Virus record (IMG/VR): IMGVR_UViG_3300045579_000147 | Coordinates: 1-37,671 of that record | Strand: one strand, 5' to 3' | DNA length: 37,671 nucleotides | Origin: a virus | Shown: positions 1-37,671 of the stretch, piece after piece | Position numbering within the stretch: position 1 is the stretch's first letter | How the letters are laid out: the number at the start of each line of letters is the position of its first letter | Program-made: the position numbers and the translations under genes | The notes under the pieces: model-generated | What the model was told of the DNA's origin: nothing | What the model saw: the letters and a program-made list of their open reading frames with translations, nothing else | Database searches by the model: none

Positions 1-127
1 GGCACGGTGCCGATTGCAATCAGAACTAGAGCAATGAGTTTGGTATTCATATTGACCTCGGTTTAGGTTGAAATCCGTCCACTCAGACTAAGCCGAGTGG
101 ACGGTGCTTTGCTGACCTGAAAATCAG
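1..127. repeat. Left copy of 127-bp terminal direct repeat (circle junction)
   Basis: Identical base for base to 37545-37671. A 127-bp exact overlap is what an assembler with a 127-base k-mer leaves when it closes a circle, so I read it as a circular or circularly permuted molecule of 37,544 bp, not as biological terminal repeats. It carries the 5' end of the gene annotated at 37262-37594 (bases 1-50, minus strand) and the hairpin downstream of the capsid gene. The alternative is a real short terminal redundancy. Confidence 0.9.
75..104 (-). terminator. Perfect 10-bp stem-loop after major capsid gene
   Basis: Ten-base arms (75-84 and 95-104) pair perfectly around a 10-nt loop, 20 nt past the capsid stop codon. 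On the minus strand it is followed by ATTTC and not by a U-run, so it may be an mRNA-stabilising or processing hairpin more than a strong terminator. The same structure recurs at 37619-37648 because of the terminal overlap. Confidence 0.55.
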
Positions 128-1329
128 GTGGCGCTGTTCTGGTAAACCTTGACGGCGTTCGTGTCGAGCAGGTTGCCGCCAGAGCGCGACCAGGCCAAGA
201 AGCCGATCTGACCTTTCTTGAGGTACGCAGAATCCTCAAAGCGGAACAGTGTGACATCCATGGCATCCCGAATCTGGTACTGACCCAGGTCGCCAAATGC
301 GATGCACTTGGCGTTGGCTGCAGGCGCAGGCATGTGGTTGTTGATCTGGACCGGGTAGCCCAGCAACAGATCGGGAGTGCGAGCACTCATGCCAAGGTCG
401 TAGCTGGGCGTCCAGATCGGGCGGCCGGCAGTATCCTTGATCTTGCGAACCGTGCGACGCACGGTCTGACCAAACATGAAGCGCTTGCCATCTTCGCCGT
501 ATCCCTCGTCGATGCTGTCGATCAGATCGATCAAATCATCGTAAGTGACCGTGGTGGTCTGGCCAGTTGCACCAACCTTGCCTACGCTTGCAGCCGTCAC
601 CAGCGCGAATGGCGAGCCAGTGCCGGTACCGGCGGCGGTCATCATGCGGTTCTGGATACGGCCGATGCGATCACGCACACGCTTGTTGAGCAGTGCAACG
701 ATATCCACTGTGGTGTCTTGCAGCAGCTCGATGGGGATTGCAATGACCTTGGAGCTGTACTTGAACACGTTCAATGGCACTGTGCCAAAGGCCATGTCGG
801 CATCGGTGGCCGGATTGTTCTCGGCGATGATCTCGCCCTCTTCGGTGCGACCATCGCTGGAGGGGTAGGACAGCGGATTGCCTTGCGCTGTGACGATGCG
901 ACTGGCCACTTCGCGGATACCGGCATAGCTGGCAATTGCCTCGATCACCGAGCTGGCCACGTCGCTCTTGACGGTAAAACCGCCTTCACTACCGGTGGTG
1001 GTGCTCATGGTGTTTTTGATCAATGCCACTTGCTCTGCCGTGAGGTCGCGGCTCATGGTGCGCATGTAGATCTCGGCAGCTTGCATGCTGGCCGATTTCT
1101 TGGCTTTGGGATCGGCCTTGGGCAGATCGTTGAAGTCTTTTTCGGCGCGATCGTCAAGCAGGCGCTGATGTGCTTCAATTTGCTGCTCGGTACGCTCGGC
1201 TTCATCCACCAGGCTGTCGAATTTTGCCTTGTCTTCGGCGGTCCAGGTGGTGGAGCCTTTGTCGTCCAGCAGTTTGCGGGCTTCGGCTTTTTGGGAGTTC
1301 AGGCGCTCCCGCAGGGCTTGGATGCTCAT
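124..1329 (-). CDS. Major capsid protein, HK97 fold
   Basis: 401 aa. The N-terminal ~100 residues are charged and helical (delta/scaffold-like segment, removed by the prohead protease in this family). The rest matches the HK97-type coat: a segment beginning GSEGGFTV, the region around AENNPATDADMAFGTV, and a C-terminal part with AFGDLGQYQIRDAMDV and a W-x-R-x-GG stretch. It forms the icosahedral shell. The start ATG has AAGGAAA upstream. It follows the ClpP-like protease, the usual order. A terminator-like hairpin lies about 30 nt upstream and another hairpin just downstream, so this gene may sit on its own mRNA segment. The delta-domain cleavage is inferred from family behaviour. Confidence 0.93.
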   Translation of the reverse strand: MSIQALRERLNSQKAEARKLLDDKGSTTWTAEDKAKFDSLVDEAERTEQQIEAHQRLLDDRAEKDFNDLPKADPKAKKSASMQAAEIYMRTMSRDLTAEQVALIKNTMSTTTGSEGGFTVKSDVASSVIEAIASYAGIREVASRIVTAQGNPLSYPSSDGRTEEGEIIAENNPATDADMAFGTVPLNVFKYSSKVIAIPIELLQDTTVDIVALLNKRVRDRIGRIQNRMMTAAGTGTGSPFALVTAASVGKVGATGQTTTVTYDDLIDLIDSIDEGYGEDGKRFMFGQTVRRTVRKIKDTAGRPIWTPSYDLGMSARTPDLLLGYPVQINNHMPAPAANAKCIAFGDLGQYQIRDAMDVTLFRFEDSAYLKKGQIGFLAWSRSGGNLLDTNAVKVYQNSAT

Positions 1330-1360
1330 TTAAATTTCCTTTCAGGGTTGGTTGAGCAAT

Positions 1361-1384
1361 GAAAAAAGCCGCCCTAAGGCGGCT
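1361..1384 (-). terminator. Intrinsic terminator between protease and capsid genes
   Basis: On the minus strand a GCCGCC/GGCGGC stem with a 4-nt loop (TTAG) is followed directly by six U residues (bases 1367-1362). It lies inside the late operon, between the protease stop and the capsid ribosome binding site, so it must be read through or only partly efficient. Confidence 0.75.
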
Positions 1385-1405
1385 GGTACGCAACGCGAGA
1401 GCGCG

Positions 1406-2158
1406 TCAGGCGTTCAGGTCGAGCAGCTTGAGTCGGCGCTCGTTGTGCGCACGCCAGGCAGAGGCGTCCACAGGTTCAGGGGTTGGTTGCTTCGGAGGGT
1501 CCAAAAGGGCCTGGGGGGTCTTATCGAAGACGGCCAGGTTAAATGTCTTGGTGCTGCTATTGCCGGGATTGGTGAGCTTTTCCGAGGCGGCCAGGCGGTC
1601 GGCAAACTTGTTGTCCACCGCTTCCTGGGCGGTGAACCACGTCTCGGCATCCATCCAGGCGGCGATCTGCTCGGCGCTGGCTCCAGTGCGCTTGGCGTAA
1701 TCGCTCACGATGGCGCCGTCCACTTTGTCCAACAAGCCGGCGGTTTCGCGCATGTCATGCTTGTTTCCCATGGCAAAGGTCCAAGCATTGTGAATCATGT
1801 AGAAGCCGCCATCCACGATCTCCACCTCTTCAGCTGCACTGGCAATCGTTGTAGCTGCGCTCGCGGCCAAGCCGTCGATGTGAGCTACGGTTTTGCCGGC
1901 ATGCTGGGAAATGGCCGCCGCGATGGCGCGGGCCTCGAACACGTCGCCACCAGGACTGTTGATGCGCAGGTGAAGTGTGGTGGAGGCATCCAGCCCGGCA
2001 ATCGCTTGGGCTACTTCCTTGGCGCTGATGCCCCAGTAGGCATCAATCACGTCGTAAATGTAGAGCGTGGCGTCAGCACTGTTTTCGGCGCGCAGAAGGC
2101 TTATAGGCTTGCGCTCGGCGCTGGCATTGTCGCGCAGCAGTTGCACGAGTTTTTTCAT
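1406..2158 (-). CDS. Prohead maturation protease, ClpP-like
   Basis: 250 aa serine protease of the ClpP fold used by many HK97-type phages to trim the capsid protein. Seen: NSPGGDVF at residues 67-74 (oxyanion region), nucleophile Ser in GLAASAAT near residue 100, catalytic His in YMIHNAW near 123, and an Asp-containing helix (LLDKVD) as the third member. The ATG overlaps the portal stop codon (ATGA), implying translational coupling. It processes the capsid protein encoded next. The C-terminal ~50 residues are proline-rich and family-variable. Confidence 0.92.
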   Translation of the reverse strand: MKKLVQLLRDNASAERKPISLLRAENSADATLYIYDVIDAYWGISAKEVAQAIAGLDASTTLHLRINSPGGDVFEARAIAAAISQHAGKTVAHIDGLAASAATTIASAAEEVEIVDGGFYMIHNAWTFAMGNKHDMRETAGLLDKVDGAIVSDYAKRTGASAEQIAAWMDAETWFTAQEAVDNKFADRLAASEKLTNPGNSSTKTFNLAVFDKTPQALLDPPKQPTPEPVDASAWRAHNERRLKLLDLNA

Positions 2159-3519
2159 GGTTGGTCTCCAGTGGTGTGATCGGGTTTGTTGTCAGCGTTG
2201 CTGGCAGGTTTGGTCTCGCGGGCGGAGGCCTTGGGATCGGGATAGTAGGGCTGAGCGTATTTGCCTCCCAGAGGTGGCAGTTTACGGCGTTGCCGCACTT
2301 CGTCTACGCTGATCCATCCGGGGCCGGCGCCAGGCCCCCCCAGTCCGGCCTTATCGGCCTCGGATTCGGCTTTGCTGTCACCCGCCATGGCCGATGCGCG
2401 GTCAAACTTGAGAACCTTGCCGACACGGCGGTAAAGTTTTCGATTGAGTTCTTGCTCCATGCGCACCAGGTGCGGCTGTATGGTGTAGCGCACAAAAGCG
2501 ATCGCCAGCTGCTCCAGTCCACTGCCCCAGCTCGTGCTGGCACTGCTCTCGCCGATCATGTGGGGTGGAACGCCAAAGGCTCGGGCAATGTCCACCACCT
2601 GAAACTTGCGAGCATCGAGAAGCTGGGCGTCATCGGCATTGATGCTCAGGGTCTCGTGCTTGATGCCTTCCGTCAGAACCAGTGGCAGCTTGTGAGCGTT
2701 GCTGACGCCGCTGTACTTGGCTGCAAAGGCCTCTCGCAATGTATCGATCTGCTCCTGCTTCATGGGCTTATCAGAGCTCAACACGACGGACGGGTGCGCC
2801 CCGCCAGCGAAGAACTTGCCGCTGTACTCATCCATGGCCATCGCATTGCCAGTGGCGTTGCGAGCAGCGTACTGAATCACGCTCATGGCGCGAAGACCGT
2901 TGAAACCAAAGCCGGGGAAATGAAGCATGTCATCCTGGTCGGCGCCCCAGCGACTGATGTCTTCAATGGAGTATTGCAGGCGCTGGCCATTTTCACTGCG
3001 GTAAGCCTTCACCTCGTCATACGGCAATGGAATCAGTTCGCGTGGTCGACCCAGCGAATCGCGGCCGATGTAAACAAAGCCCGATTCACGCAACAGCATC
3101 TGGCTGACAACTTGCTCCCACATCGATGCCGATGTAAATCGAGCCGTCGGTTCCTCGTTGAGCAGCCACCAGATGGGGTCGTCATCGATCTGCTCGCTGA
3201 TGCCGCCGCTCTGTCGAAACAGGTTGACTGGCATGCTGCTAATGGCGCCAGCGATGCGGCTGACACATGCGTACACGGCCGATACGCGCATGGCGCTGTC
3301 GGCTGTGACGTGTAGGCCGCTGCTGGCCATGTTGTTGCCACCCAGAAGCTCGACCACATAGGGGTCGGAGCTCACGTAGGTCTGCGTGGCACCATTGCCG
3401 GCGGCATTGCTGATGGCCCGCAAGGCTTCGCGCTCTGCCATGAACCGCGCGAGCACAGTGGAGCCTGGTACGGCGGCGCGGCGTTGCGCCTCGCTCCAAA
3501 CGGTGTTGTGCTCGTTCAT
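2155..3519 (-). CDS. Portal protein, HK97 family
   Basis: 454 aa. It forms the dodecameric portal through which DNA is packaged and to which the tail connects. Diagnostic stretches: the central FFAGGAHPSVVL, the region DDAQLLDARKFQV, then VPPHMIGE and a long helical C-terminal part (QPHLVRMEQELNRKL), all typical of phage_portal (HK97 gp3-like). It is flanked by TerL (4-nt ATGA overlap upstream) and the protease (ATGA overlap downstream). The C-terminal ~70 residues are charged and probably flexible. Confidence 0.93.
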   Translation of the reverse strand: MNEHNTVWSEAQRRAAVPGSTVLARFMAEREALRAISNAAGNGATQTYVSSDPYVVELLGGNNMASSGLHVTADSAMRVSAVYACVSRIAGAISSMPVNLFRQSGGISEQIDDDPIWWLLNEEPTARFTSASMWEQVVSQMLLRESGFVYIGRDSLGRPRELIPLPYDEVKAYRSENGQRLQYSIEDISRWGADQDDMLHFPGFGFNGLRAMSVIQYAARNATGNAMAMDEYSGKFFAGGAHPSVVLSSDKPMKQEQIDTLREAFAAKYSGVSNAHKLPLVLTEGIKHETLSINADDAQLLDARKFQVVDIARAFGVPPHMIGESSASTSWGSGLEQLAIAFVRYTIQPHLVRMEQELNRKLYRRVGKVLKFDRASAMAGDSKAESEADKAGLGGPGAGPGWISVDEVRQRRKLPPLGGKYAQPYYPDPKASARETKPASNADNKPDHTTGDQP

Positions 3520-5237
3520 AGTGTGACGAATCCTTGCTCTACGGTTTTGCTCTCGGCGACTGCCAGGGCTCGGCCCAATGCCATCAGCATGGCCATGGGG
3601 CCATCGATCTTGTTTTCCGGTCGTTCTTTGGTGGGTTGACGCAATTCATTGAATTTGCTGATCTTCACCACCAGGTTGCTCACCATCCATGTCATCACAG
3701 GGTTTGCGTCATGCTTGAGCTTGCGCTCCAGAACAAGGTTTTCCACCTGCAAGAGTGGCGGTGTGAAAAACATTGCGCGCTGCGTGATTTCGACCAGTGG
3801 CAGGCCCTCATCGATGAGCTTCCCGGCAAAGTACATTGACAAGGCCGGATCAAACGCAATCTCCTGCACATCGAAGTCGCGGCACAACTGGCGAAGGTCA
3901 TCGGCCACCACATCGAAATCAGTGATATCGCCATCGGTGACCTGCACATGCCCCTGCCGAGCCCAGCCGCTCAAGTGCGCATTTCCACTTTCTTGAATAG
4001 CCAGCTCGTTAAGGTACAGACGTGTGCACACGTTCCAGCCACTCACCGGCTCATATGAGCCATCAGGCCGCTTCTGAAGCCACTCAGACTCCCAGACAAT
4101 GCACAGGGCTGCAAAGTCCTTTTTCTGCGCCAGATCGAGGCCAATCCAGGCCTTCAGTCCTTTTCCTGCAAATTCGCTCAGTTGCTGCAGGCTGTTGTCG
4201 CCACAACGCTCCCAGGCGCGCATATCCATCCAGGGGGATTCACCCGAAACCCAGACGTTCAAACGCTTGGTCAAAAAATTGTTTAAGGCCGAGGGCATGG
4301 TTTCAGCCTTGCGAGCGCTGGCCTCCATGTCATCTTTCAGGACCGATTTCCCATAGTTGGGGTTTGCCTTGGCCCAGCTGTCTGGATGAAAGGGGTCGTC
4401 CCCATCGTCAATGGTGTAGATCACGCCAAAAATGGACGGGTCATTGGCGACTTTTTCCAGCACCTTGGTCACATGCGTGCGGCGCTCATAGCAAATTCCC
4501 GAGCGGTCGGTGCCAGATGTGGTGATATTCCACAGCAGCGACTGCTCTCGTGCGCCTCGGGCGGTATCGATCACGTCATAAACAGATCTGGTCTTGTGCG
4601 CATGCAGCTCATCGATCACCGCAAAATGCACATTCAAGCCATCCAGGGTGCTGCCCTCGGCTGCGAGCGGCGCGAATTTGCTGCTCGTGTATGCGGCAGT
4701 AATGGTGTGCTGCAAGATGGCTACGCCCAACCAGGTTCGCAGATCTGGCGTTCGCTGAGCCATTGACTTGGCATCATCAAAAACAATGCGCGCCTGGTCT
4801 CGCGTGGTCGCGGCGCTGTACACCTCTGCGCCATGCTCGCCATCGGCAGCCAGCATGTAAAGGGCCAGCCCTGACGACAACGTGCTTTTTGCGTTTTTAC
4901 GCGGCACCTCGACGTAGCTCTCGCGAAAGCGACGAAGTTTGGTTTCTTTGTGAATCCACCCAAAAACCGTGCTGACAATAAAGCACTGCCATGGCTCCAG
5001 TTCAATCAGGCGCTTTTCTTTGGCCCACTTTCCCTTGACGTGCGGTAGCAGTTCGATGAATTCACAGGGTCTTGACGCGCGGTCCTGATCAAACACCCAT
5101 GGCCACTCATCGGATGCCTCTCGATCAAGATCTTCAAGCTGACGCTCACACGCCAGTCGCGTCCATTTGCTGGCCAAAATTTCGCCGCTCACCACCGCGC
5201 GGGCATACCCCGTGGCGATTTCAACGTGACGATTCAT
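3516..5237 (-). CDS. Terminase large subunit
   Basis: 573 aa packaging motor. The N-terminal ATPase has a Walker A variant VPRKNAKST (residues 111-119) and a Walker B VIDE (207-210) followed by LHAH. The C-terminal nuclease has the acidic GLDLAQKKDF start and a later FDPALSMYF stretch typical of terminase_1. The length is normal for HK97-like TerL. ATG overlaps the TerS stop (ATGA). It hydrolyses ATP to translocate DNA into the prohead through the portal and cuts the concatemer. The P27-type TerS partner fits a cos or headful mechanism equally; I cannot decide from motifs alone. Confidence 0.94.
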   Translation of the reverse strand: MNRHVEIATGYARAVVSGEILASKWTRLACERQLEDLDREASDEWPWVFDQDRASRPCEFIELLPHVKGKWAKEKRLIELEPWQCFIVSTVFGWIHKETKLRRFRESYVEVPRKNAKSTLSSGLALYMLAADGEHGAEVYSAATTRDQARIVFDDAKSMAQRTPDLRTWLGVAILQHTITAAYTSSKFAPLAAEGSTLDGLNVHFAVIDELHAHKTRSVYDVIDTARGAREQSLLWNITTSGTDRSGICYERRTHVTKVLEKVANDPSIFGVIYTIDDGDDPFHPDSWAKANPNYGKSVLKDDMEASARKAETMPSALNNFLTKRLNVWVSGESPWMDMRAWERCGDNSLQQLSEFAGKGLKAWIGLDLAQKKDFAALCIVWESEWLQKRPDGSYEPVSGWNVCTRLYLNELAIQESGNAHLSGWARQGHVQVTDGDITDFDVVADDLRQLCRDFDVQEIAFDPALSMYFAGKLIDEGLPLVEITQRAMFFTPPLLQVENLVLERKLKHDANPVMTWMVSNLVVKISKFNELRQPTKERPENKIDGPMAMLMALGRALAVAESKTVEQGFVTL

Positions 5238-5815
5238 TGACCTGCGAATTTTGAGAAGCCCGACATGGGGATCACCTGGCCAGCAGGCTGGCTTGATCGG
5301 TCATCACCGAAAAGATCGGGCTGGATCATGTTGCTAGGCTGCACCCGCATCCGCGAGGAAGGATTCATGCCAAAGTTTCTGGCATACACATCAACCGCCT
5401 TGCGCATGTCCTCAATCTTGCGGTGAAGCGGGGCTTCGCGTTTGAATCCGGTTGGCGTTGTAAAAAAGTAGACGTCGACCACGGCAGCCAGCTTGCTGGA
5501 CTTGTCAGCGCTCTTCCTGGCCTCGGCCTTCAACGCGGCAAACTCGGCCTCCAGCTCGCACAGCTCGCCCCATGTCATGCAATACACGGTAAACGATGCC
5601 ATGTCGATCTTGCCGATCAGGCCAAGCTGCAAGAGCTCCTCAGATGCCCGATCCCATTCGTGGCTGGCCCATTTGTTGGCCTTGACCTGCGATGGCTTGT
5701 CCGGTTTTTCAACTGGCGGGTTCACGCCGTCGGACAGGTTCAGCGGACGCTTCCCCGGATTGCCCTTCAGGGCTTTCAAGGCTGCGGGCTCAGCCTGCGG
5801 TCCTCTCAGTCCCAT
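5234..5815 (-). CDS. Terminase small subunit, P27 family
   Basis: 193 aa. It starts MGLRGP and has the basic LKGNPGKRPLN motif near the N-terminus that marks P27-type small terminases, followed by a helical domain (TWGELCELEAEFAAL). It recognises phage DNA and loads TerL. A GGAG Shine-Dalgarno lies 7 nt before ATG. The upstream 100-bp non-coding stretch separates it from the HNH gene and is the obvious place for its binding site. Confidence 0.9.
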   Translation of the reverse strand: MGLRGPQAEPAALKALKGNPGKRPLNLSDGVNPPVEKPDKPSQVKANKWASHEWDRASEELLQLGLIGKIDMASFTVYCMTWGELCELEAEFAALKAEARKSADKSSKLAAVVDVYFFTTPTGFKREAPLHRKIEDMRKAVDVYARNFGMNPSSRMRVQPSNMIQPDLFGDDRSSQPAGQVIPMSGFSKFAGQ

Positions 5816-5915
5816 AAGTTGGCTCCGTAAAAAAAATTCTCAAAACCTGCGCGTATAAAAATCGTGGGGGAGGGTCGGTCTAGATTTTTTGAGCTCCAGA
5901 CTTTGAATCCCCCCC
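5816..5915. other. HNH-terS intergenic region: candidate cos/TerS or partition site
   Basis: This 100-bp gap is compositionally odd, with T/A-rich blocks alternating with G-tracts. It holds a plus-strand GGGGAGGG (5867-5874), and a minus-strand GGGTAGGG (5914-5921) straddles its end, so the two face each other about 40 bp apart. Both fit GGGNAGGG, the octamer bound by FtsK gamma domains (KOPS). Position next to terS also suits a cos site. Function is inferred. Confidence 0.4.
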
Positions 5916-6302
5916 CTACCCCTTGGATCGACGCGCGAATCCGCTGTCCATCGTGGCCGTCTTCCTGTCGTGGCACACCTTGCTCATGGATTGCCAATTC
6001 GCTCTATCCCAAAAGAGCGTCATGTTGCCTCGATGTGGAATCTTGTGGTCCACAACGGTGGCAGCTGTCACCCTCACTCGGCCTTCATCGCAATCCCGGC
6101 ACTGACACAGAGGATGATCTCGAAGAAAAGATTCGCGAGCTCTTTGCCATGCATAGGTATAACCACGCTCATTGGCTGATCCGCGTTGGCGATCCAGTTG
6201 CTTGGCTTCGGCGCGTACATGCTTTGCACAGCGGCCAGATCCATCGCGCACCAGCACTGGGCAGCCAGGATGTGTGCAAGGTCTGGGAGCAGCTGTGGGC
6301 AT
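5916..6302 (-). CDS. HNH endonuclease
   Basis: 128 aa. An N-terminal Cys/His cluster (CTHPGC and a CAKH) is followed by a second pair (CQCRDC) and the HNH core: VVDHKIPH, an Asn in RANWQSM, and CHDRKT at the end. Small HNH nucleases directly before terS/terL are a recurring arrangement and several are required with terminase for DNA cutting in cos phages (family knowledge). The start chosen is ATG 6302 because upstream in-frame sequence is the non-coding terminator region. It is the first gene after the putative late promoter and terminator. Confidence 0.88.
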   Translation of the reverse strand: MPTAAPRPCTHPGCPVLVRDGSGRCAKHVRAEAKQLDRQRGSANERGYTYAWQRARESFLRDHPLCQCRDCDEGRVRVTAATVVDHKIPHRGNMTLFWDRANWQSMSKVCHDRKTATMDSGFARRSKG

Positions 6303-6308
6303 GACGGT

Positions 6309-6346
6309 CAAAGAAAAGCCCCGGCAAGCGATAGCATGCCGAGGCT
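6309..6346 (-). terminator. Intrinsic terminator at start of late operon (tR'-like)
   Basis: On the minus strand a 10-bp stem (one G-U pair; arms 6337-6346 and 6317-6326) is followed by TTTTCTTT. A further 9-bp stem (6349-6357 with 6376-6384) lies just upstream. It sits between the Q-like gene and the first late gene, the position of tR' in lambdoid phages. Confidence 0.7.
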
Positions 6347-6392
6347 GGAGTGCTTGAGGCCGGTGGAGAGACACTTCAAGCACTTTGCGGGA

Positions 6393-6420
6393 AATGTACA
6401 GGAAAAGTCTATGGTGTAAA
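6393..6420 (-). promoter_or_regulatory. Putative late promoter (pR'-like)
   Basis: Minus-strand TTTACA (6420-6415) and TACATT (6398-6393) are 16 nt apart, with the expected start near 6386. Transcripts would meet the stem-loop and terminator at 6384-6309 at once, as in the lambda pR'-tR' arrangement. Predicted by eye only. Confidence 0.4.
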
Positions 6421-6429
6421 ACTCCCCAA

Positions 6430-6834
6430 TCATGACTTTGCCTCTGTTGTTGCTTTTTTGCCTGCTCCTTCACGAGCGGTTGCCTGGCGATCAAACCAAT
6501 CTGCAAGGGCCTGGTCCGCATCCTCAAGGTTGGCTTTGATGGTTGACTCGGCGCGGGCCATCTTGCGCGCTGCGTTGCGAATACCCACGTTGTCAACGTA
6601 AATCAGCACCAAAGCCCTGTGCAAATGCGACTTGGTAAACCTCAGCGATTCAACGGCGCGATCGGTCTGCGCGGCCTCCAGATCATTGATGGGGATCTCG
6701 GCATCACGGTTTCCACTGGACGGCAAAGCGAGGAAGATGCTCGATCTTGCATAACCCAGTCCATTGGATTCTTTGCGTGTACGCCAGGCACCCCAGCGCT
6801 TGAGGCGCTCGGTAATCCATTTAATTCGAGCCAT
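6430..6834 (-). CDS. Putative Q-type late antiterminator
   Basis: 134 aa. The N-terminus has the RLKRWGAWRTR motif; an RWGAW-type start is characteristic of phage-21-like Q proteins. The C-terminal half looks like a helix-turn-helix of sigma-70 region 4 type (LVLIYVDNVGIRNAARKM, then ARAESTIKANL). ATG 6834 is chosen because GGAG lies 7 nt upstream; longer in-frame extensions are shadows of the neighbouring gene. It lies immediately before the predicted late promoter and terminator, where Q genes sit. Expected role: bind at the late promoter and let RNA polymerase ignore terminators in the 25-kb late operon. Identification rests on motif and position; an ArpU-like activator is the alternative. 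Confidence 0.62.
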   Translation of the reverse strand: MARIKWITERLKRWGAWRTRKESNGLGYARSSIFLALPSSGNRDAEIPINDLEAAQTDRAVESLRFTKSHLHRALVLIYVDNVGIRNAARKMARAESTIKANLEDADQALADWFDRQATAREGAGKKATTEAKS

Positions 6835-7138
6835 TGGCTTCTCCGTTTTGCAATTGACTTCCAAAAATGCAGACGTATGTACTGCCCCAGGCCACCATGG
6901 CCCAGGCCGCATCGGCGGCAATGTCCACCACGCCAAATGGGCAACCCTTGACCCAGCCGCGCTCCATGGCCCAGAACCTGTTTGGTTCGCCCCTGAGCCC
7001 CGCACGAACCATTGCAAAGGCCTGACGTCCCACCTTGGCGGCCTCTGCTTGAATGGCCCTGTATGTCTCGGGCATGTGGGCCTTGATCTCGGCGATGTGC
7101 TGCTGCACTTCCTCATCGCTGACTGTCCTAGTGTCCAT
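6821..7138 (-). CDS. Conserved phage hypothetical protein upstream of Q
   Basis: 105 aa from ATG 7138, which has AAGGA 8 nt upstream; another ATG 9 nt earlier has no room for a Shine-Dalgarno. N-terminal half is helical (EEVQQHIAEIKAHMPETY), the C-terminal half is Trp/Gly-rich (RFWAMERGWVKGCPFG...AAWAMVAWG). No catalytic motif is visible. It overlaps the Q-like gene by 14 nt. I recognise the type as a common companion of antiterminator genes in related prophages but know no function. Confidence 0.75.
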   Translation of the reverse strand: MDTRTVSDEEVQQHIAEIKAHMPETYRAIQAEAAKVGRQAFAMVRAGLRGEPNRFWAMERGWVKGCPFGVVDIAADAAWAMVAWGSTYVCIFGSQLQNGEANGSN

Positions 7139-7221
7139 GCTGTCCATCCTTTTCTATAGAGAGAAACGTGAGGGGCTCGCACACACGCGCGAGCGCGCCT
7201 GCCTGCGCCTGCACATGTGCG

Positions 7222-7386
7222 TCATGTGCGTCTGTGCCTGAACGATGGACAATGCGGCGGCTCAACCCCAAGAATCAGGGGAATACCTACAGCCATAGCC
7301 TCCATGGAAACCGCTGGCCATCGTGGACACTTGGACACTCCTAGGTCATGGGCCCATGCGATGACCTTCCCACCACAGCGCCACAC
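7222..7386 (-). CDS. Small Cys-containing protein, GTG start
   Basis: 54 aa starting WRCGGK after GTG, including AWAHDLGVSKCPRWPA and a hydrophobic AVGIPLILGV. The reading frame is open right back to the primase stop codon and is in frame with it, encoding further plausible sequence (GYRYAWQHTGCG) that lacks any start codon. So the gene may have lost its start or be reached by stop-codon read-through. Cys spacing suggests a metal-binding knuckle. The 83 bp between it and the next gene are a low-complexity CA/TG- and CG-rich run in which I see no gene. Confidence 0.4.
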   Translation of the reverse strand: MWRCGGKVIAWAHDLGVSKCPRWPAVSMEAMAVGIPLILGVEPPHCPSFRHRRT

Positions 7387-7458
7387 CGGGTGCCGCGAAT
7401 CGCGCCTCCCGCAGCCGGTGTGTTGCCAGGCGTATCGATAGCCCCGACCGTTGACAGG

Positions 7459-10095
7459 TCAAAATGGGGCATCGTCATCGCTTCCGTGCTCGATTGAAGA
7501 TCCCGCTGCGCTCGGTGGCGCCTCGGGCACTATGTCGTCATCTGGCTGCGTTTGCGGCCAGTTCTTGGGCTTTTGAAAACCCCAGGCCCTCATGCCATTG
7601 ATTTGCCGCTTGACGCGCTCCCAGCCCTCTTGCTTGAACCAGGCTCGCACCTGGCTTTCCAACATGATGTTGCTCTTGGCTGCGTCTACACCCAAGGCCA
7701 GTGTTGTCTGGGCAAGCGTGACAAACTCCGTCAAATCATTGACCACTGCACCAATGCCTGTCGCAGTTGGTGTGCGGGTGAAGAGGTGCTGCATCTCACT
7801 GATGACCGAGGTTTCAATGACGCGGCTTTCCTGCATGGGCTTGTACAGACGCTCCTCATCTTCGGGTGTGGGAACATAACTCTCGCCACTCAGGTACACG
7901 CCCAGCGCCTCAGCAAACAACTGATCGCGGTTTCGAATCAGCCAGTCCAGCAAGATCCGGTGCCGCACAGGGATTGGCCACCACCTGCGATTGCCCGTGC
8001 GATCGCGCAGGTATGCATCCTCATTGGTGGTTCCGACCATGACGCATTGACGTGGGAAGGCTTCAACAGTTCGCCCGTAGCTTGGCCGATATCGGTCGAT
8101 CATCATGCTGATGAAGGCTTTGATGAGGTTGACCTCCGCCTTGCCAAGGTTGGCCAATTCAGCCAACTCATACAGCCACACACCCTGCACTTGCTCCTGG
8201 CCTTCTTTGCCGCGCGTCAAATCAAAATGCGCATCGCTGAAAAACTCGGAGCTCGCCAGTATCCGCGCCATCGTGCTCTTGCCAAGGCCTCCTGGCCCCT
8301 CAAGCACAGGGCAGTAATCGAATTTGCATCCCGGCTCCATCGCTCGGGCAACCATGCCCACCACCCAGAATCGACCGACCTGGCAGAGGTATTCGTACAC
8401 GCGCGGCGACAAGGTTGCAGGGGACTCGCCAATCACGTGGACGAGCCACTTATTCAGCCTCTCTTTACCGTCATGCTGCAAGCCTTGCAGGTACTCACGA
8501 ACCGGGTGAAATGGTCGCATCTGAGCGATCGTCTCAATGGCCTCAACCAGGGCGGCCCGAGGAATGCTCGGTAGACCGTAGGTTTGCGAGAGATACTGGC
8601 CCAACATCAAATCCGTTGAACCCTTGATCGGACCGGCTTTGCCATACATCCAGGGCCAATCCAGTCGGGCCTCAATGTTGTTGCTCAGTTCATTGAGCCC
8701 AAGCACGTTGCACAGCAATGGATCATTCTCAAGCGCCGTGATCACCAGCTTGCGCGATGTGATCCATCGGCTCTTGTTTGCGTCCCAATACCAGGACAGC
8801 CATTTGGGCACCTTGCGATTTCCGCATTGCACCCAGTCATCCTCGCCAGGGTCGCCTTCCTCAGTGTCAACGGGGCCATCGATTTTTTTTCCACCACCTG
8901 AGCCACCAGCCTCGACCGCAACAGCCTCTGCGGCCGGCAATGGTTGCGCCTGGCCGAAGAAAGCGATGATGCGATCAAAGTCCCAGCCATCGGTGTTAAT
9001 GGCATCGCCACAATCCCATCCATCAACCGCCTCGCCGGGCTTTGGAATCGGCAGCAGTTGAACCGTGCAGCCGTATTGATCTCTGAGCAGTGAGCCGATG
9101 CCCAGCATGGCCGACATGCCGGGTTGCTTGTTCTCGGGTAAGAATGGCTTGGCCTGTTGCAAGACTGAGCGAGCAAGGTCATCCTCGCATGCATCTTTTT
9201 CGGCTTTGGTCAAAGGCTCGCGTTTGCCATCGCAATCAGCCCACAACATGACAGAGCATCCGCGAATCGACTCAAAGTCGGATTTTTTCCAGGCCTTGCT
9301 GCCTCCTGGCCAGCTTGCTACCCGATATAGATCGGGCGCACCACCATCAAGAATGCCTTGCAATGCATCGGCTTTCTTTTCGCCCTCGACCATGATGACC
9401 GAACGACTGCCTGGCAATTGATGGCTGGGAAAATACAGCGGGCGAGGTTCGTCAAATTGACGCCAGTGCCACTTGCTCGCCCCATCGCGGCTGCTGCTGC
9501 ACCAGGTGCGTGGCAGGGTGTCTTTGCCGCCATCGCTCGTGCGAAACCGCACCACATAGCCATGAAGATCGTCTCCATGCCTGTATTCGGCCACATGCTC
9601 GATGTCGGTTTCAGCGCGAAACTGGTGTTTGAAATTGACGGTCGGTGCAAGTGCCGGCACAGGCCTTACGGTTTGCCATCCCTCATCGCTGGCCTGCTTC
9701 GGTTTTGAGGTGACAGGCTGCGGCGGCGGCAGGGGAAGCGCTTTATGCGCATCGTCACGCATTACGCCCGCAATGTCCTCCAGCCCATAGTCACGGGCCA
9801 ATTGAATGGCCGCCTTGCCCTGGTCAAGACCATGGATCGACGCATACAGGCTGATCAGATCCTTGCCTCGATCATCGGTTGCAAAGTCAGCCCAGTGACC
9901 ACGCTTTTTGCGATCGCCCGTGATGTTGATGGAGCAGCTGGTTCCATCACCACCACTGAGTCCTGCGCACACCCATTCGTGATTGCGCTTCTTGCCTCCA
10001 GGCAGCCACATTGGCACCAGGGATTCAGCCCTGTCAAGCAAGGCTTCATTGAGCGCATGAAAGTTGATGGGGGGCAGCCTATTGCGTTGCGTCAT
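7459..10095 (-). CDS. Primase-helicase, VapE-like
   Basis: 878 aa replication protein. The N-terminal part resembles phage primases: a C-x(10)-C region (VCAGLSGGDGTSC), then a TOPRIM-like VEGEKKADAL near residue 235 and an acidic MLWADCDGK. The C-terminal half is a VapE/superfamily-3-like helicase with Walker A GPGGLGKST (around residue 600), a Walker-B-like WLYELAEL, and VMVGTTNED plus NRRWWPIPV as sensor and arginine-finger regions. ATG 10095 is preferred over GTG 10122 because GGGAG lies 6 nt before it. It probably unwinds and primes the phage origin, which I cannot place. Confidence 0.88.
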   Translation of the reverse strand: MTQRNRLPPINFHALNEALLDRAESLVPMWLPGGKKRNHEWVCAGLSGGDGTSCSINITGDRKKRGHWADFATDDRGKDLISLYASIHGLDQGKAAIQLARDYGLEDIAGVMRDDAHKALPLPPPQPVTSKPKQASDEGWQTVRPVPALAPTVNFKHQFRAETDIEHVAEYRHGDDLHGYVVRFRTSDGGKDTLPRTWCSSSRDGASKWHWRQFDEPRPLYFPSHQLPGSRSVIMVEGEKKADALQGILDGGAPDLYRVASWPGGSKAWKKSDFESIRGCSVMLWADCDGKREPLTKAEKDACEDDLARSVLQQAKPFLPENKQPGMSAMLGIGSLLRDQYGCTVQLLPIPKPGEAVDGWDCGDAINTDGWDFDRIIAFFGQAQPLPAAEAVAVEAGGSGGGKKIDGPVDTEEGDPGEDDWVQCGNRKVPKWLSWYWDANKSRWITSRKLVITALENDPLLCNVLGLNELSNNIEARLDWPWMYGKAGPIKGSTDLMLGQYLSQTYGLPSIPRAALVEAIETIAQMRPFHPVREYLQGLQHDGKERLNKWLVHVIGESPATLSPRVYEYLCQVGRFWVVGMVARAMEPGCKFDYCPVLEGPGGLGKSTMARILASSEFFSDAHFDLTRGKEGQEQVQGVWLYELAELANLGKAEVNLIKAFISMMIDRYRPSYGRTVEAFPRQCVMVGTTNEDAYLRDRTGNRRWWPIPVRHRILLDWLIRNRDQLFAEALGVYLSGESYVPTPEDEERLYKPMQESRVIETSVISEMQHLFTRTPTATGIGAVVNDLTEFVTLAQTTLALGVDAAKSNIMLESQVRAWFKQEGWERVKRQINGMRAWGFQKPKNWPQTQPDDDIVPEAPPSAAGSSIEHGSDDDAPF

Positions 10096-10191
10096 AAGCT
10101 GCTCCCAAAATTTGGAGGACACTGGTCCAAGCCGGAGTCACCACCACCGGCGGCTTGAATGATGATTGCAAGTCGTCTCCTGGTTTTTCTT

Positions 10192-10518
10192 CTATCTGGC
10201 CCAGCCACACATGATCTGGCCCAGATCCACCCAACCCTCGCCCGAACTGGCGCCTAATACAGGCGAATCCACCACCGGCTCATACTCGGCCACAGGCTTG
10301 TTGCAGTAATCCACGTTTCGGGTGCGCACCTGACGCAGTTGACCGGCCCGAGTCATGTTCTTGACCGTTTGAGACGCCGCATCAACCCCCACGCATGCGC
10401 GGTGCGCAATCTCGCGCATCGTCGGTCTGGGGGCGAAAGGATCGGCCAACACGGTCGGCGGCACAAGCTCTATGGCCGCGCCAAAAATTGCATTGCGAAT
10501 TTCGCCTGAAGGACGCAT
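10192..10518 (-). CDS. Winged-helix DNA-binding protein in replication operon
   Basis: 108 aa from ATG 10518 (TGATG overlap with the upstream stop, AAGGAGGG just before). Residues ~30-65 form a helix-turn-helix (TMREIAHRACVGVDAASQTVKNM) followed by a wing-like RAGQLRQVRTRNVDY. The C-terminal third is loop-rich. Its place between a CII-like gene and the primase-helicase is where lambda has O, so an origin-binding or helicase-loading role is possible but unproven. Confidence 0.72.
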   Translation of the reverse strand: MRPSGEIRNAIFGAAIELVPPTVLADPFAPRPTMREIAHRACVGVDAASQTVKNMTRAGQLRQVRTRNVDYCNKPVAEYEPVVDSPVLGASSGEGWVDLGQIMCGWAR

Positions 10519-10991
10519 CAATCAGCCCTCCTTTCATGCGGCGGTTTTCCCGCCTGGTTGCGATCGCGCATAGCCTTGAGCAAGGCATGCACCGCCGAAA
10601 ACAATTCAGCCGCTTCGCGCTCAATGCGATCAACTTCGTTGTCACTGACAGCGCCATCGGCCATACCTTCGGCGGCGGCGGCCAACAGATCTGAGAACTC
10701 TTTGGCGGTGCTAGACAGCATTGCCAGGCATTCATCCGATTGATCGGCCATCACGGGCAAGGCCACAAGCATTTGCCCTGCCTCGACCGCCCAGGCCTGC
10801 AGGATTCGCAAGTCGCCAGAAAAGGCGGTGATCTTCACGGCATCCAGCAGGCCCAGCTTGGCCGTGCCAGTTGCAGCGACCTCATGGCTGAGCGTCGTAG
10901 GCGATTTATTGAGGCGAGGCGCCAAGGAAACAGAGCCCCCGGGGTAGTCATGCACCACGTGGTACGCGGCATCCAAAATGGTTCTACTCAT
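10518..10991 (-). CDS. CII-like regulator (Phage_CP76 type)
   Basis: 157 aa from ATG 10991, with GGAGG 7 nt upstream. The N-terminus ILDAAYHVVHDYPGGSVSLAPRL followed by NKSPTTLSHEV is the hallmark of the CP76/186-type CII family, followed by a helical C-terminal half (VDRIEREAAELFSAVHALLKAM). In P2-like 186 this protein activates repressor transcription to establish lysogeny. Here it heads the leftward replication operon, downstream of the Cro-like gene and separated from it by two oppositely oriented small genes. Confidence 0.8.
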   Translation of the reverse strand: MSRTILDAAYHVVHDYPGGSVSLAPRLNKSPTTLSHEVAATGTAKLGLLDAVKITAFSGDLRILQAWAVEAGQMLVALPVMADQSDECLAMLSSTAKEFSDLLAAAAEGMADGAVSDNEVDRIEREAAELFSAVHALLKAMRDRNQAGKPPHERRAD

Positions 10992-11162
10992 GGCACTGCC
11001 TCCAGGCTGTTGTGATGGACGATCTGAGTGGTGCACCGGACACTGGATCTATGCGATTGACGCCACATTTCCACTTGGCTGCGTGCCCTGCACCACAGAA
11101 GGTGAGCGCCCCTCATGGCTACACTGGAAGTCCCCACAACCAGATTCGCCATGGAGGCGCTC

Positions 11163-11414
11163 ATGAAATCAACAGAAGAGACACCGGTTTTCCCAGTCAC
11201 ACAATTGGTTGTTGGGCCGGTGCCGCGATTGGGCTTCATCGTGATGCGCCCCGACTTTTTGTCGAACATGCTGCAATCAACCGAGCAAGCTCAGACGGGG
11301 AGGACTTATGCGTTGACGCCGGTCCAAGCTCGCTCTTTGGTAGAGCAAATACAAAAGGCACTTGCACAGCTAGAAAGCGCCTCTCACTCAGGAGGCCCAG
11401 GTCAGCGCCACTGA
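11163..11414 (+). CDS. Small BssS-like hypothetical protein
   Basis: 83 aa. ATG 11163 has GGAGG 5 nt upstream, and an in-frame ATG at 11115 has none. The C-terminal half, RTYALTPVQARSLVEQIQKAL, resembles the small BssS-type family (ATP-dependent helicase-neighbour/biofilm regulator proteins) in which Y-x-L-T-x-x-Q-A-x-x-L precedes a helix. It lies on the plus strand between the minus-strand cro-like and cII-like genes, so its mRNA is antisense to the lytic leftward transcript. That suggests lysogenic or moron-type expression. Confidence 0.62.
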   Translation: MKSTEETPVFPVTQLVVGPVPRLGFIVMRPDFLSNMLQSTEQAQTGRTYALTPVQARSLVEQIQKALAQLESASHSGGPGQRH

Positions 11415-11454
11415 CAAAAAAGATTGGAGAGGTTGTGCTTGCACCCATCTCACG

Positions 11455-11480
11455 CCTCCTGACTGCTGGTTTGCTGATTG
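11455..11480 (-). repeat. Direct repeat copy A of cro-like gene 3' end with Shine-Dalgarno
   Basis: Matches 11821-11846 at 24 of 26 positions, followed in both copies by GGTTGC after a short indel. Read on the minus strand it encodes NQQTSSQEA and a stop, a relict of the Cro-like C-terminus (DQQTSSQEE), and keeps the AGGAGG sequence followed 6 nt later by ATG. Confidence 0.75.
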
Positions 11481-11540
11481 GTGGGGTTGCCCATCGCCTT
11501 AAACTGCAAGTTCCTCAACATGCCAGCGAAAGGCAACCCC

Positions 11541-11810
11541 ATGAACATGGAAGAAGTACGTTCAGAATTAGATGGCTTGTTTGTCATGCAAGCAGCCCTG
11601 ACGACTTTGGTTTGTGCGCTCATTCGTTCACACCCCGACGAAGCGAACTTTCAGCTTTCGGCCGTCGAAACATTGGAAGTACTTTTGTCAGGGCCCGTTG
11701 GAAAAACACTCTCATCAAAGCAAAAGGACCAAGTGCGCGATGCCGTGGAGACTTTGCGTTCACTTCATCCGCGAAAGCCCTCAGTGCCGATAGAAAGTCA
11801 TCGCTTCTAG
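11541..11810 (+). CDS. Small hypothetical protein in plus-strand cassette
   Basis: 89 aa from ATG 11541 (AAAGG 7 nt upstream). It is predicted helical throughout: EEVRSELDGLF, ALTTLVCALIRSH, then a segment VETLEVLLSG and KDQVRDAVETLRSL. No known family recognised. The gene is antisense to the leftward lytic operon and convergent with the Cro-like gene, whose stop codon it overlaps by 4 nt. It lies exactly between the two copies of the 26-bp repeat. A minus-strand ORF over the same bases also has a good Shine-Dalgarno, so assignment is not certain. Confidence 0.55.
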   Translation: MNMEEVRSELDGLFVMQAALTTLVCALIRSHPDEANFQLSAVETLEVLLSGPVGKTLSSKQKDQVRDAVETLRSLHPRKPSVPIESHRF

Positions 11811-12061
11811 ACATTGGTCTCCTCCTGGCTGCTGGTTTGCTGATCGCTTGGTTGCGCGATCACGGGGCCATAAACGTCATCAAAGGTGAGCGTGACGCCC
11901 AGGGTGGCCGCGTAGGTGATGAGGCGCCGTGCGACATCGGGTGGGACGGTTTGGCCCTTGATCTCGTAATGGCCCACATTGCCTTGCGTGCAACCAATGG
12001 CCTCGGCCAGGGCGGCTTGCGTCAACCCGAGACGGGTTCTGATGGATTTGATGGCGTTCAT
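11807..12061 (-). CDS. Cro-like repressor (helix-turn-helix)
   Basis: 84 aa starting MNAIKSIRTRLGL. The whole N-terminal half is a HTH (TQAALAEAIGCTQGNVGHYE) followed by QTVPPDVARRLITYAATLG, as in Cro/YdaS-type proteins. ATG 12061 is chosen; the longer in-frame start at 12121 would read through the operator. A minus-strand promoter (TTGCAA, 18 nt, TATATT) places transcription start near 12082, inside operator O1. As the first gene of the leftward lytic operon, opposite a CI-like gene, it is best read as Cro; its C-terminus carries the repeat also found at 11455. Confidence 0.8.
   Translation of the reverse strand: MNAIKSIRTRLGLTQAALAEAIGCTQGNVGHYEIKGQTVPPDVARRLITYAATLGVTLTFDDVYGPVIAQPSDQQTSSQEETNV
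11821..11846 (-). repeat. Direct repeat copy B (within cro-like 3' end)
   Basis: Partner of 11455-11480, 366 bp away. It encodes the Cro-like C-terminal DQQTSSQEE and includes an AGGAGG 6 nt before an ATG at 11814. Confidence 0.75.
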
Positions 12062-12069
12062 TTTTGCAT

Positions 12070-12092
12070 TATTCCTAGTGGCACTAGGAATA
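12070..12092. promoter_or_regulatory. Operator O1
   Basis: A 10-bp perfect inverted repeat (TATTCCTAGT and its complement) around a GGC centre at 12081. It covers the predicted start point of the Cro-like transcript. The core CTAGTGGCACTAG matches the other four operators of the consensus CTAGCGGCGCTAG. Confidence 0.75.
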
Positions 12093-12118
12093 TACATCAA
12101 TATCGGCGCTAGTTGCAA
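12089..12118 (-). promoter_or_regulatory. Leftward (lytic) promoter
   Basis: TTGCAA (12118-12113), 18-nt spacer, TATATT (12094-12089). The -35 hexamer is its own reverse complement and appears to be shared with the rightward promoter. Operators O1 and O2 overlap the start region and spacer. Confidence 0.55.
12100..12112. promoter_or_regulatory. Operator O2
   Basis: Sequence TATCGGCGCTAG around a GGC centre at 12106, 25 bp from the centres of both O1 and O3. One half-site is degenerate. It lies in the spacer of the leftward promoter. Confidence 0.6.
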
Positions 12119-12140
12119 CAATTATTAGCGGCGCTAACGT
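12113..12140 (+). promoter_or_regulatory. Rightward (repressor) promoter, possibly leaderless transcript
   Basis: TTGCAA (12113-12118), 16-nt spacer, TAACGT (12135-12140). The predicted start is at or near base 12147, which is the A of the repressor ATG, so the mRNA may have almost no leader. O3 fills the spacer. Confidence 0.4.
12125..12137. promoter_or_regulatory. Operator O3
   Basis: TTAGC, GGC centre (12131), GCTAA: perfect 5-bp arms. It overlaps the spacer and -10 of the repressor promoter, suitable for autoregulation. Confidence 0.65.
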
Positions 12141-12146
12141 AAGGCA

Positions 12147-12566
12147 ATGAATGACATCACATCAAGGCGAGGAAAGGTGACGGATGAGCACCGGGAAGAA
12201 GCAAGGCTTTTGAAGGAGATCTGGGATAGAACCTATCTTGACAGAAGGCAACGGGGACTTCATACGCAGGCAGCATTCGGCGCTGAATTTGATATTGGCG
12301 GGCAAGCTGTTGTTGGATTTTTTTTGAATGGTCATACCGCATTGAGCTTGAAAGCTGCCCGAGGTTTTGCCAAAGGCCTGGGCTGTCGCATTGCCGACTT
12401 CAGCCCCCGACTGGCCGCCATGGAATCGAGTTGGCCCTTCGAGCTGGTGGATCGGGAGCGCTATGAGGCCTTGCCGCCCGCATTGCGCTACAAAGCCCAG
12501 GTGCGCATGCAAGACGAGGTGGAGGCGCTGGAAGAGGCGCTTAAAGCAAACGGCACCATCAGCTGA
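12147..12566 (+). CDS. CI-like repressor without peptidase domain
   Basis: 139 aa. Residues ~35-85 match the N-terminal HTH of LexA/CI-type phage repressors: a RGLHTQAAFGAEFDIGGQ helix pair, VVGFFLNGHTALSLKAARGF, then GLGCRIADFSPRLA, the usual end of that domain. The C-terminus (FELVDRERYEALPPAL and a charged helix VRMQDEVEALEEAL) replaces the S24 autoprotease of typical CI. AAGG precedes ATG by only 2 nt. Divergent from Cro and preceded by O1-O3. Without self-cleavage, induction must use an antirepressor, a host factor or loss of oligomerisation; no antirepressor is obvious here. Confidence 0.78.
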   Translation: MNDITSRRGKVTDEHREEARLLKEIWDRTYLDRRQRGLHTQAAFGAEFDIGGQAVVGFFLNGHTALSLKAARGFAKGLGCRIADFSPRLAAMESSWPFELVDRERYEALPPALRYKAQVRMQDEVEALEEALKANGTIS

Positions 12567-12591
12567 AATTGCCTTTCAAGTTGTATCTTGC

Positions 12592-12849
12592 ATGGCACAA
12601 CCCACGCGCAAAATGACCATCATCTATCAACTGCATGCCCCTCACGATGCCGATGACAGCACACCCACCACCTATGACAGTCCTATACCGGTACAGCAAG
12701 GCGATGTGGTCTTTGTGGCAAATGAAATGTGGCATCGGGTGGATTGGGTCCGAATGCTGCCGTCAGGGCGTCTGCAACTGACAGTGGCTCAATCGGCATG
12801 TTCCCCGGCCGATGCCCTCCTGCAACTACCGACAGAACCACCACCTTGA
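12592..12849 (+). CDS. Small hypothetical protein after repressor
   Basis: 85 aa, short gap after the repressor stop. The central VQQGDVVFVANEMWHRVDWV and PSGRLQLTVAQSA suggest a small beta-rich protein of the kind found in phage accessory regions; no family named. There is no clear Shine-Dalgarno before ATG 12592 or the internal ATG 12612. Its last 167 bases are antisense to a minus-strand ORF that has a better ribosome binding site, so one of the two calls may be wrong. Confidence 0.45.
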   Translation: MAQPTRKMTIIYQLHAPHDADDSTPTTYDSPIPVQQGDVVFVANEMWHRVDWVRMLPSGRLQLTVAQSACSPADALLQLPTEPPP

Positions 12850-13060
12850 CGGCAAATTGATACCAGTCGTCTGCGCCCCACGCATAGGCGGGATCATCCG
12901 CTGTCCAGGGGCGACCCCATAGATTCACCAAAGTGGCGCAGCCAGCATGTCCCTGGCGCCCTAATACAAACATGGCAGCGCCCAATTGCGCTCGCCAACT
13001 GAATGACATCTTGAACGGCCCAGTCATCGCGCCTACAGGCGGCAGGTTCATTTTTTCCAT
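12683..13060 (-). CDS. Hypothetical minus-strand protein divergent from the rightward operon
   Basis: 125 aa. AAGGA lies 6 nt before ATG 13060. The sequence looks protein-like (RAQLGAAMFVLGRQGHAGC, then WGRPWTADDPAYAWGADDWY, FAVKVVVLSVVAGG) and fills the otherwise empty stretch 12850-13060. Its 3' third overlaps the plus-strand ORF ending at 12849. Its upstream region contains the second operator pair, which would then control divergent genes. No family recognised. Confidence 0.45.
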   Translation of the reverse strand: MEKMNLPPVGAMTGPFKMSFSWRAQLGAAMFVLGRQGHAGCATLVNLWGRPWTADDPAYAWGADDWYQFAVKVVVLSVVAGGHRPGNMPIEPLSVADALTAAFGPNPPDATFHLPQRPHRLAVPV

Positions 13061-13071
13061 GGTTTTTCCTT

Positions 13072-13098
13072 GCCCGGACCATCCGGGGCTTTTATTTT
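13072..13098 (+). terminator. Terminator of the repressor transcript
   Basis: Plus-strand stem GCCCGGA/TCCGGG with CCA loop and one bulge, followed by TTTTATTTT. It separates the repressor transcript from the second rightward operon. Confidence 0.7.
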
Positions 13099-13106
13099 GC
13101 CTTATT

Positions 13107-13146
13107 CCTAGCGCCCCTATTTACTTTAATTAATATCGGCGCTAGG
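13107..13146. promoter_or_regulatory. Operator pair O4/O5 with promoter of the rightward operon
   Basis: O4 (centre 13114, read on the minus strand ATAGGGGCGCTAGG) and O5 (centre 13139, TATCGGCGCTAGG) share the O1-O3 consensus and are again exactly 25 bp apart, in opposite orientation. A weak promoter, TTATTC (13102) with TTTAAT (13125) at 17-nt spacing, lies between and across them. This implies that the switch proteins also control the rightward operon starting at 13190. Confidence 0.6.
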
Positions 13147-13189
13147 ATTCACCCATGCCGTCACTTCAAGGCGGTCCATGGAGCGAACC

Positions 13190-13330
13190 ATGCAGACATC
13201 TGCACACGCGCAAACGATCGACCCCCGCAGCCTGGTGGTTGAACCTCAAAACACCCTGGCGGACTATGCGCTGGCCGCTGTGATCGCCGTGGGCCTGGCC
13301 GCCCTGCTGGTGGCCTGGTGGTCATCATGA
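13190..13330 (+). CDS. Small single-pass membrane protein
   Basis: 46 aa from ATG 13190 with GGAG 6 nt upstream. The N-terminal half is polar and the C-terminal half is one hydrophobic helix (ALAAVIAVGLAALLVAWW) ending WSS. First gene of the rightward operon; its stop overlaps the next ATG (ATGA). No family recognised. Confidence 0.65.
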   Translation: MQTSAHAQTIDPRSLVVEPQNTLADYALAAVIAVGLAALLVAWWSS

Positions 13331-13440
13331 GCGGGCATGGCTTTGCGGCCAATTGGCCGTTTCCTGCGCATCCCCTGCCGCCCTACCGCGAGCCTCGCGG
13401 GCGCCGCTACCCCTCTGACGCCGAGGAGGCCCCGCTATGA
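13327..13440 (+). CDS. Small proline/arginine-rich protein
   Basis: 37 aa, MSGHGFAANWPFPAHPLPP then YREPRGRRYPSDAEEAPL. ATGA overlaps at both ends support translation as part of a coupled series. No function can be inferred. Confidence 0.5.
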   Translation: MSGHGFAANWPFPAHPLPPYREPRGRRYPSDAEEAPL

Positions 13441-13465
13441 ACGATTGGAGCTGCTGCAACCCAGT
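13434..13465 (+). repeat. Gene-junction repeat copy 1 (encodes MNDWSCCNPV)
   Basis: Matches 13928-13959 at 29 of 32 positions, including the ATGA stop/start overlap. All differences, including the next codon base, are synonymous, so both copies encode MNDWSCCNPV. Confidence 0.8.
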
Positions 13466-13934
13466 CCCGCTTACTGACGGCGTGAAACGCTGGGAGCTGA
13501 CCCGCGATCAGCTGGACAAGCTGGTGCTTGAGCATTGCATGCCCGGCCCTGGCAATGGGCTTATTGCCCTCTGGTATCGCCCGCCTTATGAGCGGCATGA
13601 GAGGTTGTTTTATGTGCCCGAGGCCGAGCTCATTCGCGCAAGCTCAGCCGCCACACAGGCATCCGTCAGCGGCGACAAAACAGCCAGCACGGCCACTACA
13701 TCGGCTGGCGTGGCACCGGGCAGCAATGAGTCAGTGATGGCCCGTGCGGTCAATAAACGCTCATACACCAGAAGGGCTGCGCGGCCTTCCTCGGTGCGGC
13801 CCATGCGGTCAACGATGCGCAGGCGCGCATCAAACGGATCGGTGTTGCTCATTGTGCTCATGCTTTCCCTTTTGTCGGCCAAATCTGTCGGATCAGCAAA
13901 TCGTACCTTGGCAATGAAGGGTGGTGTGCTATGA
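13437..13934 (+). CDS. Hypothetical protein, MNDWSCCNPV N-terminus (copy 1)
   Basis: 165 aa as read. The first ~70 residues look genuine (LTRDQLDKLVLEHCMPG, IALWYRPPYERHERLFY, VPEAELIRAS). The remaining ~95 residues are Ser/Arg/Ala-rich and lie antisense to a convincing minus-strand ORF (13610-13861), so the 3' part may be a read-on into an inserted cassette. Start and stop are both ATGA overlaps. Function unknown. Confidence 0.5.
   Translation: MNDWSCCNPVPLTDGVKRWELTRDQLDKLVLEHCMPGPGNGLIALWYRPPYERHERLFYVPEAELIRASSAATQASVSGDKTASTATTSAGVAPGSNESVMARAVNKRSYTRRAARPSSVRPMRSTMRRRASNGSVLLIVLMLSLLSAKSVGSANRTLAMKGGVL
13610..13861 (-). CDS. Minus-strand small gene inside the rightward operon
   Basis: 83 aa. 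AGGGA lies 5 nt before ATG 13861. The sequence is protein-like: DPFDARLRIVDRMGRTEEGR, AALLVYERLLTARAITDSLL, PADVVAVLAVLSPLTDACV. It is opposite in direction to every neighbour and is bracketed by the two MNDWSCCNPV repeats. I do not recognise the family; predicted all-helical. A regulator or toxin/moron-type gene is possible. Confidence 0.55.
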   Translation of the reverse strand: MSTMSNTDPFDARLRIVDRMGRTEEGRAALLVYERLLTARAITDSLLPGATPADVVAVLAVLSPLTDACVAAELARMSSASGT

Positions 13935-13959
13935 ACGATTGGAGTTGCTGTAACCCCGT
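13928..13959 (+). repeat. Gene-junction repeat copy 2 (encodes MNDWSCCNPV)
   Basis: Second copy, 494 bp from the first. Confidence 0.8.
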
Positions 13960-14218
13960 TGGCCGGTGTGATCGTGGGCATGGCTGCCCCGCTGGTGGAG
14001 GCTGTCATCACAGCCCGGATTGCCAGGACGTTCATTGCCCTGGTCGACCAAATTCGCGCACTGATCACGTCACACATTTTGAGCCTACGAGTGCTTTCCA
14101 TTGGATCTGGGGTGCTGTGTTTGCGATTGGGTTTTTTGCCTTGATTGCCTTGCTTCAGGAGCTTGATGAGCGCCAAGCAGAACGAGGAGTGGAGCATGCC
14201 GAGCAATGCAACCCCTGA
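13931..14218 (+). CDS. Hypothetical Cys/His-rich membrane protein (copy 2 N-terminus)
   Basis: 95 aa. MNDWSCCNPV is followed by a Cys/His-rich run (RCDRGHGCPAGGGCHHSPDC) and then a transmembrane helix (WIWGAVFAIGFFALIALL) with a charged tail (QELDERQAERG). The Cys/His cluster could bind metal, or the middle could be out of frame: another frame here reads as a hydrophobic stretch. It overlaps the next gene by 53 nt. Function unknown. Confidence 0.45.
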   Translation: MNDWSCCNPVGRCDRGHGCPAGGGCHHSPDCQDVHCPGRPNSRTDHVTHFEPTSAFHWIWGAVFAIGFFALIALLQELDERQAERGVEHAEQCNP

Positions 14219-14333
14219 TCAATCCCCAATGCCCCGGCTGCGCATTACCGCGCGACAGGTTCATCGCACCTTGCAGATCGCGGGCGCTGTATGCGGCACG
14301 GCGCTTTTGATCCTGTTTTTCACACGGCACTGA
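14166..14333 (+). CDS. Small tail-anchored membrane protein
   Basis: 55 aa. AGGAG lies 4 nt before ATG 14166. Polar N-terminus, then ARQVHRTLQIAGAVCGTALL and ILFFTRH at the end: a single C-terminal membrane helix. An alternative start at 14196 also has a purine-rich upstream. No family recognised. Confidence 0.55.
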   Translation: MSAKQNEEWSMPSNATPDQSPMPRLRITARQVHRTLQIAGAVCGTALLILFFTRH

Positions 14334-14335
14334 TC

Positions 14336-14668
14336 ATGCAGATCAATAGCGTCCCTCAGAACCTGCCGCTCATGCAGTACAGCGGCACGCTGATCCGCCC
14401 AGCGGAGGCCCGCATGCGAATGCTGGACGGCCAACTGGCCGTGCCGGTGCTGTGCATGGACATCGAGCTGGACAACGCGCTGCACCACACGATGCACGTG
14501 GAGCAGCCCTTCCCGCCCGATCACCACAAGCAAGCCAATGCCGCAGCGCATCGCCTCAAAAAGGGCGTTCGCGTGACGGTGCAGGTGCCCATGCTTGATC
14601 TTCACCTGGTGGCACGCAATGCCGCCCATATCCACGTCATCAAACCTTCAGAGGAGCAACTTTCATGA
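14336..14668 (+). CDS. Hypothetical beta-rich protein, possibly OB-fold
   Basis: 110 aa from ATG 14336, 2 nt after the previous stop. Alternating hydrophobic strands (LMQYSGTLIRPAEARM, VPVLCMDIELDN, RVTVQVPMLDLHLVARNAAH) resemble small OB-fold nucleic-acid-binding proteins of phage accessory operons; this is a shape argument only. Coupled to the MazG-like gene by ATGA. Confidence 0.65.
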   Translation: MQINSVPQNLPLMQYSGTLIRPAEARMRMLDGQLAVPVLCMDIELDNALHHTMHVEQPFPPDHHKQANAAAHRLKKGVRVTVQVPMLDLHLVARNAAHIHVIKPSEEQLS

Positions 14669-15063
14669 GTTACGAATTTCAGACTGACCTTATTCGCATC
14701 GGCGCTGCCACGCTCAAGCGTGAGTGCCACGGTGCGGCATTTCACAGCGGCTGGTGGACCAACCCCAAGACTGGCGAAGACCCGCGAGCCAACCCGCTGT
14801 GCTTCAGCAACAAGCTGATGCTGATCGTCTCGGAGGTTTCCGAGGCCATGGAGGGTGATCGCAAGGGCCTGAAGGATGACAAGTTGCCACATCGAGACAT
14901 GCGCGAGGTGGAGTTGGCAGACGCTGTCATTCGGATCTTTGACCTGGCGGGTGCCTATGCCCTGGACATCGAGGGCGCCATTGTGGAGAAGCTGCAATTC
15001 AACCAGGTGCGGCCGGACCACAAGATGGCCACCAGGGCCCTTGAGGGCGGGAAGGCGTACTGA
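14665..15063 (+). CDS. MazG-like NTP pyrophosphohydrolase
   Basis: 132 aa, all-alpha. Metal-binding acidic motifs of the MazG/dUTPase-2 superfamily are visible: LIVSEVSEAMEGDR (E-x-x-E-type helix, ~residues 53-66) and EVELADAVIRIFDLAG (E-x-x-D, ~83-98), then EKLQFNQVRPDHK, where the Asn and basic residues close the site. Such enzymes hydrolyse nucleoside triphosphates or (p)ppGpp-related nucleotides. In phages they adjust nucleotide pools or blunt stringent and retron-type defence signalling. Substrate cannot be inferred from this sequence. Confidence 0.8.
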   Translation: MSYEFQTDLIRIGAATLKRECHGAAFHSGWWTNPKTGEDPRANPLCFSNKLMLIVSEVSEAMEGDRKGLKDDKLPHRDMREVELADAVIRIFDLAGAYALDIEGAIVEKLQFNQVRPDHKMATRALEGGKAY

Positions 15064-15065
15064 GT

Positions 15066-15350
15066 ATGGCCGAGGTCATCATCACCCTGTCCGATACGCC
15101 CAAGGGCGGCGTGTCCATTCACACCAACTTCAGGCCCGCCATTGGCGCGCCCTGCACCAATGCGCAGTCGGCTGCGTTGGACATCATCAGCCGCACCAAG
15201 CGCGAATGGGGCATGGACGTGCCTTTGCTGAGCGAGGTGGACATCGATGCGGTTCATCGCAACCGCGCTCAGTCTCGCGCCGAAAAAATCGACCCTGAAA
15301 CCATTGTCCGTCTGCAAGACATTGGGCGCGGTCCTGAGAGGGGGCGCTGA
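15066..15350 (+). CDS. Conserved phage hypothetical protein
   Basis: 94 aa. The N-terminal half (GGVSIHTNFRPAIGAPCTNA followed by QSAALDIISRTKREWG) is a pattern I recognise from many prophage accessory operons without a known function. It starts 3 nt after the MazG-like stop and ends overlapping the next start. Confidence 0.7.
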   Translation: MAEVIITLSDTPKGGVSIHTNFRPAIGAPCTNAQSAALDIISRTKREWGMDVPLLSEVDIDAVHRNRAQSRAEKIDPETIVRLQDIGRGPERGR

Positions 15351-15532
15351 TGGGGCAGATTATTTCAATCGAGCGCATCAGGCGCGAGGCCCGCGAAGCT
15401 GCTCAGCAAGGCCTGGATTTGGAATCTTGCTGCCCATACCCGCTGGACAGTGATGCGGGCGGGGCTTTTGTCTGGCACTTTGCGCATGCTCAGCAAGAAA
15501 TGCGTGAGCAGGCGCCGGAGGGTGTGGCATGA
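15350..15532 (+). CDS. RMF/CrpP-like small protein
   Basis: 60 aa. The layout A-x-x-G...CCPYPLDSDAGGAFVWHF resembles ribosome modulation factor and the CrpP family, in which a helix is followed by C-P-Y and an aromatic helix. RMF dimerises ribosomes into 100S particles. Whether this protein binds ribosomes is an inference from a short motif. It overlaps the following gene by 4 nt (ATGA). Confidence 0.55.
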   Translation: MGQIISIERIRREAREAAQQGLDLESCCPYPLDSDAGGAFVWHFAHAQQEMREQAPEGVA

Positions 15533-15816
15533 CTTCGCTTGCGCTTTTGGTCAGTACCTTTTGCCTGGTGTTTTTTCTGGGCCTGCAAAGCCAGCTGGTG
15601 AACAACGGCCATCGCATGGGCGCTTTCCTCAATTCGCTGGCCATCGGAGCCTCCAACTTGGTACTGTTCAAGCTCGCCCCTGATGCCACCGGCTGGGAGG
15701 TGGTGGCTTATCTGGCCGGAGGGCCATTTGGCATTGTGGCCAGCATGTTCTTTTATCGCTGGCTGCACGGTCGTGTTGCCACTCAAAACGATGTTTTTTG
15801 GAGGGCGCCATTGTGA
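15529..15816 (+). CDS. Three-helix inner-membrane protein
   Basis: 95 aa. Hydrophobic helices at ~1-20 (LALLVSTFCLVFFLGL), ~30-50 (GAFLNSLAIGASNLVLFKL) and ~58-78 (VVAYLAGGPFGIVASMFFY), ending in a basic tail. It is in the early rightward operon and not in the lysis cluster, so a holin role is unlikely. It ends with a GTGA overlap with the next start. Confidence 0.65.
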   Translation: MTSLALLVSTFCLVFFLGLQSQLVNNGHRMGAFLNSLAIGASNLVLFKLAPDATGWEVVAYLAGGPFGIVASMFFYRWLHGRVATQNDVFWRAPL

Positions 15817-16355
15817 CCGGCACACCATACAAACCGCGCCTGGGCAGCCTGCCTGCTCAGTGCATCAATTTTTTCCGCATGAATCCAGACGAGGAGCTGA
15901 GCCTGGATGACATTGCGGACAAATTTAGCGCTTCGCGCGCCAACATCCACACCCTGCTGTCTTTGGCGCGAGACGCAGGCCTGCTTGATCGCTATCGTAG
16001 CCCCGATGGCGAATACATCTACACGGCAGGCAAAAAGATTGGTGCTGCTGATGGCGTAGACATTGATGCTGTGCATGACGCCAAATCCTCAGGGCGCCAA
16101 CGTGCGGCGGCATCCGAGTTGCCGGATCCGGACAAGGTTCAGATTGATGAGCACATACCGATGCCGGGATCGATCAAGCGCGACTGGATCCCTTTGCTGC
16201 GCCGCCTGGGTGTTGGCCACAGCGCCGCCCTGCCCTATGCGGCCCGTTACACCCTGAGCCGAGACATCACCCTAGCCAAAAAAGATGGGCTGGGCCAATA
16301 CACGCTGCGCGCCGATGCCGCCAAAGAGTCGGTGCGCGTGTGGCGCATTTCCTGA
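15813..16355 (+). CDS. Winged-helix DNA-binding protein
   Basis: 180 aa from GTG 15813, overlapping the previous TGA, with GGAGG upstream. An N-terminal wHTH (NFFRMNPDEELSLDDIADKF, SASRANIHTLLSLARDAGLL, then DGEYIYTAG as wing). The C-terminal half (LPYAARYTLSRDITLAKKDG...YTLRADAAKESVRVWRI) looks like a second small DNA-binding or oligomerisation domain. It precedes the parB-like gene and may regulate it or act with it. Confidence 0.68.
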   Translation: MTGTPYKPRLGSLPAQCINFFRMNPDEELSLDDIADKFSASRANIHTLLSLARDAGLLDRYRSPDGEYIYTAGKKIGAADGVDIDAVHDAKSSGRQRAAASELPDPDKVQIDEHIPMPGSIKRDWIPLLRRLGVGHSAALPYAARYTLSRDITLAKKDGLGQYTLRADAAKESVRVWRIS

Positions 16356-16379
16356 TCGCAACCTTCAACCGGAGTCATC

Positions 16380-18476
16380 ATGCAAACCTCAGAATTCAAA
16401 TCACTTCAGCTGGCCCTGATCGAATCCAGCCTGACCAATCCGCGTAAGACCTTCAACGAAGCCAAGCTGAGCGAACTTAGCATCAGCATTCAGGCCAGCG
16501 GGGTGCATCAGCCCATCCTGGTGCGGCCGCTACCAGCATCGCGCGTGGCAGAGACCAGCATCGATGCCAGCACGGGAAAGCCTCGCAAGGTCAAACCAGC
16601 TTACGAGGTGGTGTGTGGCGAGCGTCGGTACCGGGCCAGCAAGATGGCGGGGTTTGAGAGCATTCCGGCCCTGGTGCGGGATCTGAGCGACAGCCAGGTA
16701 CTGGAGATTCAGATTGTTGAGAACCTCCAGCGCGATGATCTGTCTGAATTGGAGGAGGCCGAGGGTTATGAGGCCTTGATGCAGCACAGCGGCCTGACGG
16801 CTGACCAGGTGGGCGAGAAGATTGGCAAGAGCCGAAGCTATGTGTACGGCAGGCTCAAGCTGCTCGACCTGTGCCAGGAGGCGCGCGGAGGTTTACGCGA
16901 TCGCACCATTGATGCCAGTCGGGCGCTGTTGGTGGCACGCATCCCGGATCACAAATTGCAGATCAAGGCGATGAAGGAGATTCTGAGTGGGGGCAGCTAC
17001 TACACCAATGAACCGCTGTCCTACCGCAGAGCGGCCGAGCATGTGCAGCGCAATTACATGCTCAAGCTCAGTGAGGCGACATTCAAGATCACGGCCGCAG
17101 ACCTTGTGCCAGATGCGGGCAGCTGTAAAACCTGCACCAAGCGCACCGGGCATGACCCCGATCTTTTTAGCGACGTCAAGGGTGCAGATGTCTGTACCGA
17201 TCCTGTGTGTTTTCACAAAAAGGAGGAGGCACACGTCGCGCTGAAAGTCGAGGAGGCCAAGGCCAAGGGCCAGACGGTGATCATTGGCAAAGAGGCGCTG
17301 GAGTTGGCGCAGAACACCTATGGCAACACCAAATTCAAAGGCTACAAGCGCCTGGATTCGGTGGAGGATAGCCCAGCCGATGTTCCCTTGCGAAAACTCA
17401 TTGGCGCTCAAATGAAGGCCCAGGGCATCAAGCCGGTCATGATTGAACACCCCACCAAAAAAGGCGAGATGGTGGAGTGTTTGCCCAATGAAGTAGCTGG
17501 CAAGCTGCTCAAGGCGCTGGAGGGGCAGGCTGCGGCCGCCAAAGAGGTGAGCAAAGAGGTCAAGGCTTTGATGGATGACAAAAAAGCCAAGGCAGAAGCG
17601 AAGGCCAAGGACCAATTCGAGAAACAGTGGCGCGCAGCGCTGCTCCGTGACGCCTGGAGCGAGGTGCGTGACGATGCCGGCATCAAGGCCTTCAACGCCG
17701 AGGTGCATCGCTACCTGGTGGTGCAGGCGGCGCACGGCCTGAGTACCGATAACGCGAGTGCGATCTGCGAAATCCTGAATTTGGGCAAGGTCTCGCCCAT
17801 CTCGGCGGTGGTGGATTTTGCGAAAGAGACGCCCAGCCCGGATGCTTTGCACCTTCTGATCATCATGCAATCCGATTCGGGCGCTTTTCAGTATTCCTTC
17901 CGCGATCAAAAAGCCAATGAGGGGCTGATGCTTGTTGCGGGCAATGTGTTTGGCGATCAATTGGCCAGTGTGATCAAGGAAATCAAGCTCGAAACCAAGG
18001 CCAAGGTTTGGCCAAAGCCCGAAAAATCGCCTTCTGCCAACGGCCCCGCTGCGCGCGCTAAGAAGGGTGCGGGGGGAAAGGGTCCCAAGAAACCTGGACG
18101 CTCCGCTGCGCATTTGTCTGCCGAGGAAGCGACATTAGGCATCGCTGAAGCGATGCAGGGCTTGGAGGGGTCGGCTTCTGCGCCTGAGGGCGCAGTGGCG
18201 CCGACCGTCTCGGCCGAGGCGTGGCCTTTCCCCAAGTCAAAGGAGGATCGGGCAAAGGCCGAAGAGGCCAGCAAGAAAGCCGTGGGGGCGCTTCCGCTTT
18301 ATGACAAGGCGGTGGAGCTTGTCACCAAAGAGCAAAAAGCCAGCAAACGTCTGCTCAAAGAGGGCCTGGGCATTGGCCAGGACAAGGCCCAGGCTTTGCT
18401 GGTGGAGTTGGAGACGAATGGCGTGGTGAGCGCGGTCGACGAATCGCGCAATCGCAGGGTGCTGGTGGCGGCATGA
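16380..18476 (+). CDS. ParB-like protein with C-terminal FtsK-gamma-like domain
   Basis: 698 aa. N-terminal ParB/Spo0J domain: NPRKTF (20-25), GERRYRAS (80-87), ENLQRDDLSELEEAEGY (~114-130), followed by the HTH LTADQVGEKIGKSRSYVYG (~139-157). A Cys cluster (CKTC...CTDPVC, ~250-277) may bind zinc. A long helical, Lys/Ala-rich linker leads to residues ~638-698, where LYDKAVELVTKEQKASKRLL, LGIGQDKAQALLVELETNG and VVSAVDESRNRRVLV match the winged-helix gamma domain of FtsK, which reads GGGNAGGG octamers. No ParA is present. It may organise or segregate the genome, or regulate genes; length far exceeds the usual ~300 aa ParB. Confidence 0.85.
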   Translation: MQTSEFKSLQLALIESSLTNPRKTFNEAKLSELSISIQASGVHQPILVRPLPASRVAETSIDASTGKPRKVKPAYEVVCGERRYRASKMAGFESIPALVRDLSDSQVLEIQIVENLQRDDLSELEEAEGYEALMQHSGLTADQVGEKIGKSRSYVYGRLKLLDLCQEARGGLRDRTIDASRALLVARIPDHKLQIKAMKEILSGGSYYTNEPLSYRRAAEHVQRNYMLKLSEATFKITAADLVPDAGSCKTCTKRTGHDPDLFSDVKGADVCTDPVCFHKKEEAHVALKVEEAKAKGQTVIIGKEALELAQNTYGNTKFKGYKRLDSVEDSPADVPLRKLIGAQMKAQGIKPVMIEHPTKKGEMVECLPNEVAGKLLKALEGQAAAAKEVSKEVKALMDDKKAKAEAKAKDQFEKQWRAALLRDAWSEVRDDAGIKAFNAEVHRYLVVQAAHGLSTDNASAICEILNLGKVSPISAVVDFAKETPSPDALHLLIIMQSDSGAFQYSFRDQKANEGLMLVAGNVFGDQLASVIKEIKLETKAKVWPKPEKSPSANGPAARAKKGAGGKGPKKPGRSAAHLSAEEATLGIAEAMQGLEGSASAPEGAVAPTVSAEAWPFPKSKEDRAKAEEASKKAVGALPLYDKAVELVTKEQKASKRLLKEGLGIGQDKAQALLVELETNGVVSAVDESRNRRVLVAA

Positions 18477-18976
18477 GCAAGAACAAAAAACCGCGCAAGG
18501 CTTATCGGCCGCGTCAGATTGCCATCAATACCCTGGAGGTGGCACTGCATCGAGCGGCCAAGCCTACGCCCTCTGACCGCGCCGAGGTGCTGGCCAAGCT
18601 CGCTGATGCGGTGAAGGATTTGTGCTCTGGCGTGGCCACCGAGTTCGATTGGTCAATTGCTTCGGGCTCGTTGGAGCTCGCACTGGCCATTGAGCGCCAG
18701 GGCATTGTGCGAGGCATGGGTGAGCACCTGGCGAGCATCCAGGAGGTGCTGCAGGCCATTTATGACCGCTGCCGCCTGCCTGCGATGTGGCTGCGCCCTG
18801 TCTTGAGCATGCAGGAGGTCGAAGCATTGCGTTTGCTTCTGGAGTTGCACAGCTTTCAGGTTGAGCAGCTTGGACGAACGGAATTGCTGCAGGCGGTGGC
18901 CATGGCCACCAAGACGGTGACCGCCCAAGGCCATCAGGCCACTGTGGTGCGAGATCTTGAAAGGATGGCGGCATGA
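18473..18976 (+). CDS. Conserved helical hypothetical protein after parB
   Basis: 167 aa, ATGA overlaps with parB-like and the next gene. Basic N-terminus (MSKNKKPRKAYRPR) followed by an all-helical body (LALAIERQGIVRGMGEHLAS, LRLLLELHSFQVEQL). I recognise it as a frequent neighbour of phage parB-like genes; no function known. Confidence 0.72.
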   Translation: MSKNKKPRKAYRPRQIAINTLEVALHRAAKPTPSDRAEVLAKLADAVKDLCSGVATEFDWSIASGSLELALAIERQGIVRGMGEHLASIQEVLQAIYDRCRLPAMWLRPVLSMQEVEALRLLLELHSFQVEQLGRTELLQAVAMATKTVTAQGHQATVVRDLERMAA

Positions 18977-19182
18977 GAGACGGTCCAACCGAAACCATTG
19001 AAATTGCCTGCGAAGTTCGCCGTGAGACGGACAAGGCCTGGCTGATCTTTGATGGCATCAAAGAGGTCTGGATTGCGCGATCGCAGATCTCCGACCAGGT
19101 GGAAGAGGCGGGGCTTTTCGGTCGCAAGGTGACGAGCATTTTCATACCCGTGTGGCTGGCCACGGAGAAAGGGTTGGTATGA
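18973..19182 (+). CDS. Small beta-barrel-like hypothetical protein
   Basis: 69 aa. IEIACEVRRETDKAWLIFDG then KEVWIARSQISD and a terminal SIFIPVWLATEKGLV give a compact all-beta pattern common in phage early operons (companion of parB-like and replication genes). ATGA overlaps on both sides. No function known. Confidence 0.7.
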   Translation: MRDGPTETIEIACEVRRETDKAWLIFDGIKEVWIARSQISDQVEEAGLFGRKVTSIFIPVWLATEKGLV

Positions 19183-19955
19183 CGGAGCAAGAAAAAAACG
19201 TGATGCGGCAGGCCCTGGAGTCGCTGAAAAATTTGGCCTCCGATCTTGGGAAGATTGAAGATGAGGTGCCGTCAATTGCGGCGCTTGAAGGCATCATTGA
19301 TCAGCAGTCAACTTCGCTTGATGAATATGAATTGCGCGGCATGTTGGCGGGTCTCAAATGCTGGCCTCGATTGACTGGCGAGGAGGCTGCTGACCTGGTG
19401 CGCTTTGCAGTAACGGGTGGGCTACTTAATCAGGCAGACCAAAAACATCATCGGTTTTCACTTGGGCTTTTCACGGCCGACGAGCCGTTGTTTTGGTATC
19501 GGCCGCGCAGTGATGGCTATTACGAAGGGCCGATTCACAACGCGCAGCTCGAAAAGATTCGCAAGGAATCTGGTGCGTGGCACCCCCTCTACACCCGTGC
19601 CCAGCATGCCGCGCATTGGATGCCAATTGAACTTTGTGGTGTGGCAGAGACCATCAAAGAAGGCGCTGGATTCTGGCGCTCATGCACTGGATGCCATGAA
19701 TTAAACGAGGGCCATGACACCGGGCCATTTAGCAAGATTTTTGAGTGCGCTCTTGGGAATGGTTGCGATGAGTGCGGAGGGATCGGCGCAATCTGGGACA
19801 ACTGCGATTATGAAGATATGGCCAACTACATCGCCTCCACGCTAGAGCAGCCAGCTACGCAACCGCCACGTTTTCCCACCATGCTCCGCAAGATGTGGTC
19901 TGGTGGCGAGGTTCAGGCATGGATTGATGAAAATTGGAATGGGAGAAAAATATGA
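19179..19955 (+). CDS. Hypothetical protein with zinc-finger-like Cys pairs
   Basis: 258 aa from ATG 19179 (ATGA overlap; AAAGGG upstream). N-terminal helical domain, then a C-terminal part with SCTGCHELNEGHD and NGCDECGGIGAIWDNCDY, a C-x-x-C/C-x-x-C arrangement resembling DnaJ-type or zinc-ribbon sites. The ~60 residues between are aromatic-rich (PLFWYRPRSDGYYEGP). No family recognised. Confidence 0.65.
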   Translation: MTEQEKNVMRQALESLKNLASDLGKIEDEVPSIAALEGIIDQQSTSLDEYELRGMLAGLKCWPRLTGEEAADLVRFAVTGGLLNQADQKHHRFSLGLFTADEPLFWYRPRSDGYYEGPIHNAQLEKIRKESGAWHPLYTRAQHAAHWMPIELCGVAETIKEGAGFWRSCTGCHELNEGHDTGPFSKIFECALGNGCDECGGIGAIWDNCDYEDMANYIASTLEQPATQPPRFPTMLRKMWSGGEVQAWIDENWNGRKI

Positions 19956-20194
19956 TCGGAGCGCAACCAGAGGGCGCCATTACTGGCGTGGTGATCACTG
20001 CTGTATCCCATGAAGGGCTGAAGGTTACTGTTGACGGTAAGCCTGCCAGGCTGGCTATCTTGTCTGAAGATGGTCGCGTGATCGCCTCTGGCGACGATGT
20101 GGCCCGAGAGGCCGAGGCGGTGGCCCTCAACTGCTACCGCAACTTCCTCAAGGGCCAGGGCCATCTTCGTGTCCATGCGAAGGTGGCCAAGTGA
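19952..20194 (+). CDS. Last gene of the rightward operon, hypothetical
   Basis: 80 aa from ATG 19952, overlapping the previous stop. Beta-rich N-terminal half (GVVITAVSHEGLKVTVDG, KPARLAILSEDGRVIASG) and a helical C-terminus. No family recognised. A terminator follows 57 nt downstream. Confidence 0.65.
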   Translation: MIGAQPEGAITGVVITAVSHEGLKVTVDGKPARLAILSEDGRVIASGDDVAREAEAVALNCYRNFLKGQGHLRVHAKVAK

Positions 20195-20250
20195 AGGGGC
20201 GCCCCATCCTGTTCAGTGCCCTCTGATGTGATCGCTGCAATCCAGGTAAA

Positions 20251-20273
20251 GCCCGCCCCGAGCGGGCATTTTT
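20251..20273 (+). terminator. Intrinsic terminator of the rightward operon
   Basis: GCCCGC/GCGGGC stem with a 5-nt loop followed by ATTTTT. The remaining bases to 20376 hold a perfect -10-like TATACT at 20332-20337 without a good -35 and the recombinase ribosome binding site. Confidence 0.85.
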
Positions 20274-20376
20274 ACGCCCTGCGAAGGAGTTTATATAGAC
20301 TATCTTTCGCGCACCCGAGTGATACCCAACCTATACTTGGCGTCTTGTTTTTTGGTTCAATCATAAGGACTGCATT

Positions 20377-22032
20377 TTGACAGGTCTTGTCTACAGCTAC
20401 ACACGCTTCAGTGACCCGCGCCAAGCAGCTGGTCATAGCAGCGAGCGGCAGATGGCCTATGCCGCCAAGTGGGCCGCCGAGCATGGGCTGCTGCTGGATG
20501 ACAAGCTCTCGCTGAGGGATGAAGGCTTATCGGCCTACCACCAGCGGCACATCAAATCGGGGGCGCTGGGAGTCTTCCTGGCTGCCGTGGAGCAGGGACG
20601 AATTCCCCAGGGTTCCGTGCTGGTAGTGGAAGGGCTCGACCGCCTCTCGCGTGCCGAGCCGATTCAGGCGCAGGCCCAACTGGCGCAGATCGTGAACGCC
20701 GGCATCACTGTGGTGACGGCCAGCGACGGCAAGCAGTATAGCCGCGAGCACCTCAAGGCCAACCCCATGGATCTGGTCTATTCCCTCTTGGTCATGATCC
20801 GGGCACATGAGGAGAGCGACACCAAAAGCAAGCGCGTCATTGCGTCGATCCGCAAGCAGTGTGAGGGCTGGATGGCAGGCACCTATCGAGGCATGATCAG
20901 GAATGGCAAAGACCCCCTATGGGTGCTGCGCATCGACAACGAATGGCGACTGATCCCTGACCGGGTGAACGCAGCGCGGGAAGCCATCGCGCTGTACAAG
21001 CGTGGCCATGGTGCCACGGCCATCATCAAGAGGCTGCAGGAGGCCGGCTTATCACTCACGGGTGGTGGGCCGCAAACCCTGCAGATCTACCGGCTTATCA
21101 AGCAGCGGGCGCTGCGCGGCGACAAAGAGCTGGAGATCGACGGCGAGACCTTCCGCCTGCCGGGCTACTACCCGCCCATCCTCTCCGAGAGCGAATGGCT
21201 GGAGCTGGAATCGATCGCCAACGGCCGCGCCAGGCGCCAGGGCAAGGGCGTGGTGCCCCACATCCTCACAGGCCTGGGCATCACGGTGTGCGGCTACTGC
21301 GGCCGCGCCATGGTGGGGCAAAACATCGGCACCCGCCGAAAACATGACAGCGACCCGATCAAAGATGGGTATAGACGCCTGCATTGCACCAGCAACTCGC
21401 ATGGTGGCTGCAGCGTGTGGGGCTCGACGTCCGTGGCCCCTTTTGAGCGGGCACTAATGACCTACTGCTCCGACATCGTGAACCTGCAGGCCTTGTATGG
21501 CGCAGATCGCTCGGCTGGATCGCTGGCAGCACTGACGCACGCCAGGCAGCAGCTGGTCGACGTGGCCACCAAATTGGAGCGACTGACCGATGCCATGCTG
21601 GCCAGCAGTGAAGAAGGTGTGCCGCTGACCTTCGCCAAGCGAGCCCGCGAGCTGGAAGCCGAGCAGCAACAGTGGGAGGCTGCCATCCAAACGGCAGAGC
21701 GCGATCTGTCGGCACAGGCCCGCACCGACATCACCGGCGCGGACGAAGCATGGAAGAGCCTGGTCCAAGGCGTGGAAGCCCAAGACCATGACGCACGCCT
21801 GCAGGCCCGCCAGCTGGTGGCCGATACCTTCGAGCGCATCGTGATCTATCACCGAGGCGTGCGCCCCGGTCCCGAGGGCAAAGGGCCGATGGACATGATG
21901 CTGCTGGCCAAGGGCGGCACAGCCAGGCTGCTGCGCATCGGCCGCGATGGTGAGCTGATCATGGCCGAGAGCCTTGAGCCGCCCCAAAACGAAAAAAAGC
22001 CCTCCCACCCCGCGAGGGATGGGAGGGCTTAA
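20377..22032 (+). CDS. int: Large serine recombinase (integrase)
   Basis: 551 aa. N-terminal resolvase domain: catalytic Ser12 in YSYTRFSDPRQ, then VVEGLDRLSRAEP (~83-95) with the conserved Arg residues. A recombinase domain (~160-270) is followed by a zinc-ribbon: VCGYCGRAM near 303 and LHCTSNSHGGC near 340. A long coiled-coil region (~370-460) then modulates synapsis in this family. The start is TTG 20377 with AAGGA 7 nt upstream. It integrates the phage between attP and a host attB; no separate excisionase (RDF) gene is recognisable. Isolated, transcribed toward the late operon. Confidence 0.92.
   Translation: MTGLVYSYTRFSDPRQAAGHSSERQMAYAAKWAAEHGLLLDDKLSLRDEGLSAYHQRHIKSGALGVFLAAVEQGRIPQGSVLVVEGLDRLSRAEPIQAQAQLAQIVNAGITVVTASDGKQYSREHLKANPMDLVYSLLVMIRAHEESDTKSKRVIASIRKQCEGWMAGTYRGMIRNGKDPLWVLRIDNEWRLIPDRVNAAREAIALYKRGHGATAIIKRLQEAGLSLTGGGPQTLQIYRLIKQRALRGDKELEIDGETFRLPGYYPPILSESEWLELESIANGRARRQGKGVVPHILTGLGITVCGYCGRAMVGQNIGTRRKHDSDPIKDGYRRLHCTSNSHGGCSVWGSTSVAPFERALMTYCSDIVNLQALYGADRSAGSLAALTHARQQLVDVATKLERLTDAMLASSEEGVPLTFAKRARELEAEQQQWEAAIQTAERDLSAQARTDITGADEAWKSLVQGVEAQDHDARLQARQLVADTFERIVIYHRGVRPGPEGKGPMDMMLLAKGGTARLLRIGRDGELIMAESLEPPQNEKKPSHPARDGRA
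21990..22030. terminator. Bidirectional terminator overlapping the integrase 3' end
   Basis: An 11-bp perfect stem (21997-22007 with 22020-22030) lies inside the last codons of int. Read on the minus strand it is followed by TTTTTTT, so it terminates the leftward late operon after the methylase gene. On the plus strand it may also end int mRNA. Confidence 0.8.
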
Positions 22033-22033
22033 C

Positions 22034-22058
22034 TCCGGGTAACCTTGGAACCCCGGAA
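22034..22058. other. Candidate attP core
   Basis: Between int stop and the methylase lies TCCGGG/CCCGGA inverted arms around a 12-bp centre containing CCTTGG. Large serine recombinases use short imperfect palindromes next to int. No direct evidence; the 180 bp upstream of int are the alternative. Confidence 0.25.
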
Positions 22059-22077
22059 GGAGACAACTGCGATCAGG

Positions 22078-22869
22078 TTAAAACAATCCGGCTGGCTCGG
22101 CCTGCATGTCCCAGCTGTAGATCAGCAGTTCCATGCGATCAACACCTTGGCCGCCGCCCACGGTGTATTTGATCGGCACCTCTTCAAAATGCAGTCCGGC
22201 AAAACATTCGCGGATCTGCGGATGGTCATTGATGCTCAGTAGCGCTTTGCCTTTGATCTCGCGCATCATCTTGGCCATGGCCAGGTATTCCTCAAATGGA
22301 AACGGCACGCCATAGCCTTCGGTCTCCCAATACGGAGGGTCAAGATAAAAGAAGGAGTGCGGCCGGTCGTATCGACGCATGCACTCTTTCCAATCCAGCC
22401 TCTCAATATAGGCCCCATGCAGGCGCAAATGCGCTGTGCTCAGATCCTCCTCTAGGCGCAGCAGATTGACGGTGGGAGATGGCGCCGTTGTCGCCGTGCC
22501 CCAGCTTTGCCCTTGCACGCGTCCACCAAACGCCTGGTGCTGCAAATAGTAGAAGCGGGCTGCTCGCTGGATGTCAGTGAGCGTTTCGGGTGGCGTGTCT
22601 TGCGTCCACCTGAAAATCTCTCGACTGCTCAGGGCCCACTTGAATTGCCGGACAAACTCTTCCAGGTGGCTTTTGACCACCCGATAGAGATTCACCACGT
22701 CGCCATTGATGTCGTTGATAACCTCGACCTCGGCGGGCTGTCTTAAAAAATACAGCGCTGCGCCGCCGGCAAAAACCTCGACATAGCAGCTGTGAGGCGG
22801 GAAGCGACGGAGAATGATGTCAGCCAGACGGCGTTTGCCGCCCAGCCATGGGATGATGGGTGATGCCAT
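22078..22869 (-). CDS. dam: DNA adenine methylase, D12 class
   Basis: 263 aa. Motif X/I region: WLGGKRRL (8-15) and EVFAGGAALYF (31-41) for S-adenosylmethionine binding; catalytic DPPY at 177-180; KGKALLSINDHPQIRECF follows as in the Dam family. It transfers a methyl group to N6 of adenine, most likely in GATC, protecting phage DNA or mimicking host marking. AGGAG lies 9 nt before ATG. Last gene of the late operon, just before the bidirectional terminator. Confidence 0.9.
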   Translation of the reverse strand: MASPIIPWLGGKRRLADIILRRFPPHSCYVEVFAGGAALYFLRQPAEVEVINDINGDVVNLYRVVKSHLEEFVRQFKWALSSREIFRWTQDTPPETLTDIQRAARFYYLQHQAFGGRVQGQSWGTATTAPSPTVNLLRLEEDLSTAHLRLHGAYIERLDWKECMRRYDRPHSFFYLDPPYWETEGYGVPFPFEEYLAMAKMMREIKGKALLSINDHPQIRECFAGLHFEEVPIKYTVGGGQGVDRMELLIYSWDMQAEPAGLF

Positions 22870-22962
22870 GGTGCCTGACTCCTATGAAGTGCCTTCAATT
22901 CGCATGCTGACTTTGCATAAACGAAACTTTCAGCCCCAGAGTACATGGCAAACGAAATGTCG

Positions 22963-23190
22963 TCAGTCGGTCATACCGGCCGCTGCGCGGCATTGGTAGT
23001 ACTGGCTGGCCACCGATGACAGCTTTTCTGCGGTTGCAGCAAATGTGTCATCGCTCAGCGGGGTCAATTTGGGGCAGTTGGCCATCACCAGGGGTGATGG
23101 TTTGATCGCCTGAGAGGGCAGAGTTAATGAGCCGCAGGCCGTCAGAAGTGTGACGGCAATCCAAATACACAGTATTGGTGCGAGTTTCAT
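22963..23190 (-). CDS. Outer-membrane spanin (Rz1-like lipoprotein)
   Basis: 75 aa. Signal peptide MKLAPILCIWIAVTLLTACG with lipobox LTAC, so Cys19 would be lipidated. The mature part is short and ends in a helix with paired Cys-containing segment (YYQCRAAAG). It begins inside the Rz-like gene in another frame, the lambda Rz/Rz1 arrangement. Pairs with the inner-membrane spanin to fuse the membranes in the last lysis step of Gram-negative hosts. Confidence 0.85.
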   Translation of the reverse strand: MKLAPILCIWIAVTLLTACGSLTLPSQAIKPSPLVMANCPKLTPLSDDTFAATAEKLSSVASQYYQCRAAAGMTD

Positions 23191-23410
23191 GCTGAATCTC
23201 TTGTTGAATGGTGGTATTGACCACCTTGATTTTGTTGATTGCTGCAGCCGCCGCTTGGCTGGCTTGATCTACTGCCAGTTGGATTGCTTCGTTGCGGTCG
23301 CTTTCGGTGGATTTTTGATGATCGATGCCAATCCGAAACCCCATCCATCCTGCGCCACAAACCCCAAAAATGGTCAGCAAAAGGGATGCAATGATGGCGT
23401 AGGGATTCAT
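23048..23410 (-). CDS. Inner-membrane spanin (Rz-like)
   Basis: 120 aa. N-terminal membrane helix (IIASLLLTIFGVCGAGWMGF) then a periplasmic helical segment (AIQLAVDQASQAAAAAINKI). ATGA overlap with the upstream lysin-candidate gene; overlaps the o-spanin ORF by 143 bp. Confidence 0.8.
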   Translation of the reverse strand: MNPYAIIASLLLTIFGVCGAGWMGFRIGIDHQKSTESDRNEAIQLAVDQASQAAAAAINKIKVVNTTIQQEIQHETRTNTVYLDCRHTSDGLRLINSALSGDQTITPGDGQLPQIDPAER

Positions 23411-23850
23411 GCGAGTGCTGTAGGGTTGATGATGTCAATCATGACTTGCTCGCCTTGTTTGATGGCTGACCTGACCAGATCCTTGATAAGGTTCACCGCG
23501 GGCCTGCTAGTGCCGCCAATGAGGCTTGCTGGCCCCGCCTGAAGGCCTAGAAGGATGCAGCCTTCTGTGTCATCACTTGTGTTGCCAGCGTGCATGCGTA
23601 TGTACGAGAAGCCTGGCACATTCTTGATTGACAGGGTGTCGGGCCCAAATCTGGGGCTGGTCTCCAGAGTTACTTGGTAGACCCCTGCTGGAATGGCGGT
23701 GACCCCATTGATTTTCCAGTTTTGAACCGGTTGGCCGGCAATCTCCCTGATTTCATCCTCAAGGGTGTGGCACTTGAAGGCGCCATCGACGTAGAGCTTA
23801 CCAATTGTTGCGCCTCCAAGGCTTGGGGATCGGATTACGGTGATTTTCAT
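23407..23850 (-). CDS. DUF5675-type protein, candidate cell-wall lysis enzyme
   Basis: 147 aa. The pattern FKCHTLEDEIRE, ...AIPAGVYQVTLETSPRFGP, FSYIRMHAGNTSDDTEGCIL is that of the DUF5675 family. Its H-x-G-N ... G-C motif recalls the His and Cys of L,D-transpeptidase-like (YkuD) enzymes that act on peptidoglycan; this is an inference from spacing. It lies between membrane proteins and spanins, the endolysin position, and no lysozyme, amidase or transglycosylase is recognisable elsewhere in the genome. AAGG precedes ATG. Confidence 0.7.
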   Translation of the reverse strand: MKITVIRSPSLGGATIGKLYVDGAFKCHTLEDEIREIAGQPVQNWKINGVTAIPAGVYQVTLETSPRFGPDTLSIKNVPGFSYIRMHAGNTSDDTEGCILLGLQAGPASLIGGTSRPAVNLIKDLVRSAIKQGEQVMIDIINPTALA

Positions 23851-23851
23851 G

Positions 23852-24175
23852 TCAACCTTCTTTCACTCGTGTGCGAATGATGAGCACAGCAAATCCGGTC
23901 AGCACAAGGGTTTCGGCCAATGTGGGGCGTTCCAGTCTGGAAAACTCGCCGCCAGCATCAACTGGAAGTCCCATGGCGCGAAGAGCGGGCGCGGCCAATG
24001 CGCCGGCAGCTCCCAGGGCTAACAGAAACCAGGCCAGGGCTTTGAGCCCATCCACGATCCGCTCGCGGCCGGTAAGGTTGCGAGCAAAGGGTGCGCAGCG
24101 CTCCAGCTTGTTGAGGGCTTCGGCCAACACCACCAGGCCCGCCAAGACATGCACCATCTGGATGGCCGCGCTCAT
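23852..24175 (-). CDS. Small membrane protein of the lysis cluster
   Basis: 107 aa with hydrophobic helices near 3-20, 45-68 (ALAWFLLALGAAGALAAPAL) and 87-102 (TLAETLVLTGFAVLII). It sits between the holin-like gene and the lysin candidate, with ATGA coupling upstream. It may be a second holin or antiholin; the family is not recognised. Confidence 0.62.
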   Translation of the reverse strand: MSAAIQMVHVLAGLVVLAEALNKLERCAPFARNLTGRERIVDGLKALAWFLLALGAAGALAAPALRAMGLPVDAGGEFSRLERPTLAETLVLTGFAVLIIRTRVKEG

Positions 24176-24573
24176 TTTGTGGCCCCTTTATGCTGATTGA
24201 GTTTGTCGGCTCGATCGATGGCGCGCCGTAGCACTTTCTGCGCTCCGGCTCCCGTGGCAAAAGCCACGCCCAGCATGAGCGCGTCAGCCATGTGAATGGC
24301 CAGCATCAGAGTAGGAGTGAGATAGCCTGCCACCAGAGAGCTTGCAATGGCCACTGCAATGCGGCGCCAGGTAGTTCTCAGCAGGTGCGCCCAGGTGTCG
24401 CCCTCGGTCGGCACCGAGTTGAGCAACACGATGGCGGCCAGGGCGCCCGCAAAGCCCGCCACTAAAACGTCGGGGCGTAGGCCCAGATTCACACCAAAGG
24501 CGGTTAAGGCTGGAACGGCGGCCGTAGCAGCCGCCAGGGTCGTTGTAGCGGCTGTAACGGCTGGCTCGGGCAT
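24172..24573 (-). CDS. Holin-like membrane protein
   Basis: 133 aa from ATG 24573. Ala-rich N-terminus, then helices around 35-55 (DVLVAGFAGALAAIVLL), 70-90 (IAVAIASSLVAGYLTPTLML) and 98-115 (ALMLGVAFATGAGAQKVL), with a basic tail. This is the type commonly annotated as phage holin in Burkholderiales prophages. Expected to permeabilise the inner membrane at lysis time. A longer in-frame start exists upstream but lies in the preceding gene. Confidence 0.65.
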   Translation of the reverse strand: MPEPAVTAATTTLAAATAAVPALTAFGVNLGLRPDVLVAGFAGALAAIVLLNSVPTEGDTWAHLLRTTWRRIAVAIASSLVAGYLTPTLMLAIHMADALMLGVAFATGAGAQKVLRRAIDRADKLNQHKGATK

Positions 24574-24632
24574 GACTCTGATCTCTTGTGGCGTTGCAGA
24601 CAGGCGGGGGTGGGTAATGGTCGCATCGGCCT

Positions 24633-25055
24633 TTACAGGCCCAGTTTGGCTTTTTCCGATCGCCCCCAGGAACGGCACTCTTCGACATAGGCGTTCCAGG
24701 CGCTCGTTTCATCACTGGGAGCGATTCGCAGCAGCTTAATTTCATCGTCAACGGAATAACGGATTCGGATCTGTTCGACAACCTGGCGATCAATCAATTG
24801 CACCAAAGGACTTGCTTGGCGAATGGCATCACGCAATCCGTTCGGCAAAGGTACGGGCAGCGTTTCGATGCTGGCCACAATCTCGGCGGGTTGATCGGCG
24901 GGCAGCTTGGCTTCTCCAGGCAGGCTCACATAGGTCTTGCCATCAATGGTCGCTAATTCAGTTCCGAGACGTTGTCGATTTTCGCCCTCGGGCAGCAGCA
25001 GTTCTTTGGTTGTCACTGCATCGATAAACTTTCGGTAGGAGACAATAGAGGTCAT
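24633..25055 (-). CDS. Hypothetical protein between RT and holin (tail-fibre accessory?)
   Basis: 140 aa. AAAGGAAAA upstream gives ATG 25055 a strong ribosome binding site. The C-terminus IRYSVDDEIKLLRIAPSDET followed by SAWNAYVEECRSWG resembles the R-D-x-L-L...W-x-x-Y/W-x-x-x-L-R end of tail-fibre assembly chaperones; weak, by eye. The first 98 bp overlap the RT 3' end in another frame. It could be a fibre chaperone for the DGR target, which would fit its place. Confidence 0.6.
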   Translation of the reverse strand: MTSIVSYRKFIDAVTTKELLLPEGENRQRLGTELATIDGKTYVSLPGEAKLPADQPAEIVASIETLPVPLPNGLRDAIRQASPLVQLIDRQVVEQIRIRYSVDDEIKLLRIAPSDETSAWNAYVEECRSWGRSEKAKLGL

Positions 25056-26019
25056 GGTTTTTTTCCTTTACGGTTGAGACAAGATGTTTGAGGCTGCATG
25101 TATTTCGGGCGTGGCCCAAAATTGAAGTGATCGGCGCAAGATTGCCTTGGCGTACTGCCCGACCGAATTTGAAAAGGCTGTGCTTACGGATGTATCTCCG
25201 TGTTCTCCAGGTTCGATATCCGACAAAATTCAGGCCGCGCTGCACTGGATGAATGCTGTATCTGGAAAGCTCAAGATGCAGTCTCAAACTGAGAAATTCC
25301 TTGATCTTGACAAGCGCATTCAAGCACTCTGTTTTGCTCCATCCAAAGACAACAAAATCATCCACATAGCGGCAGTAAAAATGCGCGTTTAATTCGCGCT
25401 TCATGAAATGGTCTAGCGGGCTCATATAAATCAGCGCGTAAAGCTGACTGAGCAAGTTTCCAATTGGGATCCCAAGAGGCTCCGCTTTGGGATGTCCATA
25501 CTCGGCAAACTGAAGCATGACGCCAACGAAACGGCGATCTTTGATTCGGCGCTCAATCAGTACGCGCAAAATCGATCTGTCGATTCGGTAGAAAAACTTT
25601 CTGATATCCAGCTTCATCACACAGGTTTTCGGATCTACTGACCTCAGTGAGGCTTGGGCATAGTCGGCGGCCTTGTGAGTTCCTTTGCCGTGTCGGCAGG
25701 CAAAGGATTGGTCGATGAACCCTGAATTGAAGATGGGATACACCAGTCGATAAATTGCATGCTGCACGACCAGGTCGCGAAATGCGGGCGCGTAAATAAT
25801 CCGTTTCTTGGGCTCATACACATGAAACTCAATGTATGGCATGGGCTTGTATATGCCCTGATTGAGCTCGTCATACAAAGCATCAAGATTGCTGGCCAGG
25901 CGGCGAGAAAATTCAAGGCAGGCCCGCTTTTTCATCTTCCCATGGCTGGCATCAATCCATGCCTGATGCAGGGATTCACGGCTGAAAGCCTGATCGAACA
26001 AATTGCCAATGCGCTTCAA
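24958..26019 (-). CDS. rt: DGR reverse transcriptase
   Basis: 353 aa. RT palm motifs in order: KLDIRKFF (136-143) with the first catalytic Asp, GIPIGNLLSQ (183-192), which carries the (I/V/L)GxxxSQ signature of DGR enzymes in place of the QGxxxSP of other RTs, and YVDD (218-221). Fingers at ~60-120; a basic thumb follows (RTWRTRRYIRKHSLFKFGR). The start is TTG 26019 with GGGGG 8 nt before. The protein copies TR RNA into cDNA with errors at adenines, working with Avd. C-terminal 32 codons overlap the next gene. Confidence 0.93.
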   Translation of the reverse strand: MKRIGNLFDQAFSRESLHQAWIDASHGKMKKRACLEFSRRLASNLDALYDELNQGIYKPMPYIEFHVYEPKKRIIYAPAFRDLVVQHAIYRLVYPIFNSGFIDQSFACRHGKGTHKAADYAQASLRSVDPKTCVMKLDIRKFFYRIDRSILRVLIERRIKDRRFVGVMLQFAEYGHPKAEPLGIPIGNLLSQLYALIYMSPLDHFMKRELNAHFYCRYVDDFVVFGWSKTECLNALVKIKEFLSLRLHLELSRYSIHPVQRGLNFVGYRTWRTRRYIRKHSLFKFGRAVRQGNLAPITSILGHARNTCSLKHLVSTVKEKNHDLYCLLPKVYRCSDNQRTAAARGRKSTTSRN

Positions 26020-26164
26020 GATGCAACCCCCAGGCTTTCGACGGCCATTTGGCCGCTACTAGGAAAGAGGTGTGCGGCAGATTTCGCGCTGGGTTGCCCC
26101 AATCGCGGGAAATCGTCTCCCTTGGATCCACCATCCACTTGCGTGGTACGAGGTGATTCCGAGT

Positions 26165-26279
26165 CCGAGCGGAACCCGTAGTTATCGTTCGAGTTCGCCC
26201 GCGAATTGTTCAGATTCAACGACCAGACACCCGCATTCGACGAGTTGTCCCAGTTGCCGCCACAATTCGGACACATGTC
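26165..26279 (-). repeat. DGR template repeat (TR)
   Basis: 115 bp matching VR (26764-26878) with 12 differences, all at adenines of the minus (coding) strand of TR, out of 25 adenines present. Its translation would read DMCPNCGGNWDNSSNAGVWS and on, with AAC/AAT codons placed where the target varies. It lies between avd and RT; the avd stop codon overlaps its first two bases. The TR RNA plus flanks (26020-26300) is the template RNA. A 14-nt adenine-free 3' end (26178-26165) matches VR exactly. Confidence 0.95.
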
Positions 26280-26733
26280 AAGACGCCTCCCCGGTTGCCC
26301 CGGCCATCCGGGTTGCCTTTTCTGGCTTTGATGGCGTGGCCTCACGCTCACGCTCAAACATGAGCCAGCCACCGATCATTCGGCCCAGCTCATCAACCAT
26401 GCGGCTGATTGCCATGTACCGATGCTCAGCCATGCCCATGGGCTTGGTCTTGGCCTGTTCGCCATCCTTGAAGCTGAAATAACCCAGCTCAAACGCCAAT
26501 CGGATGAACATGCGCAATTGCTCATGCGCAATGTCCAGATTCGTGAGCGTGGTTTTCTTGTGATAGCGCTTTTGAGCCTCCACGATGAGGCCGTAGCACT
26601 CATACGCCTTGCGCCTGATTTCCTGCGCAAGCCCGTATTTTTCGTGCTTCGGAAAGTGGTTCAAATACAGGTTCATTTGCTTGGCAAATTCCGTGAATTT
26701 GGCATCCAGCTTTGCTTCATCATGAAGGCCCAT
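26278..26733 (-). CDS. avd: Avd, accessory variability determinant
   Basis: 151 aa, all-helical with basic faces (KHEKYGLAQEIRRKAYECYG, IVEAQKRYHKKTTLTNLDIA, HEQLRMFIRLAFELGYFS, AEHRYMAISRMVDELGRMIG): the four-helix-bundle pattern of Avd, which forms a pentamer, binds nucleic acid and RT, and is required for cDNA synthesis in the Bordetella DGR. It lies 16 nt after the target stop and ends at the TR boundary. Length is slightly above the usual ~125 aa because of a Thr/Ala-rich tail. No strong Shine-Dalgarno, so it may be translated by coupling. Confidence 0.9.
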   Translation of the reverse strand: MGLHDEAKLDAKFTEFAKQMNLYLNHFPKHEKYGLAQEIRRKAYECYGLIVEAQKRYHKKTTLTNLDIAHEQLRMFIRLAFELGYFSFKDGEQAKTKPMGMAEHRYMAISRMVDELGRMIGGWLMFEREREATPSKPEKATRMAGATGEAS

Positions 26734-26749
26734 CGCTATCGCTCAGGCC

Positions 26750-28117
26750 TCAAAGATACAAGGCCGAGCGGAACCCGCAGTAACCGCTCGAGGTCGCCCG
26801 CGAAACGTTCAGATTCAACGACCAGACACCCGCATCCGACGAGTTGTCCCAGCCGCCGCCACAACCCGGACACATGTCCGCTGTGCTGTAGTCATACAGG
26901 ATGTCATTGCCAAACTGGTTGGAGCCTCCAGAGACCAGGGGGATGCCCGCCGCAGTCATTTGCCAAGCGGTGCCACTGGTGGCATTGCTCAGCACTTGGC
27001 TTGCGCTGCCCATGGTGATGGCGCGGTCACTGAAGTTGACGGCGTAGCCGGTAAAGCTGTTCATGACACCCAAATCGTCATACAGGGCAGCCAGGCCGGT
27101 TGCGCCCCAAAGATCGGTCGCCAGCGAATTGCCGCCCGTGACGGCTGCCATGTTGGCCGAGGTCTTGAGGACATAGAAGCGGCCCGTTGATGGATCGCTT
27201 GCGCTTTGCGTCAGGCCGGGGGTGATTTCCCAAACAATGCCGTTGAGGTCAACCACGCCGCACATTTGGCCGTTGTGCGCGGTTTTCGCCATGAAGTTGG
27301 CCGATCCGGTTTTGCCACAGTTGTACGTTCCGTTGCCATCGTTGACATAGGCAATGGTGGCGTCTTGCGCATCGCCAAGGGCGTTGTTGTTGCAACCCTT
27401 GGGGAAGTTGGTGGAGCCGCTTGAGTACCAGGCATTGAATGTGGTGGAGGTGCTGGCACTGCCATGGGCGGTGGACAGCAAGGCCAGCATTTTGAAAATG
27501 AAGATGCTGGAGCAAAAGAAGTTTGATCCACGGGTTTTCGCGGCTGCAATGGCTCCATAGAAAGCGTTGGCCGGTGCGCCGGTCAGGCTCGAAAACGCTG
27601 TGGCCGCAATGGAGCCGCGCTGCGCACTGGACAGCACGATGCCGTTTTTGAGCGAGCTGGCAACACCGCTGTTGTTCGAGCAAAGGTACTTGTCAACGAA
27701 AACACCAGGGCGGATGGTGCCGTTGTTGTAGAAGGCGCGGTGCAGCGCATAACCAGCGGCATTGGCATCGGCCACGCTGGCATAAGTGGCAAATGGCTTG
27801 ACATCAATCACGTTGATGGCGAGGCCGTTTGCGCCGGTGCCGACCTTGTAATAAAAGGCGGGCACGTACACCATGACCGAGCCATCGGTGTAGACATAGT
27901 TGCCGTAATTTTGGCTGGCCGGGTCTTCGGTGCCATACAGTTTTGCCATGCCAGACGGCAGCTCAGGCGCGATGCCAACGCCGAAGCCTTGCTGGCCTGG
28001 AACACCAATGTTGTTGACGATGCCAGCGCCACCGGCTGAGCCAATGCGGATGCCATAAGGGAAGTTGACGGGTGAACCGTCCGGGGTGCGGACTTCGCGT
28101 GCGATTAAGTTGCTCAT
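26750..28117 (-). CDS. DGR target: tail-fibre/receptor-binding protein with C-type-lectin-like end
   Basis: 455 aa. The N-terminus (MSNLIAREVRTPDGSPVNFPYGIRI) probably docks to the tail. The body is Gly/Ser/Asn-rich and, from ~residue 80 (MVYVPAFYYKVG), follows the formylglycine-enzyme/C-type-lectin layout used by most DGR targets, with VDLNGIVWEITPGL and ending in the GVWSLNLNVSR...YCGFRS motif. VR covers residues ~414-451; nine residues there differ from TR-encoded Asn, Asp or Tyr. It presents the diversified surface that likely binds host receptors. ATGA overlap with the upstream stalk gene. Confidence 0.9.
   Translation of the reverse strand: MSNLIAREVRTPDGSPVNFPYGIRIGSAGGAGIVNNIGVPGQQGFGVGIAPELPSGMAKLYGTEDPASQNYGNYVYTDGSVMVYVPAFYYKVGTGANGLAINVIDVKPFATYASVADANAAGYALHRAFYNNGTIRPGVFVDKYLCSNNSGVASSLKNGIVLSSAQRGSIAATAFSSLTGAPANAFYGAIAAAKTRGSNFFCSSIFIFKMLALLSTAHGSASTSTTFNAWYSSGSTNFPKGCNNNALGDAQDATIAYVNDGNGTYNCGKTGSANFMAKTAHNGQMCGVVDLNGIVWEITPGLTQSASDPSTGRFYVLKTSANMAAVTGGNSLATDLWGATGLAALYDDLGVMNSFTGYAVNFSDRAITMGSASQVLSNATSGTAWQMTAAGIPLVSGGSNQFGNDILYDYSTADMCPGCGGGWDNSSDAGVWSLNLNVSRATSSGYCGFRSALYL
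26764..26878 (-). repeat. DGR variable repeat (VR)
   Basis: 3' end of the target gene. Substitutions relative to TR: nine A-to-G, two A-to-T and one A-to-C on the coding strand, and none at any other base. Amino-acid changes: N to G, N to G, N to D, N to V, N to T, N to S, D to G, N to Y, Y to C. The 14-nt identical GC-rich 3' block is the likely initiation-of-mutagenic-homing core. Confidence 0.95.
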
Positions 28118-28566
28118 TGGATGCTCCAGGTTGCGTTATCAGAAACGGTGACAGTGACGCCATCCGCAATGGTGATTGGGCCGGTGCTGGCTGCGTTGTA
28201 GCCGCCCGCCACGGTGAAATCGGAAGTGATCGTGCTGGGGTTCAGCCTGATTGGACTGTCCGGGTTGGTTGCTTGCGCTTGGCTGGCATAAATGGCAGCT
28301 TGCGCGGCACTGTTGGCAGCGGCCTGGGCATTGGCAATGGGGCTTTGTGCGGCAACGGCGGCTGCTGCATCGTTGGCAAGGATCCGATCTGCTTGAGCTG
28401 CTGATGCGCTGGCTGCTGCGGCAATTTGCTTTGCATTGACATCGGCCTGAAGCGCATTGGCTTCAGTTGCAAACGTGGGCAGTGCGCTCATAAACGCATC
28501 GCCACGTGCGGCAAAGTTGGTTGGGTCGCTTCGGCTTGGAGGCGTTGGTAGTGCGGTGATTGGCAT
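28114..28566 (-). CDS. Tail-fibre stalk/connector protein
   Basis: 150 aa. N-terminus PITALPTPPSRSDPTNFAAR then a long alanine-rich helix (NAKQIAAAASASAAQADRIL ... SPIANAQAAANSAAQAAIYA), typical of trimeric fibre coiled coils, and a C-terminal beta segment (TIADGVTVTVSDNATWSI). Overlaps the neighbours by one to four bases. Probably links the DGR target to the tail tip. Confidence 0.75.
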   Translation of the reverse strand: MPITALPTPPSRSDPTNFAARGDAFMSALPTFATEANALQADVNAKQIAAAASASAAQADRILANDAAAAVAAQSPIANAQAAANSAAQAAIYASQAQATNPDSPIRLNPSTITSDFTVAGGYNAASTGPITIADGVTVTVSDNATWSIQ

Positions 28567-29453
28567 CAGGTCAGTCCTTCAATTTCAAGTGAGCAAAAGG
28601 ATTTGGTTGGATAGGCCACGTCGATCGTGAAATCTCGATAAAAGCCAGAGACCACCAGCGGTTGGTATGACTCTCCTTCTTCGCCGATCCAAATGGCTGG
28701 TGTGGCGCGAAGATCTGTCAGGACGCGATGAACTTTGTTCATCTGGACAACATCGAGCATCATGCGCAGGGTCATGCGCTTGCTGAATGCTCGCCTGACA
28801 AAGGTGGTCACTCCGAATTCATCGGTGTCCTTGCGGCTGTAATCAATGATTCCGGCGGTGGCGCCGGCTTCGGAATCTCCGAGCTCGTAGAAAGTTCCAA
28901 ATGACAGCTGCCCCATGGCCACATTTCCGCTGCCTGATAACGTCACGGTCATTCTTGCGTTGCTGTAAGGCGGGATATCAGTAAAAACAACCTCGCCAAT
29001 TTGAGTGAATGGCTCAAAGAAATACATGTACCAGTCATACACATAACTGCCATCCAAGTTGACAGTTTTACTGTAGACAGTTGGCCCTCCAGCCCCATCT
29101 GTGATTGCAATCACCACCTGATTGCCAACCAGCCCAAGCAGCGCCAGGCTATTCATCAGTCCAGGCTTGACAACCACAATCAGCGGGGTGGTGCTGATAG
29201 TTGCCGTGCTGATTTGGTCATCAAACATGGCGTGCTTGTTGTCAGGGCCAACCAGCACCCAATATGTCGGGCTGATATCGGGCTGATTTCCAAGATTGCT
29301 GTTGACCAGGCTCTCATAGATGTGCGCGCCGTAATCAACTCTTGTTGACTTGGAGTATGTTGTTGCCGCGTTATAGGCAGCATAAACCTCAATGGCATTG
29401 CTGCTGACCAGGTGTGCCGTTTCGTCAAAAGTGGTTGGCTTGATGACTTTCAT
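28566..29453 (-). CDS. Tail-tip protein after tape measure
   Basis: 295 aa. N-terminus MKVIKPTTFDE with YNAATTYSKSTRVDYGAHIY and SPTYWVLVGPDNKHAMFDD resembles phage tail proteins with a carbohydrate-binding-like N-terminal module; the rest is beta-rich. GAGGA precedes ATG. It occupies the place of distal tail proteins, but I see no gpJ/Tal-like hub, so it may be the adsorption platform itself. Confidence 0.65.
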   Translation of the reverse strand: MKVIKPTTFDETAHLVSSNAIEVYAAYNAATTYSKSTRVDYGAHIYESLVNSNLGNQPDISPTYWVLVGPDNKHAMFDDQISTATISTTPLIVVVKPGLMNSLALLGLVGNQVVIAITDGAGGPTVYSKTVNLDGSYVYDWYMYFFEPFTQIGEVVFTDIPPYSNARMTVTLSGSGNVAMGQLSFGTFYELGDSEAGATAGIIDYSRKDTDEFGVTTFVRRAFSKRMTLRMMLDVVQMNKVHRVLTDLRATPAIWIGEEGESYQPLVVSGFYRDFTIDVAYPTKSFCSLEIEGLT

Positions 29454-29462
29454 GCTGTCCTC

Positions 29463-32400
29463 TTAAGCGATGACCACTGTTTGCATTGCATCGCCATTCA
29501 AGGTGACGCGCTCCAAGAGTCGCTGCGATTTCCCTGTGTTGGCTGCCGTTGCCCTGGCCTCCAGCCGCAACTCGGAAACTTCTGCCCGCAACGCTGCCAC
29601 TTCGACGACAAGAGCGGCCATGTAGATGCTTGAGTCGGAGGAGGTTTGTTGGGGATAGATGTAGGTTGGCAATGCGCGAACACCCAAGGATCCATCGCCC
29701 AGGCGCTCCAATGGCAGAACAGCCTCGGGGCCAGCTTCGCCCATGACGCCGAGTTGGCCGCCATTGAACATGAATGGTGTTGGCGTGTTGTAAATGCCTT
29801 GACCACCAAACACTCCGCCAGAGGCAAAGCCAAAGAAGTTCAACACCTTGCCAATGAGGCCACCGCCACCGCTTGACTGGTTGACCACCACAGGATTGGC
29901 TGCTGTTTTGGCTGTAGAAGCGTCGATGTTTTTAAGGTAGTCCGTCATCGGCTTCAAGTAATCCAGAGTGGCGGCTGTGTTCTTTGAAACGGCCATAAGA
30001 CCATCGTTGTTCATGAACACCAATGCTTCGATTTGACGAGTTGCCGCCTTGAGTGCCGATGCGGTGTTCTCCATCGTTCCGCTGCTGTATTCGGACACAT
30101 CACCCACGGATCCATCGACCAGGCCTAGTGCGGTCAATTGCTCCCCGCCTACCAGACCGATGGTTTCCTTGATGAGTGTCAGCGCGTCTAGCGTCTCTTG
30201 CTGATAGCCCTTCACGGCTGGTAAAGATGAGACCTCCGTGCTGACCTGGGCAACAATTGCAGCAAACTGGGATCGGCTTGTGGCCTGGTTGCGGGCGGCT
30301 TCGATGTACTGCTCGGCAACGCTTGTGATCGAGCTCAGTGCGGCTTGATCATTGGCGCGTGAAAGATTCAGCGCTTGCAAATACTGGCCGCGAGCAGTGG
30401 TCAGAGAAACAGCTGGAGTGCTCGCACTGATTCGCAACGTGGCAATCCACTCGCTGATGCTTTTGCCGCTGGCTCGCAGAGCCTCAACCTTGCTTTGAGC
30501 CTCCTTTTGGGCGGCTTCAGCGCTGGCCATGGAGGCTTTTGTCACTTCCGCGTAGGCCGGGGCCAATTGCAGCAAGACGGCATATTGCTGCCTGCCCGCT
30601 TCGGTGGTGAGATCCTGAGCCTCCACCAGGGCTTTGTAGGCCGCCAGGGATCGGGGAAGGGCTGCCCCACCAAAGGCAGAAGAAAATGCGCCAGAGAGCT
30701 GTTCTCGCGTTTTGGCCAGGCGTTCTTCTTCGGTGTAGATCGCTTGGTAGTAGGCGGTGGTCAGCGAAGCGAAGGCTTCGGTGCCTCCAACCAGGTCAAG
30801 CAGCTTGCTTGCAGCATCAGCGCCAGAGGCGCTGGTGGCCAAAAGATTCTGGTTGAGGGTGCCGAGCACCTGATTGACCGCCATCAGGCTATTGCCAAGG
30901 CGAGCCAGGGTGACGGAGGCCGATTCGCCCTCTTTTGCAAACACGGCAAGCGTTGCGCCGTAGGCCGTTTGGGCCATGGCATCACCAAAGCCCGTGATGG
31001 CCGCTGCAATCGCTTTTTCTTTGGCCGCATCGTCCAGGCCTTTGAGGCTGATGCTGATCGACTTGGAGAACCCGTTGACCGCTTCGGCGCTCAGGCCGAT
31101 GGCGCTGGCATAGGCCCGAGTGGCTGCGGTGGTCATGCCGACGGCGCCATTGAGAAATTTCCCAAGCTCTGCATTGATGGCCGCATAGTCGGTACCGGAT
31201 TTGTCGGAGCGGAACCACCCACCCTCTTGGTACCAGCGGCTGTACTGGCTCAAGTTGGCCCCTGAGGCTGTGAATTGACCTGATAGGCCGTAATCCTGCG
31301 TTTCCTTGGCTCCCATGCCAAATGCGCGGTTGACCAGGCCGCCAATGGCACCGCCGATGGCCGCGCCAATGGGACCAGCAATGACGGCGCCAATGGCCGT
31401 GCCTGTGACGGTAGCAATGTTCTTGTTGCCGAATGCTGCGTATTGGCCGCTGATGGCCGTGCCAATGCCGTACCCGGCCAAAGCGCCGCCCGCATACGAT
31501 GCCGCAGTGCCCAATGCGCCCGCCGAAGACATGAGCGAAGATCCCGCCTGATTCAAAACGCCCGTGGTATTGTTGACCAGCCAGGCGCCAATGTCCTGCG
31601 CAGCAAATGCCACCTTGTCGCCCAGCATGGCAAAACCGCCAACAATGTTGTCGTACACGCTTTTGATGGTGCCGATCATGCCCAAAGAGGATGTTGATAA
31701 ACCCGCAGCTTGCGCGCCGGAGACGCCAAAAGCGGAAGCGACACCTGCGCCAATTGGACTGATGATTGCTTGCACCACGGGGCGCAAAATCATGGTCTTG
31801 AACATGTTGACGATGGTGTCGCGCATGTTTTTGGCGAAATCCTTGCCAGATTCAAAACCGCGCATCAGCGCATCCACGATGCTGTCGTTGATCTTATTGG
31901 CCGTGCGCTCCCATTCGTCAGCTGCCTTTTGTGCGGCCTTTTGGTTGGCGTCGAGTACTTCGCCTTCCTTCATGGCTTTGATCAACGATTTTTGAGCATT
32001 GATCCGCAACTCAAGGGCGCGGATATAGCCTGGAATGACGTTTTCAGTCGCCTCAAGCGCGGCCAGTTGGCTCTCCATTTCAGCCAGGGTCAATTCGGCA
32101 AGTGCTGATTTGCCTTTACCGAATACGGCATTGGCCATCTCTTGCTGTTTTGCCTGTGCTTCGATTACGTCAACTTGCTTCCAGGCCTCGGCCAATGTGC
32201 GTTCCCGCTCATCATTGATCTGCTTTTCCAGCTTGGCGCGATCTTCGAGCGCTTTCTTCATGGCGGGCTGTTGATCCAGCAGCAGCTTTTGCGCGAGGAT
32301 CAGTTCATCTGACGTGATTTTGTTGGCTTTGTAGGCGGCGTTGAGGCTGTTCCACTTTTCCATGAAGTCGCCCGAAAGGCCGCCGTCGACCAAAGTGAGG

Positions 32401-33581
32401 CTGGCATACAAATTCGCGCCGCTTTGCGCCAATTTTTCAGCCTCTTCCGCCAGCTTTTGTGCAGCTTTGGCTGCGGCCTCTTGAGCTTTGATGTCGAGCT
32501 TTGAGGCGTCCAATACCGGTTTGGCGGCTTCGGCAACTTGTGCGGTAGCCTCAATCTCTTTCATGCGATCGCGCAAACGCTGGCCCAGCATCTTGTCATC
32601 AAACATGGTGGTGACTTCGGTCCACCCATTTGAAAACGCCTTGCCTGCGCGCGCAAAATTTCCTTGCGCCAATTCATATGCGCCGAGAGCCAATGTTCCC
32701 AGCGTTGTGATAAGCACGCCAAAAACGCGCGTCGTGAATTGCACGCCATCAGCCACATAGCTCAGGCCAATGATGGCTGATTTGGTCCAGCGCGTGATGG
32801 TGCCATCCTTGCTGAGCTTGGCGATTTCGTCCCGAATGCCGCCAGTGCCATTCATGATGTCCAGAAATGCCTGGGTGGCAAGATCCATGGCGGGCACCAT
32901 GCCCATGCTCAATTGCTTTTGCCAGGCCTCGCTGGTTGCCTTGGCGCGCACCAGGTTGTCTGAAAAATTGTCAGCCACTGCGGCTTGTTCAGTGGTGACT
33001 TTGGCCTGGATCTCGCCAGCCAGCGCCAGATCCTTGAGCATAGGAAGCATCTTGGCGCCTTCCTTGCCCAGCAAGGCCATAGCGACGGCGGCTTTTCCAC
33101 TGCCGTCCTGAAATTGATTCAGGGTGTCGGCCAAGACTTTGAATTGTTGATCTGGCGAGAGTTGCTGAAACTCTCGGATGTCCAGCCCCATAGCCTGCAA
33201 GGCAAACCCGGCGCCCTTGCCTTCTTCCGTGACGCTGCTCAAGGATCGGGTCAGACGATTCATGGACAAAGCAATGCTTTCGGCATTTTGTCCGCTCAGT
33301 CGACCAATAGATGCCAAGGCGCTCAGCGATTCAACGGTTACGCCTGCCTGGATGGCGAGATCATTAAGTGCGGCCGCGCCCTCAATGCTTCCCATGACAA
33401 GGTTTTTGGCCCAATTCACGGACAAGCCAACCCCCAGCAGGCCCAGGGCCTTGGTGGCAAGATCTGCTGCGCGACGAATATTGGAGGACGCATCGTCCAC
33501 CACTTTTCGTGCGTGCTGCATGTCTTGCTGCAGGCGAGCCACGTTGGCGGCCATCTCCAGCGTGAGGGTTCCGATTTGCAT
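29463..33581 (-). CDS. Tape measure protein
   Basis: 1372 aa. Start ATG 33581 overlaps the chaperone stop (TGATG). N-terminal MQIGTLTLEMAANVARLQQD and heptad-rich helices (DMQHARKVVDDASSNIRRAA), several hydrophobic and Gly-rich membrane-insertion-like stretches (GTAIGAVIAGPIGAAIGGAI), and a C-terminal MGEAGPEAVLPLERLGDGSL motif common to tape measures. It sets tail length; at ~1.5 angstrom per residue this predicts roughly 200 nm, consistent with a siphovirus. No lysozyme or peptidase domain seen. Confidence 0.93.
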   Translation of the reverse strand: MQIGTLTLEMAANVARLQQDMQHARKVVDDASSNIRRAADLATKALGLLGVGLSVNWAKNLVMGSIEGAAALNDLAIQAGVTVESLSALASIGRLSGQNAESIALSMNRLTRSLSSVTEEGKGAGFALQAMGLDIREFQQLSPDQQFKVLADTLNQFQDGSGKAAVAMALLGKEGAKMLPMLKDLALAGEIQAKVTTEQAAVADNFSDNLVRAKATSEAWQKQLSMGMVPAMDLATQAFLDIMNGTGGIRDEIAKLSKDGTITRWTKSAIIGLSYVADGVQFTTRVFGVLITTLGTLALGAYELAQGNFARAGKAFSNGWTEVTTMFDDKMLGQRLRDRMKEIEATAQVAEAAKPVLDASKLDIKAQEAAAKAAQKLAEEAEKLAQSGANLYASLTLVDGGLSGDFMEKWNSLNAAYKANKITSDELILAQKLLLDQQPAMKKALEDRAKLEKQINDERERTLAEAWKQVDVIEAQAKQQEMANAVFGKGKSALAELTLAEMESQLAALEATENVIPGYIRALELRINAQKSLIKAMKEGEVLDANQKAAQKAADEWERTANKINDSIVDALMRGFESGKDFAKNMRDTIVNMFKTMILRPVVQAIISPIGAGVASAFGVSGAQAAGLSTSSLGMIGTIKSVYDNIVGGFAMLGDKVAFAAQDIGAWLVNNTTGVLNQAGSSLMSSAGALGTAASYAGGALAGYGIGTAISGQYAAFGNKNIATVTGTAIGAVIAGPIGAAIGGAIGGLVNRAFGMGAKETQDYGLSGQFTASGANLSQYSRWYQEGGWFRSDKSGTDYAAINAELGKFLNGAVGMTTAATRAYASAIGLSAEAVNGFSKSISISLKGLDDAAKEKAIAAAITGFGDAMAQTAYGATLAVFAKEGESASVTLARLGNSLMAVNQVLGTLNQNLLATSASGADAASKLLDLVGGTEAFASLTTAYYQAIYTEEERLAKTREQLSGAFSSAFGGAALPRSLAAYKALVEAQDLTTEAGRQQYAVLLQLAPAYAEVTKASMASAEAAQKEAQSKVEALRASGKSISEWIATLRISASTPAVSLTTARGQYLQALNLSRANDQAALSSITSVAEQYIEAARNQATSRSQFAAIVAQVSTEVSSLPAVKGYQQETLDALTLIKETIGLVGGEQLTALGLVDGSVGDVSEYSSGTMENTASALKAATRQIEALVFMNNDGLMAVSKNTAATLDYLKPMTDYLKNIDASTAKTAANPVVVNQSSGGGGLIGKVLNFFGFASGGVFGGQGIYNTPTPFMFNGGQLGVMGEAGPEAVLPLERLGDGSLGVRALPTYIYPQQTSSDSSIYMAALVVEVAALRAEVSELRLEARATAANTGKSQRLLERVTLNGDAMQTVVIA

Positions 33582-33979
33582 CAGTTTTTCCTGTTGAGCA
33601 TGTTGGCCAAGGTTTTGAACTTGCCCGCAATGCTGGTTTTTGGCTTGTTGCCGTCTTTTTCCTGTTGCCAGGGCGGGAATACATCTTTGAGTGCGCTTTG
33701 TGCGCAATAGGCCCGGCTGGCAGACCGCAGAGCCTCAAATTCCCAGGCCTCAAGCTCAATTTCGGCGAGTTCACACCAGGCCTTCATTTCACATGCGCTC
33801 AAAGGCGTGGCTGCCATGCCATTTGACTGAGCCCATCCAAGATCGGACAACCACCCCAATAGATAGCGCGCCGAAACAGGTGGCAGTGGAACTTCCGCCT
33901 TGGATTCGATCAAACGCTCAAGTCGGCTTTTTTTGTCCGGATCTTCTGCATTGCCTGCTTTTTCGGGGGTTTGCTGCAA
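33581..33979 (-). CDS. Second tail-assembly chaperone ORF, probably a frameshift product
   Basis: 132 aa from TTG 33979, but coding-looking sequence (QLTDELCSYARQLAW) continues upstream in frame without an ATG, into the overlap with the preceding gene, where the frame is open until about 34065. This is the arrangement of lambda G/GT, where a -1 ribosomal frameshift makes a fusion. Residues YLLGWLSDLGWAQSNGMAA and CEMKAWCELAEIELEAWEF are typical for this position. Helps assemble the tail tube around the tape measure. Confidence 0.72.
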   Translation of the reverse strand: MQQTPEKAGNAEDPDKKSRLERLIESKAEVPLPPVSARYLLGWLSDLGWAQSNGMAATPLSACEMKAWCELAEIELEAWEFEALRSASRAYCAQSALKDVFPPWQQEKDGNKPKTSIAGKFKTLANMLNRKN

Positions 33980-34017
33980 CCATGCCAGTTGTCTGGCATA
34001 GCTGCAGAGTTCATCGG

Positions 34018-34425
34018 TCAGTTGTTGTCGGCGCGCTTCGTAAAACGGTCTTTTGCGCCCATGGCGGCTTCAACTTGATCGACTAACCACAACATGGTTG
34101 GATCGACATACAGCTCATGCGCGGCTTGTTGAGAGAATGGGACCGCTTGTCCGGCGTCATCGCTGTAACCACGCCAACCCAGGGTTGCTGCGGCCAAGTT
34201 TTTGAAGCGCTCAGCCTCACTGTCCTCGGGGTCCGGCAATTCAACCTTTCCCGTCTTGTTGGCCTGCTGAATCATCTTGCGATTTGCCGCAAGCTGGGCC
34301 TGTCGGCGCACGGGATGATTGGGGCCCGCCAGAGTGAAGATAACGCCGGTACCGGTGCCTTGCTCGTCTTTTATTTCGATTTCAAACTGTTCGAGCGTTC
34401 TGATTTTTTTGAGGTTAAAGCTCAT
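34018..34425 (-). CDS. Tail-assembly chaperone
   Basis: 135 aa, just upstream of the tape measure and after the major tail protein, the gpG position. MSFNLKKIRTLEQFEIEIKD, then a Gly/Thr segment and helical remainder (QAQLAANRKMIQQ, DPTMLWLVDQVEAAMGAKD). Terminates TGA at 34018. The A-run GCAAAAG at ~34050-34056 or TTTT at 34042-34045 could be the -1 slip site. Confidence 0.75.
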   Translation of the reverse strand: MSFNLKKIRTLEQFEIEIKDEQGTGTGVIFTLAGPNHPVRRQAQLAANRKMIQQANKTGKVELPDPEDSEAERFKNLAAATLGWRGYSDDAGQAVPFSQQAAHELYVDPTMLWLVDQVEAAMGAKDRFTKRADNN

Positions 34426-34462
34426 GATGGTTTCCTATTGCGGGTGGTTTAAATTGCCCGTG

Positions 34463-34506
34463 CTCTGACCGGCCTCCACCCGCAAAAGGAGGAGAACCGG
34501 CCAGAG
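34463..34506 (-). terminator. Long stem-loop after major tail gene
   Basis: 10-bp outer stem with one mismatch (34463-34472 with 34497-34506) and an inner 5-bp CCTCC/GGAGG stem. No U-run, so it is more likely an RNA-stability or processing element. It lies in the 135-bp gap between the tail protein and the chaperone. Confidence 0.5.
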
Positions 34507-34521
34507 TCGGTGCTGTGTTAT

Positions 34522-34547
34522 GGGATCAAGGCATGAGCCTTGTTCCC
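34522..34547 (-). terminator. Stem-loop directly after major tail protein stop
   Basis: GGGA-CAAGGC pairs with GCCTTG-TCCC around a 4-nt loop with one internal mismatch, 14 nt past the stop codon. No U-run. Confidence 0.45.
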
Positions 34548-34560
34548 AAAATGATGCGCA

Positions 34561-35025
34561 TCAGACCGCGTTGACAACAACGGCCGTATCGCCTGTGCTG
34601 GGCGCTTTCACGCCCAGGCTGTAGCCGCCCATCTTGGTGTCATTGACACCGGAGCCGCCAGTGATGCGCTCGCTCATGACGTGAGCGCGGAAATACACGA
34701 TGTCGCCGTTGGCTTCTTGGATCTTGAAGCTGTAGACGGCAGTCAGTGATTTGCGTGCGGTGGTCATGAGAGTCTGACCGGCATCATCACGATCGAGTGC
34801 CACACCAACTGCAACAGTCACGGCTTCTTCAGCGCCTTTGGCCACGGAGGTTTTTCCGGTGCACAAATTGGTGAAGTTGACCGTGGCATGGTTGATGGTG
34901 AATTCACCGATGGATTCGAGCTCACCGACCTGTGTCCAGGTCAGGGCTGCAAAGCCGGTGGCGTCATGGGTTGCGGGAGCAGCTGCGCTAACGGAAAGGC
35001 AAGTGCCGGAGCCTGAGTAGTTCAT
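34561..35025 (-). CDS. Major tail (tube) protein
   Basis: 154 aa from ATG 35025 with AGAGGA 8 nt upstream. Starts MNYSGSGTCLSVSAAAPATH and shows the beta-rich pattern of siphovirus tube proteins: WTQVGELESIGEFTINHATV, then VAVGVALDRDDAGQ, SFKIQEANGDIVYFRAHVMS and GYSLGVKAP at the end. Located between tail terminator and chaperones. Preceded by two tandem terminators and followed by hairpins, so it likely has its own mRNA dosage control. The longer in-frame ORF reaching 35181 reads through the terminators and is not coding. Confidence 0.88.
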   Translation of the reverse strand: MNYSGSGTCLSVSAAAPATHDATGFAALTWTQVGELESIGEFTINHATVNFTNLCTGKTSVAKGAEEAVTVAVGVALDRDDAGQTLMTTARKSLTAVYSFKIQEANGDIVYFRAHVMSERITGGSGVNDTKMGGYSLGVKAPSTGDTAVVVNAV

Positions 35026-35045
35026 TGAGGGTTCCTCTTTAAGAC

Positions 35046-35086
35046 AAAAACCCGCAAAGCGGGCAAAAAAAACCGCCCGAAGGCGG
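35046..35086 (-). terminator. Tandem intrinsic terminators upstream of major tail gene
   Basis: First a CCGCC/GGCGG stem capped by a UUCG tetraloop and followed by eight U residues (35086-35065). Then CCCGC/GCGGG with a 3-nt loop and five U residues (35063-35046). Both face the leftward late transcript, between the tail-terminator gene and the tube gene. Confidence 0.85.
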
Positions 35087-35107
35087 CGGCCAAAGCGAAA
35101 TGCTCGC

Positions 35108-35494
35108 TTATTCGTGACGCAGGATGTAGTCCGCTGATTTGGTCCACATACCTGTAAATTCATCCCTGGTGGCCGGTCCAAACCCTTGCTGTCGGCAAGA
35201 GATAACCCGGCGCGACCCCGCCATTCGAGCGGTATCGCTTTCCAGTGCGGCCTTGATCAGGGCATGCAACTGATTGACTGTTCCCATGTCGGCGGCTACT
35301 GGATTGATTTGCACCCTGGAGTTATAGGTCGTTGCCGGTGCGCACAACATCTCCAGCGGCTCACTGCTGACGATTTGATGAACGATGGCGGGATATGCTG
35401 TATTTTGTGGGAGCTGTTGCAAGGCAATGCATGGGCCTACCACGGCTTGAATGCTTGGCACGCTCAACAGCGTTTGAATAATGGATTCAATCAT
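35108..35494 (-). CDS. Tail terminator/completion protein (DUF3168-like)
   Basis: 128 aa. YPAIVHQIVSSEPLEMLC, NSRVQINPVAADMGTVNQLH and the end ADYILRHE fit the DUF3168 pattern of gpU-like proteins that cap the tail and join it to the head. ATGA overlap with the gp10-like gene upstream. Two terminators follow it. Confidence 0.78.
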   Translation of the reverse strand: MIESIIQTLLSVPSIQAVVGPCIALQQLPQNTAYPAIVHQIVSSEPLEMLCAPATTYNSRVQINPVAADMGTVNQLHALIKAALESDTARMAGSRRVISCRQQGFGPATRDEFTGMWTKSADYILRHE

Positions 35495-36006
35495 TTGTTG
35501 AGCTTTGCAATTTCACGCGGTAGACGCTTTTTGATGTATTCAACCGTTGCCTCAAGGGCTTGGGTTTGATTTCCATCGAGCGCTGGGCGCATGAAGGGTT
35601 GAGGCTTGATGCCTGGATGAATTGTTCCGGCATGCACCTGGCCGCCAAAAAATAAACCCTTGGCTTTTTTGGGCTTGATCGGATATGGCCCGCCTACAGT
35701 TTTTCCGCTTCCTGTGTAGTAGCTTGCTGTCCCGTATTCAATCAAGTGGGCATACCAGGCCACCTTGTCGCCGGCCTGCAGGTGCATGCGCACCCATCCA
35801 TATTTTTGACTTCTGCCTTTGAATTTGATCTTGATGCTTTTGCGCAGATCACCCTGATCAACTGGAACAGCCTGTTGAGCGGCTTGTTGAAAGACCTTTT
35901 GACCGGCGCGAAGGGCGCCGCGCATGATGTTGCCTTCGATTTTTCCTGGCAAATCCTGAAGTGCTTTGTGCAGGTCAGCAAGGCCCTCAATGCGGGTTTC
36001 AGACAT
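35491..36006 (-). CDS. HK97 gp10-like tail completion protein
   Basis: 171 aa. IEGLADLHKALQDLPGKIEG, VPVDQGDLRKSIKIKFK, WYAHLIEYGTASYYTGSGK and QPFMRPALDGNQTQALEATV are the family hallmarks (HK97 gp10). Acts at the head-tail interface. Overlaps neighbours by 4-8 bp. Confidence 0.88.
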   Translation of the reverse strand: MSETRIEGLADLHKALQDLPGKIEGNIMRGALRAGQKVFQQAAQQAVPVDQGDLRKSIKIKFKGRSQKYGWVRMHLQAGDKVAWYAHLIEYGTASYYTGSGKTVGGPYPIKPKKAKGLFFGGQVHAGTIHPGIKPQPFMRPALDGNQTQALEATVEYIKKRLPREIAKLNK

Positions 36007-36238
36007 CGTCGGCCTCTGGGGTGCTGACTGGCGGCGCCTTGATCAAGATTCCGGCCGCAAGATAGCTTTCGATCAATTCAGGGGCAAATGCGCCTCTGGC
36101 TTTGTCGCCTTTTTGAAATGATCCGTGGCTGTTGGTGCAGTGCTTGGCGAATATGTAGAGGCGACTGGCCGGTATCGGCTGCTCGGCCAATTTGGCTGAG
36201 GCAAGATTGTTGAGCAATGCTGGTTTCTTGAGTTGCAT
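35999..36238 (-). CDS. Small hypothetical protein in head-tail joining cluster
   Basis: 79 aa from ATG 36238, chosen for its AGGAG 7 nt upstream. An ATG at 36280 overlapping the previous stop gives 93 aa and is the alternative. SRLYIFAKHCTNSHGSFQKG and ELIESYLAAGILIKAPP are visible; no known family. Confidence 0.7.
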   Translation of the reverse strand: MQLKKPALLNNLASAKLAEQPIPASRLYIFAKHCTNSHGSFQKGDKARGAFAPELIESYLAAGILIKAPPVSTPEADDV

Positions 36239-36276
36239 CGGATTCTCCTGATTGCAATTGACGATCTCACCGAGAT

Positions 36277-36606
36277 TCATTCGCCAACATGGTTACTGCG
36301 TTCATTGCACATAAGTTCTTGATACTCTTGGCGGCCCAATGGAATCACCGCTTCAATGTTGTAGGTGACGCCTTTGTGGGCCACTTTCCAGGTGTTTGAG
36401 ATATCCGCTCTATGCCGTATCTTGATTTTGAGGGTGAGCTCTTTTTGTACAGCTGCAGCGGCAAAGTATTCACGGCCTCGCAGAGTTTGAATGTTGGCCC
36501 AAACGGTGGCTGCCGTCTGCCAGGTAATGACCTCATGCCCATAGTCATCGCGTGTCACGATTGGCTGCTGTAGTGCAACGCGTTTATCAAGGGTGCCAGC
36601 GCGCAT
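36277..36606 (-). CDS. Phage head closure / head-tail adaptor
   Basis: 109 aa from ATG 36606 (GGAG 6 nt upstream, TGATG overlap). MRAGTLDKRVALQQPIVTRD, WANIQTLRGREYFAAAAVQ, IRHRADISNTWKVAHKGVTY and the end match the SPP1 gp16-like closure family, a small beta-barrel ring that plugs the portal after packaging. Confidence 0.85.
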   Translation of the reverse strand: MRAGTLDKRVALQQPIVTRDDYGHEVITWQTAATVWANIQTLRGREYFAAAAVQKELTLKIKIRHRADISNTWKVAHKGVTYNIEAVIPLGRQEYQELMCNERSNHVGE

Positions 36607-37190
36607 CACACGCTCCAAATTTTGAATGGATTGAGCAGATGGTCAACAAATGGAATTTCCTCGACTGTGACGCCAAGCGCGATCTCTTCGCGATGCTCGT
36701 ACAAAGTTCCCACGCGCAACTTAATCCAGGCCTTGATGATTTCAGGAACATTGGCCTTGTCGGCAATAGGAAGACCGGCCACATAGCGAACCTGCACAGC
36801 ACCGGGCCGGCAATAGGTGAATGGCCAACTTTTTCCATAGGCCAATACCAATCTACCTGGCTCGCTTGCCACATCGAGCACATAAGATGCGGGATCCAGT
36901 GTCTGAAGCGTCTCACTGTCATCGTAATATTTGACATGCGTGATGGAGGCGATTGGCGGATAGTGCAGACGCATGCACCCGCTTGATGGGAATGCATCCA
37001 AATGCCGCTCCCACACAGTCTCCACCAGGGTGCGCTGCATTCTGAACTCTGCATCTTGGCGTGCGGCCGTGATCAATGCGGAAATAAGCGAGTCGTCATC
37101 ATTCACGTCCACGCGCAGGTGTGCCTTGGCCTCTGCAAGCGTGACGCATTCGGATGCGCTTGGCGTGTCGGTGATTTTGATGGTGGACAT
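36606..37190 (-). CDS. Head-tail connector, gp6-like
   Basis: 194 aa from ATG 37190. CVTLAEAKAHLRVDVNDDDS, LISALITAARQDAEFRMQRT and later YPPIASITHVKYYDDSETLQ are the signature of gp6-like connectors (phage_gp6 family). Binds below the portal. An 18-bp palindrome lies just upstream of its start and may shape translation; the Shine-Dalgarno is weak. Confidence 0.88.
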   Translation of the reverse strand: MSTIKITDTPSASECVTLAEAKAHLRVDVNDDDSLISALITAARQDAEFRMQRTLVETVWERHLDAFPSSGCMRLHYPPIASITHVKYYDDSETLQTLDPASYVLDVASEPGRLVLAYGKSWPFTYCRPGAVQVRYVAGLPIADKANVPEIIKAWIKLRVGTLYEHREEIALGVTVEEIPFVDHLLNPFKIWSV

Positions 37191-37203
37191 GATTTGACTT
37201 TGA

Positions 37204-37221
37204 GGTGCTTTGCAAAGCACC
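37204..37221. promoter_or_regulatory. Perfect 18-bp palindrome upstream of connector gene
   Basis: GGTGCTTTGCAAAGCACC, 14-31 nt before the connector ATG. As RNA it forms a 7-bp stem with a TGCA loop. Could be a translation hairpin or a protein site. Confidence 0.45.
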
Positions 37222-37245
37222 CTGCAAACTGGTTGCAAGATGCTT

Positions 37246-37272
37246 CACAAAACAGCCGCAATCAAGCGGCTG
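37246..37272 (-). terminator. Terminator after the gene following capsid
   Basis: CAGCCGC/GCGGCTG stem with a 6-nt loop and TTTTGTG on the minus strand. It overlaps the stop codon of the 37262-37594 gene. Third terminator inside the head-tail part of the late operon. Confidence 0.65.
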
Positions 37273-37594
37273 GCTTTTTCAGACTCATGGCATAAGCCAC
37301 GGCTTCTTTGTTGTCATCAATGACGCCATCAGCTTTGAGTTGTTTCAACTCGGTGTTGGGGATGTCTGCCACATCGTTGCAGGCGCCATATGCACAGTCT
37401 TGCAAAAGGCGTGCGCGAGTGGATTTGACTTTGCTTGCGGGCGGATCTTCGGCAAGTTTTGCCATGCCGTTGGTGAGCAGCAGTTCAGCCTGGTCAGACG
37501 GAACTTCAAAAGCGGCGCCTTCGGCAACTTCTGCAGTGATTGCAGGCACGGTGCCGATTGCAATCAGAACTAGAGCAATGAGTTTGGTATTCAT
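37262..37594 (-). CDS. Small head-module protein with two similar halves
   Basis: 110 aa. Two segments share one layout: residues ~4-47 (LIALVLIAIG... GAAFEVPSDQAELLLTNGMA) and ~58-100 (RARLLQDCAYGACNDVADIP, NTELKQLKADGVIDDNKEAV), as if duplicated from a small module found after capsid genes in other phages. The hydrophobic start could be mistaken for a signal peptide. It follows the capsid gene across the circle junction; bases 1-50 of the window repeat its 5' end. Possible capsid decoration or joining role. Confidence 0.72.
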   Translation of the reverse strand: MNTKLIALVLIAIGTVPAITAEVAEGAAFEVPSDQAELLLTNGMAKLAEDPPASKVKSTRARLLQDCAYGACNDVADIPNTELKQLKADGVIDDNKEAVAYAMSLKKPAA

Positions 37595-37671
37595 ATTGAC
37601 CTCGGTTTAGGTTGAAATCCGTCCACTCAGACTAAGCCGAGTGGACGGTGCTTTGCTGACCTGAAAATCAG
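37545..37671. repeat. Right copy of 127-bp terminal direct repeat
   Basis: Exact copy of bases 1-127; marks where the circle was opened. Confidence 0.9.

Follow-up and report, generated by a model that had tools for sequence, protein, structure and literature searches.

The template repeat (TR) of a diversity-generating retroelement (DGR) is usually treated as intergenic. A survey of thousands of DGRs found broad activity and described the TR as 'in most cases intergenic' (Roux et al., PMC8144416), and TRs that overlap the ORF of the reverse transcriptase (RT) are already known from DiGReF group 3 (PMC3521204). In the BPP-1 element, in which mtd is followed by avd, TR and brt, avd contains at its 3′ end a motif that stops reverse transcription (PMC12875486). 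A BPP-1 TR carrying introduced stop codons functions in E. coli (PMC12875486), and translation of TR is therefore no general requirement of DGRs. Downstream of the variable repeat (VR), Guo et al. described a hairpin with a 4-nt GRNA loop and perfect, GC-rich stems of 7–10 bp (PMC3240598).

We analysed a 37,671-nt stretch of viral DNA (the window), which is the entire virus record and carries a 127-bp direct terminal repeat (1–127 and 37545–37671). It encodes a major head protein, head protease, portal, terminase subunits, tape measure and tail proteins, together with a serine integrase (20377–22032, plus strand) and a Q-like antiterminator. This head and tail gene set, combined with the integrase and the antiterminator, identifies the window as a temperate tailed phage, and it is a complete-looking siphophage genome. 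Relatives of its DGR target gene in bacterial genomes were found mostly in Beta- and Gammaproteobacteria; the host of the window phage may differ. We found no close DNA relative of the DGR region among named phages, and an Rfam search returned no match.

The window DGR is of a well-known cassette type, one more among the thousands catalogued. An earlier note on this DNA had placed the target gene with its VR, avd, TR and RT in that order on one strand, and the positions of ORFs and repeats bore this out, with all parts on the minus strand. This gene order is shared with BPP-1 and with Pseudomonas phage Bise. The RT (24958–26019, minus strand; 353 aa, TTG start) matched phrog_1423 (E = 4e-95) and RVT_1 (E = 4.5e-18), and the motifs that the note had reported, IGNLLSQ and YVDD, are both present and fit the DGR-type patterns [I/V/L]GxxxSQ and YxDD. 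It is 55% identical to the RT of Bise, the closest among named phages, and 41% identical to Brt, the YxDD RT of BPP-1. The accessory variability determinant gene, avd (26278–26733, minus strand; 151 aa), was recognized by NCBIfam DivGenRetAVD (81.9 bits, with a curated cut-off of 80), Pfam bAvd (E = 2e-18) and phrog_3206. BPP-1 likewise has an Avd and a TR that begins at the avd stop codon.

An ungapped repeat search returned a single 118-nt direct repeat pair, 89% identical at an offset of 599 nt, with no other repeat in the DGR region approaching it in length. Its members are TR (26162–26279, minus strand), which contains 26 adenines, and VR (26761–26878, minus strand), which lies at the C-terminal end of the target and terminates a few codons before the target stop. 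The two differ at 13 of 118 positions, all of them coding-strand adenines of TR (13 of 26), with nine changes to G, two to T and two to C. The earlier count of 12 differences over 115 nt, at 12 of 25 adenines (TR 26165–26279, VR 26764–26878), is nevertheless the right mutagenic count: the 13th mismatch, at 26164/26763 (GAC in TR, GCC in VR), is a fixed difference, shared by 105 of 107 related pairs, and therefore marks the 3′ boundary of homology, so omitting it was correct. Across the 107 TR/VR pairs of the family, 1610 of 1678 mismatches faced TR adenines, which occupy only 2866 of 12358 TR positions; this excludes chance as the source of the adenine bias. AAC and AAT codons showed differing substitution spectra, in which selection and shared ancestry are not separated. 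A search of both strands of the window genome revealed no second VR or further copy of the repeat.

The target (26750–28117, minus strand; 455 aa) is a putative tail receptor-binding protein with a C-terminal C-type-lectin (FGE-like) domain. Its ORF matched phrog_5302 (tail; E = 4e-4), and neither Pfam nor a single-sequence search of the PDB gave a match. An AlphaFold model built from a 52-sequence alignment reached a pLDDT of 84.4; an earlier run with 21 sequences (pLDDT 50.6) was discarded. The best solved match to this confident model in Foldseek was the DGR variable protein TaqVP of Thermus aquaticus (5vf4, PMC6328139; E = 1.2e-14 over 433 columns), yet at 16% sequence identity, and weaker matches to Mtd variants followed at about 2e-3 (1yu0, E = 1.7e-3). 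A profile search with the target also picked up 5vf4 (E = 1.1e-6). The lectin-like C-terminal domain that had been proposed from the DNA alone is thus supported by the predicted fold, strongly by TaqVP and less so by Mtd, and a CLec-fold target is a further likeness to BPP-1.

At the 3′ end of VR, the A-free stretch GGGTTCCGCTCGG (26764–26776, minus strand) is a putative IMH, assigned by position; it directly precedes the fixed GAC/GCC boundary. A predicted DNA hairpin (26727–26749, minus strand; GGCC-TGA-GC, a GATA loop, then GC-GAT-GGGCC, with tandem G.A mismatches) extends from the stop codon of the target to the start codon of avd and places its loop 20 nt beyond VR. The earlier note did not mention this hairpin. 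A GRNA loop closed by two GC base pairs was present 18–31 nt past VR in 56 of 56 distinct relatives, and the stem is broken by tandem G.A mismatches in 36 of the 56, the window among them. The window loop obeys the GRNA rule, and BPP-1 also has a GRNA-loop hairpin after VR. However, the BPP-1 stem is perfect and GC-rich, whereas the window stem fits the published description (PMC3240598) in an interrupted form only.

Between avd and the RT gene, we observed a further reading frame, the TR-ORF (26016–26276, minus strand; 86 aa), which the earlier note had missed. It begins with an ATG one base past the avd stop, crosses TR and the 142-nt TR–RT spacer (26020–26161, minus strand; the BPP-1 spacer is 144 nt) and ends in a TGA that overlaps the RT start within TTGA (26019–26016). 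The frame through TR is the one in which VR is read in the target. A Shine-Dalgarno-like GGGGAGG (26286–26292, minus strand) lies 9 nt before the ATG, within the 3′ end of avd.

The TR frame was open from the avd stop to the RT start in 70 of 74 loci of the window's RT clade, and the exact 4-nt overlap between TR-ORF and RT was present in 67 of the 74; after clustering at 85% RT identity, 47 of 54 clusters had it. Among 74 distinct family spacers, stops occupied 3 of 3558 codons in the TR frame, compared with 68 of 3556 and 118 of 3555 in the other two; 71 of the 74 spacers were stop-free in the TR frame, as against 28 and 8 in the other frames and 20% of shuffles. When mapped on an RT tree, spacer length had been altered at least 33 times, but no more than 4 phase changes were counted (P about 1e-10). 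The tree-based count relied on net length and phase because gaps in low-identity spacers split unreliably; in pairwise spacer alignments, internal gap lengths showed no mod-3 excess (62/58/50). The avd/TR junction had the form stop-N-ATG in 72 of 74 distinct loci, and 31 of these 72 ATGs fall outside the TR/VR homology, which indicates that the TR-ORF ATG is not just copied from the target. The Shine-Dalgarno energy ahead of this ATG had a median of -7.7, compared with -1.6 at random sites.

We sampled other DGR clades, comprising relatives of BPP-1, BalMu, VP58.5 and Bise, in the same way as the window's RT clade. BPP-1 differs from the window in that its TR frame ends about 30 nt short of brt and its avd/TR junction has no ATG. 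The TR frame shuts before RT in 28 of 38 BPP-1-clade loci and in 33 of 39 BalMu-clade loci, and the stop-N-ATG junction was seen in 0 of 38 and 1 of 39, respectively. Because these clades mostly lack an open TR cistron, the pattern is lineage-specific and not forced by DGR mechanics. Unlike a BPP-1-type cassette with TR outside any conserved frame, the window has its TR within one. In Bise itself a stop lies in the TR frame 120 nt ahead of RT, and the Bise clade is mixed, with 11 of 26 loci closing at RT and 15 of 26 having the stop-N-ATG junction, as in the window. Vibrio phage VP58.5 and VHML-type DGRs resemble the window in having TR in an open frame that leads into RT. In 28 of 47 VP58.5-clade loci, however, TR lies in frame inside the RT ORF, whereas in the window it occupies a cistron of its own that overlaps RT by 4 nt.

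We consider it likely that the DGR of this temperate tailed phage is intact and probably active, and that its TR lies inside a small, translated cistron leading to RT. Rather unlikely, in our judgement, is an ordinary DGR with a non-coding TR and spacer, whose open frame would be due to common descent, base composition or constraint on the RNA. Such a DGR would be consistent with the spacer, which contains the conserved RNA motifs AAGGGAG, GCGAAATC, GTAG and CGAA and has no third-position bias (substitutions by codon position 201/228/210, compared with 1080/821/2887 in RT). It would also fit the function of engineered BPP-1 with stops in TR (PMC12875486) and the absence of the feature from most BPP-1 and BalMu relatives. 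By contrast, RNA constraint does not account for a single stop-free frame out of three, for the preservation of phase despite at least 33 changes in length, for the 4-nt overlap in 47 of 54 RT clusters or for an ATG outside the TR/VR homology. The peptide itself shows no conservation and, with no codon-position bias in the spacer, is not under amino-acid selection; the frame is most simply explained by ribosomes passing along it. The spacer gave a weak consensus fold (-9.3 kcal/mol), which we left out of the evidence. Both GGGGAGG and the TTRACATG junction may be RNA-level signals, GGGGAGG perhaps as an RT-termination motif (PMC12875486).

The frame, its start and the overlap are established by conservation, and from them we infer that translation through TR is coupled to RT synthesis. 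A ribosome ending avd would start again at the ATG that lies one base further on, read through TR and the spacer, terminate in the 4-nt overlap and reinitiate on RT; termination–reinitiation at such overlaps is reported as established in bacteria (PMC6728339). The likely role of the TR cistron would be to couple RT synthesis to translation of avd and TR. About half of the RT genes have an SD-like site of their own, and the coupling therefore need not be obligatory. RT and Avd would copy the TR RNA into cDNA, misincorporating opposite adenines, and the gene for the lectin-domain, putative receptor-binding protein would receive this cDNA in place of VR at its 3′ end. The A-free 3′ stretch and the hairpin after VR would guide this replacement, if the route is that of BPP-1. 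We speculate that translation and reverse transcription, and thus ribosomes and RT–Avd, compete for the same RNA. It is possible, and we put it forward tentatively, that the template RNA is a translated cistron such that RT synthesis depends on translating an RNA from which RT and Avd must clear the ribosomes before they can copy it.

As for the activity of the cassette, each part needed in BPP-1 is present and unbroken: RT, Avd, TR, VR, the putative IMH and the predicted hairpin were all found without lesion, in agreement with the earlier statement that every required part is intact. The window and its nearest relative (L002) are 97.0% identical in the target body, 98.0% in avd, 99.2% in TR, 97.2% in the spacer and 85.6% in VR, and 16 of 17 differences between the two VRs are at the 26 TR adenines (Fisher 3.5e-12). 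Family contigs that are 100% identical over 5–11 kb differed at 10–13 VR sites, all facing TR adenines; in near-identical pairs these changes numbered 12 of 12 (L094/L143), 10 of 10 (L094/L095) and 13 of 13 (L098/L100). The earlier note had suggested looking in sequencing reads for variation limited to TR adenines; here it is seen between natural genomes. This comparison shows apparent DGR activity in the family and in the recent ancestry of the window, and VR-only divergence at TR adenines among close relatives supports the claim that the element is probably active. That the DGR of the window phage itself is inactive or silent seems to us very unlikely. Its RT has a TTG start, and its RT DNA is only 81% identical to that of L002 even though avd and target are 97–98% identical; yet TTG starts for RT also occur in relatives (12 of 74 loci), no part has a lesion, and template-adenine sites of VR have changed after the window and L002 diverged.

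We give scarcely any credence to the idea that the TR-ORF encodes a functional peptide, which would be a basic-tailed fragment of unmutated lectin. This idea would agree with the conserved start and length and with the annotation of the equivalent ORF of Aeromonas phage phiWae15 as a hypothetical protein, but we rejected it on the lack of third-position bias in the spacer (201/228/210), and it fits poorly with sub-clades that appear to read a shared spacer RNA motif in differing frames, giving unrelated peptides.

Our search of the open full-text literature turned up no description of a TR cistron that is translated and coupled to RT. The statistics show selection, in the window's RT clade, for a frame kept open and in phase through the template into RT. 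To our knowledge, the balance between RT production and template use in DGRs has been little studied. The clade holds natural, near-identical phages that differ in VR alone and is therefore a good system for DGR activity outside Bordetella, and the window lineage would make this balance directly testable. If RT synthesis does depend on translation of the template, the lineage would have an inbuilt switch, or negative feedback, linking production of the mutator to use of its template.

The window ends in an exact direct terminal repeat of 127 bp (positions 1–127 and 37545–37671), which suggests that the genome is complete and either circular or circularly permuted, at about 37.5 kb. Its other genes include a plus-strand gene (16380–18476) for a 698-aa protein with ParB N-terminal, HTH and C-terminal FtsK gamma domains. 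FtsK gamma is a DNA-orienting domain, and its fusion to ParB is unusual. Downstream of the lysis region lies a minus-strand gene for a D12-class adenine DNA methyltransferase (22078–22869); a DNA adenine methylase adjoins the DGR of Bise, the Pseudomonas phage whose RT is the closest in a named phage.

When compared with its nearest relative (L002), the window shows 97–99% DNA identity in avd, TR and the target body, whereas the RT gene (24958–26019, minus strand) is just 81% identical. This disparity between the two sequences suggests that the phages recombined within or near the RT gene.

Across the 107 family TR/VR pairs (L002–L148), 98% of substitutions at TR adenines with G as the next base were to G. 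AAC and AAT codons had unlike substitution spectra while encoding the same residues, a difference that may stem from selection or from ancestry.

We also found that the TR frame continues in frame into RT at three related loci (L145, L157 and L159), where, judging from these reading frames, the TR would belong to a single RT polypeptide. Among 38 loci of the BPP-1 clade, including phage BPP-1 (L152), the RT frame itself is open across the entire TR in 23, with no obvious start codon for this open frame in the clade's loci. This openness may reflect high GC or another route to the same coupling.
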